The notes under the pieces were generated by a model, which was not told where the DNA came from, made no database searches, and worked only from the letters and a program-made list of their open reading frames with translations. From Blastocystis hominis (lineage: Eukaryota; Sar; Bigyra; Opalinata; Blastocystidae), in the NCBI RefSeq assembly GCF_000151665.1, contig NW_013171838.1, positions 509,001 to 573,000 on the forward strand: a stretch of DNA of 64,000 nucleotides, written 5' to 3'. Numbering within the stretch: position 1 is the stretch's first letter; each line of letters opens with the position of its first letter. This document shows positions 1 through 64,000 of the stretch, one piece after another. The translations under genes were made by a program, and so were the position numbers.

Positions 1-5
1 CGAAA

Positions 6-3000
6 ATGAGTTCATTACGCGTTCATATTGGATGTGGACTTTGCACATGTCGTCACACTTCGGATATGGTAATATGTAATCGATGTGGGGATGAATTCCA
101 CGCGAGTTGTTTGTATGGAAATGAGATGGACTACAACAACTGGATGTGTGGTGAATGCGCGTGTGTGTTGTCGCATCTGAACGAGAGGTATTCGTATTTG
201 AAATTGGGAAGTGAAGTGATGATGGGTAACATGGCTCCGATGGGATATCCAAACAACCGGTTTGAAGATATGCGAAACACGATCGAAGAGAAACGATTAA
301 GTTGGTTATTGGAAATGGGCGATTCGTTAATTGGAAGTCGTGTGTGGTTCCATGAAGTGAACGTAATGGGTCGAATATTACGTGTATTGAAGGATTTACT
401 GTTATATTATGTGACATTTGATGGAGCGTATTGGAAAGAAGAAGGTTGGTATGCTTTAGAGAAGAATGATATTGGAATTCTAAAGGAATTTGTATGGCTT
501 CGTAATAAGAATGAGGGTAATCTTNNNNNNNNNNNNNNNNNNNNNNNNNNNNNNNNNNNNNNNNNNNNNNNNNNNNNNNNNNNNNNNNNNNNNNNNNNNN
601 NNNNNNNNNNNNNNNNNNNNNNNNNNNNNNNNNNNNNNNNNNNNNNNNNNNNNNNNNNNNNNNNNNNNNNNNNNNNNNNNNNNNNNNNNNNNNNNNNNNN
701 NNNNNNNNNNNNNNNNNNNNNNNNNNNNNNNNNNNNNNNNNNNNNNNNNNNNNNNNNNNNNNNNNNNNNNNNNNNNNNNNNNNNNNNNNNNNNNNNNNNN
801 NNNNNNNNNNNNNNNNNNNNNNNNNNNNNNNNNNNNNNNNNNNNNNNNNNNNNNNNNNNNNNNNNNNNNNNNNNNNNNNNNNNNNNNNNNNNNNNNNNNN
901 NNNNNNNNNNNNNNNNNNNNNNNNNNNNNNNNNNNNNNNNNNNNNNNNNNNNNNNNNNNNNNNNNNNNNNNNNNNNNNNNNNNNNNNNNNNNNNNNNNNN
1001 NNNNNNNNNNNNNNNNNNNNNNNNNNNNNNNNNNNNNNNNNNNNNNGTCAAGAAAACTATCGTGAAGGATTGTATTGCAATGTATGTCTGAAGACAATGG
1101 ATGTTGAAGAATTGAAAGAGAAATGTGTGAAATGTGAAGAATGTGGTGAATGGGTTCATCGTGAATGTGACAATAAACACAACAGTGGCAATGGCAATAG
1201 CAATGGAAATAGCAACAGCAACAGCAACAAGAATCGGAAACGAGAGAATGATCGTCGTCAACGTCGTCGTGAAGACAGTGTGTTTGAAGATGGAATGGAA
1301 AGTCGAGGAAGTGAAGAAGAGAGTATTGAAGAAGATACGAATGTTAGTACGAATTCGAACCCAGGAATGGATGTTGTGAAAGAAGAAACAACAAAAGTGT
1401 ATCGATGTCCGAAATGTCGTCGAAAAGAAATGATGGAAGTGTTATTGAAATTGAAAGAACTTGACAGTCGAGGAATCTTTTTGAATCAAATAACAGAAGA
1501 AATCGCGCCTCACTATTTCGATATGATATCTCGCGAAGATATGGTTTGTTTGGAGTTGATGGAAGATCGAATTCGACGTAAACAATATTCGAAGAGTCAA
1601 GAATTCCGGGATGATTTTGAACGAATGTGCTACAACGCATTTGTTTACAATATGTTTGGAGATGAAGTGTGGAAGTGTACATCGGATCTATTTGAAAAGG
1701 GTGAGAAAGTACTGAATGAATATTTGAGTGGAAGTGTTGCTGGTGACTATTGTGTGAAGATCAGTCAAATAAAGGCATCGAAAGAGAAGCTACTGACTCG
1801 TCCAGAACCGAGTAACAGTGCGAAACAAGCGTGTCGCAAAGCATCGAAGATCGTAGAAATCTATGATAATTATCGATCCAGTGAGAAACAACTGGAGCCA
1901 TTAACTCCATTAGCTGGACCGTATTCGAATTCGCTGATTCCTCCCGTGGTGGAATACATTCTTCCTCAATATGCGTCAATGATCGCAATGGATTGTTGTC
2001 TGAGTTGTGGTTCAACGGGCGATCGAGATCGAATGTTATTTTGTGGCGATTGTGGTGAATGTTATCATGTGTATTGTGTGAATGCGAACGGGACAGCGAA
2101 TCATGAAATGAAATGCGGATGGCGCTGTCCGAATTGTAAGATCTGCGAGGTTTGTGGTTTGAGTGTAAATGTAGTGAAGGAAATGGATAAGATTTGCAGT
2201 TGCAATCGATGTGATCGTAGTTTCCACAAGAGTTGTTTGAATTATGTGGACGATAACAACTTGAATTTGTTTGTGTGTGGTTATTGTTTCAAGTGTAAAA
2301 AGTGTGGATTGAAAGGAACGGCAACGAGTTGGAGTTATCATCGTGACTATTGTCGGAATTGCTACAACAAAGAAGAACGATTTAAACGATGTGCTGTATG
2401 TGATACTCCTTGGAATGCTTCGGATGTTGATATGGCGTTTTGTGATGGATGTGAGCAATGGATTCATCATCGTTGTATAATGAATGATATGATGGAATGG
2501 TTGAAAAGTGAGATAACTCGGAATCCTTATCATTGTATACGATGTCGTCAATCAAATCGAACGAAATCGAATTTGATGAATCCAGTTAGTTTATCTTTGA
2601 ATTTGAATCTGAATTCACATGCGAATCCACATGAAAATGAAAGCAAGAATGAAAATGAAAATGAAAATGAAAATGAAAATGAAAATGAAAGTAGGAATGA
2701 AACTATGAAAGTGATTGGAAATGAAGAAAAAGAAAAAGGAGGAGAGGAAGAAAAAGGAGGAGAAGGAGGAGAAAAAGAAAAAGAAAAAGAAAATGAAACA
2801 ACGATAAGTGATTTGATAAGTGGTATTCAAGAGAAACGTCAAGAATTGCGACTGAAAGAATTATTGCCATTGAATGAATCGAATCGAGGTAAGATTGAGA
2901 CTCAACTTGAGCCATATTGGTGCGATCTGGTTCGTACGATTGTTCGAGTATGAGAATGATGAATGAATTGATTGATAGGCGAACAGTCTGCTGTTCCAAA

Positions 3001-6000
3001 CTCTATCGGATAAAATGTATTTGAAGTTGTTGAACGAGAACGGATCGAGTCGTCGTGAGCGACTTCGCGATAACAAAATCGCCGAAGATTTGTCCGTTCG
3101 CAGCTCGAAGTTCATATCCTCGCGTTTGGAATCGCGTTTATATCCGGGGAAGACGATTCATCAATTGGTGGTGTCGGATCTACCGAACGTGTTCTACCCG
3201 AAGCAATTGAATTCGTCGCTGCCCTCGTCGTTCCGCGATTTGATGAGCGAAGAGCGTTTGTTGGAAGAGGACGGAAGTCCGAGTCCGATTCGAATTCCGG
3301 TGGAGGAACTGTCGGAGAAGACGCTGTGGAAGATCCGTCGACTGTACTCGTCTCTGCTGATGATGACGGAGGATGCCTGCAACGCAGCGGCGTATTTGTA
3401 CACGTGCCAGCCATTGTTCCCGACGTATTTCAACCCGGAGTGTCCGTTCAGCCCGATCGAATGGCTGCTGATTTCTGGGAACATCGTGCTGCGAACATTC
3501 CCGTTCTCGCGTCCGAAAGAGGAAATGGAGGTTAAGAAAGTGGAAATGGAGGTTAAGAAAGTGGAAATGGAGGCTGAGAAAGTGGAAATGGAGGTTGAGA
3601 AGGTGGAAATGGAGGCTGAGAAAGTGGAATCGAAACCGATTGAAACTAAACCTGAACCTGAACCTGAACCTGAACCTGAAACTCAAACCGAATCCAACAA
3701 TACCAATACCAATACCAATACCATTAATAATGAATCGAATCCCCTCACTCCCCTCGAAACTCCCTCATCCAAACCCATCGCTGCCGATTCTTCGCGGGAA
3801 TGGAGCGATGGATGGAATGGAATGGAGAAGGAAGAGAATTCGACGGAACAAATGGAAGTAACTCCGTTGGTGGGCGTGGAGGGTCACGCGGTGGATGACC
3901 GTCGTGCGTGCGATTTGTGCGGTGAAGTTGGTGACAACTTGGTGTGCGGTCGGATGCTGTGCACGTTGACGGGGGAGTGGGTGCATCTGAACTGCGTGTA
4001 TTACAGCTCTGGGATCACGATCGACGAGAAAGAGAGCTCGATCCAGAAATACACTGTGGTGAAGAACCGGAGCCGTTCTGCGCAGTGCTACGTGTGCAAG
4101 CGTTCGGGTGCGTCGATCAAGTGCGGAGCGTCGGGGTGCAGCCGGTGCTTCCACTTCGCGTGTGGGCGCGAGGGCGGTTGTTTGATCCGCGTGAACAAGG
4201 AGGCGTTCTGCCAGTACCACCGTCCGTCGAGTTTCCCCGCGGGTGGGTTGGTCGATCGGTCGTTCAACCCGTTTTCCCCGCGGGGCGTTTCGAGTCCGGC
4301 GGGCGGTGGTGTTCCGCGGGGCGTGGGCGCGTCGGAGGCGCAGGTGGCGGTGAGCGCGTCGGAGCTGTTCACGACGCGGTTCAACCACCGCGTGGTGTTC
4401 CGGTCGGGCGCGCGGCAGAGTCGCAGCCGCAGCGTGGAGCGCGGACTGATCCGGATGGGGAGCGTGACGGTGTCGCACGTGGGCGCGGTGGGGATTTCCC
4501 CGCGCATGCACACGGAGCGGTTCCTGCTCCCCGACCAGTACCGCGTGTTCCGCGTGTTCTGGAGCGCGAAGCGGCCGGGGACGCGAACGCTGTACTGCCT
4601 GGAGATCCACGCCGAGGCGGAGGGCGAGGACCCGCTGCGCCGCCCCGTGTTCAGCATCAGCGACATGCAGTCCGAGATTCGCTTCTGCTCGCACGACATT
4701 CAAGGTAGAATCGCGGGAATGGTGAGAAATAGGCGTGTACGCGGAGCTGCGCGCCGCGCTGAAGCGAAACGGCCACTACGAAACGCTGCGACTGCGCGAG
4801 CGCGCGGAACAGAGAAACAGAAATGGGTCGGAAGGGGAGTGCGGTGTGATGGACGTGGAATCGGAGAAATCGGAGAAATCGGAGAAATCGGAGAAACCGG
4901 TGAAACCGGTGTGCAGGGAAGCGGACGCGTGGCGCGACTCGGAACTGGACGGGTTTTGGTTCTTCGGCCTGAACATCCCGCAGGTGGTGGAGGCGCTGGA
5001 GGCCCAGGAAGCGAGCCTGTACCACGCGTTCCCGCCCGCGGGCTACCCGTCGTACCGGTACCACCAGGTGCAGCCGCGCGTGGAGCAGGTGATCCGCGTG
5101 CGGGAAGAGCGCGTAGAACCGCGGGGAGGGAGTGAGACACAGTTCGAGGAGAGCCAGATCCAGCGAGTTCCGACGCGTCGCAGAGAGGTCAATGGGGCCA
5201 ATGGGGCCAATGGGGTCAATGGGGTCAATGGGGCCAATGGGGTCAATGGGGTCAATGGGGTCAATGGGGTCAATGGGGTCAATGGGGCCAATGGGGTCAA
5301 CGGGGTCAACGGGGTCAACGGAACCATCGGAACCATCGGAACCATCGGAACCATCGGAACCATCGGAACCAACGGAACCATCCCCGCGGTTGCTCCCGCC
5401 CCTCCAGGCCCCGAGAAGGCCATGTGCAGCCGCTGCGTGCCGGTGCAGACGACGGTGACGCCGCTGGCGTGGACGCTCTCGACGCTGCGGCAGACGCTGA
5501 GCGACGCGCGGTCCCGCCCCGCGTGGGAAGCCGGCGACACGCTGGGCACGACGGAGCTGCTGCGGCAATACCGGGCGCTGCAGGTAGGAGCGGGGAGGGC
5601 GTGGAACGTAGTGCCGCGCGGAGAGCGAGCAGCCGAAAGTGATCAAAAGCCCGATCCACGGGTGGGGACTCTTCGCGAAAACGGCGTTCCGGCGCGGAAT
5701 GATGGTGATCGAATTCGCAGGCGAAGTCGTGGGACAGGACGTGGCGAACGCGCGGGAGGCGGTGTGGGCGCAGGGCGCGGCGGTGAGGCGTAGATACAAC
5801 CGAAGGAACGTGGGCGGGTGCTATTTCTTCCGAATGGACGCGGAACACATCGTGGACGCGACGGTGAAGGGAAACGAAAGCAGGTTCATCAATCACTGCT
5901 GCGATCCCAACTGCGACGCGCGCGTCGTCAACATCAACAACGAAAACAAAATCATCTTCTTCGCAAACCGAGACATCAACCCCGGAGAAGAAATCACTTA

Positions 6001-6079
6001 CGACTACAAATTCCAATACGAGGACAGGGAACTGGTCTGTCTGTGCGGAGCCAAAAACTGTGTCGGAAGAATGAACTAA
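6..6079 (+). CDS. Trithorax/MLL-like histone H3 lysine methyltransferase (PHD, bromodomain-like, FYRN/FYRC, SET), interrupted by assembly gap
   Basis: Probable nuclear H3K4 methyltransferase of the trithorax/MLL family. It opens with a PHD finger (CGLCTCRHTSDMVICNRCGD), then the N run. After the gap come another PHD, a bromodomain-like stretch (from LDSRGIF to the CYNAFVYN motif with its conserved Asn, about 1470-1690), a run of PHD fingers (2000-2570), an extended PHD (3905-4215), FYRN (4460-4700), FYRC (WFFGLNIPQVVEAL, near 4960), and SET plus post-SET (5636-6079). Key SET residues are present: GWGLFAK, RFINHCCDPNC, EEITYDYKF, and the post-SET Cys of CLCGAKNC. Reading frames require introns at 2948-2978 (31 bp), 4705-4732 (28) and 5584-5611 (28). 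The ATG at 6 is at the window edge, so the true N-terminus may lie upstream. The frame changes across the gap, so the gap hides an intron or is not truly 522 bp. GC content rises sharply after about 3 kb. The family call is firm; the methylation target is inferred. Confidence 0.9.
525..1046. other. Assembly gap (run of N)
   Basis: 522 unresolved bases inside the SET methyltransferase gene. The coding frame before it (codons in register with position 6) differs from the frame after it (in register with 1049), so the missing stretch either contains an intron or has a real length that is not a multiple of three. Confidence 0.99.
5190..5384 (+). repeat. GC-rich tandem repeat encoding VNG/ANG/TIG tripeptides
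   Basis: Short tandem units (ggggtcaat and variants, then ggaaccatc) encode about 40 alternating Val-Asn-Gly, Ala-Asn-Gly and Thr-Ile-Gly tripeptides between the FYRC region and the SET domain. The 9-bp periodicity keeps all frames open and explains the long antisense reading frames here. It is probably a flexible, length-variable linker. Confidence 0.9.
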
Positions 6080-6106
6080 TTCCATTTGTTATTCTCATCA
6101 ATCGGG

Positions 6107-6114
6107 TGTTTGTT
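6107..6114 (+). terminator. TGTTTGTT 3'-end motif of the SET methyltransferase gene
   Basis: Exact 8-mer 27 nt after the TAA stop. It is the polyadenylation-associated motif known from Blastocystis. Confidence 0.75.
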
Positions 6115-6171
6115 GCAGAATTTAGAATAATGGTTACATTGATTTCCTTTCTTTGACTAAAATTATAATTT

Positions 6172-9100
6172 ATGTCCGGAATTGGTATCAAGAGACCAGT
6201 GAACTATAATGATCTCGTTCGTATTGAGTTGTCTCGCTTCATTACGCTTAGCTCCTCCAAATTATATTCCTGGAGTTGGAAGAGGTGCTCATGGTTTTGT
6301 TACACAGTATTTTGCTTTTATTTCTATCTAATATTCAGATCTGATATTGGTCCTGCCGATGCTGTTGAAACTGTTCTATTTTGTTTATTGAATAATGAAT
6401 AGACGCCTCAAAGTGTTATGGAAGGAGTAGCTCGTGCTGCTGGAGAAGATGGTGACGCTGAGAACTTCACCGGTTTTCAGGATGGAATGTTTGGGTACAT
6501 ACTTCGTATTTGCAAATAATATGTAGCAGCTTGCCGTATGATGAAGATGACAAAGAAGCTGATGATATATACAAATATGTAGACGACCGCATGGGAGAGC
6601 GTCGTCGTGACCGCAAAATCGATTTAGATCAGAAGCGTGTTGAGGAATTAGACAAAGAGCATATGGACCTAAACCGACAGTTCGAAGATTTAAAAGTCCG
6701 TTTGTTTATCCCAATTAATCGCAGAGAGGCCTCAAAGAAATCACGATGGAGGAATGGAACAACATCCCCGAAATCGGCGACCATAGTTTAAAATTAAAGC
6801 GAGCCAAAGAGAAAGAAATCTACACCCCCGTCCCTGACTCCGTCATTCAATCCCGCCTCATGCAAAACAGCATGGAATCCTATCTCGACCCGCGTCAGCA
6901 AGTTCTCGGCGGATTTGACACTCCCTCCGGAATGACCTCCGAATCCATCAGCGCGGCCCGCGAAAAGGTGTTTCCCCGTTTCTCCTTTTCTCCTAGATCC
7001 TCTCTCTGAAACTGGACCGCATGTCGGACAGCGTGAGCGGCCAGACGGTTGTGGATCCCCGCGGTTATCTGACCTCTCTTGACAGCATTCGTACGCTTCC
7101 GCAGGATCAGCTCATCGACCTGAACAACGCGCGTCAGATGTACCACCGGCTGTGTCTGTCGAACCCGACGAACCCGCAGCTGTGGATCAGCGCTGCGCGC
7201 ATCGAGGAGCAGTCAGGTGTGCGAGAGAAATGGTTGAAATGAAGGGAACTTGACGGCGGCGCGGAAGCTGATTAAAGAAGGCTGCGAGAACTGTCCGAAG
7301 TCGGAGAGCGTGTGGCTGGAGGCGGTGCATTTCAACCACGGCGAGAACGCGAAGATTCTCATCGCGAACGCCGCGCAGAACCTGCCGCGGTCGGTGAAGA
7401 TTTGGCTGACGGCCGCGGATTTGGAGGACGACGTCGACGCGAAGCGCCGCGTGTACTGGAAGGCGCTGGAGTTCATCCCTAACTCGGTGGTGCTGTGGAA
7501 GCAGGCCGTGAGTTTGGAGAAGGAAGAAGGCGCGATTTTGCTGCTGAAGCGCGCAGTGAAGCAGATTCCCGAGAACGTGGAGCTCTGGCTCGCGCTCGCG
7601 AAGCTGCAGAACTACGAGGACGCGCGCGGAACGCTGAACCAAGCGCGGCGCGCCGTGCCGACGGACCCGCTGATCTGGATGACGGCGGCGCAGCTGGAGG
7701 AAGCGAACGGGAATCAGCACAACGTAGAGAAGATTATCGAGAAGTCGCTGCGCAGTCTGCGGAATAACAATGTTGTTTTGAGCGCAATGATCGAGGATAG
7801 GTCGTCATTGATCGCGCGAAGTGGATCCAAAACGCGTATAACATGGAGAAGGCCGGGGCCGTGGTCACGTGCGCTGCCATCATCCGCAACGTCATCGAAG
7901 TGGGCGTCGAACAGGAAGATCGACTGCGAACGTGGACCGACGACGCCAGCAAGGCCGTCGAAGAGGGCGCGATTGAGACTGCCAGAGCCATTTATGTGTA
8001 CACACTCTCGGTCTTTCCGAGTTGGGGTTGGGCATTGCCGAGTTATGCATAGCGAATGAGAGTCTTTGGGTCAAATCGTACGAGCTGGAGGACGATTTTG
8101 GGTCCGTTGAGAGCGCGGAGAACGTGCTGAAACTCGCCGTCGAGAAATGCCCAGCCTCGGAAAATCTCTGGCTGCTGCTGATCCGGCTGATTTACGTCAA
8201 GCAGAAAGATACGGTGCGCGCTCGCGAGCAGTTGGAGGAAGCGATGAAGGTGAACGAAGCCAATCCGCCGTTTTTGGCGAGCAGCAATATTTGGCTGACC
8301 GCGTTCCAGGTAGATTTTGAGGCGTGGATAGGAGGTAGATCGAGTGGGAGGCCAACGAAGTGGAGCGTGCGCGGGAGATCTTGTCGCGAGCGCGCGTGAA
8401 CTGCAAGAGTGCGCGCGTGTGGGTGAAATCCGCGCTGTTGGAGTGGGAAACCGACAACGAACCTGCGGAAAAATCGCTTCTCGACGAAGGAATCCGGCAA
8501 TATCCCGACTGTGCCAAGCTTTATCTGATGCTCGGGCAGCTCTATGAGGCGCAGAACAACGTGGAGCAGGCGCGCGCGACGTATCGGAACGGTCTGCTTC
8601 ATTGTCCCGCGTCGGTTCCACTGTGGCTGCTGTACGTTCGCTTGGAACGGCGGGTTACGTCGATTATGAAGGCGCGTTCGCTACTGGAAGTCGCGCGGCA
8701 GAAGTGTCCGACCAGCGAGGACTTGTGGATCGAATCGGTGCGGATGGAGCGAGACGCGGGGAACGCGGCGCTCGCCAATCAGCTTCTGTCGAAAGCGAGG
8801 CAGACGATGCCTTCGAACGGACGGATCTGGTCGGAAACCATCGCGACGATCCCGAAGATCCAGCGTCGGTCGTACATTTCGACCGCGTTGAAGGAGACGG
8901 AGGTCGATGCGTACGTGTTCTTAGCGGCTGGCAAGCTCTTCTGGAGTTTGCATCTCGTGTCGAAGGCGCGTGTGTGGCTGCGACGTGCGTTGGCGAAGAA
9001 TGGGGACATCGGCGACTTCTGGGCGTTGCTGTATATATTCGAGCTGCAGAACGGAACGGAGGAGCAGCAGAATGAAGTGATTCGAGATTGTGTGCGGGCG

Positions 9101-9229
9101 AATCCGAAGCATGGAGAGATTTGGCCGTCGATTCGAAAGCAAAAGGAGAATCGGAGAAAGGAGATTCCGGAGATTTTGCGATTGGTGGCGGATCAGATGA
9201 AGGATGTGATGGTTGAGTTTTGTAAGTGA
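6172..9229 (+). CDS. PRPF6: Pre-mRNA-processing factor 6 (U5 snRNP / tri-snRNP HAT-repeat protein)
   Basis: 918-residue orthologue of PRPF6/Prp1, which bridges U5 and U4/U6 in the tri-snRNP. The N-terminal PRP1 domain is clear (PPPNYIPGVGRGAHGFVT, then SDIGPA; SVSGQTVVDPRGYL), followed by HAT/TPR-like repeats to the C-terminus. Ten short introns restore one frame: 6221-6251, 6307-6338, 6373-6402, 6495-6526, 6696-6724, 6968-6996, 7217-7244, 7772-7800, 8021-8052 and 8310-8338 (28-32 bp; exon sum divisible by three). The start at 6172 is chosen because a 31-bp intron joins it exactly to the conserved PPPNYIPG motif; an in-frame ATG at 6209 without that intron is the alternative. The TGA stop lies 2 nt before TGTTTGTT, so cleavage three nucleotides before the motif would fall after TG and poly(A) would rebuild the same TGA. 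Confidence 0.95.
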
Positions 9230-9231
9230 GT

Positions 9232-9249
9232 TGTTTGTTGGGCCAAACA
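9232..9249. terminator. Bidirectional 3'-end palindrome between PRPF6 and the acyltransferase gene
   Basis: TGTTTGTT on the + strand (9232-9239), two bases, then GCCAAACA (TGTTTGGC on the - strand, 9242-9249). It serves two convergent genes whose coding ends lie 3 nt outside each half. Confidence 0.7.
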
Positions 9250-9252
9250 GGA

Positions 9253-10448
9253 TACACAACGGCCAATTCGGCAATCTGATGAACAAGTTCATCGGCGAAT
9301 GATTCCAGTCGACTCATCGAGACAAAACGATCCACGCTGGCAAGGCAGAAATGCATGCAGCCTTCCTGGTCTAGCCACACCACAACCGAGATCGAAGCGC
9401 TCTCACACTTGTTGTAGATCACTTGAGAAATCAAACGGCGAGTAAAGATGTTCGCAGGATGCACGCCGAGATTCGAGACCTCCAACTCCACGCAGTCTTC
9501 AGGAACAGACGGAGAAACCTTTCCTAACAGGATTTGAAGAGGAAGTCCTTTATTCAGATTGGAACTGACTTTCCGCTGAATCGTTCCACAGTTTTCTTCA
9601 TGAGTGAGCAATCCTTCCACTGACACATTCACAGGGAACGAGGAGACGCAAATGGAAGGGCTTTCCTCTCCCATTGACTTCAAATAACGTCGCATGTTGA
9701 CTACCGTATTGATATTCATTGTTCCTGACTGAGGCAAAGACTCGGAAAAGAGGATTGCGCGGAGATAGGAATAGAGAATCAAGCCATGAACACAGTTATT
9801 CCCTCCAATAGCAGAATACGCTCTTCCAAGACTCAAGGCTCGTTTTGTTGTCGCAGCATCTACAACTCTTTCAATATTGTTCATTTTATCTGATTCAGAA
9901 ATGCTTGTCTTTGGATAGGTTGAAGGAGGAACAATCTCAGAAATATCGTCAAAATGGCCAGGAAAAGCGACGTTCTCTTCCTTTTCCATAGGGTGAGTGA
10001 GAGAAAACGTAAGAGGCGTTTTGCATTCATTTCCAGTTACCTCACAGAACAGAAAATGACTGAATGTGGTAATCATAAAACCATCAGCTACGCCGTGATG
10101 ACTATGAATTACCAAATAATGCTGGTTATCCTTATCACTTCCCCAGAATAAGCGAAAGCCGTTTTTCGTATCATCTCTGCATAAGGAAATGACACTGTTG
10201 TGAATTTCATTGATTGTATTGCCAGATACTTCTTCCAACTCAAGGGTTGTTCTTTCATCAGACAAGTATCCACACTTGTGTTCTTCATCTATCAGACACA
10301 GAAAAACACGAAAGCGATCCTGAATTGCTAAGTCTACTGCCTTTTGTAATCTTTCCTTTGTTAGATCAGAGGGCAAGAGAAAACTAGTTTCGAAGTAAAT
10401 CCGGTAATCGAAAAAATAGGCCATAAGCAAAGAAAAACAATTTTTCAT
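9253..10448 (-). CDS. Condensation/alcohol-acyltransferase-like protein, stop completed by polyadenylation
   Basis: 398-residue protein with the HHxxxDG catalytic signature of the CoA-dependent acyltransferase/condensation superfamily (HSHHGVADG, about residue 117). That is family knowledge; the substrate is unknown. The gene is a single exon. The frame would stay open into antisense PRPF6 DNA down to 8664, but the sequence after 9253 reads TAT CC then TGTTTGGC. Cleavage after TA plus poly(A) gives TAA, leaving a C-terminus ...AELAVV. A start at the MAYFFDYR methionine, nine codons downstream, is also possible. It lies tail to tail with PRPF6 and only about 75 bp from the 3' end of the upstream giant gene. 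Alternatives within the superfamily (alcohol O-acetyltransferase, PapA-like, wax ester synthase-like) cannot be separated by eye. Confidence 0.75.
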
Positions 10449-10500
10449 GACGAGGACTTTGAAGATTATCAGTAAAGGGATTATTGAAAATTATTATCAC

Positions 10501-10508
10501 AACAAACA
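10501..10508 (-). terminator. TGTTTGTT 3'-end motif of the giant cadherin gene
   Basis: Exact motif on the - strand, 15 nt after the TAA stop at 10524. Confidence 0.75.
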
Positions 10509-10523
10509 GAACATACAATGTTC

Positions 10524-13500
10524 TTAATCATGCGAGTCCGTAGACAAGCGTTTTCCAAATGCATCAATGGCTTCAACGATTCTCTGTTGTCTCGCTGCAT
10601 CAAGCTGATTCTGGTGTCTTTCATCTACATTTCCGATTTCCTCAGATCTCTCTTCCTCTTCCTCTTCCTTTTCATCTGTTTCTTGTTCTTCCTCATCTCT
10701 TTTCGGAATTTCCTCCCATCTCTGAGTTACGCTGTTCACCTCTATTTTCTTGTCCTGGAATCTTGCCAGAATGACTTGTTCTGTGATTGGCTGAGCTTTC
10801 TTCTCGCTTATTACATCAAAGAATGAATTGGCGTTCTTGAAGGCCAACTCACCGATTCCCGAAAGGATCGTGCTGATAACGAACAGAGAAGAACAGATAA
10901 TGATAAAGACTTCCACAGCGATTCTCCATGCTGATAATTGAGACGTTGGTATTATTGAATCAGCATAGAAACCCAAGAAGAGCAGCAATTCCTCAATCAA
11001 CAGGTAGTTTACATTGAAATACCAATGCTTGTGGGTCGTTGCTGATTGAGTAAGGTGTTCTCCAACTCCAGAGATCGATGAATCGACCGCAGATTCTGCC
11101 ATTGGCTTCTTCAATTGTTTCTGCGTTATTCTGAATGGAGTGGTGAACAAGATGGCTACACACAGCATTGGAATGAACAGCAGAATGAAGATTGTCTGCA
11201 GATGGATTTCTTCGCGGAAAAGAATCAAGAAGAAGACAACGATGCTCTTTGGAATCATTGCGATGAAGAAGCAGATCGGTGATTGATTCTCGAACACTCT
11301 TCCCAACAGTTCCATTCTGTGCGATTTTCCTGGAAGAATCATGCTTTGAGCTCCCTTCGAAGAGCAAGCTGACTCCATGAAAGCCAAATCTCTCTTTGTC
11401 TGGCTGTACGAATAGAAGATCATTCCAACAGACAGGAGTAAAACTAGGGCAGACATGATCAGCACCCATGAATAATCTGCGTCCAGCCAACACATCGCTA
11501 GACCAGAGAAACTAACCCCTCGTGACTGCATGTAATACTTGTTGTTGCATGAAAGAGACTGCAGAGAATGGTACAGAATCGGGAACAATAAGACATACAA
11601 GAGACTGGTGAAGTGTGTCAAGAGTGTTCCTGATTCTCGATTCCAGGATTCCTTCTTTTCTGAGTGACTCAACAGGAAGCGAGTCGCTGTACCAAGAACG
11701 AAGCAACACAGCATTGTGAGCAGAGCAAGTATCCAAATAGTACTTTCACTGATCGATGGGAAATAACAGTCCAAATGGAACATGTCCATTTCCAATACAA
11801 ACATGCTGCAGAAATCGATCAGAGGGGCTAATATGGATGAGAAATGATCTCTGAATACTGACAACAGTCCAATCAGCTGGAAGGCATCGATCAGCAGAGT
11901 AAACCAAACGAATCGAGTGGAATATCGGCAGACACTGGCAATATACAGCAACACGCACACGCCAATCCACCCAATCATGGGGAATGCTTTGCTAAATCCA
12001 GAGGGACATTGCGAGCAACTCCACTTTCCAAGGCGAGAATACCCTGCCGCACAGTCGTAACACTTGAATCCTTGATATCCTTGGGCGCAGAGATTTCCTC
12101 CAATACAAGCATCCGAATAGAAGCATTCCTCAACGATGGAATGGGAGCCATCTTCACCTTCAACCACCCATCCTCCTGGTAAGGCTTCTGGAATCGAAGA
12201 GTTGGCAGGACAATACGTGTTTTCGGGACAGACAACGCAGTACTCGCCAATCGCAGCGTATTGGTTTTCTTTGCACACCACAGTGAGCGTTTCGAAAGTT
12301 TTTGGAATGGAAATCTCCTCATAGGCAATTGCCAAGTTCATTTTCCATTCTCCTCTGGGAAGCTCTGGTAAATGGCACTCTATGTAGTGCATTGTATCCT
12401 TTGAGGCGAGAGAAACATGACATTGATCAACCACGATGGAACCAACTTTAATCTGAATTTGCAATCCAGAAACAGGAGGAAGATGGGAAACGTCCAGATA
12501 CAAAGTGGATTCAGCGGATTCCACCATGAGGGGTTGAATCGCGGTGACCTGAGGACTGGGGAATGTATAATTCACAGAGTTGCTGGATTGTCCCGCAACA
12601 ACAACGTGAATATCGTGCGTGCCTCCCAGGAATAAGGGAGAAATACAAACGATCTGCGAATGGCTCTGCTGCAACACCACACAATCCTTGCCAGAGACAA
12701 ACACTTCTGCCGAATGCGATCCAAAGTTCGCTCCATCCAGAATGAAGACTGGCTGTTCAAACATCAGCGAAGATTGCGTTTTCAGTACTAGTTGATCTTG
12801 ATTCATGACTGAAGCTTGGTAAGCGTGGATAACAGGAGCAGAATAATTGAAATAGGAGTGTAGCGATGAATAGTTATAGCGACTGATATACACTGGAATA
12901 TCGGTTCCTTGACCTTCTGGGGACTTGAACTCGATCGATGCATGAGAACAATGATGAATCGCATCAACAGGAATTAGACTGCTTCCAAAGTGGATTTGAA
13001 TGAAGTCCTTGTTTGCATCGCTGCAGCCAAAATTCGATCCATAAATGGTGATGGTCTCTCCTCCATTCGTATTACCTTCTGAAGGAGAAATCGCGGCAAT
13101 CACTGGAGACAAATAGGGAATTGAAACGATATTGGAGTGAAGCGAATCTGCAAGGATTTGAATAGCAGCGACTGCATCAAACGAAGGGATTAATCGACAC
13201 TGAACGATCGTAGAATTCCTCGAAACAATTTGCAACGTTTGGTCATTCATGCGACACAGAGTCACATCGGCGTCAAGATTAACGCCATGAATCGTCAGAA
13301 TTCCCTCGCCATCTGTGGGAACACCTTGCAGCTCCATTCCATTGAGATTGGTCACCTCAATCAATTCGATTTTGGGTGGAATGGTTGTGAGAATCACGGT
13401 GTTGCTCGTCTGGTCCGCAACGTTGATTTGAAGCGCAAGTCCAAGTGCATCAATGGCTTCAAGAGAGCATTGGATCCAAGTATGAGTGTGCGAATTTACA

Positions 13501-16500
13501 GAACAATTCAGAGAACCAAAACTGAATCCTGAAACCAAGACAAGGGGATTCAATCCAAAGTTGACACCTTCAATCTCAAGTATTTGCGTATCGAACTGTA
13601 ATGAAGACGGAGATACGGTGGAAATATACGGCTCATAATAGCTCATGAAAATCTGGAGTAATACTTTCTGATTGCTAATGATTCTCACAGGAAGAAGTCT
13701 GCCTTCTCCAGGCGGTACAATGCAGCTCAAGAAAGTGGAGTTCAAACTGCTTCGCTGACACTGCGATTTTCCAATAGTCACTTGCAATGTAGAAGGGAAG
13801 TCTTCGCCTCGAATTGTGAGTTGCTCTCCTCCAGTGGTGTTGAAGAGTTGTGGATAAATGAGATAACCCTCAATATCTGTGGAAAAGCCTGATAAATCAA
13901 ACCTCACAGAATTCGTGGCGAATTCAACGGTATTGCTCTGAACTGTATTTCTCTCCAAATAAACACTTCCATCACTGCAATGCGTTCTGCAGCTCACAAA
14001 ATCATTGCTAACCCGATCGAGAGTGCAGTTGCTCGCCTCACCTTCTGACGACATAATATGTACCGAGACGACCGATTCCAGGAAACCAAAATTCTCACCA
14101 ATAAGAGAGAGTTGATAGGTATCCAGATTGGAGATGGACTGAATCATCGTGGACTCAATCGTAGGGTTTTGAATGGGAAGACTGATGATATTCGTCGTTT
14201 CCACCAGATACTGACGATAGTAAACAATCACCTGGACATTGATGACGATGTATTGGATTGGGGGCGAAATGGCTTCAAGAGTGGTCGAATTCTGAATGGC
14301 GGCATCTACTGAAACTCCATTGAACATCATTTTGAAGGAGCATTCCGAACAGCCAACGAAGTCATTGGAGACGTGAATGAACACCAAATCTCCGCCTTTC
14401 AAGGCAATAGGCTTTCCTTCCAAATAGCTAATCTCCGTTTCGTCATAACTGAAAAGAGCTGTAGAAGACACGATTGCTTCTTGTCCGCCGATCCATACCT
14501 TCCAAATCAATTCTTGACCCACGCCAGCAGCAGTCAAGCATTCAATCATTGTATTCGAAACAACATGGCATTGCTGAGCAATGAACTCAGATCCAGTGAA
14601 TCCATACGTCGCCTCGATAGTTGCATTTGCAAAGTTTGTGCCACGAAGCACCACAGCTTCATTTCCAGAAACTCTTCCACACCCTGTAGTTTTGCACTCC
14701 ACGCTCGAAACAGTAGGAGTCACATAAGCCATCGTGAAAACATTTTCGGAGAGCAGTCCATTCACTTCAATATTCCACTGTATGCTCTTTCCGATGCCTG
14801 CAGTTGTGATACATTTCAGCTGTGTGTGATTCTGATGGATCCAACATTCGGGAAGATAACTCTGACCGAACTCATTCACATACCACACACGAAGCAACGC
14901 ATCCTCAGAACCAAAATTCGCACCAGTGATGGTTATCTCCAATCCCCCTTCTGGAGGCATTCCAACATGGAGCTTATCGACATCGATCACTGCCGGATAG
15001 CCGTAGATTCCTGTTTGCTGAATGAAAGGCTGTGAACGATGGCTTTCCACCTCTACAACCCATCGATCTTGATATCCGCTGCCTGGAGAAGTGATACATC
15101 TCAGAAGAGTGTGAGGCAGAATCATATCACAAGGAGAGGTTACAAACGGCAAATCGGTGCTATTTCCATAAAGAAGGCGCGACACTCCATCATACGCTCC
15201 CAGATTCAATCCCGATACGTAGACGACCTGTCCTCCACTCGTCAACGCATTGGCTGATCCAATTCCATACACATTTTGAATCACAGGGGGACTGTATGCA
15301 AGAGACGAAACAAAGGGAGCCGAGCTTTGATCTCCCACAGTAACGGAGAATACAAGCGATTCTCCCGATCCCTCCACACTTCTGCATCGGATGACTGAGT
15401 GTAGGACAACGAATTCACAGTGCGTTAATTTCGACTGGACTGAATCGGATCCCATGAGGACGGTTAATGCAGTACTATTTGTCCCGAAGTTTGAACCATA
15501 GATCGTGATTTCATCTCCTCCCAAACAATTGAGATTCGCTGAAGCAGACACATTACTGATGACGGGGACAGCAAACGAACCTTTCTCGAGCGTCGAACAA
15601 GATCCAAACAAGCACATTTTCCAGTGAATCATTGATCCATAGCCATTATCCAGCAAGCAGCAAATCTCTTCTTCGGAGTTGTATTCACAAGAAGTCAAAG
15701 AGATCTCTGTAGAATCTACCAAGGTAGCAGAAGCAGAAAGGTGAGACGATCCAAGGGCTGGAGAATAAATCTCCGAGCTTCCCATGTTCTCTCCAACGAA
15801 ACAAACCACTGCACCGGTTGTACTCATTCCATTGGAATTCTTGACGTCTGTTAAATGCAGATCTTCATAATGCAAGATGGATGTAGACATGGAGCAGATA
15901 TGCTGAATCGATGAAGGAATGGATGATTTCCATGTTACTTGAATACTCGCATAGGACCCCATCGTTGCAGGCATCTCACAATCAACCAGATCCATTCCAA
16001 TGACACTACAATTCGAAAGAGATCCAGTCTGAAGGACACCGTCCATTGCGTCAAAGACTGTGTAGATAGCATCAAAATCGGTCGTATAAGATTCCCCTGT
16101 AATAAGCTGCCCAGAGAATCCGAATGCCTGTCCTTTCGGAGACAAGTTTTGACCACTCATTATCAAGTGATTGCTGGAGAACGTTAGTAACTGAGGAGTA
16201 ATCGAGGTGATCGCACAGTCATCAGCATCTTCCACAACCAATGTGACTAAGATCCATTCCAGAACGACTCCATTCGTCACAGTAACGTTAAGCTGATAGC
16301 TGGGTACACTCTCAAAGTCAAGAGTAGTATTCAAAACAAGATAACCAAACACAGAGTGAATGAATACTGGGCAATAAGGAGAACACATGGGAATGTGATA
16401 AAACAGCGTTGGATTCTCATCGACTGTTTCAACTTCAAATGGCTCGCCCACAACCGAACCAACGGGAGTAGCTTCTGAAATGCTTCTATTGGATTCACTT

Positions 16501-19500
16501 CCCTCTTTGAAAGAGAGAGAATACGAAGGAAGAGAAGCCTGGTCTTCTTGATGGAGCTTATCAACATCAATGGTAATATTGAACTGAGAAGACAAGGCTT
16601 CATCTGAGCTGTCCGCTACAATTCCAGTAAAGATAAAACGATGAGTCGTGACGGAGGGAGCAATCTCAGGATTATTGGGAATAGTAGCAGTGAGATCTCC
16701 TAGCAGCTGAACAAATCCTGAATCATTGATAGTGACATTTGGATTGGAAGAGAGGAGCGAAAAGTGAAGAGCAGATCCCTCTGGATCAGCAGCGATAATA
16801 GAAGGAGACAGACTCAATGGGTACGAAACTCCAGGATAGACGTGATAGAAGGCATTAATAACCATGGGAGGTTCGTTGACATCACTGATAAAGATGGCTA
16901 TTTCTTTAATAGACGACACATTGAAGCATGCTTTATCCACTGCCAATACAAGAATACTGAAAGATGTCAAACTTTCGTAATCGAAATAATCTGGCTCTTT
17001 AACAATCAACAGATCTTCATCCACAGACACGATGTGGGAGTATTGAGAAGGAAGGACCATGAACTCAATTCCACCAAGCAACGTGGAATCACACATTGAA
17101 GTAGCTGTAAGTGTGCCGATGATCGTGTTTTCAGCGGGGTTTTCTTGAACTGTGAACGAATCAGAGTGTATTTCAGGAGGTCGAACATCACTGACAATCG
17201 TGACATAAACGAGAGTGTAATCGGAAAGGCCTCCTTCATCCTCCACTTTGACATGAATAATGCAAGTAACGTTGTGATCGAGCGATATTCCAAACTGAGG
17301 GATCTGAGATGATCCAGTAATTAATTGTCCAGAAGCAGAATCGATACTGAATCCATTGGGACAGGATTGCTGCTCAATGGAGAAGGTATTCACAGAATTC
17401 AGATCCTCGTCCATAACAGGCAATGGATATCCGATTTCCGTATTCAAGGGAACAGGCGCCAAGAGAGTGAAATAGTAGGAAGAGGACGAGAAGAATGGAG
17501 GTTCATTCACATTCAACACCTCAACATGTATAAATCGTGTCGAATACGCTCCATGAATATCAGTAGCCACGATCTGAAGATCAAATGATTTGGGTTGAGT
17601 GGAGTTTTCGTAATCAAGTCCACTTTGCTTCACAACCAAGCATCCTGTATATGTTTGAATGCCAATCCATTCATTTGTATCATTCTCGGCACTCATCGAA
17701 TACACGATAGTATAATTCCAGTCAGATACATCTGGATCAACAGCACGCAGACATGGATATAAGACCGTATCTTCTTCACTATTCTCATAAACATACACAA
17801 TGGTAGGCTCAGAATCGAAAACAGGAGCTTCGTTCACGTCAATGACATCAATCATAAAGAAGGAATGAATCGAAAGCAGCTTGCCTTGTAAGTTCACTCC
17901 CTCAATAAGGATTGGAATCACATAGTGATTCATTACTTCATAGTCCACTTCACCGATGACTTGAACTGATGCCGTTTTGGAAGTGAGTGGTTGAATGGCA
18001 AAGTCGTTGGATGCGATGCTGAATTCCTTGATAAATGTGACATTCGTAAACATGTCGCTGTTTTCTATGGATAATGTGCAATTCTCCAGAGTTGCTGGGA
18101 AGTCAGAACACTCAGCAACATAGCAAGAAACAGGATGATAAATGGGGTTGATGGGTGTTGCAGGGATAACTTCAATGGAAATCAGAACACTGCTTGACAG
18201 ATCATGGTTATCCAGTGCATTCAGCTGGAACGAGAACGAATTCGTCAGAGTGTCATTGACCATCAATCCATATTGATTTCCCGTTACATGAATCAATGAA
18301 ACCGGGAGAGGAGCCACAAAGTTGGAGAGGAATAATAGAACATCGTCATTCTCTGGGTCTGAAACTGTAATGGGATAAGCCAAAGTGGTGTTGATCGGCG
18401 TATCAGACACAATAGAAAGGGTAGTCGAAGGAACAGATATAACTGGAGGTTCATTCACATCCACAACGATAATGCGGATAACATTACTAACGACGAGTCC
18501 ACCTCCATCAATCAACTGAATGAGAAGATTGTATTCTTGTTCCTGTTCATAATCAAGCTCCGAAATAAGTGAAACTCTGCACGTGGTGTTGTGCGTTTTG
18601 AAGAGGTCCAAATGACTTTGCTGGTAGCAATGAACAGTACCATTCACTCCTTGATCTGGATCGTGATACGAAATGAATCCTATGATGCTTCCCACAGGAG
18701 TACTTTCAGAGACAAAGAATGCAGTTTCATACGATTGAGGAGGTTCGTTCACATCATCAACGAGTACAGTAAGTATTTTCGAGTCTGAGAGTGGATTCTG
18801 ACTAATATCATGCACAGTGATCTGAATGGTATACATATTTCTTGTCTCATAATCCAAGTGCTGCTTCAAGAACAATTTGCCACTCAGTGGGTCAATACCA
18901 AATACTTCATTCAACTCAATATCAAAGAATAATTGTTGCCCCACATCAGGATCAGATACCCACAGTCCAGTTTCAATGGGCTTATACAACGGCATATCTT
19001 CTGCCACATGAATAATCGAAGGACCGTGGAGAGTTGGAGGATCATTTACATCGATGACATGGATAGTAATCGAACACTGAGTAGACAAGACCGGAATGCC
19101 ATTATCCTCCACGTGGACATGGAGTGTAAAATGGGACTGATTCCAATAGTTGAGAGGTTCGTTAATGATCACTTCTCCATATTGGTTTACAGTAAATTGT
19201 GAAACATCATCATCGATGAGAGAATAAGAAAGTGATTGCCTTCCGTGCTGAACTTCGATGTCGGTAACGTTGATCGTAGCAATGACAGATCCCACTGGCT
19301 CGTTTTCCATCACATTCACAACACTCCCCATTGAATCAAGGCAAACTGGAGATTCATTGATATCAATCACATTGATTATCAAAAGAGCGGAGGAAGATAA
19401 CCCATATTCATCAATCGCAATAAGGGTAATATTGAACGACTCTGTCTCCTCATAATCGAGCTTCATATTCAGAGAAATCTGTCCAGACCACTTATCAATC

Positions 19501-22500
19501 GAAATGACTGAACTATCTGCCGAATAGTAGATGGTGTGGTTTTCTGGATCCGAGGCAGTGACATTGAGCATGAAAGTTCCTACAGGAGTGTTTTCCGGAA
19601 GCGAGAGTGAATAAGAGTCATTTTCAAACATCGGAGGTTCATTGACATCAATGACATGGATTGTAACATTGTCACAACTACTCTGAGCAACAGAATCAAA
19701 GACACAAAGCATCAAACGATACTCAGAGATAGACTCATAGTCAAGCATTTCTTCAACCGATAGTACAATATCGTCTGCCACAAAAGAGAAGGGGAAGGAA
19801 TAGTTTTCCACTGTAGTATTTGTAATGTCTGTGACTGAGTATGATAGCTGATCATCATCCGTGGCGAAAATAGGAATTGAAATAAGTGAACCTTGAGGAA
19901 TATCTTCTCTGACAAAGATGTCATTCTGAATCCAATGCAGTACTGGAGGATGATTCCTCTTCGTTACATCAATATGAATTAAGCAAGAATCATTCAAGCC
20001 TCCAGAATCCGTTACAGTGACAAAGAAATCATAATACGAATGATATTGATACTTCAGAGAACTCGAATTGGTCACATACATCAATCCCAGTGTGGGATGA
20101 ATTCGGAATGGAAGATCATCAGAACTGTGAATTGGTCTTGCTGAGAACGTCAGAGTATCATTGAAATCAGGATCCGTAGCAATAAATTCTGGATAGAGGA
20201 AAGTATTATCTTCGCTCTCTTCCATAATACTACGATAAGACAAGCATGAATCCTGTGAGAGTGCTGGAGGTTCGTTAACATTCGTAACAGAAATAGTGAT
20301 ATTTCCGATAGCTTGATTACCGTAATAATCAGTAACAACGACTTGGAAGGCGTAGAAACTAGTAGATTCATAATCAAGTGGGAGAGAATGATAAAGCAAT
20401 CCAGACTCTGTATCAATCATGAATGGAGAAGCAGAGGATGACAGTTCATAGCGAAGAGGTGAAGCAAACGTCCCGATAACAGTGAGAGCAGGTGATAGTG
20501 AGATATTAATAGGATGGTCCTCAGCAACAATATAAGATTGGTTCTTCACTTCAAACGAGTTAGAATCATCTGTGTTGAACGAGATAATGACAAGAGTAGA
20601 ATCAATCAGTCCTTCTGAATCTGTTGCAGTCACGGTGACATTATATGACATCCATGGATTTACCGCAAAAGAAATCAGTCGAATCTGTCCAATATTGTCA
20701 ATGGAAAAGAGAGTGGAATTTGACAACGAATAACTCACAATGTTATTTTCAGGATCAACAGCAGTGACAGGAATGCCAATCGAATCGTACAGTTGAGGAG
20801 GATAGCTTCCAATGCGATACAGAGTATTTTGTGGGAAATGTGGAGGTTCATTCACATCAAGCAAATGGATTGAAAGCATTATCTCATCAAATAACATGGA
20901 AGAATCGGTAACTCTGACACGAATTGGCCACTGCTCTTTGACTTCATAATCGAAATACTGTAAATCCTTGAGATACACAGTTCCTTGATCATTGATATCA
21001 AAAGGACAAGAAATGGTAGAATCAATACAGGACAAGGTAAATGCATGCGAATCATGAATATCAGGATCGGTGAAAAGAAGCTGATTACCGATTACAGTGT
21101 GAACACTGGCGGATTCATTGATGTAAGCAACTGTGGGAATAATGCCACCGCTCCAGTTCTGATTCTTGATAAACAAAGGTCTTTCAGGAACATCATGAAT
21201 AACGAAAATGAGGTATGTTTCACAGTAAAGAGACATATTTGTAGCTAGAGATGCACGGATAGTGAAATTAAACCTATATTAAAAGGAAGAAAAAGTAGTC
21301 TACTGTTGATTCAATGTGGTTTCATAATCGATATCTTGGACAGTCTGAAGCACTCCAGACAATGGATGAATGGTGATGAAGGAAGTATTGAGCATCGTGT
21401 AAACGACTTGCTCGTGTGGTCTGCTTTGTGCCTGGTATGTGGAAATGACTGATCCTATTGGTATGTGTTCTTGAAGATGGAAGAGATCTGGGTAACAAAT
21501 GGGTGCCTTGTCCACAGCCGACACAACAACCGTGACATTCTCTTCAGAACAAAGCCTTGGAATTCCAGAGTGAAGTGAAGGAAAACAGCCTTGATAATAG
21601 AATAAGGATATGTCACACAACTGAACCAATAGTTGATATCGATTATACTGATATGCGTCCAACGATGATGTTAGCATCAATTTTCCAGATTCAGATAGAT
21701 TGAATGGCTGAATGATCGAGTGTGAGCAGGGTGTGAGTAACGTGAAGGTATGCTCTTGGAAGATATCCTAGAAATGAGAACTCAAGAAGATTGGAACTTC
21801 ATCCGTGAAGCTGAGTTGTTCAGACCAAGTCTCAGGACTTGCATTCTCATCAATACGTACGGTGAGCGTAACTATAGTGGGAGGTTCATTAACGTGAAGT
21901 TAAGAAACAAAATGGCATTATTGATAATAAAGGATATATCCACCACAAACACAAATAACGGGACCATCGCCACAGGGACATGAGAATTGGCAAGATAAAC
22001 AAGAACCAGACATTCATAGAGCGATTGATGCTCGTAATTAAGTGATTCATGAATACAGAGAGAGCCATTCGCTCTAATAGACATAACGGAAGATTCTAGG
22101 AGTAGATCATTGATTATGACTATACCGTAATGGAAACTAACTGAGGTTAATCTAGAATCATTAACAACAAGGACATTATCGATGATAGTGTTCGGATCAT
22201 TGTTTTCTTCAATTGTAATATTGGTATAATGAATAATCTCAATTGGAATACTGACAGGATCAACGATGTGAATGTAAATAGAACATCTACGATTGAAGAA
22301 TATGAATGATTCTACGTATCATTCAATGCTGGTATGCCATCATCCTCCACCAACACCGTTAAAGTACAATCCGTAAACGACTTGGCAAATATATTATTAT
22401 CTAGTAAAACAATCTCTCCGGTAGTATCATTCACAGCAAAGAAAGCAGAATAAACGGAATCATCTAAGTAATATCAATGGAGAAAGAATACTGAGAATGG

Positions 22501-25500
22501 AATAATGCAGAGATTGGTTATAATCAACATCATATGCAACAACATAGCCCAATGATGAGTACTTGGGTGAGTATAAAGGTAACTCAAAAGCAGAATCCAG
22601 GGCAACGGGAGGATTATTATAATCATTGAAATAGACAGAAACCGAGCAGGTGAATGATGATACTTGATCCACAGCAGTGATGTTGAATTTGAATGGAGAG
22701 AACTGATTCAACAACTATAGAATAGGGAAATACTTACATTACATACCTGGCGAATAGCATTATCTTGTAAAGTGAACGAAACCTGATGAGTAATGTTCGA
22801 ATACTGTACTAAGCTAGAAGATACAAAGGTTTCGTATGGTAGATTGACAGATCTAATAAACAAATTCGAAATAACAGATTGATAGTCGACGATATCATTC
22901 ACAATAAACACATCCATAGTATGACTAGCACAGAGAATATCACCTAACTCATTCTCAAATAGAACACCGTTGTACAATCTACAATCACAATGACACTCAT
23001 TACAAATTACATTCCATCAATACAAATCTCCCAGGCAGTCGGAGTGTACAAATCAAATCTATTAGATGCTGGTACGTCAAACGGATAACTGCACAAACCA
23101 TCAGGCACATCGATTGGTGATCCACTTCCTTCAGGACAATACTTATCTACACTTCCACAATCATTTGAAGTCGAATTTGTAGATCCAGCTAAACAATAAT
23201 ATCCAGCTTCACATAATCCTGAACATTGTTCATTGCTCAATCCTTCAGTTGATCCATAAGTACCAGCAGGACATTCATTCTTCACTCCATTCACACAATA
23301 ACTGCCAATTGGACAAATCGTTTGTTCAGATCGATTTGATTCATTGGATGATTCAGGTCCAGAATAATATCCTTCACTCACATCAATCGGTGATCCACTT
23401 CCTTCAGGACAATATTTATCTACACTTCCACAATCATTTGCAGTTGCATTTGTAGATCCAGCTAAACAATAGTATCCAGCTTCACATAATCCTGAACATT
23501 GTTCATTGCTCAATCCTTCAATCGATCCATAAGTACCAGCAGGACATTCATTCTTCACTCCGTTCACACAATAACTGCCAATTGGACAAATCGTTTGTTC
23601 AGATCGATTTGATTCATTGGATGATTCAGGTCCAGAATAGTATCCTTCACTCACATCAATTGGTGATCCACTTCCTTCAGGACAATATTTATCTACACTT
23701 CCACAATCATTTGCAGTTGCATTTGTAGATCCAGCTAAACAATAATATCCAGCTTCACATAATCCTGAACATTGCTCATTGCTCAATCCTTCAATTGATC
23801 CATAAGTACCAGCAGGACATTCATTCTTCACTCCGTTCGAGCAATAACTGCCAATTGGACAAATCGTTTGTTCAGATCGATTTGATTCATTCTCAGTTTC
23901 AGGTCCAGAATAGTATCCTTCACTCACATCAATTGGTGATCCACTTCCTTCAGGACAATATTTATCTACACTTCCACAATCATTTGCAGTTGCATTTGTA
24001 GATCCAGCTAAACAATAATATCCAGCTTCACATAATCCTGAACATTCACTTGTAGTCAATCCTTCAATTGATCCATAAGTACCAGCAGGACATTCATTCT
24101 TCACTCCATTCACACAATAACTGCCAATTGGACAAATCGTTTGTTCAGATCGATTTGATTCATTGGATGATTCAGGTCCAGAATAATATCCTTCACTCAC
24201 ATCAATTGGTGATCCACTTCCTTCAGGACAATATTTATCTACACTTCCACAATCATTTGCAGTTGCATTTGTAGATCCAGCTAAACAATAGTATCCAGCT
24301 TCACATAATCCTGAACATTGTTCATTGCTCAATCCTTCAATCGATCCATAAGTACCAGCAGGACATTCATTCTTCACTCCGTTCACACAATAACTGCCAA
24401 TTGGACAAATCGTTTGTTCAGATCGATTTGCTTCATTCTCAGATTCAGGTCCAGAATAATATCCTTCACTCACATCAATCGGTGATCCACTTCCTTCAGG
24501 ACAGTATTTATCTACACTTCCACAATCATTTGCAGTTGCATTTGTAGATCCAGGTGGACAATAGTATCCAGCTTCACATAATCCTGAACATTGTTCATTG
24601 CTCAATCCTTCAATTGATCCATAAGTACCAGCAGGACATTCATTCTTCACTCCATTCACACAATAACTGCCAATTGGACAAATCGTTTGTTCAGATCGAT
24701 TTGATTCATTCTCAGATTCAGGTCCAGAATAATATCCTTCACTCACATCAATTGGTGATCCACTTCCTTCAGGACAATATTTATCTACACTTCCACAATC
24801 ATTTGCAGTTGCATTTGTAGATCCAGCTAAACAATAGTATCCAGCTTCACATAATCCTGAACATTCACTTGTAGTCAATCCTTCAGTTGATCCATAAGTA
24901 CCAGCAGGACATTCATTCTTCACTCCATTCACACAATAACTGCCAATTGGACAAATCGTTTGTTCAGATCGATTTGATTCATTGGATGATTCAGGTCCAG
25001 AATAATATCCTTCACTCACATCAATCGGTGATCCACTTCCTTCAGGACAATATTTATCTACACTTCCACAATCATTTGCAGTTGCATTTGTAGATCCAGG
25101 TGGACAATAGTATCCAGCTTCACATAATCCTGAACATTGTTCATTGCTCAATCCTTCAGTTGATCCATAAGTACCAGCAGGACATTCATTCTTCACTCCA
25201 TTCACACAATAACTGCCAATTGGACAAATCGTTTGTTCAGATCGATTTGATTCATTGGATGATTCAGGTCCAGAATAATATCCTTCACTCACATCAATCG
25301 GTGATCCACTTCCTTCAGGACAATATTTATCTACACTTCCACAATCATTTGCAGTTGCATTTGTAGATCCAGGTGGACAATAGTATCCAGCTTCACATAA
25401 TCCTGAACATTGTTCATTGCTCAATCCTTCAATCGATCCATAAGTACCAGCAGGACATTCATTCTTCACTCCATTCACACAATAACTGCCAATTGGACAA

Positions 25501-28500
25501 ATCGTTTGTTCAGATCGATTTGCTTCATTCCGAGATTCAGGTCCAGAATAATATCCTTCACTCACATCAATCGGTGATCCACTTCCTTCAGGACAATATT
25601 TATCTACACTTCCACAATCATTTGCAGTTGCATTTGTAGATCCAGCTAAACAATAGTATCCAGCTTCACATAATCCTGAACATTCACTTGTAGTCAATCC
25701 TTCAGTTGATCCATAAGTACCAGCAGGACATTCATTCTTCACTCCATTCACACAATAACTGCCAATTGGACAAATCGTTTGTTCAGATCGATTTGATTCA
25801 TTGGATGATTCAGGTCCAGAATAATATCCTTCACTCACATCAATCGGTGATCCACTTCCTTCAGGACAATATTTATCTACACTTCCACAATCATTTGCAG
25901 TTGCATTTGTAGATCCAGGTGGACAATAGTATCCAGCTTCACATAATCCTGAACATTGTTCATTGCTCAATCCTTCAATCGATCCATAAGTACCAGCAGG
26001 ACATTCATTCTTCACTCCATTCACACAATAACTGCCAATTGGACAAATCGTTTGTTCAGATCGATTTGATTCATTGGATGATTCAGGTCCAGAATAATAT
26101 CCTTCACTCACATCAATCGGTGATCCACTTCCTTCAGGACAGTATTTATCTACACTTCCACAATCATTTGCAGTTGCATTTGTAGATCCAGCTAAACAAT
26201 AGTATCCAGCTTCACATAATCCTGAACATTCACTTGTAGTCAATCCTTCAGTTGATCCATAAGTACCAGCGGGACATTCATTCTTCACTCCGTTCGAGCA
26301 ATAACTGCCAATTGGACAAATCGTTTGTTCAGATCGATTTGATTCATTCTCAGTTTCAGGTCCAGAATAGTATCCTTCACTCACATCAATTGGTGATCCA
26401 CTTCCTTCAGGACAATATTTATCTACACTTCCACAATCATTTGCAGTTGCATTTGTAGATCCAGCTAAACAATAATATCCAGCTTCACATAATCCTGAAC
26501 ATTGCTCATTGCTCAATCCTTCACTTGATCCATAAGTACCAGCGGGACATTCATTCTTCACTCCGTTCGAGCAATAACTGCCAATTGGACAAATCGTTTG
26601 TTCAGATCGATTTGATTCATTGGATGATTCAGGTCCAGAATAATATCCTTCACTCACATCAATTGGTGATCCACTTCCTTCAGGACAATATTTATCTACA
26701 CTTCCACAATCATTTGCAGTTGAATTTGTAGATCCAGCTAAACAATAATATCCAGCTTCACATAATCCTGAACATTGCTCATTGCTCAATCCTTCAATTG
26801 ATCCATAAGTACCAGCGGGACATTCATTCTTCACTCCATTCACACAATAACTGCCAATTGGACAAATCGTTTGTTCAGATCGATTTGCTTCATTGGATGA
26901 TTCAGGTCCAGAATAATATCCTTCACTCACATCAATTGGTGATCCACTTCCTTCAGGACAATATTTATCTACACTTCCACAATCATTTGCAGTTGCATTT
27001 GTAGATCCAGCTAAACAATAATATCCAGCTTCACATAATCCTGAACATTGCTCATTGCTCAATCCTTCACTTGATCCATAAGTACCAGCGGGACATTCAT
27101 TCTTCACTCCGTTCGAGCAATAACTGCCAATTGGACAAATCGTTTGTTCAGATCGATTTGATTCATTGGATGATTCAGGTCCAGAATAATATCCTTCACT
27201 CACATCGATTGGTGATCCACTTCCTTCAGGACAGTATTTATCTACACTTCCACAATCATTTGCAGTTGCATTTGTAGATCCAGGTGGACAATAATATCCA
27301 GCTTCACATAATCCTGAACATTCACTTGTAGTCAATCCTTCAATCGATCCATAAGTACCAGCAGGACATTCATTCTTCACTCCATTCACACAATAACTGC
27401 CAATTGGACAAATCGTTTGTTCAGATCGATTTGATTCATTCTCAGATTCAGGTCCAGAATAATATCCTTCACTCACATCAATTGGTGATCCACTTCCTTC
27501 AGGACAATATTTATCTACACTTCCACAATCATTTGCAGTTGCATTTGTAGATCCAGGTGGACAATAGTATCCAGCTTCACATAATCCTGAACATTGTTCA
27601 TTGCTCAATCCTTCAATCGATCCATAAGTACCAGCAGGACATTCATTCTTCACTCCATTCACACAATAACTGCCAATTGGACAAATCGTTTGTTCAGATC
27701 GATTTGATTCATTCTCAGATTCAGGTCCAGAATAATATCCTTCACTCACATCAATCGGTGATCCACTTCCTTCAGGACAATATTTATCTACACTTCCACA
27801 ATCATTTGCAGTTGCATTTGTAGATCCAGCTAAACAATAGTATCCAGCTTCACATAATCCTGAACATTGTTCATTGCTCAATCCTTCAATCGATCCATAA
27901 GTACCAGCAGGACATTCATTCTTCACTCCGTTCACACAATAACTGCCAATTGGACAAATCGTTTGTTCAGATCGATTTGCTTCATTCTCAGATTCAGGTC
28001 CAGAATAATATCCTTCACTCACATCAATCGGTGATCCACTTCCTTCAGGACAGTATTTATCTACACTTCCACAATCATTTGCAGTTGCATTTGTAGATCC
28101 AGCTAAACAATAGTATCCAGCTTCACATAATCCTGAACATTGTTCATTGCTCAATCCTTCAATCGATCCATAAGTACCAGCAGGACATTCATTCTTCACT
28201 CCATTCACACAATAACTGCCAATTGGACAAATCGTTTGTTCAGATCGATTTGATTCATTGGATGATTCAGGTCCAGAATAATATCCTTCACTCCCATCAA
28301 TCGGTGATCCACTTCCTCGAGGACAATATTTATCAACACTTCCACATTCATTTGCAGTTCCATTTGTAGATCCAGCTAAACAATAGTATCCAGCTTCACA
28401 TAATCCTGAACATTGTTCATTGCTCAATCCTTCAATCGATCCATAAGTACCAGCAGGACATTCATTCTTCACTCCATTCACACAATAACTGCCAATTGGA

Positions 28501-31500
28501 CAAATCGTTTGTTCAGATCGATTTGCTTCATTCTCAGATTCAGGTCCAGAATAATATCCTTCACTCACATCAATCGGTGATCCACTTCCTTCAGGACAAT
28601 ATTTATCTACACTTCCACAATCATTTGCAGTTGCATTTGTAGATCCAGCTAAACAATAGTATCCAGCTTCACATAATCCTGAACATTGTTCATTGCTCAA
28701 TCCTTCAATCGATCCATAAGTACCAGCAGGACATTCATTCTTCACTCCGTTCACACAATAACTGCCAATTGGACAAATCGTTTGTTCAGATCGATTTGCT
28801 TCATTCTCAGATTCAGGTCCAGAATAATATCCTTCACTCACATCAATCGGTGATCCACTTCCTTCAGGACAATATTTATCTACACTTCCACAATCATTTG
28901 CAGTTGCATTTGTAGATCCAGCTAAACAATAGTATCCAGCTTCACATAATCCTGAACATTCACTTGTAGTCAATCCTTCAATCGATCCATAAGTACCAGC
29001 AGGACATTCATTCTTCACTCCATTCACACAATAACTGCCAATTGGACAAATCGTTTGTTCAGATCGATTTGATTCATTCCGAGATTCAGGTCCAGAATAA
29101 TATCCTTCACTCACATCAATTGGTGATCCACTTCCTTCAGGACAATATTTATCTACACTTCCACAATCATTTGCAGTTGCATTTGTAGATCCAGGTGGAC
29201 AATAGTATCCAGCTTCACATAATCCTGAACATTGTTCATTGCTCAATCCTTCAATCGATCCATAAGTACCAGCAGGACATTCATTCTTCACTCCATTCAC
29301 ACAATAACTGCCAATTGGACAAATCGTTTGTTCAGATCGATTTGATTCATTGGATGATTCAGGTCCAGAATAATATCCTTCACTCACATCAATCGGTGAT
29401 CCACTTCCTTCAGGACAATATTTATCTACACTTCCACAATCATTTGCAGTTGCATTTGTAGATCCAGGTGGACAATAGTATCCAGCTTCACATAATCCTG
29501 AACATTGTTCATTGCTCAATCCTTCAATCGATCCATAAGTACCAGCAGGACATTCATTCTTCACTCCATTCACACAATAACTGCCAATTGGACAAATCGT
29601 TTGTTCAGATCGATTTGATTCATTGGATGATTCAGGTCCAGAATAATATCCTTCACTCACATCAATCGGTGATCCACTTCCTTCAGGACAATATTTATCT
29701 ACACTTCCACAATCATTTGCAGTTGCATTTGTAGATCCAGGTGGACAATAGTATCCAGCTTCACATAATCCTGAACATTGTTCATTGCTCAATCCTTCAA
29801 TTCGATCCATAAGTACCAGCAGGACATTCATTCTTCAACTCCATTCACACCAATAACTGCCAATTGGACAAATCGTTTGTTCAGATCGATTTGCTTCATT
29901 CTCAGATTCAGGTCCAGAATAATATCCTTCACTCACATCGATTGGTGATCCACTTCCTTCAGGACAGTATTTATCTACACTTCCACAATCATTTGCAGTT
30001 GCATTTGTAGATCCAGCTAAACAATAGTATCCAGCTTCACATAATCCTGAACATTGTTCATTGCTCAATCCTTCAATCGATCCATAAGTACCAGCAGGAC
30101 ATTCATTCTTCACTCCATTCACACAATAACTGCCAATTGGACAAATCGTTTGTTCAGATCGATTTGATTCATTGGATGATTCAGGTCCAGAATAATATCC
30201 TTCACTCACATCAATCGGTGATCCACTTCCTTCAGGACAATATTTATCTACACTTCCACAATCATTTGCAGTTGCATTTGTAGATCCAGCTAAACAATAG
30301 TATCCAGCTTCACATAATCCTGAACATTGTTCATTGCTCAATCCTTCAATCGATCCATAAGTACCAGCAGGACATTCATTCTTCACTCCGTTCACACAAT
30401 AACTGCCAATTGGACAAATCGTTTGTTCAGATCGATTTGCTTCATTCTCAGATTCAGGTCCAGAATAATATCCTTCACTCACATCAATCGGTGATCCACT
30501 TCCTTCAGGACAGTATTTATCTACACTTCCACAATCATTTGCAGTTGCATTTGTAGATCCAGCTAAACAATAGTATCCAGCTTCACATAATCCTGAACAT
30601 TCACTTGTAGTCAATCCTTCAATCGATCCATAAGTACCAGCAGGACATTCATTCTTCACTCCATTCACACAATAACTGCCAATTGGACAAATCGTTTGTT
30701 CAGATCGATTTGATTCATTGGATGATTCAGGTCCAGAATAATATCCTTCACTCACATCAATCGGTGATCCACTTCCTTCAGGACAGTATTTATCTACACT
30801 TCCACAATCATTTGCAGTTGCATTTGTAGATCCAGGTGGACAATAGTATCCAGCTTCACATAATCCTGAACATTCACTTGTAGTCAATCCTTCAGTTGAT
30901 CCATAAGTACCAGCAGGACATTCATTCTTTACTCCGTTCACACAATAACTGCCAATTGGACAAATCGTTTGTTCAGATCGATTTGATTCATTGGATGATT
31001 CAGGTCCAGAATAATATCCTTCACTCACATCAATCGGTGATCCACTTCCTTCAGGACAATATTTATCTACACTTCCACAATCATTTGCAGTTGCATTTGT
31101 AGATCCAGCTAAACAATAGTATCCAGCTTCACATAATCCTGAACATTCACTTGTAGTCAATCCTTCAATCGATCCATAAGTACCAGCAGGACATTCATTC
31201 TTTACTCCATTCACACAATAACTGCCAATTGGACAAATCGTTTGTTCAGATCGATTTGATTCATTGGATGATTCAGGTCCAGAATAATATCCTTCACTCA
31301 CATCGATTGGTGATCCACTTCCTTCAGGACAGTATTTATCTACACTTCCACAATCATTTGCAGTTGCATTTGTAGATCCAGCTAAACAATAGTATCCAGC
31401 TTCACATAATCCTGAACATTCACTTGTAGTCAATCCTTCAATTGATCCATAAGTACCAGCAGGACATTCATTCTTTACTCCGTTCACACAATAACTGCCA

Positions 31501-32916
31501 ATTGGACAAATCGTTTGTTCAGATCGATTTGATTCATTCTCAGATTCAGGTCCAGAATAATATCCTTCACTCACATCGATTGGTGATCCACTTCCTTCAG
31601 GACAATACTTATTTACACTTCCACAATCATTTGCAGTTGCATTTGTAGATCCAGGTGGACAATAGTATCCAGCTTCACATAATCCTGAACATTGTTCATT
31701 GCTCAATCCTTCAGTTGATCCATAAGTACCAGCAGGACATTCATTCTTCACTCCATTCACACAATAACTGCCAATTGGACAAATCGTTTGTTCAGATCGA
31801 TTTGATTCATTCGATGATTCAGGTCCAGAATAATATCCTTCACTCACATCAATCGGTGATCCACTTCCTTCAGGACAGTATTTATCTACACTTCCACAAT
31901 CATTTGCAGTCGAATTTGTAGATCCAGGTGGACAATAATATCCAGCTTCACATAATCCTGAACATTCACTTGTAGTCAATCCTTCAATTGATCCATAAGT
32001 ACCCGCGGGACAAACATATTTGACACCTCCAGTGCAGTGGTGACCTGGCGGACATATTTCTATGCCTGTTCTTGTCATGACGTTACCGTTTTCGGGTGTG
32101 GTATAGTATCCTTCTGGTGCTAGCAGTGGAGTTGAAGATCCTTGAGGACAGTATTTATCGACAGCTCCACATCTATTCAGCACATAATTGATTGTTCCTT
32201 CAGGGCAATAAAATCCTGCCACACACAATCCAGAACACAGAGGCGTGCTTAGTCCCAAGGTGTTTCCATAGGTTCCGGCAGGACATATGTATTGTACATT
32301 GTTTTTACAGTAATTACCTCTTGGACAGCTAGTAACATCAACATGTATATTTTGACCAAATTGGTCAGTCTCTTCTACGAGCAGCTGCCCATCATTCATC
32401 TATATAACACATTTGTTTTTATTGATACTTGGTATTTTTGGCCACTTTTACAGAATTCATTTGTCGCATTACAAGGGTGGTCGTACATAGCATAGTCATC
32501 CATTCCTTCTTCTATATGTTATTCTATTCCATCAAATTTACTTTCACATAAGTAGCCATTCAAACATAGTGAGCATCTCATTGTGATACTGTCAATAACA
32601 TAGAAGTAGTAGTTAACAGGACATGGCTGACAAATATCATCAATACAGCTGCTTCCTATATTTCACTCATATTCTTCACAAATACCTGGTGGGCATAATA
32701 TCAATGTAGTTACACCCAGCTTCGTAGTATATTCGATAGGCTCGCCTATTTATCATTTGTGTTTTCATTCCTACTAAAACACTGCTCAGCAAGTCTACGA
32801 TTTTGAACGGTAGTCGTCGTGATTATTGATTGAGTAATATTCTCTTTCTCCACTATACTACCCTGTACATATGATAATTTCACTATTATTATTAAGAGAG
32901 CAAGCACAGATAGCAT
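10524..32916 (-). CDS. Giant modular surface protein: ephrin-receptor-like repeats, cadherin repeats, IPT/TIG domains, multi-pass membrane C-terminus
   Basis: One gene of about 7,350 codons. ATG at 32916 opens a signal peptide (MLSVLALLIIIVKLSYV). Then: a Cys-rich head; 34 units of about 91 residues of GCC2/GCC3 ephrin-receptor type (CPAGTYG...CSGLCEAGYYC; roughly residues 150-3250); about 20 cadherin repeats, most ending in DVNEPP or a variant (3260-5460); about 12 IPT/TIG domains (ITIYGSNFG, VYVSGLNLG; 5460-6760); a Cys-rich knot; eight or nine hydrophobic segments (from about 6870); and a charged cytoplasmic tail. Introns join all parts: 32746-32774, 32656-32685, 32512-32541, 32400-32428, 22979-23010, 22715-22746, 22464-22491, 22287-22315, 21894-21937 (AT-AC type), 21768-21797 and 21274-21303. 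Removing them leaves an exact multiple of three. Inferred role: adhesion or surface sensing. Three one-base insertions near 29.8 kb break the frame locally. Membrane and Cys-rich architecture of this kind is known from large protist surface proteins; the ligand is unknown. Confidence 0.88.
21894..21937 (-). other. U12-like AT-AC intron (44 bp) in the giant gene
   Basis: On the - strand the intron starts ATATCCTTT and ends TTTCTTAACTTCAC. Removing exactly these 44 bp fuses ...FVFVVD to VNEPP..., the canonical end of a cadherin repeat; unspliced, the frame hits a stop. No GT...AG pair here gives an open frame. The first nine bases match the U12-type 5' consensus exactly and TTTCTTAAC differs from the branch consensus TTCCTTAAC at one base. 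Confidence 0.8.
23060..32010 (-). repeat. Tandem array of 273-bp units (33 near-identical plus one divergent) encoding Cys-rich ephrin-receptor-like repeats
   Basis: Each 273-bp unit encodes 91 residues with ten or more Cys. The units differ at a few positions only: SNEQ or TTSE after EGL, LAG or PPG after YYC, and SNES, ENES, ENEA, RNEA or RNES before NRSEQ. The 5'-most unit (about 32010-32290) is divergent, and one internal unit (about 28270-28380) carries several private changes (CPRGS, NGTANECG). The mosaic of shared variants indicates unequal exchange or gene conversion, so copy number in the assembly is uncertain. Confidence 0.95.
29801..29851 (-). other. Cluster of three single-base insertions in the repeat array (net +3)
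   Basis: Against all sibling units there is an extra T at 29801/29802, an extra A at 29837/29838 and an extra C at 29850/29851. Each duplicates its neighbour base. Together they restore the frame but put a TGA between them on the - strand. An assembly or consensus error is the simplest reading. Confidence 0.85.
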
Positions 32917-33520
32917 TGTTGATACAAAAAATTAGATACTCAATAATTTTCCTTATGTCACATGTTTGAATTATTAACTTGTTTTGGGGATTATAGGCTA
33001 TTACGCGTTGATTTTATTGATTACTTACATAATTGTCTAAGATATTGTTCATGAATAAATTGCCTGTTGTGTATCTATGTAAAACTTAATATCTCTATGA
33101 TGCCAAATTTTGTTCCTTTTTTTGTCATTCCTTGAATACATATTTTTCACATTTTCTATCTCCATTTTTGTTACTCTAGTATCATACATAATAATGTTTT
33201 TGTAATTTGTTTTTGAGCATCTTGTTAATCATCTTTTCTAATACCTCTTTTTCATGGGAATTCTTGACTGCTATAAGCTGAATTATTCATAAAGTTCCGT
33301 TTTGTAAATGGTGAGACTCTGTTTTTCATAAAAGTGTCAAATTAGAAGGAGGTTTTAGTCTTTTCGTTTTATTCATATGCAACAACATTTTCTGTGCCAT
33401 TCACATTGGTCGCAGATAGGGTGCTATGTGCATAGAGGTTTTAAGAGTCTGATTAGTACGACATGCATAGTTTTTTGCGTATTGTATTTTTTGATAAGGT
33501 TTTGAAGTAGTTTGTTGTTT
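32917..33520. promoter_or_regulatory. AT-rich divergent intergenic region
   Basis: About 600 bp between the start of the giant gene (-) and the first supported exon of the next gene (+). It is AT-rich with T-runs. I find no protein-coding match, tRNA or clear promoter element. It may hold the 5' exon of the + strand gene and the promoters of both. Confidence 0.4.
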
Positions 33521-33523
33521 TCT

Positions 33524-36500
33524 AATGTTGCTTTACCTCCAGTCCTTGATGATGATCCTTATATTACTAGAGTTGATATTGAATTATTTTACTATTATTT
33601 TAGGGAACCCTAGAAGTCTATCAGTTTATCGTCAATGGTGAGTTATATGAGGCTGGAAAACTCTTAAAATGGATTTCGTTTGCCAGTGATACTATTTTTT
33701 CGGATGAAAGGCATGTAAGTTGTAATGTCTTCTGCTGTTTAGAACGATGTTATGTTGTATCGTAAGGCTGTGCTCATTCGTTTAAAATTTGTACTGGAAA
33801 GAGAAAGAGATAGTCCAAGCAATTCTTGGCTGACTCTTCATGATGCTTGTGAGACTCTTGATCTTTTGGACCATAAATTTGTTTATTTGGATTTTGGATT
33901 TGATTTCTAGGTTTATAGCAAAATGAGTTGTCTAATCGATGAAATCTTCTATCTGAAGGATATTGGAATGTTTCAACTGGCATTCATCAAGCAGAACGAT
34001 ATGCAGCACCGTCCCTACTTCGACTACGACATTTGGAAATCCATCATGTCCTCGTCTCTTTTCTCTTTTTTCCTTTATCTCCAGCTCTTCCTCCACCGAT
34101 AACCCCTATCTCTATTTACTCTGGGAGCAGGACTGGCTGTACCTTCTAGCCTACGAGCTCTTCCAGTCCTCTCTGGACCCATCCGATCGAATTTACGCTC
34201 AATTGGATCGCATGCTCGACACTTCCTGCGTCGCGCAGGCTCGCGACTCCCTGCTCCCCTACGTCGAACAATGCGGAAGGTACTCTCCGCATCGCTCGCT
34301 GAGTTGTTAGTGATTTCCACTGCTATCAATCCGCCTTGGAGCACGCCGAAGTGCTTTGGAAGGTTCCATTGGAACAATCCGAGGCGCAGCGACGCCGGTT
34401 CATGCTGCTTTCCGCGGTTAACGCGTCCTATTACGCGTTTCAGATGATTCCTCGCAGGGAACCCGCGAGAAAATCGTTCGCGGATGCGGCGTTTTACGCG
34501 TTTGTGCAGCTGTCGAACAACGTCGAGATTCAGTTCATGACCGTCATGTGTCTGTAGAACCGCGGGGATGGTGCGATGTAGATTCCTCTCCGCGCTGTTC
34601 TTCCTTTTTTTGCTGTCTCTCTCCGATCCGCCCAAAACCAAGCGATCCTCAAATCCGCCGGTCGTTTCGACGCTGAAGCGAATGAAAGGATTGGAGGATA
34701 AAACTCGCTCGGGTGAATCGAAGGGTTTGGAGAAAGAAACTCGGAGTGCTGAGAGCGCTGCGGACGTCGGGAAGAAAGGGAATCTGAAGAAGAAGAAGAA
34801 GAAAATGATGAGAGAAGGAAGGCGATTGGCTGCTTCGCCGCTGCGCGCAGAAGCTGAATCAACAGAACGTTCTGCTGCAGAGCCAGCAGCGAGGAGGAAA
34901 AGCGAGGAAGGCGTGGAGGCATCGAGGAATGAATCGAAGGCAGAGGAATCAGGGAATGAAGTGAATGAATGCGTGAAATTGGGTGGTGAAACGATGCGAA
35001 TGGTGAATGAATCGAAGCCTTTGAAGCCATTGAATGAATCCAAGCCTTTGAAGCCATTGAATGAATTAGTAAATGAAATGAATGAATCATTGAATGAATC
35101 ATTGAATGAATCATTGAATGAATCATTGAACAAATCCACTCACTCTCCGCCTGCTTCCAAGGCTTCCAAGGCCGGCAATCCATTGGATTCTCCCAAGGAT
35201 TCAAAGCCATCCACTCCGTCCTCTCCGTTCCCCACTTCTCCTCTTCTGCATTCCACTCAGAAGGGCGTTTCGGGCGTTTCGGGCGTTTCGTCGCCCCCTC
35301 TTTCCCCCGCGGAATCTTCCTTTTCCATTTCGGTTCCTTCCTCTTCCCCTCAGGTTTCCCCATTTCTCCGTTTCTCCATTCCTTCCACCAACTCCTGTCA
35401 ATCCACCCCCACCTCCCCCGCTTTTGCCCCCGATCCCCGCGGTTCCAACCCCCCTCCCTCCAAACGCGTCCAATCTTCCCCAGTTTCCCCGATTCTCCAA
35501 TCCAAACCCGCCAATCTCCCGATCGCCCCCCTCCCGCTCCTTCCATCTTCGCCGAAACTCCCTTCCCGCCAACCCTTAAAACGAAACGCCCCGCCAATTC
35601 GATCGAATTCGCCGGCTTCGCATCGCGATTCGCTCTCTCCTTCTTCCGAGCTTCGCTCCGTCGATCGCGGCAGTCAGCCCCCCTCCAATGAAACGCCCGC
35701 CATCCCGCGTGAAACGCCCGCCATCCCTCCCGCGCAAACTCCTATTTTTACCGCCGAAACTCCCTCCTTTTCGATGAAACGCCTCGCGGAGTTGCGAAAG
35801 GAGATTCGGTTCGCTGAGGAGCCGCTCGATGTTTCCTCCGATTCTTCATCGAATTCTTCATCGAATTCTTCGTCGAATTCTTCGTCGCCTTCTCCGAAAC
35901 CGAATCTCAGCACGTCGGAATCGTGGAAACAGAGAACCAGTTTGTTCAATCGCGTGGTGTTTGGCTGCGCGCTTTCGATGTCTCACGACGTCGATTCGGT
36001 GTTTCTCTGTTTGAATACGGTGCAGCGAATGGACCTGCGCGGCCTCTGCTCGCTTTCCTTCGGTTCCTCGCGGTTTGTGGGCTGGCCGATGCGGCGGAAC
36101 GGGGGCGTGTTTTCGTGCTCGCTGCGCGTGAAGGCGGAGAAGGATGTTTTCTTCGGAACGAACGTGGAGGAGGAGGCGTGGCTGTCCGCGTCCTCGCTGC
36201 CCTCGCTGTATTTCTTTGTGTTGCTGCATCGGCAGGGAGAGATGTCGGTGATTGAGACCTCCGCGTCGATGCTGATCGATTGGAAGCAGTTCGATGCGAC
36301 GCAAAACGCCACCGTCGTGTTGCCTGTGCATTTAATGAATGATTCGCTCGTCAATTTTTCGTTCAGGGGAACCGTTCTTTTGCAGTTTGTTCGGTTGCGA
36401 CCCAAATCAATGAATCAATCTTCTTTAACTTCTTCTACTTCTTCTTCTTTTTCCTCTTCCTCTTCTTCTCCTTTTCAGTCTTCCAATATCATCGCTTCTT

Positions 36501-36845
36501 TCTCTCCCAAATTAACGCCTCTCCACAATCCATCGGAGTCTGACTCCGTCCTCCCTCCAATCACCGCGAATCAATCCACTCAAAACTCCGGCTCCGCCCT
36601 TCCCGACCCTTCAACAACTCCTTCTTCCTTCTTCACGCCTCTTCCGGTCACCGATCCCTCCCTCGCCACCTTCCAAGTCTTCAATTCGGTCCCTACCGCG
36701 CTGGCCGTGCCGATGAACGTCGCATCCTCCACAGGAACGCTGTCGTACAGCCCGCAGTTCGTGATTTTGGAGAACGGGCAGTTGTGCTGGTGCATCTCGC
36801 CGCCCATCATGTGTCCTGGTTTTTCCTCCGTTGTTTCCGATCACT
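33524..36845 (+). CDS. Uncharacterised protein: helical N-terminal domain, Ser/Pro-rich low-complexity middle, C-terminal globular domain
   Basis: No family recognised. The exon ending NVALPPVLDDDPYITR (to 33571) splices over 33572-33603 to the body; further introns are 33715-33742, 33881-33910, 34054-34084, 34280-34310 and 34554-34581. From 33604 the exons sum to 3n+1. The N-terminal 330 residues look alpha-helical, then a hydrophobic stretch (FLSALFFLFLLSL), a Lys/Glu-rich and then Ser/Pro-rich segment with simple repeats (LNES, SNSS), and a folded region (about 35930-36410) followed by more Ser-rich sequence. The initiator ATG was not found, so the 5' end is incomplete. The frame stays open past TGTTTGTT at 36850. 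A cut after the T at 36845 (4 nt before the motif) plus poly(A) gives TAA; otherwise a TAG lies at 36887-36889. Confidence 0.6.
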
Positions 36846-36849
36846 CGAG

Positions 36850-36865
36850 TGTTTGTTCTCAAACA
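36850..36865. terminator. Bidirectional 3'-end palindrome between the 33.5-36.8 kb gene and the DHHC gene
   Basis: TGTTTGTT (+, 36850-36857) directly abuts CTCAAACA (TGTTTGAG on -, 36858-36865). The two convergent genes overlap tail to tail around this 16-bp element. Confidence 0.65.
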
Positions 36866-37881
36866 AAACAATCCAAGTCGCTCGTGTAGCGCGCCCAGCG
36901 CTGCCCCTCGGGGTCCAAAACATACTCCGCTAAGGATTCGAAGTGCGAGTAAGTCGGACGCGTGGGCAGCAGCCAACTCAACGAAAAACGCCCGTTCCCA
37001 CCGAAGACTTCGCTCAGATTGGTCGTGCGGCTGTGTCTGGACTCGATTTCCTTCAGACGGTCGATTTCTAGTCATTCAATGCAAGGATGGCAAATCGCAC
37101 TCGTGTCGCCCGTAATTACGGAGATGAGGGACTCGATAAAGAGAATGAGGCAGAAAATACCGAAGACAGCGGAGAAGAGGACAGAGATGACAACAGAAAC
37201 ACCCCGAACGATCACTGCAACCATGAATCACGTAGGAAAGTACCTACTGTTCTTTGCATCCGAATCGTCAATTCCGTGAGAAAGAGATATTATGGTACAG
37301 ATAAAGACTAAAATACAGAACACGAAGGTGTATATCAGAAATAGAAGGAAAAACTTCATGTTCAACATCCCCACGCAGTTATTGATCCAAGGACAGTGAT
37401 GGTCCATCTTTAGAATGCATCGATTACAAATCCTATGCGATAGAAACAGAAACAGACGGCAAACCTGCAATGATGTGACTTTCTTGGTTTGTATGCGTCA
37501 CAAATTCCGCATCGCTGAAGCAAATCACCGTCTCCTCCTGATATCGTAACAAAAGGATACGCATTGTGCGGAACAGCGCCTGGATTTGTGAACATACCTA
37601 AATTTGAGCCGACACTGTATGTCTACATCGGAAATGCAAATACACACACAGCAGATACAATATACAATCTGTAATCTTGAGAACGATCTGTAGAAACACA
37701 TTTTGTGACACGTCGGGAATAAACAACGTCTAGATAGGAAGTAAGTGAAACAATATACGAGCTGGGTGATTAGAGCAAACAGCAAAATCCCTTCAGCAAA
37801 CAGAGATGTTCCGATCCCCTCAATGTCTTTATTAAACCATACGGACGCCTTCTCGTGCGTCCCACAGTAGGTGACAGTCAT
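36859..37881 (-). CDS. DHHC-type protein S-palmitoyltransferase
   Basis: Up to 288 residues, four membrane segments. The DHHC Cys-rich domain is complete ([16 protein letters not shown], then [13 protein letters not shown]), preceded by the NPGAVP motif, followed by a TTxE-like GDTKID and a PaCCT-like NLSEVFGG...SLSWLLPT. Introns: 37730-37758, 37598-37626, 37433-37464, 37215-37247 and 37068-37100 (29-33 bp), giving an exact multiple of three. It transfers palmitate to protein cysteines, probably at Golgi or plasma membrane (family knowledge). The genomic TGA is at 36859-36861. A cut after TG at 36869, three bases before the TGTTTGAG half-motif, would make an earlier TGA, three codons upstream. 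It is divergent from the HisRS gene with 57 bp between start codons. Confidence 0.9.
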
Positions 37882-37938
37882 TTTGACTGTTTACTGAAAA
37901 TAGTGACTATTTCAGGATTCCTTTGGGAATAGTCAGAT
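37882..37938. promoter_or_regulatory. 57-bp shared promoter region (DHHC / HisRS)
   Basis: Entire space between two divergent start codons. No TATA-like element is evident; by position it must hold both promoters and 5' UTRs. Confidence 0.45.
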
Positions 37939-39554
37939 ATGATACGAAGGATGTTTTCCACACTAGCACCCGTGAAAGGCATGAAAGACCTTCTTGGGAA
38001 CGATGCCTGGCGTTTTGCTCGTGTTTTCCTTGTTCGTGGTTGATTTTATATGTAGGTCATCGATATTATGAAGGAACAATGTGAATTGTATGGTTTGCAG
38101 TACGTTCGAACATATCTTTCGATTCAGTTGGATCTTTTGTTTTTTTAACTGTGACGCCGATTGTAGAAAGAGAGGAATTATTTTCTCGCGGTGTTGGAGA
38201 AGATAGCGATATTGTGTCAAAGGTACATCCGTTATTCCGCTTTTATGTAGGAAATGTATACATTCTTGGACAAATCGGGACGAAAACTCTGTCTCCGCCC
38301 TGAGTTCACATCAAGCGTTGTGAGAGCCGTTCTGAATAATCGTGCTTTAGATTCTGCGAATAGAGTTTACTATGTATATTTCTTACTTTCTTTTTCACTA
38401 GTATGGAAGCGCCTATCGATATGAGAACCCTCAGCACGGAAGATATCGAGAATTCCATCAATTCGGAGGCGAGATTATTCGGTGCAATCCGGATAGCGAC
38501 GACACGGAGATCATCTCTCTCTGCCACTCCATTCTGCGCCATCTGGATCTCCTCCCTCAAAGCGAACTTTTACTCAATTCGTTAGGAAACGAAGCCGAAA
38601 TGAAAGACTACCGCAAAGCCTTGCTCGTACCCTTCCCTCTCCATCCTCACTCACAAACAGTCGTACTTCTCCAAATACTATGATTCGCTGTCGAACGAAA
38701 GCCAGGCTCGATTTGATCGCGGCAGTGTGCTTCGAATCTTAGATAGCAAACAACCAAACGACCAAACCATCATCGCAACCTCGCCTCCAATCACTTCGTT
38801 CTTATCCTCTACTTCCCTTCGCGTTCTTTTTCTTTTCTTTGTTTTTTAACCAATAGCGATTTGAGAGACTTCAGAGCGATCTTTCCGATCTTTCCATTCC
38901 TTTTCGAATCGATCCTCGGCTTGTTCGAGGCCTCGACTATTACGACCACACGGTTTTTGAGTTTGCCACCAAAGCAGGAGCTGTCATCGTACTTCGCTCT
39001 TTTGAGAAGAAGGTTATTGTTTTAGGGAGGAGGATGCTATGAATCGCTTTCTGAGAAAATTGGAGGGAAACAGCACGTTCCTTGTGTTGGCTTTTCTGCG
39101 GGCATTGAGCGCTGTTTGATGTTGTCTAGCATTGAAAAACCGAACGAAGCGTCGGGTGTTGGCGTTGGTTTTGGCTAGTTGGGTTGATTGCAGATTGTGC
39201 AAATTGGAGATGAGGAATGTCGCGAAACGCGTTCAGCTGCTTTGAAAATCGAGAATGTGGCGATTTTTGAAATTGTCTGAGGAATAGAAGCTGAGGCAAC
39301 ATCACATTGCCACCATGCTTTGTGGGGGAAATGGATCGCTGAAGAAGGGGATCAAGGAAGCGTCTGCGAGCAATTTGCGATTCGTTGTATTGCTTGGAGA
39401 GAGTGAGATGGAACTCTTCAAGCAGTCTAGAATCGTGGTGAAGGATCTAACGACTCGAGAACAGAAGGATTATAGTCTTGACGACTTTATTCATTTAGTT
39501 TCTTGGGATGTTTGTGAGAAACACGAATCTGAAGTAATTTTGGAAATCCAATAG
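37939..39554 (+). CDS. Histidyl-tRNA synthetase
   Basis: 438-residue class II synthetase. Visible landmarks: [26 protein letters not shown], motif 2 [18 protein letters not shown], the HisA motif [15 protein letters not shown], motif 3 VGFSAGIER, and a C-terminal anticodon-binding domain ending [18 protein letters not shown]. The N-terminus [14 protein letters not shown] looks like a short organellar presequence, so dual targeting is possible. Nine introns: 38023-38055, 38112-38155 (AT-AC type), 38223-38250, 38374-38401, 38627-38660, 38823-38856, 38990-39026, 39164-39193 and 39257-39287. The exon sum is exactly 439 codons with TAG. Enzyme call is firm; localisation is inference. No TGTTTGTT is seen after this gene, unlike its neighbours. 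Confidence 0.92.
38112..38155 (+). other. U12-like AT-AC intron (44 bp) in the HisRS gene
   Basis: Begins ATATCTTTC, ends TTTTTAACTGTGAC. Its removal joins YGLQYVRT to PIVEREELF, matching the conserved YGF-x-x-I-R-T-P-x-x-E region of HisRS. A GT-AG alternative (38093-38127, 35 bp) keeps the frame open but replaces the conserved residues with VGSFVFLTV. Confidence 0.72.
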
Positions 39555-39585
39555 TTTGGGTAAATTTCTGCTTTTCCAATAATCT

Positions 39586-40294
39586 ATGTCCTCGACTGTC
39601 ACACCCATCATAGGATACCAAGAAGTCTCGGGAAAGTGTACGCTGCCCGAAAAGCTTGTATCAAAGAAGGAGAACGAGATTTGGTTGATTCATGCTCCCG
39701 TCGATGTAGGAATGCGAATTCTGAATGAGCCTTATAGTTTCCTGATACGGAAGTAGAAAAAATAAAGATGGATTTGAAGGACGATAAAGGTATTGCAATT
39801 CGTGTTTTTACGACTTTGTAGCTGTTTCTGAAATTAAAATTGGAGATAGGACGTTCGTGGTGACGCAGGGAGATAATGAGGCTCTTTGTCAAGTCTTCTT
39901 TTGCTACAAGGATGCTAAGAAGGGAGTGATTCCAGGTTGTCATCCAAATCAGCCATAATTTGTAGGTCGACCCTTTACTCGCGAGATCATTATCACAGAG
40001 AAGTTCAGCAACGAGGTGACCCATGCCACATTTGATGGAGAGGGCCATGATATCAAGAAGGTGGAGCAGCTCACTGGACTGAAGGTCCGTTACTTGCCTC
40101 CTGGAGCTGTGGTAGTGGAAGACAAAAAGCCTGCAGAACGTGCAAAGCCTGCAAAGCCTGCAAAGGCTGAAAAGGCTGAAAAGGCTGAAAAGGCTGAAAA
40201 GTCCGCCAAGCCTGCAGAGCCTGCAAAGCCTGCAAAGGCAGAAAAGAAGAAAGAGAAGAAAGAGAAGAAAGAGAAGAAGAAGGCAGCGAAATAA
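39586..40294 (+). CDS. RNA polymerase I subunit RPA34/PAF49-like protein (tentative)
   Basis: 204 residues. EIWLIHAPVDFPDTEVEKI near residue 30 resembles the LWLIxxPxD core of the A34.5/PAF49 family, and the protein ends in a long basic tail (AKPAKPAKAEK repeats, then KKEKKEKK), as those subunits do. Introns 39706-39737, 39790-39821 and 39936-39965 give an exact multiple of three. Expected role: Pol I initiation/elongation in the nucleolus, which would fit the adjacent RPF1. The resemblance is short, so another Lys-tailed nuclear protein is possible. Confidence 0.55.
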
Positions 40295-40318
40295 GCAGTT
40301 TGATTACATTTAGAAGAT

Positions 40319-40326
40319 TGTTTGTT
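40319..40326 (+). terminator. TGTTTGTT 3'-end motif of the RPA34-like gene
   Basis: Exact motif 24 nt after the TAA stop and 38 bp before the next start codon. Confidence 0.75.
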
Positions 40327-40364
40327 GGAGAGTTTGATTGTCATTGTTTTTCTTGTTCCGACCA

Positions 40365-41360
40365 ATGGATAAGGATAAGGATAAGAAGAAGTCTACCGTA
40401 GTTATCAATACCATTAAGAACAGGCAGGCTAGAGAACGTCTTTGGCAACAAATCAAGCACAAGAAGAAGTTGGAGAAAAAGAAGCGTAAAGTTGAAAAGG
40501 AGAAGATGAGGAAGGAGTTAGGAGAAGAAGCAGTGCCGAAGGAAGTAAGTCCTGCATTTTTGTGAGTAAACCGTTGTAGGTTCCCAAAACTCAAGAGGAT
40601 CGACGTGAATTTGATGATACACTTGTTACGCAAAACGATGACGAAGTTCATTGCGATGAAGCTGATGATGAGTTTGAACCCTATTTTTCTCACAAGCTAA
40701 CTCCTAAAATTATGATAACGACGCACCGCAAACCATCCAAGAATGCCTATTTATTTATTAGCGAAGTGATGGCTCTGTTCCCTAATTGCCACTTGTTTGA
40801 ACGAGGTTGGCTTCCTTTTTCGCACTTTCTCATCGCTAGAAGACCACTCCCTCGTCGAAATGTGCCGTCGAGCGGGCGAGGAAGGCTTCACCCACCTAAT
40901 CGTGATCGGCGAGAACCAGCGCCAAGTCAACAGCATGGTGATATCGCACCTCCCCACCGGCCCCACCGCGATGTTCAAGGTAACGTCGTTCATTCCACAC
41001 GAGGACATCTCGGGCTGCGGCGCGGTCACCGATCACAACCCCGAGCTCATTCTCAACAATTTCAACACGCGACTCGGCCGCCGCTTCGGCCGGTTCTTGG
41101 GCTCCATGTTCCCTGCAGCGCCCGAGTTCGATGGGCGGCGCGTGGTAACGTTTCATAATCAGCGAGATTACATCTTCGTGCGACAGCATCGGTATGTGTT
41201 CGAGAGCGAGAAGAAAGCGAAGCTGCAGGAACTGGGGCCTCGATTCACGCTGAAGCCGAGGTATCTCCAGGTGGGAACATTTAACACGCTGAATGCGGAA
41301 TATGAGTGGAAGTTCAATCACAAGCAGATTGAGACGGGAAGAAGAAAGTGGTTCCTTTAG
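40365..41360 (+). CDS. RPF1: Ribosome production factor 1 (Brix-domain, 60S biogenesis)
   Basis: 308 residues: a basic N-terminal region (KKKLEKKKRKVEKEKMRKEL) and a Brix domain from MITTHRKPSK to the C-terminus. Family signatures are evident: ISHLPTGPTAMFKVTS, NPELILNNFNTRLGRRFG, VVTFHNQRDYIFVRQHRYVF, LQELGPRFTLKPRYLQ. It acts in 27S pre-rRNA processing in the nucleolus. Introns 40545-40579 and 40806-40839 give an exact multiple of three. Confidence 0.95.
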
Positions 41361-41370
41361 TTTGAAGCGG

Positions 41371-41378
41371 TGTTTGTT
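41371..41378 (+). terminator. TGTTTGTT 3'-end motif of RPF1
   Basis: Exact motif 10 nt after the TAG stop. Confidence 0.75.
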
Positions 41379-41445
41379 AAAGTAAACAGTGGGAAAAAGG
41401 TTGGCGATAACCGCGGTAATTGTACTTCTCGTGTATGGCAGTTTA

Positions 41446-42974
41446 ATGCAACAAGACAATCCACCGAGTGAGGAAGAATACAGAAAGCATGTGAGGTCAC
41501 CTTCTGAGCTTGGTAGGGTTTTGTGCCCGATGTTTTACTGTAGAGGCACTGGAGTGTCTCAGCGACTCTGATACTGTAGTACAGAAGACCGTGATTGTAA
41601 TGATAGGATTACCCGTATTTTCGAAGTCGTTTACTAATTATTTAGGCAACTGGAAAGAGTTATATTTCGAAAATGCTTCACCGCTACTTGAACTGGAAGG
41701 GAATGAAGACAAAAGTGTTCAATGCAGGTGACTACCGCCGAATTGTCAATATTTTTTGCTATTCTAATTGGCAGAGTGGACACACCGGAGAATCGTCGTC
41801 ATTTTTCGATCCACGCAACAAAGAGGCAATGGAGCTGCGAGCCTACTACGCCTCTCTCGCCCTGGAAGGTTTGCTTCTTTTTCTCTCTCTAACGCATAAC
41901 AGAACTCATAAGCTTTTTGTTGGAAGGAGGGGACGTCGCTCTCCTCGATGCTACCAACTCCAACGTGGATCGTCGTAACTACATCGCCTCGCGTTGCTCC
42001 AGCCTCGGATTTCACGTTCTCTACCTCGAAAGCATCTGCGACGACCCAGAACTGATCCATAAGAACTGTCTCTCCAAACTCCAAAATCCCGATTACAAAG
42101 ATCGTTCTCCCGACGAGGCGTTAGCCGATTTCTACCAACGTCTCGAGAACTACAAGCTGAATTACGAGCCTCTCGACAAAGAGCGCGATCGCGAGTCATC
42201 ATACATCCGTCTGTTCAACGTGGGCGAATACATCGTCGCCAACCACTGCAACGGCGTCCTGGAGAGCGACGTCGTGTCGTACCTCCTCAACACGCACCTG
42301 GTTCCGCGCAAAATCTGGCTCTGCATCCACGGGGAAACCGACTTCACGCGCCGCGGAATCCTCGGCGGCGACCCGCCGCTCAACCAGAACGGCGCGGAGT
42401 TCGCGCGGAAACTGCACGATTTCATCCGGAGTCGCGGCGTAGCGACGCAGAAAAGGGGCTGAGGAGTAGAAAGACAACGTCACGATTCTCTGCGATCGGT
42501 CGCTGCGCGTCGCGCAGACGGTGCGGCCGCTCGCGGGCGATTACAACGTAGCGGTGAGCGGAGCGTGGCATGTAGATCGAGCGGTGCACGCTGCTGCGCG
42601 AGCTGAACGGGGGCGATTACGCGCGGATGACGTACCAGGAGATCAAGGAGCGCTATCCGGAGGAATACATGAAGCGGAAGCGGAATAAGCTGGAGTACAG
42701 ATACCCCGACGGAGAGTCGTATTTGGACGTGAAGGACCGGCTGAGCCCCGTTATCATGAAAATCGTGAGCTGCAGGGACAATGTGCTGATCGTCGGACAT
42801 GTGGTAGGGGAAGGGAGCGGTGGATGAGATGTGCAGGCGGTCATTCGCATATTGCTCGCGTATTTTATGGATAAGCCCATCGCGTCCATTCCGGACATGG
42901 AGGTGAAGATGCATACGGTGTACGAGCTGGATCCGACGGCGTATTGCCATGAAGCTGTCCCTTATGAACTGTAA
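41446..42974 (+). CDS. 6-phosphofructo-2-kinase/fructose-2,6-bisphosphatase-like protein with degenerate phosphatase half
   Basis: 436 residues. Kinase half: Walker A GLPATGKS (split by an intron), FNAGDYRR, VALLDATNSN. Phosphatase half is recognisable by MTYQEIKERYPEEYMKRK, EYRYPDGESYLDV and the second His (VGHVAV). The first catalytic triad RHG is IHG (WLCIHGETD) and the usual catalytic Glu of CEELTYEEI is replaced (YARMTYQEI). It probably makes fructose-2,6-bisphosphate in the cytosol with little hydrolase activity (inference). Introns: 41513-41543, 41615-41645, 41745-41774, 41869-41902, 42439-42469, 42548-42575 and 42804-42836; the sum is exact. Start chosen at 41446 because the upstream ATG (41435) stops at once. 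Confidence 0.9.
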
Positions 42975-42991
42975 TAGTTGATCTTGTGGAA

Positions 42992-42999
42992 TGTTTGTT
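42992..42999 (+). terminator. TGTTTGTT 3'-end motif of the PFKFB-like gene
   Basis: Exact motif 17 nt after the TAA stop. Confidence 0.75.
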
Positions 43000-43459
43000 C
43001 CTATAAACTCTCTTTGGTTGGGTGGGGTGCTCCCCGGGGTTCTTCAAAATATGACAAATTGAGAGAAATGATTCGTTTGAGGAAATGCGTCAGCTTTAAG
43101 TTTAAAATTGAATTCAAAGCCATGATTGATTGGGTCGAAGATGAATTTATGGTCGGTAATAACCATAAAGTTATAGAGATAATTGGTACCCAATTAAATA
43201 TTATCCCCATATTGTTTCCCTTTCTATTTCAATAAGGTTTTTTGGAGTAGGTATTCATCGTACTTTTTCCATATCCGCGTTAAACGAGACGATCTACGTC
43301 AGGTCTGTGATAAGAATCTGTGCTTCTCTTCGTGATCTCGTTTCTTCGTCTAACATCTCTGTATTTCAGAGTTTGATCTGTCTCATATTTACAGATATCT
43401 GCAAGCAAGCTGTTTTTTACTATTTATCCTTTTGGCCTTGTTTAGTTGTTTTGGTCTGA
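43000..43459. other. Intergenic stretch without a confident gene
   Basis: Open stretches exist on + (to 43235, containing MIDWVEDEFM) but none matches a known family, none has a start/stop plus 3' motif, and no short-intron model gives a convincing protein. Could hold 5' exons of the next gene. Confidence 0.4.
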
Positions 43460-44067
43460 ATGTCATTGCAAAATGCTAAGGCTACCATAAAACAGCACTC
43501 AAGAAAGAGATCAGCAAACTTCGATCTCGCAGTAGATTTTGAAAACAAGAAATCGGAAGACTGTACAGTGGGTCTGCAACTCGGATCCACGGATGGTAGA
43601 GATTCCAATCCGAAAGCACGAGCTGTTTTACAAACGAATCATCTTGTTTGACAAGTCTTCTTGGCCTCATTTCCTAGAGAACTTTCCTATTCGCGCTTCC
43701 AGAACGAGCAGCGAAGCAGATTTTCCTTTTTCTTGGAATCTCGTACTTGCTCCCTTCATGCGTTACCAGCAGATCCCTCGACAGTACAAATCTCTGCTTA
43801 GTTGAACCCCGCCTCGCTGATTATCGCTCGAATGCACTTAGTGACTATTACGCTACCATGGTTGATCAATACACGTAGTCGACTCTTTTCGCTGTGAATC
43901 GCAGAGATAACCGATCTGCAGGTTTTCTCTCGCCAGATCACTGCAGAACACCGATGTTGGTCAAAAAGGAGGATTCTCTGTATGCAAATATCGAAGTATT
44001 TCTTTGCGGATGGTTTCATGGTTTTTAGCTACTCAGAAGCCATCGCCGTTTAAGTTTCTGTGATTAA
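43460..44067 (+). CDS. Uncharacterised 155-residue protein
   Basis: Not recognised. Model: ATG 43460, introns 43532-43568 (37 bp), 43762-43801 (40), 43875-43904 (30) and 43996-44028 (33), stop TAA 44065-44067; exon sum exact. The translation contains DPRMVEIPIRKHELFYKR and ADYRSNALSDYYATMVDQYT and ends in a basic stretch RSHRRLSFCD. An exact TGTTTGTT follows at 44142. The second intron is long for this genome, so that junction and the first exon are the weak points. Confidence 0.45.
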
Positions 44068-44141
44068 TTGAGTGGGTGATTCGATTCTTTCTCAAAATCT
44101 ATTGTAATTTATCTTTTGTGTGAATTTTTTGAGTCGCTCCT

Positions 44142-44149
44142 TGTTTGTT
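44142..44149 (+). terminator. TGTTTGTT 3'-end motif of the 155-residue gene
   Basis: Exact motif 74 nt after the proposed stop and 113 bp before the next start. Confidence 0.65.
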
Positions 44150-44262
44150 TCGATACACGTACAGTCGAAGGGGATGGCAGCGGAACAAAATTAAAGTGGA
44201 AATAACCGCGGTTGTAAATCGCAATTGTTTTGTTCAAGTCATTCTTACCTGAGTAATAACAA

Positions 44263-45409
44263 ATGAAAACCGAGTTCTCGAACGCAAGAAGAGTTTGGAA
44301 AATGGAGATTTTTGTTACTCGTAGTTCTACTACAAAGATCCCGCTGACCCCAGTTCCTTCGTGTTTGAAGGTCTGTGTTGTGCCGTGCACTCGCCTATGA
44401 ACGAGGATCTGTCTCTGAATTTGGATGCCGTCGAGCCCATGGCAAAACATTTGGTTGATAGCCATGTTACGGGAGCCTTTGTGTGCGGAACTACCGGAGA
44501 GTCGATTCTTCTGTCTGTGGAGGAGAGAGAAGCTGTAGTTGCCGTGTCTGCCCCTCTAAGCTTGTAGCTGGCCGAGAAATGGATTGAAGTCGGTCACAAG
44601 TACGGACTGTGCGTCATTATTCAGATTGGTCACGAGACTCTCTCTGTAGCGCAACAGCTCGGTCGTCATGCCGCTGTTTGTGTTTGCTCGTCGACGTCAC
44701 TGTCTAGGAGCACGGAGCCGACGCAGTCGCTCTGGTTCCTCCGCGTTTCTTCGCTCCCCGCTCGCTCGGCCACTTGGTCCAGTGGATCGAGGATGTGGCG
44801 AAAGTGATTCCCAAGCTTCCGGTCTTCTACTATCATCTGGATATTGTGAACTACACGCCGTACCCGATCCACAACTTTTTGGAGCTGGCCGCTCCGCGCA
44901 TTCCCAATCTGTGCGGCATGAAGTTCACGGATTACAACTCCTTCGAGATGGGACTCTGCTTAGACGCCAGCAACGGTCGCTACACCGTCATGATGGGTCG
45001 TGAGGAGGTAGACGCGCTCATGCGATGGCATGTAGGCGATGCTGGCTGCGCTGGCGACAGGCTGCTCGGGCTTCGTGGGCTCGACGTTCTCCGTGGCGGG
45101 AAAGCTCTTCGACCGGATTCTGAACGCGTTTGCGAAGGGCGATTGGGCGGAAGCGCGGAAGGACATGTCGCGAGCCCGCCAATTTATCTCGCTGGTGAAC
45201 TACGCAGGGAACAAATACGGCGAAGGCGTGGACTCGATCACGCTGTTTAAGGCGATCTGGGGCTTCCAGGGCGTGGAGGCGGGTCCGAGCCGGACGTTCG
45301 GGTGAGGGAGAGAGAGCGTGCTGAGCGGTAGACGATGCATGGACGCGGAGAAGCTGGCGCAGTTCAAGGAAGATTTGACGAAGATGGGGTTCTTTGAGTG
45401 GACGGCGTG
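44263..45409 (+). CDS. N-acetylneuraminate lyase (sialic acid aldolase), stop completed by polyadenylation
   Basis: 330-residue class I aldolase of the DapA/NanA family. Seen: GTTGES motif, FYYHLD (catalytic Tyr region), GMKFTDYN (Schiff-base Lys). The sequence around these, for example PNLCGMKFTDYNSFEMGL, fits NAL rather than dihydrodipicolinate synthase. Cleaves sialic acid to N-acetylmannosamine plus pyruvate in the cytosol; use of host mucin sialic acid is an inference. Introns: 44293-44324, 44536-44568, 44676-44707, 45008-45035 and 45302-45331. No genomic stop occurs before the 3' motif: the exons sum to 3n+2, ending ...ACG GCG TG, then GGT, then TGTTTGTT (45413). Poly(A) addition after TG gives TGA. 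It lies tail to tail with DDB1, coding ends 25 bp apart. Confidence 0.92.
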
Positions 45410-45412
45410 GGT

Positions 45413-45430
45413 TGTTTGTTGGAACAAAGA
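45413..45430. terminator. Bidirectional 3'-end palindrome between NAL and DDB1
   Basis: TGTTTGTT (+, 45413-45420), GG, AACAAAGA (TCTTTGTT on -, 45423-45430). Both flanking genes end in TG exactly three bases outside their half of the element. Confidence 0.75.
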
Positions 45431-45433
45431 GGG

Positions 45434-48400
45434 CAATGCTTCGAACGAACGTCTTGCAGGTAGTCGATGAGGAACTGCGGAGAGAGCGCGGAGCGCAGCT
45501 CGGTGGAGACGGAGTCGGCGATCTTGGCCTGGCTCTCGTCGTCCAATTCGAGGAACATTTCCACCAGATCGCCGTCGATGCAATAGGCGAGGTTCTTTAT
45601 GCCGAACGGCGTGTTCGAGCAGCGCCATTGTTTGTGATCCAGGCCTCCCACGGGCGTGATAACCTACTCGTCATCGCTCGCACGCACCGCAACGTTCTCC
45701 ATCGCCGTCTCGATCGCGCGCAGCATGCGGAACTCGCGGTCGTTCAGCGCGCCGATCATTCCGATCCGGCCGCTCACCGTGGCGAACGCCAGGTTGAACG
45801 CAATCTCCGACTCCTCCGCCCGCTTCTCTTTCTTTTTGTCTTCTGCGCCGCTCCGGAAGAGCTGCACCGGCACAAAGCGATTGATTTGATCGTCTAAGTG
45901 GAACGACTCTTTGGTCACCACGATTTTCTGCGGGTTGGATCGGTCCAAGTCGGCTTCCTCCACGACTTGCATCACCATCAAGTTCCCATATGCGTCGCCC
46001 ACCACCATTTCGCTTTGGGCCTCAGGAAGTCGCTCCAACGCCGTGACATCGCGTCGTCTTCTTTCCGAGGCGATGCACTCCAGCTGCGCGAGCTGTCGAC
46101 CTCGCACCACCTCCAAAACGAGTTTATACACGACCACGGAGTACAAAATATCGCCCAGCGCGATCGTCTCGTCCGCTTCGTTCGGACTGAGGCTCGTTAC
46201 GGAAATGCACGCCACCTCGCTCGCGAGTTTGCTGATCGTGGAAGTCTTCTCGTCCACGTCAAAGACCTGCAGCTCGCTATTCACGCCGCAAACAACCTTT
46301 CCTTTAAACAAACAGATCGACAAGCAACCGCCGGAGAGCATCGTCTCGGCCACCAGCTCCAGCCGATGCTCCACCGCGCGCAGCACCAGCAGCCGCCCCT
46401 GCGACGGCTCGTTCTCCTCGGGCAGCACGAACGCCGTGCCCACCACGAACACTTCATTGCGCTCCGGCGCGTTCGAGAGCGGGAAGATCGATCCGGACGC
46501 CACGCACAGCGCGATTTCGGACGGTTTGAGCGGCAGCTCGTCGCGGATCGCGTAGGTCTTGGGGTCGCGCAGCTGCAGCAGAGCGGCGTTCTGCGAGGCC
46601 GCGGCGCGAGAGAGCAGCAGGAGCAGCGACTGCGTGGCTGGCTGGACGGAGAGCGCGAGGAGATTGTGCTGGAGCGGGATGCGCGCCGCGTGGACGCTGC
46701 GGACGTCGTCGATTTCGCCGAGAGACAGCGCGGAGGAGCGTGCGGAGACGAAGAAGAAGCGGTGCTCGTGCTCGTCGGGGAGCGAGGCGCAGCTGCAGAG
46801 CGGCGGAGAGTCGAGAGGAGCCATACTAGAGGAAACGGAGAAACGGAGAAGGTACAACCAACTGGTGTTTCGGTGGTAGAGGAAGCAGGACTCGGGACCG
46901 ACCAATAGAAAAGAGTCGGGGTCATTGGATCGAACCCAGGTGCCAGGGAGGGAGGAAACGTGGAACTAGCGGTGAGAGGGCGGTCGAAAAAGGGAACCTG
47001 CTTGACGATCGACCAGGCGTCGTCGCGAATCTGCAGAATGGCGACTTCGCCGGTGACGAGAGAGGTGAGGAGTAAAAGCTCGCCGTTCTGCTCGACGAAC
47101 ATCATCGACTTCACCGTGCTGGCCAGCGCGCCTTCCACTCTCTCGCCCCGCTCGCCTCCCTCCTTCCCGAACCGCAGAATCCGCACCGATCCCGAGATCC
47201 ACTCCCCCACGCCCACCACCACGTCCTCTTCGCGCTCCCACACCGCCAGCGCGCTGATCTCCTCCGCGAAGCTCACCGAGCCCAGCGCGCTCGCCTCGCC
47301 CGCCGCGCCGAGCCGCAGCACGTCCAGCCGCGCGAAGCTCCCTACCGCGAGGAAGCGGCCGGCGGAGGCCGCCAGCTGCACGGCCGCGGGGAACGCCACG
47401 AAGCCCGGCCGCGCGCCCTCCACCTGCAGCCCGGAGGGCGTCACGAACCCCACGCTGTCGCCCCACTGCGCCACGTGCAGCGTCCGGAACGGAAGAAGCT
47501 CCCCCTCCGGACGCAACGCGCGGTCCCGCAGAACGAATCGCTGCGTGCTCGAACCGTATCCCATCGCCAAATGAAACGCTCGCGACCGCTCGTAGCCTTC
47601 CAGCAGCAACGGCAGTTCCCGGCCTCCTTCCATCTCCGTTTCCACGGTTTCTCCAGTTTCCACGGTTTCTCCAATTTGATTCATGCCGTTCTCCTTCCGA
47701 TCGGTTTCCCCAGTTTCCCCAGTTTCAATAGCGATCTGCTTGCACTCGACGCCACTGCGCACTTCGACCAGCGCGGCGGTCTACAATGAACCCGCTTCCC
47801 CGCGATTACCGCATCGAGTCCGCCCGCGGCGAGCAAGTGCGTCTCCCCGGGGACGGAGCCCTGCACGGCGGCCATGTCGAGAAGCGGCCCGGGGTTGGGG
47901 AAGCTGGCGATGGGCTCCAGCGCGTTCTGCGTGATGCGGAGCAGCGCGGAGGGACCTGCGTAGACCCCTGCGTAGACCACGCGGTTGTCGATGTAGCGGA
48001 CCTGGGCGCCGGGACTCACGCGGCCCAGCTCGGAGTGGCGGATTTGATGATCGGGGAGGAGGAGGAAGAGGTGCAGAAAACCCTCCTTATCCGCGAGGAG
48101 GTACTTGTTCGGCTCGATTTCGTCCCACGTGACCGGACCCTCCATCGACACGGACAGTTTCGAGATGATGGTGCCGGAGAGACTAGGCGTGACCCGCGGG
48201 GATCGGAGGAAACTCGCAGAGCAGGATTTGGGAGTTCGAGCAGATCAGGAAGGAGCCGGAGTCCACGGGGATCAGCGCGTTCGACGTTTCGGGGATGGCG
48301 AGGTCCAAAAACCGCGGGGAAATGTCGATGACTTGGCGATTGGGGACATCGAGGGAGTAGACGCGGACTTGCCGACGACCTCGGAATTTGTAGAGAATGG

Positions 48401-49069
48401 CGAATCGGATCGAACGGTCGTTGGACGGGATGAATTGGAGGTCGCGAATGCCCAGCTCGTTGATGTGGATGTCGAACGCGTGGAACGCCACGTTGAGTTC
48501 GTTTGTGAGCGGAATAAACTAGAGAGAAGGGAGGGGAGGGGAAAGCACTTTGAGAGAACCAACATAGAGGGAAAGTAGACAAATGCGATTTGTGGGATCC
48601 ACTCGGCAGATCGGAGCTCGCTGACTGTAAAGGAACCGAAAATGGGAGCGAAAGGATATGTCAACAGGTCTTCCTATCTTATTTTGAATATTGCCACGCA
48701 CAACAGTGGGAATTTCTCGTGTCGAGGCGTCACAACTACAAAATAACGATCTGAACAAATGGAGACGAGAGGACAATAAAATAGAAATCTTCCGTATAAA
48801 TCACTATGTTTTCCTTTCCACTATCTAACCATCATCAAAAACAACGGAATGGAACTCTCTATTCCATATTTCGTCAAAGCAGCAACCCTTCCATAAAGGG
48901 ACACATCATAAATTGGAGTCAGCCCCGACTCAGATACGGAATACAACTCCAACTTGGATCCCTTCGCAATGATCACATCCAAACTAGAACTCGACAGAAA
49001 GTGTCCCTTAATGCAGTGCGTCACGGTTGTGGGCTGCTGCACAGTGACAACATAATGATGGCTGGCCAT
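45434..49069 (-). CDS. DDB1: DNA damage-binding protein 1 (CUL4 adaptor), stop completed by polyadenylation
   Basis: About 1,110 residues (human 1,140), collinear with DDB1 end to end: SHHYVVTVQQPTTVTHCIKG at the N-terminus, NIQNKIGRP, FDIHINELGIRDLQFI, VGTAFVLPEENEPSQGRLLV, DHKQWR...IDGDLVEMFL, and C-terminus LIDYLQDVRSKH. A triple beta-propeller adaptor of CUL4 ubiquitin ligases in the nucleus. Introns: 48804-48855 (52 bp, least certain), 48736-48766, 48621-48659 (ATATCC type), 48519-48548, 48183-48213, 47781-47809, 46966-46997, 46826-46855 and 45664-45693. Exons sum to 3n+2: the last codon is TG, three bases before TCTTTGTT, so poly(A) would create TGA; the resulting terminal His matches the family C-terminus. 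A run of Glu-Thr-Gly low complexity near 47640-47740 sits in a propeller loop. Confidence 0.93.
48621..48659 (-). other. U12-like ATATCC...AG intron (39 bp) in DDB1
   Basis: On - the segment begins ATATCCTTT and ends TTCCTTTACAGTCAG. It is a multiple of three without a stop, so frame does not force it. Removing it makes the link between IGRP and DPTNR identical in length to that of human DDB1; leaving it in adds 13 extra residues. Confidence 0.6.
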
Positions 49070-49102
49070 AAGCAACAAAAAATGAAACCCAAACATAATT
49101 TC

Positions 49103-49110
49103 AACAAACA
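49103..49110 (-). terminator. TGTTTGTT 3'-end motif of the NF-YC gene
   Basis: Exact motif on -, 32 nt after the NF-YC stop and 33 bp before the DDB1 start codon. Confidence 0.75.
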
Positions 49111-49142
49111 TCTCCAATCCTCTACTTTACACTTCCCCTCTC

Positions 49143-50143
49143 CTAATTCTCCGGAAAATTATACTTCGCGTCACTGCCTCTCCCGACCCCTACCATATTC
49201 ACCATCGACTGTCCCATCACATTTCCCCCCTGCACCACGCTCGGCTGCATCTGCTGCATGCTGTCCATATACACGTAGCTGTTCGTCCCTTGCGGCACCT
49301 GCATGCCCTGCACTCCCTGCGCCACATGCGGCACCTGCGGAACCTGTGGAACCTGTGGAACCTGCGGCACTTGAGGGACCTGCGGGACCTGTGTGAAGGA
49401 AGGCTGGCTTGGCGGCATGAGCGTTGAGACGCTTTGTTGGTAGGAATTCTGGTTCGAAGACATGAAGCTGGGCATCGAGGCATGCATGGATGGGATCTGC
49501 GCGTCCATCATTTGATTGGGATTCTAGAGGAAACGAGGAAGAGAAGCGCGACGTAGCCATAATAAAGCGGGTCGTAGCCCACTTTGCTGTCCGGCTGATG
49601 CGAATACTCAACGGTCTCTTCGCGCGGAATAATGTCGATTAGGAAGTCGTACATCTCGTTGTTGCACACTGCGGAAATAATATCACTTTTCTGGATGCGA
49701 GGAAGAGAGAAATGGCTACTTGAAGGGTGCGACGTTTGCTTTCCTCCGTGTGCATCCACGCCACCAACGTCAGCTCACGAATGAAAATTTCGCAAGCCTT
49801 CGCAATAAGTACGGGAGCTTCGGAACCAATCATCTTAAAATAAGCGAAGAGGATCGAAATTACGCAGCTTTTGACCGAGTCGTCCATTTTCATAATCCTT
49901 TTAATTCGAGCCATGGGAAGTTCGTGATGCTTGTCGCCATTGATTGGCAGCTTGGTCATTTCCACCATTACTTTCGACCAGAACTCAGATATTTTCAAGT
50001 TTCGATTTTGTTGAGTTTGATTCAAATCCATCTTCCTGTAAGTCCAAACACGTACTATCTACTTGCTGGTAGTAGGAACTCTGACCTAGTGCAGACATTG
50101 GTTGCTGGCTAAGGAACTGATTACCGATAACACCTGAATTCAT
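49143..50143 (-). CDS. NFYC: Nuclear transcription factor Y subunit C (HAP5-type histone-fold protein)
   Basis: 293 residues. The histone-fold core is unmistakable: HELPMARIKRIMKMDDSVK, then SEAPVLIAKACEIFIRELTL, AWMHTEESKRRTLQ, and NNEMYDFLIDIIPRE. Pairs with NF-YB and NF-YA to bind CCAAT boxes. The C-terminal half is low-complexity, Met/Gln/Ser-rich with about eight PQV tripeptides, typical of an activation region. Introns: 50032-50062, 49834-49863, 49691-49719 and 49524-49552; exact multiple of three. Start chosen at the only ATG that opens the frame (MNSGVIGNQF). Confidence 0.93.
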
Positions 50144-50254
50144 GGAGAGTGACTTCAAATCGCTACTACATCGATAACACAAATAGCAAATATACTTCCA
50201 AAAGGAGATTTACACTGAATAAACCAGAAAATGAAAATCGGAAAGCGCTCTCTC

Positions 50255-50262
50255 AAACAAAC
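50255..50262 (-). terminator. TGTTTGTT 3'-end motif of the unknown 526-residue gene
   Basis: Exact motif on -, about 140 nt past the stop at 50404. Confidence 0.65.
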
Positions 50263-50403
50263 AACTCATAGCTAGTTAAGATAACTGAGACATTTGCAAA
50301 CTATTCAAAATCTTAAAAACCGAATTATTATCTCCCACGATAAAGAAACTCATTCCTGCAGAAAAAAGCGTGGCTTTCCTACAATCAATTTCCCCACTCG
50401 CTT

Positions 50404-52077
50404 CTACCCTTCCGATTCCTTCTCAATCCGATCTCGCACCTGCTCCGCATCGCTCTCCGGGCCCAACAAGATCGGTTTGCACGCGAAATCAATTCCGAAC
50501 TCGCTCGGCACGATCCGCTGCTTGATCTTCTTCCATCGCTGCTGGCTCGGCGCTCCCTTCTTCGGAAACACCACGAAGTACCCGTCCTTGCAGTTGATAA
50601 TCCACTGCAGCTGGCTCGGGTCGTCAAAATGCACCATCTCCAGTAGGTACGCAAACAAATCCTCCCGTCGGCAGCGACTCAAAAAGCAGCTGAACCCCTC
50701 CGGAATCAGCGGGAGCTTCCGGGGGTTCCAGTTGCCCTTCCAGACGCCCTGCAGCCTGCTGCCGGTGACTTCGGAGCTGGGGACGAGCGTGGTGTCCATT
50801 TCTTGGAGCACCTGCTCCGAATCGTCGGGTCCGGAGGGCAGGGGAATCAGCTGGTTGTTGAGGCCTGGGAGTGAGCGAAAAAAAGAAAGGGAGAGATACT
50901 GTTGAGGACGTTGCGGACGGGAGTGAAGTAGGGATCGTTGCCGTTCAGAACGAGCTCGTTGGAGTTCATGCGGTGCAGAACGCAGTTTCTACATCGAATT
51001 CGAATCGAAGAGCGACTTCTCGCTGACCTCCACGACGTAGATGAGGAGGTCGATGTACTCCTTGTCGCTGAGGATGAGCGAAATCCGCGCGCGATGCTGG
51101 AACGCCACGCCGCTGATGCATTCGCTGTAGACCTTCTTAGCGGTCTCCGCGGAGTACGACTCCCCGCGGTATCGCACGTACCAGCCGCAGCTGTTGAAGA
51201 GAAACCCTTCGACGGTAATGTTGGCTTCGATCTTGAAGAGGGAGCGGATCTGCTTGAACTTGAAAATCACGGCGTAATCTGATAACTCGCCGTTGCTGAA
51301 AATGTTGATCGTGTTGTTGGACTTCTCGAGCACATTGCTATAAATAGGAGATAGCTCGCCATCCACTTTGAGCGACTTGGTGGGCGAGTAGGTACCGTCG
51401 TTGAAAGAGAATTCGGGGAGAACGATTTGGTATTGTGGAGTATGATTCGAGGAATACTCCACGCCCATGACCGGGGCAGAACAATAGCTTCGTGTATCGT
51501 GGTCATAGTTACGTGGCAAAAACTCTGTTCTATTATCTTCCAAGTAATTAAAGGCAGAAGCTGTTGATAATGAGTAGCCACGATTCAACTCCTGAGACTT
51601 CCTCCATAATGCTTTCTCAATATCTGGTAGGAGAGTTAAAAAGAGAGGATAATAATCATAATATCCCACAAAATAGGTTACCCCTAACTCTTTGCAAAAG
51701 AAAACGGTACTCTTGCTATATATTAGTAATACAGTGCAAAACGACTAAGATGTTGCGAGCTCTACCTCTGAAGAAAGCAAATCAAAGGACCATTTACAAT
51801 TGGGCCAAGTATAGGGAATAACACATAATTTACTTGTTATCTTCAATACACTATCAATGACTATTTTCTTTATGTCCCGATCACCTGAACTTGCAGTTGA
51901 ACAGCGATAACTCACACGTATTTTATGTGCTTCATTATCAATATCATATATTTCAATTCCATAACGTTTCAATTCATTTATAATATCTTTCTTACAACAC
52001 CGCTTAATGTAGTATGCTATAGGAGTCATACCAGTTTTTATTACTTGGGATTCCCACCCAGTATTAAAACTCTCCAT
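50404..52077 (-). CDS. Uncharacterised 526-residue protein
   Basis: No family recognised. Introns 51716-51745 (30 bp), 50989-51016 (28) and 50865-50899 (35) connect four exons into one frame, exact multiple of three. The protein is a mixed alpha/beta globular sequence with no signal peptide or membrane segment. Noticeable stretches: CCKKDIINELKRYGIEIYDI, VEGFLFNSCGWYVRYRGESY, VAFQHRARISLILSDKEYID, WKKIKQRIVPSEFGIDFACK. The C-terminus is Glu-rich. The 5' exon is AT-rich while the rest is GC-richer. Confidence 0.65.
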
Positions 52078-52592
52078 AAAGGATTAAAAACTTTAACAAT
52101 AAAATGTGTAACAGGCATTATCACTGTACGCTTCTCTTTTATTGTATTCATATTATTCACAGCAAGTAAGGTAAAAACCATATGTAATTTATCTATTTTT
52201 CTTCTTTTGCTGGTTTAGAGAAAAATAGCATTCGATTACCAAAGAAGGACATGAACTGTTCGAATTCTGGTTCGATAAAGAGTTTAGTGCAATTGTTCTA
52301 CTTTGTAAAAGACAGAATCCAGGAGGAATAAAGTCCAATATTACGTTTCGGGGCAGTATTTGAAGTCTAGATACAGAATCGATCTTTTTTTGGCCGGATA
52401 GTAATAACAGCCACAGAAGAAAGTAATAGAGAGAGAGAGACACTTTTCTTCTGAGTATTTATGAAAAGAAGGTTATTGCCCTTATATGGTTTAGATGTTG
52501 TATTATTCTTACAATAGAACTCTTAAATAGGAAGATGGTTACTTTTTTTCCTGCTATCTTGAAGAGTGTAGGGATCATGTATGTTAAGGCAC

Positions 52593-52626
<34 letters not shown>

Positions 52627-52950
52627 ATATTGATACAGTTCCAATGTTTGGTGAAACTAGTAAATATGTTGACTCCTGTTCTTTGTACACGATATTATAC
52701 CGTGTCTTTGGTTGATTCTTGTTTACTGTTATTTATATTTTAAAGTGCGGTGGTGCTAGTGGTAAATAGTTGAAGAGAATCACCAACATACAGGTACATG
52801 TTGCATAATCATGGCATTTACGAAAAACTAAGCACATGGACTTTCACACAATTTCCAGAATGATATAATACATACTTTTACTTGAAATATTGATGAATAG
52901 CAATGGTGAGTTGCATTCTATTGAACATTAATTATGGAGAATTGTGATAA
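52078..52950. other. AT-rich intergenic region
   Basis: About 870 bp with no supported gene. It contains the short inverted repeat at 52593-52624 and many stops in all frames. Confidence 0.6.
52593..52624. repeat. (AAT)6/(ATT)n inverted repeat
   Basis: Six AAT units run straight into ATT units, giving a perfect inverted repeat with at least 14-bp arms and no loop; the next 12 bases (ATCAATATTGAT) form a second palindrome. It could extrude as a cruciform. Confidence 0.85.
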
Positions 52951-52958
52951 AACAAACA
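52951..52958 (-). terminator. TGTTTGTT 3'-end motif of the 41-residue gene
   Basis: Exact motif on -, 4 nt after the TAA stop of the small gene. Confidence 0.75.
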
Positions 52959-52962
52959 GTAT

Positions 52963-53088
52963 TTACTTATGCTCATAAACAGGGTTACCATAGCTGTCTT
53001 TTCCATAAGACATCTGACCCTTATAGGCTGGCTTGTAGACTTCATCGTATCTGCGAGCATTTCCATAGCTATCGTGGTAGTAATCCAT
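52963..53088 (-). CDS. Small Tyr/Gly-rich protein, 41 residues
   Basis: ATG at 53088 opens MDYYHDSYGNARRYDEVYKP, continuing through two SYGK/SYGN-type segments to VYEHK and a TAA. It has nine Tyr in 41 residues, no Cys and no hydrophobic segment. Support as a gene: a clean start and stop, strongly biased composition unlike the AT-rich surroundings, and an exact TGTTTGTT 4 nt after the stop. It is single-exon as read; an upstream exon is not excluded. Function unknown; such Tyr-rich short proteins are often disordered. Confidence 0.65.
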   Translation of the reverse strand: MDYYHDSYGNARRYDEVYKPAYKGQMSYGKDSYGNPVYEHK

Positions 53089-53786
53089 TTTTCTAGTTTC
53101 TTACAAAATAAAAAATAATATGACAAGCCTCCAGACTAATAATTAACATGGCAGAACAGAACAGAACAGAACAGAACAGACAAACTGACGCACTCACGAT
53201 GGAAAAATTGAGATACTGTATTTACAAAACATAAAGTACACCCTGAATGAATTACTTGATTTTGGTTCATAGGAGTCAAAAATGAAAGAATGTTAAACAA
53301 GATCTCAACTTATAATGATTATAGTGCAAACATATTTTGACGAGGTACTAAAAGCAGTTTCATCACTCCATTTATCTCCTCTTCAATTAAATATGTAAGC
53401 AACATAACACAGTATTGAGCATGTGAGTGAGTTTGTCTAAACGTTAAAAGAGTATTATGTGAAATAGGCAATGCTTGTAAATGCCTCGAAATACAAAATG
53501 AAATTAAAGAACACAGATAAGGCTGTAAGTATAGCAAGGACATTTATCTGTTACGTTTGAATACTCAATACTTGGCCATGTATTAACAAGAAACAATATA
53601 TCATTTTGGTATATTATTTATGTGCACTGCATTGCACAATATACGACCTGGCCACTTTTCAGAATTCAGAGAGTATGTTCTGTCTAATTATATGCTGGGA
53701 GCCAATATTGTTTCATTATTAGATAGCAATGACTTGAAGCAATATACATAATAGAGTTATTCCAAAGTTATAAAGAATATACCACT
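53089..53786. other. AT-rich intergenic region with pentanucleotide repeat
   Basis: About 700 bp between the 41-residue gene and the 3' end of the LRR gene, both on -. Apart from the CAGAA repeat near the small gene's start I see no gene. Confidence 0.55.
53152..53181. repeat. (CAGAA)5 pentanucleotide repeat
   Basis: Five perfect CAGAA copies and a partial one, 64 bp upstream of the small gene's ATG. Confidence 0.9.
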
Positions 53787-53794
53787 AACAAACA
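53787..53794 (-). terminator. TGTTTGTT 3'-end motif of the MORN-LRR gene
   Basis: Exact motif on -, about 120 nt after the stop at 53914. Confidence 0.65.
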
Positions 53795-53913
53795 GTATAA
53801 ATAGAGCGTGATCATGTATTACAGGTAATTAAGAATACATTATTCACTTTTATACCATATTAGAATATGAGTCATTAATAAATTAAAAAAGTAATTCAAT
53901 AAATGCTGTTTAT

Positions 53914-56900
53914 TTAAAAGTACTTTCTTAATTTCGATGATACTGCTACAACTAAGCACAATATTACTATGCAACATATTAGATCCGTAGAAGTCACACG
54001 CGAAAAGGCTTTGGAGAACCAACCACAGGGTAAATCAACCTTGGATAAACGGTTCACATCTATGAAAAAGATTTGTAGAAATATCCTACAGTGAATTGTA
54101 ACTTTTCGAGTATAATCAAAGCTATAGTTTTCTGATTCCAAAGTCATCAAATTAGTTAAGTCTAAGATATTATGTGTGAATAAGGAGAGAATACTTTTCA
54201 TACTCAATCCACATGACCAATTGTCAGTTCCTCGTAGGGAATATTTACCAAGACTAATTCTTGTTAAGCTAGGAAGATCTTTAATCAAAATCAAGATCAA
54301 TGATACTTTCAAAAACAGTATAAAGAGATGTGGCAAAAGAATCATATCCCAGTTCAATGGTTCGTAATTTAGGTAAATCTGTGCAATACTGCAAAAACAA
54401 ATGATTACCTCTTATCTGAAAACGACAGTAATAAAAGCATCCCGATGTTTTATGAACATCGCCTATTTTTAGATATTTCAAAGAAGGAAGATTCTGTAAT
54501 TCGAAGTATCCTGCATAATCACTGAAGCTATATGTACCAATATCTATTGATTCTAATTTTTCACAATTTTTAACAGAAAATGAGCGATCACTATTGCATC
54601 CATGCCCCTTTTTACTTTTGGTAAAAGAGTTTCCTCCAATTGCAATCGTTTTTAACATAAAGAGTCCGTAAGCAATGAACTTATTTGTATAATACAAATT
54701 CTCATTCCCCACCGTAATATACGAAAGGTATTTCATTGCACTCATATCAAACGATGTCACATATGCTGAATTACAGTCCTTATCATACAATCTCAAATAT
54801 GTCGATTTCATTGTTTTACTCGAAAGAGATGAACAATGAGAAAAACCAGAAGGAATATCATTATATGCAATAATAGAAGATAGTGATGTATTAACATCTA
54901 TATTATTATTGTGGAATATCATAACCACTTTCTATGATGGTTGTTGAATATATAACATATTTAAGTGCATCAGGTAAAACAACTGTATTGATTACAGGAA
55001 TATCTATTAATGAATAAATATCGTCAATTTATAATACTTTTTAAAACAATAGTTCGGGGAGACCACAGAGAATACTTGACAGATTTTATGGATTGTAGCT
55101 TAGGAAGGTCTAGACTATTAGCAAAGATTCAACAACATATCATTACCCGTCATAACTAAAGAACAAGAATCCTCTCCCCATTCACCAAATAATGAGTGAT
55201 ATCCAATTACAATTGTTTCCAGTTGAGGAAGATCTAAGTAATTAGTGAAAATAATATAGTTAACTATTCAATGTAGTATTTTTAGATTTAGAAAACGAAT
55301 AATCTCCTAATTCGATTGATTTCAATTTAGGAAGATCTAATTATGAGTTCATATATTCAATATTAATTACTTTGAATTATGAATAATGACGAATAGAAAT
55401 TATAAGAATTGTGATTGTTAGAACCGATTTTGATTGATTGTAATGTTGGAAGATTGATCAATTCAAAGTCTCCTGCATAATCACTGAACCTATATTGACC
55501 AATTTCGATTGATTGCAATTTAACACAATTAGATATATGAAATGATTTTGAACTGACAGTATCACAACTATTTTTATGTTTAGTAAATGAATTTGATCCG
55601 ATTGTCAATGTTTTTAATAAGTACAAACTCTTAACTTTAAAAGTCTTTGCTGATTTAAAGCAATTACTACCAATTCTGATTTCGGTCAAACGAGGATTAT
55701 TTGATATAGTGAAATAGCGCACCAAATTCAGTCGATTATCCTTTACGATATATGTACTTTGGATAAGATTGATATAAGGTTTAGCTAAACTATAAAACAG
55801 TATGGCACCTATAGATAGTATACCAAAGATTCCTAATATAATATAAATCAACATTTGGAATCCATTATCTGACAATGGATCACTATTACGTACTTGGTAA
55901 ATGTTATTCCTCAATATATAATGAGAAAACACTTTTGCTCGCTTAAACTTCATTTTCTTTCCATCTTTATCATTCATGCAAAACATGATACACTGAAGAA
56001 TGACAATAAGCAAAAACAGAATAGATATACCCCAACAAACATCAACCAAATATAATAGAATAAGGGCTATAACAATAAGGAGGAATGGTATTACTAATCC
56101 CACTGTCGTACACCCAGCTATCCAGTTTTGCTTTTTCTTTAACTCGTTTTTTTATATGTTATTCCCATACCATGACGTATATTAGAAATGAAAGAACCTT
56201 TAAAAAGCAATGTTTGGCCATCAGGAGCATATTCTTCTCCTTGTCCATAGCGAATATAACCAACATTAGAAAGATATTTATAACCGCCTTGGTATTTCTT
56301 CTGTCCATTCGAATATTCTATCATTGTTTTGCCAAAAATCTGTTTTAAGAGTTCGATTTCTTTTCCGTTCTTCCAGTAACTTGTTCGGCTTATAGCCCCA
56401 TTATTATACAAATTACACATTCCATCATTTAGGTCTTCGTCGTCCTTCTCACATATACGAATAAGTGTATTGTCCTCATCTATTTCTTTCCAGTATTCTT
56501 CCATTTCTTCCATACGATGCATTCTCAGTTTCTCCTCTTTCATAAAATCCTTCAAATGTAACATTTCCATATTTATCATATTCCTTATTTATTCCATGAC
56601 AATAACTGTTCTCAAAACGTCCTCCAAACCACGATAAACCAGAGTCGTCGTTTATTGTGCATGATCCAAGAGCGATCCCATCAACAAACGTCAGTGTTGC
56701 TATATGTATGCCTTTGTCTGAGAATATATACGACTCTCCATTCATTTTTAAGTCAACAATCGTAATTTTAATAACATAACCTTGATAAGGTTGCTTGACC
56801 GATACTTCGGCATCTCCGTCAACTTGATTAGTTAGTTGTATTGGAAATTGCTCAGATATATTATTTTCCCAGCAATTCTCACTATTCTCCTTGTTCAAGC

Positions 56901-56967
56901 CAGGTGGTTTGGCTAAAACCGGTCTTACCACAGGAGCAAGATTAATTTTATGTTCGTAAAGTTCCAT
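53914..56967 (-). CDS. MORN-membrane-LRR protein, frame broken at two places
   Basis: Seen in order on -: N-terminal MORN-like repeats (SWFGGRFENSYCHG, QKKYQGGYKYLSNVGY, LFKGSFISNIRHGMG); a basic linker; hydrophobic segments (LVIPFLLIVIALILLYLV, ISILFLLIVILQCIMF, LIYIILGIFGILSIGAILFY); then irregular leucine-rich repeats of the NLPxLxSIxIGxxSF type; and a C-terminal hydrophobic segment (LICCIVILCLVVAV). LRR-part introns: 55337-55370, 55234-55264, 55110-55146, 55004-55037, 54897-54927 and 54279-54306 give an exact frame. The MORN and membrane parts are out of frame by one base at a homopolymer (56147-56153), and the MORN part itself shifts frame around 56500-56570. Either two consensus errors, or separate or decaying genes. 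A membrane-anchored recognition protein is only a guess. Confidence 0.55.
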
Positions 56968-58987
56968 GTTCCTAAATTGTATATTTATGGCAAAAAAACA
57001 AAGGTCATGTTATTTTACAAATACACATCTTTCCTTTTTAATGTACAGGTCATACTGATTGCATATTTATTTCTCTAAAATGTTGTTTAGAAAGTCATTG
57101 GAAGGGTGAGAAGAAGAAATGTCTAATTCTTCTGAATATTCTGCCGTAACACACTACATATCATTCTGGTATATTTATGATTCATATTCAAACAAGGGTA
57201 CTATTTTTTGAACTGTGTGTTATTACGTTTCTTTTATCTTGTAGAGTGATGAATAACATAAAAATAAAGTCAGAGAAAGTACTGACTGACGATTGTAGGA
57301 TGATTGAGTTAAACGTGTTGGAGTCTTTTTAGACTCGATACATGCATTAATATATTTATTTCAGATCTATTTGAAATCTTTCGTACTCTTTGAGACATAT
57401 TATTCGTTCCTTTCGTTTTGAGTAAATAATAGAAACTCTAATAATAATGGGTATTTTAAATACATCATTTGTATTGAAAATAGACGATTATCTACACAGA
57501 ACTTTGTATACTGCTATTCCATACTGTGGTTTGTTGGAGTAGCTGCATCTACATGAACATGGTCCCTATTTCATAATTTGACTATAAGCCTTCTGGAACA
57601 TTGATTATCTATGTTATTGCTTATTCCAAATAATATCAAATACGAAATGTGTGTGAATAGCCTTGTTCTGTAGAGTTGTGCTCATGGGGTGGAAATCGTA
57701 ATCTCCCGTTCCATCTTTTATTGTAAGTTGTGTCATATCCCAATAGACATAATATAAACGCAAATCTATGTAAATCCTCACATGGTATTTGATTGTAAAG
57801 GATAGAATGTATACTATCCTATTTCATTACATATTATGACAGTGTGATATTAAGCGAACGTCGAGTTTCATGTTCTCAAGTGCAACATAAATAGTTGTAT
57901 TGGTATTCTACTACTGGTTCTATTTACTGCTCATATTTCCTATAAAAGGAACTGTATGTTCATCTCAAATGATAGTTTACGAAATATGCTAATAAGTATA
58001 GTACACGACGCTATAACATAATTTAATAGTTAAATATAGGAAAATTATCCCAAAACAATTAACATTTATGCATTCCCATAACATGAGTAGTAGGACGTTT
58101 ATACAAAGCGTGCTCTATGATTTCTGCGCTATCCGTATAGTATTTACCTTACTAGTAACACTTCTTTTGCAATACATTTGTATTTGTGAGTCAACAAATA
58201 TGTATGTTACTCTGCTCCATATTTTAGTGATACAACTGTTTTTTGTTTATCTTCTACCCTGAAAACACAGTAGTTGTCAAGCATTCTAATTCTATATCAT
58301 TTGTCACTGATTATATTTTCTCTTCTTAGTACTATACTACACATAGAGTTCTGTATAATGAAATAGAATATCTATGGTTCTGTAAGTTGTCATCAGAACA
58401 AATACACTCATTTATACCTTGGCATATTCCTTTTCCTGAGCTTTTTTCATTGTGATCTTCTAACTTGATGTTGCAAGGTGGTGACCTATCAACTCACTAC
58501 ACTTACTCATAATGTTCCTTCTATCGTTTTCTCATATTGGTTTTCTTAAGGATATTGACTTAGGGAAGGAAACAATAATCCAATGATCCCCAGTACACGT
58601 GATGGATGAGATAATGCATCACTGTTAATGGTTGGCTCCTGAAGTGTTTTGGTGTACTAGAGACTTCCAGAAAATCGCTGATGAGGGTAAACTCGTAATA
58701 TGTAACTATGTGAACAATTAGCCATCCATTCGTATGTGGCGGTTTTTATACAAATTAAAAAAGTGGATTGATTTGGAAGAATCGAACTATGTACCAGTAG
58801 CATTCATTATTCATCATCCTCACAAGTACAGTAATTACTTTTATATGTATAGTATTTCTAACAACTGTACGCGAAACAGAGAAGCTATAGTTGATCAAAA
58901 TTTTTTTAATAGTATGAGTCTCTCTGCTCTCCATAGAAGCTCTCTCACTTGTATGACTTGCGGTGTATTCATTGAATTATAGTGGGA
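56968..58987. other. AT-rich gene-poor region
   Basis: About 2 kb between the divergent MORN-LRR and BCAT genes. A + strand open stretch at 58734-58982 (82 codons) has no recognisable family and no 3' motif. Otherwise nothing is supported; no tRNA-like fold was seen. Confidence 0.55.
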
Positions 58988-60209
58988 ATGACTGTTGCCC
59001 GTTCCTTTTCATCTGTGCCATTATTTGCCTTTTTTTATGTCTAGACGTTCAATATTATCGTTGAGCGTACCAAGCATCCCAAGCCTAAGGTTGCTAATGA
59101 AAAACTGGGTTTTGGAAAATACATGTCTGACCATATGATGGAGACACGCAACCCTGGAACTGGTTGGGAGACTCCTCGCATCGTTCCTTACCATGATATT
59201 GTTTTGGATCCTGCTGCTTCCGTTTTCCATTATGGAACTGCTGTATTTCTCTTTGTTGGTCGATAAGTATTAGTGTTTTGAAGGAATGAAGGCCTATCGT
59301 GATAATGAGGGTCACATTCGTATGTTCCGTCCTCGTGAGAACGTCCTTCGAATGAACTCTTCTATTGCCAGACTCTGCCTTCCCGTAGGTGGTTTTTGTC
59401 TCGCAACATTGTAGACCATTGATCCAGATCTTCATCTGGAGGCTATCAAGGAGCTGGTCCGTGTTGACAAGGACTGGATTCCTCAGGGAAAGGGTTACTC
59501 TCTTTACCTCCGTCCGACTTGCATTGCCACGGATGCCTTCTTAGGCGTTCATCCATCCAAGGGATGCATGTTGTACACTATCTGCTCTCCTTCTGGTCCT
59601 TACTATGCCACCGGCTTCAAGCCGATCAAGCTGGTCGCAGATGAGAATCATGTGCGTGCCTGGCCGGGTGGTCACGGAGCCTACAAGCTGGGAGCCAACT
59701 ATGGACCTACTATTTTGCCTGCTCACGAGTGGGAAAAGAAGGGCTACAGCCAGATCTTGGGAGTGGGCCCGAACGGAATCATCATGGAGGGAGGTGCGAT
59801 GAACATCTTCTTCTTCTGGATTAATGAGCAGGGCGAGAAGGAGCTGATTACTTGCCCGCTGAACGGACTGATTCTTCCTGGAATCACCCGCAAGTCGATC
59901 ATTGAATTGACTCGCTCGTGGAACGAGTTCAAGGTGTCCGAGCGCGAGTTCACCATCCACGACGTGGCGAGAGCTGCGGAGGAGCACCGCTTGCTGGAGT
60001 GCTTCACCTCGGGAACTGCGGCTGTCTGCGGATCGATCAACGGAATTCTGTACAACGGAAAGACGATCGATATTCCGCTCGATCCCAACGATGCCTCGAA
60101 GCCCGCTGGTCCGATCACTCAGCGTGTGTACGATGAACTTACTGGAATTCAGCTGGGTACTCGTCCCAACCCGTTCCCTGAAGATCCTTGGAGCATTATT
60201 ATCGAATAA
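58988..60209 (+). CDS. Branched-chain amino acid aminotransferase
   Basis: 376-residue fold-type IV PLP enzyme. Seen: [43 protein letters not shown], the PLP-lysine site [12 protein letters not shown], and the distal phosphate-binding [10 protein letters not shown]. Introns 59015-59044, 59243-59273 and 59385-59414 (30-31 bp) give an exact multiple of three. The short first exon MTVARSFSS, followed by TFNIIVERT, looks like a minimal organellar presequence, which would fit a mitochondrion-related organelle (inference). Interconverts Leu/Ile/Val and their 2-oxo acids. Confidence 0.95.
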
Positions 60210-60237
60210 ACTAGGTTATATTCACGGTTTTTTGTCT

Positions 60238-60245
60238 TGTTTGTT
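60238..60245 (+). terminator. TGTTTGTT 3'-end motif of the BCAT gene
   Basis: Exact motif 28 nt after the TAA stop. Confidence 0.75.
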
Positions 60246-60386
60246 GGGAAACGGATTTGGTGGCGAGGTGGTGTGATGAAAGGGTTGAAATAGAAATGAA
60301 GGAAAGAGGAATGGAGATTGCGTCGTGGCGTCTACAAGTCGTGGAGATCTTCCACTCATCCAAGAGAATTGGTGCTTTGCCTTTGT

Positions 60387-60394
60387 AACAAACA
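60387..60394 (-). terminator. TGTTTGTT 3'-end motif of the PDI gene
   Basis: Exact motif on -, three bases after the TG that ends the PDI reading frame. Confidence 0.75.
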
Positions 60395-60397
60395 ATC

Positions 60398-62176
60398 CAC
60401 AGTTCCTCCTCTTCGTTTTCTTCCTTTACCCCATTGCTTGCATTCTCCTTCTGCTTCTGCTTCTGCTCCTTCACCCATCGAATCAGCGACTATTTTTATC
60501 ACCTCCCTCCCCACACTTCTACTTTGGTTCGCCAGGACTTTCGGCTTCGCGGATACTCGACGATCTCCACCTTCTCTCCCTTCCTCACATACAGCACGCT
60601 GTGGAAATACGACGCCTACGCCTCGCTCCCTCCTTCCATTCCCACATAGATCTGCTCCACATCGATCTCGTTCTCATTCACCGAATACCGCAAGAACGTC
60701 AGCGACGGATCGTCCTGCAGCGCCGCCGCCACCTTCTCGAACCGCTTGCTCATTTTCTTGCAGTGGTCGCACACGTTCGAGTAGAACTGGATCACCACGT
60801 CGTTCTCGCTCTGCATGACTTCCTTCTCGAACTCGCTGCCCGCGACCTCGCGCACCAGCTCGCCCTCCTTCGGCGTGATTCGCTTGGATCGCATGAACGG
60901 CTTGACGGCTCCGCTGAGAATGTTCTGGCCGAAGAAGACCAGATTTTCCATCGGCTCGTCCTCGATCGACGGCCACTCGTATTTGAAGTGATACCCGCGG
61001 ATCCGATGCACGGTGAGCAAGAACGGATAGTCCGGATTCAGATTCGCGATGTATCCGTTATACATCCGTTTCTCCTTTTTCTCCACATAGAAGCAGTTCA
61101 TTCCCGGGAGCTTCCGACACATCTATCAAAGGAATCGTCCTAAACAGAGCGGTCCCTACCTCCACGAATTTCGCGGTGCGCAGCGAGGGATACACGGCGT
61201 TTTCCTCGTCGACCAGCATCGTCGTCCACACTTTCGGATGCTGGTAGAAATAGTCTTTGTACTACGCGTTACGCCGCGCATTTCAAAAAGAGAACGCGTG
61301 GGTTCGAGGTCGGATACACCACCGGGTCGCTGTGCATTGCCACGAACTCGCGCACGTTGGAATCTGTGAAGGGTCCGGAGAGCGACGCGAAATATTCGTC
61401 GAATGATTTCAGAACGAAGATCGTCGGAGACGCCAAATGACGCTACGGAGAAACGGGGAAACGGAGATACCTCCTGGAGGAACGCGTCCCGCACCTCGGG
61501 AGTGGGGATAACGAAGAGAACATTCTTCTCACGCACGACCGATCGCTTGAAAATCGCTTCTTCCTCGCTCTAACCATCAGAAACTTCAAAGGCAGATACG
61601 CCCTCGTCGAACAGACCCAGATAGACCACGTTCGAGCTCTGCTCCAGGAAGGGAATCATTTCGGACTCGACGATGCGCAGAATTCCGTCACTTGTATGAT
61701 TTACCGCGAAATGAAGAATATCGCTACAGAAAACAAGAGATGGACTGTGTACCCAGCCAACTTCTGTCCATTGTATCGGAAGTACTCTCCGTTCACAAAG
61801 ACACCAAAATCCGGAAACACGGCCACACTATAGCGATCCACGTATTCTTTGTCATCTCCAAGCTCCACCTTGATCATTTCGAATTCGTTCTTCCCTTCAT
61901 ACCCAATATCCGACATTTGACTCCAGGTCGGCGCGAAATCCTTGCAATAAGTGCACCACTACGTAGTAAAATACATCAAGAACATGTGTACAGAAGCATA
62001 CCAGTGAACTAGCACAAGAGGATGTTGCTCAGTATATTCAATCAGTTTTCCTTTTTCAACGTAATGTACATTACTTTCCAAATGATCCCAACACAAAACC
62101 TAGAAGATAACCAAGAAACTCGAAACATCCTTACACTTTGTAAGCATAATAATAATGAAAATAGAATGTTTAGCAT
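60398..62176 (-). CDS. Protein disulfide isomerase with two active thioredoxin domains, stop completed by polyadenylation
   Basis: 496 residues. Signal peptide MLNILFSLLLCLQSVLC; first thioredoxin domain with WYASWCTYCKDFAPTW (CTYC); middle domains; second with QFYSNVCDHCKKMSKRFEKV (CDHC); acidic Lys/Glu-rich tail. Oxidative folding in the ER lumen (family knowledge). Introns: 62100-62134, 61959-61991, 61724-61752, 61570-61599, 61443-61470, 61262-61295, 61123-61159, 60616-60645 and 60490-60522. Exons sum to 3n+2: the frame ends GAA CTG TG, three bases before TGTTTGTT, so poly(A) gives TGA and a C-terminus ...NEEEEL, a KDEL-like ending. The frame otherwise continues. It is divergent from SAS10. 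Confidence 0.92.
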
Positions 62177-62335
62177 CTTTGCAATCCTTCCACTACCTAT
62201 TTGAATTGAATGAATCAAGTTTGATGAAATGATATTTGAACAAACCCCCGATTTCCGGAATTCCGATTGTAGAGAGAAGGCAAAAAGAACAAAAAAGGAG
62301 GGTATTTTGGTGCTTTTTACTTTTTCGACGTTCCA
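62177..62335. promoter_or_regulatory. 159-bp divergent promoter region (PDI / SAS10)
   Basis: Space between the two start codons; no specific element recognised, but it must carry both promoters. Confidence 0.45.
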
Positions 62336-63918
62336 ATGACCAATTCCGATGGTAGACGATGCGGTTTGGTTTTAAATGAGCAGATGAATTAGACTTTGAT
62401 AATGTGTCGGAGGATGACCTTTTGGATGTCGATGACCACGTTTCTGTGGATGAAGTATCGAGTAGTAGCAACGAGATGAGTTCTTCGTCCGAGGAGGAGA
62501 GTGAGGAGAAGGAGGAAGACATTCATGCTTGGGGTGGTCGAAAGAGCAACTATTATGGTGGAATGGAAGATGTGTCGTGTTGTGGAGTCTGTTGACGGCT
62601 AGGACATTGACGCGGATGGTGTGGAGCTGCGAGAAACGCGTGAGTTGGAAAGAAACCAGAAGGAGAGTTTGCAAGTTGAGGACTTCGCGATTTCCTCCGA
62701 CGAGGACGAGGAAGTCGAAGCGACCGATCTGGAAGCTGCCAAGTTGAATTTGGGAGTAGGTAGTTCGCTCTTAAGTGTCATTATAGTTCGGTATCGCGGA
62801 AGAGGAGGTGCACAAAGACCTTTCCTCGCTGTCGGCGGAGGAGCTTCGCAAGCTGCTGCGCAAGGAGAGTCCGGAAGTGGTGGTGATGCTCTCCGACCTG
62901 CTGGGCCGTCTGCGCGCGTTCTCCGGCGCCGTGGCTCCCTGGGCGCGCGCTCTGCGTAGCGAGCGTCCCTCGGTGGGCGGGCGCGCGCTGTCGTCGACGG
63001 GCGTGGACTTCGCGGACTGCCAGTCGCAGCTGTCGCTGAACTACGCGCTGCTGCTGCTGAACTACCTGCTGCTGAAGGCCGAGCGCCGCCCGTCGAGCGA
63101 CCTGCAGCGCCATCCGCTGACCGCCCTGCTGGTGCGAGCCAGGTAGGAGACGAGGGGGCGGGTCATGCAGAGCTCTGCTCGACCGGCTGGGCAAGGCCGA
63201 GCGCCGGATCGGCGAGGCGCGGTTCCAGCGGGAAAGCCTCCCGCGGGGATCGGAGAGCGAGGACGAGCGAGAACGGGAGCGAGAAGGGAAGGAGGGCGAA
63301 GAAGAATTGGCGGGAAAGGAGGGAGGCGAAGACGAGGCGAGGGAGGAGCGAAACGCCCTGGCGCGGTAGGAGCGAGGCGAGGAAGTGAAGCGTAGAGAGG
63401 AGGAAGCCGCCTTCCAGCGATTCGCCGCACGCAAGCGAGGGGCCGACATGCTCACGCCATCGGAGAAACCGGGGAAACCCGATGCAATGGACGACGCAAT
63501 GGACGACGCAATGGACGACGTGGAGTCGAACGAAGACGAAGATTTGGCGGGAAACGAAGACGAAGATTTGGCGGGGGAGGACGATTTTTACCGGGAGATG
63601 AAGAAGCGGAAGGAGGCGAAGCAGAGCGCGAAGGAGGCGCGGCAGGAGTACGCGGCGCATTACGTGAACGAAGATTTCGAGCTGGAGGAAGGGGAGAGCC
63701 GCAAGGCCACGCAGAAAATCCTCAAGAACCGCGGATTGGTGCCGAGCCGACCGAAGGAGAACCGCAACCCGCGTGTGAAGAAACGACGGCGCTACGAGCA
63801 GGCTGTCAAGCGGAGAAAGGGACAGGTGGTGCCGATGCGAACGAACGAAGCCGATCAGTACATGGGAGAGAAGTCGGGAATCCGCGCAGATGTCACGCAC
63901 TCCCGACTGTTCAACTAA
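62336..63918 (+). CDS. UTP3: SAS10/UTP3 small-subunit processome protein
   Basis: 476 residues. Acidic Ser/Glu-rich N-terminus with HAWGGRKSNYYGG; central Sas10/Utp3/C1D domain (LRKLLRKESPEVVVMLSDLL to LSLNYALLLLNYLLLKAE); highly conserved C-terminal domain (ATQKILKNRGLVPSRPKENR, NPRVKKRRRYEQAVKR, YMGEKSGIRADVTHSRLFN). Required for 18S rRNA maturation in the nucleolus. Introns: 62352-62383, 62572-62602, 62756-62786, 63143-63170 and 63366-63395; exact multiple of three, TAA stop. A DAMD repeat (three copies) and an EDEDLAG duplication sit near 63480-63580. No exact TGTTTGTT was seen before the window ends. Confidence 0.93.
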
Positions 63919-64000
63919 TCGTCTTTTATTGGAGAGGGAGGTGCGTGGAGGAGAAGAGCAGCGAGGGTGTTTGGAATCGTTATATTTATTGCCTTGTTTG

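Follow-up and report, generated by a model that had tools for sequence, protein, structure and literature searches.

Minor (U12-type) introns have been described in Blastocystis since 2017, when Gentekaki et al. reported 346 of them, together with four snRNAs and seven specific proteins, in subtype 1 (ST1), with passages of the same paper indicating that minor introns and minor-spliceosome components are identifiable in subtype 7 (ST7) as well, and that the annotation of the genome dealt with here is inaccurate in many cases (PMC5608401). Later, Larue and Roy (2023) recorded 253 minor introns in ST1, 77% of them AT-AC and 49% in phase 0; in the sections of their article that bear on Blastocystis, ST1, with a median of 39 bp and a mean slightly below 42 bp, has the shortest mean minor-intron length of the survey, and of the 12 minor introns compared, 11 are given as lost in B. 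hominis (PMC10639083). In the pertinent part of their article, Turunen et al. place the optimum distance between the branch site and the 3' splice site at 11-13 nt, which is an optimum in the systems studied and no strict rule, and point out that AT-AC termini are not exclusive to U12-type introns (PMC3584512). An earlier note on the DNA analysed here, which knew of no minor spliceosome described in this lineage, has thus been overtaken by the 2017 work, in whose passages ST7 is included, and a length of 44 bp, which that note held to be unusual for a minor intron, is ordinary in a genus with the ST1 mean just cited.

The window, that is, the whole 64-kb stretch of DNA that was analysed (contig C24, 509001-573000), belongs to a genome of 18.7 Mb in 40 contigs. 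The word TGTTTGTT, which according to passages of PMC4159000 marks Blastocystis polyadenylation sites, is found 17 times in the window, where 3.28 occurrences would be expected. The same passages place a RHO gene with the C-terminus CTVM at FN668683.1 539586-539266, and contig C36 of this genome encodes CTVM within 539586-539266, with TGTTTGTT just downstream and a Ras-family match adjoining. The finding of this gene at its published coordinates identifies the genome as that of Blastocystis sp. subtype 7.

Within the window, a 44-bp segment of a giant gene encoding cadherin-like repeats can be regarded with high confidence, judging from its sequence, as a U12-type (minor) AT-AC spliceosomal intron of Blastocystis sp. 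subtype 7. The find is very probably genuine and mostly expected, minor introns being already known in Blastocystis. With the U12-type introns described in passages on ST1 and ST7 it shares the genus and the AT-AC termini (PMC5608401), and, at 44 bp, AT-AC and phase 0, it is likewise very short when set beside the ST1 minor introns (PMC10639083).

The Predicted 44-bp Intron and Its Host Gene

In the order of transcription, the junction and its surroundings read:

22715..22746, minus strand: GT-AG intron of the giant gene, 32 bp
22464..22491, minus strand: GT-AG intron of the giant gene, 28 bp
22287..22315, minus strand: GT-AG intron of the giant gene, 29 bp
21938..22286, minus strand: upstream exon, ending ...VPLFVFVVD
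21894..21937, minus strand: predicted U12-type AT-AC intron, 44 bp, phase 0 (donor 21937, acceptor 21894), in a cadherin-like repeat
21929..21937, minus strand: 5' splice site ATATCCTTT, to which the 5' end of the detected U11 is complementary
21899..21907, minus strand: branch-site element TTTCTTAAC, separated from the exon by the last 5 nt of the intron, TTCAC; pairs with the branch-binding stretch of U12
21798..21893, minus strand: downstream exon, starting VNEPPTIVTL
21768..21797, minus strand: GT-AG intron of the giant gene, 30 bp
21274..21303, minus strand: GT-AG intron of the giant gene, 30 bp

The consensus of the U12-type 5' splice site is (A/G)TATCCTTT, and that of the branch site TTCCTTRAC. 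Read on the minus strand from 21937 to 21894, the segment starts with ATATCCTTT, an exact fit to the former, and ends with TTTCTTAACTTCAC; its branch element TTTCTTAAC shows one mismatch to TTCCTTAAC and lies close to the 3' end, as the U12 type requires, and its AT-AC termini represent one of the two U12-type classes (AT-AC or GT-AG). The exact donor, one-mismatch branch and AC end described in the earlier note were all confirmed, and the U12-type AT-AC character, the shortness and the proximity of the branch to the 3' end are features present in the DNA. In a duplex with U12, TTTCTTAAC gives -4.5 kcal/mol, compared with -4.2 for TTTCTTGAC, the form carried by the duplicate gene (see below), and -7.4 for the consensus branch form. 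The distance to the 3' end, 5 nt after TTRAC, is outside the optimum of 11-13 nt, amounting to roughly half of it.

When the 44 bp are retained, the frame ending in FVVD continues to ISFIINNAILFLNFTLMNLPL-stop, whereas their removal, together with that of the five GT-AG introns, leaves a single open frame across the cadherin-like region, in which FVVD is joined to VNEPP. The same DVNEPP linker recurs further on in the giant protein. Thus, both the statement that the frame is closed unless the segment is removed and the statement that splicing rebuilds FVVD-VNEPP stand, and the description of the other introns as GT-AG introns of 28-32 bp holds for the five checked, between 21274 and 22746. A by-eye reading of the sequence revealed no GT-AG alternatives at the site that rebuild the cadherin linker.

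Pfam detects cadherin and TIG domains on the long downstream ORF of the giant gene. The cadherin repeat at the junction itself is not clearly recognised: the spliced 126-aa piece matches Cadherin_4 (16.0 bits) and Cadherin (14.5 bits), both below cut-off and the latter over a stretch that stops before the junction, the intron-retained form of the repeat gives no Pfam match, and the strong Cadherin match of a 643-aa piece sits in a different repeat. Further upstream in the giant gene region (23007-32399, minus strand) there are tandem 273-bp Cys-rich coding repeats, where a stop near 29835 splits the ORFs.

Conservation in a Second Gene Copy and in Relatives

Most of the giant gene (window 10492-32012, 21.5 kb) is present as a 97% identical copy on contig C2 (~288160-309679), a duplication whose upper end lies ~390 bp away from the furthest upstream ORF start (32399), which it does not reach. 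The C2 copy keeps the 44-bp intron with the same donor and acceptor, and TTTCTTGAC, which replaces TTTCTTAAC as branch element, is still within the TTCCTTRAC consensus.

A protein search with the joined exons gave 19 candidates, four of them at E <= 0.001, with identities of 76-79% across 79% of the query. These four database proteins, presumably from other Blastocystis lineages, match through FVVD and then continue with ISFF and a variable middle, the intron-derived stretch closing with a FLTSRE-end in three and a FLNFT-end in one; the two endings are compatible with translation of TTTCTTAACTTCAC plus GTGA in different frames. The intron lengths that they imply, counted by hand from protein letters, are 46, 43, 43 and 47 bp. 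Since the ends are fixed and the length of the middle shifts out of step with codons, the segment behaves as an intron would.

Further Candidates in the Window and in the Genome

A gene for a conserved enzyme, elsewhere in the window, contains a second candidate:

38112..38155, plus strand: second predicted U12-type AT-AC intron, 44 bp, ATATCTTT ... TTTTTTAAC TGTGAC, in a histidyl-tRNA synthetase gene

Its removal joins YGLQYVRT to PIVEREELF. The joined exons matched 12 solved sequences, mostly histidyl-tRNA synthetases, with no gap at the junction in the two alignments inspected, and the spliced 90-aa piece scores 47.7 bits for Pfam tRNA-synt_His; the retained piece, of 49 aa only, has no Pfam match. 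GT-AG introns flank the candidate on both sides, one of 28 bp at 38223-38250 and one of ~33-35 bp ending at 38055. Because of its donor ATATCTTT and its branch TTTTTTAAC, it was missed by the strict pattern used for the genome-wide search.

This pattern, ATATCCTT-N12-42-CTTRAC-N1-14-AC, gave 59 rows in the 18.7-Mb genome, versus five when reversed. The 59 rows correspond to 52 places after merging of nested ends and to 49 distinct sequences when those with the same first 30 nt are counted once, the window intron and its C2 copy making a single count; loci repeating others (L002, L023, L029, L040, L044 and L076-L078) were left out of the frame tests, the counts of branch distance and the U6atac pairing, and the set of 49 also excludes L010, a further locus of this kind, and sites near a locus end. 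The control rate of the strict AT-AC pattern is ~0.02 per 64 kb, and the window has one such place. Set beside the 253 minor introns of the ST1 survey (PMC10639083), the 59 rows (control 5) are no measure of loss.

The median length of the 49 candidates is 43 bp. Their 3' end lies 5 nt after TTRAC in 25 and 6 nt in nine, that is, 5-6 nt in 34 of 49, a count in which the choice among several ACs went to the first one lying at least 5 nt away, somewhat favouring the value 5; when the nearest AC is taken instead, a hand count gives 5 nt in 22 and 6 nt in seven of 50 (29 together). The short branch distance, which the earlier note considered unusual, is indeed so against the published 11-13 nt but not within this genome. 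In its GT-AG form, the strict pattern does not exceed control (two rows versus 10). Donor and branch motifs and minor snRNAs are like those of animal and plant U12-type introns, but in animals and plants the optimum is 11-13 nt and GT-AG is the commoner class, as stated in the relevant part of PMC3584512, whereas here the mode is 5-6 nt and GT-AG does not exceed control.

A codon-frame test over the candidates, in which the chance level is about one third and the outcome depends on window length, was mixed and only weakly informative: with the preferred AC, windows of 30, 45, 60 and 90 nt gave 18, 32, 25 and 26 concordant candidates, respectively, out of 49, and with the nearest AC 23 of 50 were concordant.

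A looser donor pattern, ATATNNTT, yielded 81 rows versus 54 in control, among them five ATATCTTT rows; it is inflated by repeated elements and was not used for counts. Many copies of a repeat starting ATATCGTTAATGAAGATCGAG fit this loose pattern, often near contig ends (contigs C4, C7, C8, C10, C11, C15, C25, C28, C36, C37, C38 and C40), and this is perhaps a mobile or subtelomeric repeat. One GT-AG row (L046, contig C40:381786-381830, minus strand) can also be read as GT-AC, GTATCCTT ... CTTAACAGCAC, with its end 5 nt past TTAAC, a reading that may be due to chance.

Minor-Spliceosome Components

The search for minor snRNAs proposed in the earlier note placed three genes over their Rfam cut-offs, namely U12 (64.6 bits, cut-off 53), U6atac (61.6, cut-off 33) and U11 (49.5, cut-off 39), and one below, U4atac (42, cut-off 53). 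None of 14 control genomes has a match over cut-off for any of the four; at E <= 10, sub-cut-off matches appear in seven of the 14 for U12, 11 for U6atac, three for U11 and 11 for U4atac. The identity of U4atac is supported, despite its score, by the long duplex that it forms with U6atac (-26.7 kcal/mol).

The word ACCCATAA precedes the Rfam match of each of the four minor snRNA genes, beginning 57-64 nt before it, and lies 67 nt upstream in the case of a U6 gene with the usual ACAGAGA; the loci bearing it upstream of snRNA genes are L003, L005, L013, L014 and L084, and the 64-kb window has it on neither strand. It is likely to be an snRNA promoter element. Among the four minor snRNA genes, U6atac alone has a TATA-like word at -30, and it ends in a T run. 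As regards specific proteins, the zf-U11-48K domain was found with 42.1 bits, and at two weaker places over cut-off, the family being over cut-off in one of the 14 control genomes too.

An Unusual U6atac

A single U6atac copy was found:

contig C4:154865-154981 (L005 1617-1501), minus strand: U6atac gene

This RNA has UGAGCCGAGAGAAGG where the Rfam consensus has UGAAAGGAGAGAAGG, and AGCCGA takes the place of the AAAGGA through which U6atac usually pairs with the 5' splice site. The duplex between its first 19 nt and the first 16 nt of the 49 intron starts has a mean of -4.78 kcal/mol (range -10.0 to -0.9), versus -5.15 with shuffled starts, -7.03 for the consensus U6atac and -5.17 for U11, so that over these 49 starts there is, on average, no pairing beyond that of shuffled starts. 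The sole U6atac found has lost most of the usual complementarity to the 5' splice site. Pairing at +4 and +5, in the mammalian register, is retained. A possible pairing to the 5' splice site (-3.4 kcal/mol) involves the AAGG stretch at nt 20-23, but this stretch is needed for pairing with U12.

A consensus pattern allowing up to three mismatches, used to look for a second copy, found three places versus 17 in control; one is the known gene, and the other two have no U6atac match at E <= 1. No stretches related to U6atac were detected in genome_contigs or in viral_contigs (0 and 0). A further copy may be missing or unassembled. Pairing of U6atac to the 5' splice site is reportedly required in vivo in mammalian cells, according to work by Incorvaia and Padgett in 1998, and a natural U6atac lacking this pairing would make such a requirement testable. 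The passages on U6atac in PMC10639083 and PMC5608401 contain no mention of its pairing in Blastocystis.

Splicing Model and Alternative Explanations

By analogy with the general pathway, U11 would most likely pair with ATATCCTTT and U12 with TTTCTTAAC, as one di-snRNP spanning the 44-nt intron. The U4atac/U6atac.U5 tri-snRNP would join next, the branch adenosine would attack the 5' splice site, and the FVVD exon would be ligated to VNEPP, completing the cadherin-like repeat of the giant repeat protein. These steps follow from the general pathway, the observations at this point being the intron features, the gene copy, the protein letters of the relatives and the matches to four snRNA genes.

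The enrichment of the AT-AC pattern (59 versus 5) and the second window intron in a conserved enzyme gene support the minor-intron reading, against which the 5-nt branch distance, the loss of U6atac pairing, the sub-cut-off U4atac, the weak Pfam matches and the mixed frame test have to be counted. It could be argued that this AT-AC intron is a substrate of the major (U2) spliceosome and that its U12-like motifs are incidental, since the five nearby introns checked are all short GT-AG ones, the only U6atac detected is a poor pairing partner for the 5' splice site, and AT-AC termini also occur outside U12-type introns, as noted in part of PMC3584512. This is very unlikely, however, in view of the co-occurrence of U12 donor and branch motifs, their genome-wide enrichment over the reversed pattern and their fit to the relatives, and of the presence of minor snRNA genes.

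That there is no intron at all, the frame being broken by an assembly indel or in a pseudogene, would be in keeping with the proneness of giant repetitive genes to assembly faults and with an intron predicted from DNA and protein letters. An indel is strongly opposed by the occurrence of the segment in the C2 copy and by its differing lengths in the four relatives, as read from protein letters, and removal of the introns leaves an open frame across the cadherin-like region; this explanation is hardly credible. The minor intron might also end 10 nt downstream, at the following AC, which is nearer the usual branch distance. Removal of these 54 bp would give FVVDLPL-stop, three codons and then a stop, whereas that of 44 bp gives FVVDVNEPP, the linker form of other repeats, which makes the longer intron extremely improbable. 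The preferred reading is therefore that of a 44-bp minor intron.

Significance for Blastocystis

Taking into account that the annotation of this genome is described as inaccurate in passages of PMC5608401, introns of this kind may be absent from gene models, and the candidate list could help to recheck the minor-intron loss reported for B. hominis relative to ST1 in PMC10639083. The aspects that are possibly new are the loss of U6atac complementarity and the ending of introns 5-6 nt after TTRAC; it is these two that deserve the attention of specialists.

As a tentative and rather doubtful proposal, the minor spliceosome of ST7 might be a simplified one, which would process almost only AT-AC introns of ~40 nt that mostly end 5-6 nt past the branch element, using a U6atac devoid of base pairing to the 5' splice site at +6/+7, a register that comes from mammalian work. 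If this were true, the selection of 5' splice sites would depend on U11, and little base pairing would be called for when the site passes to U6atac.
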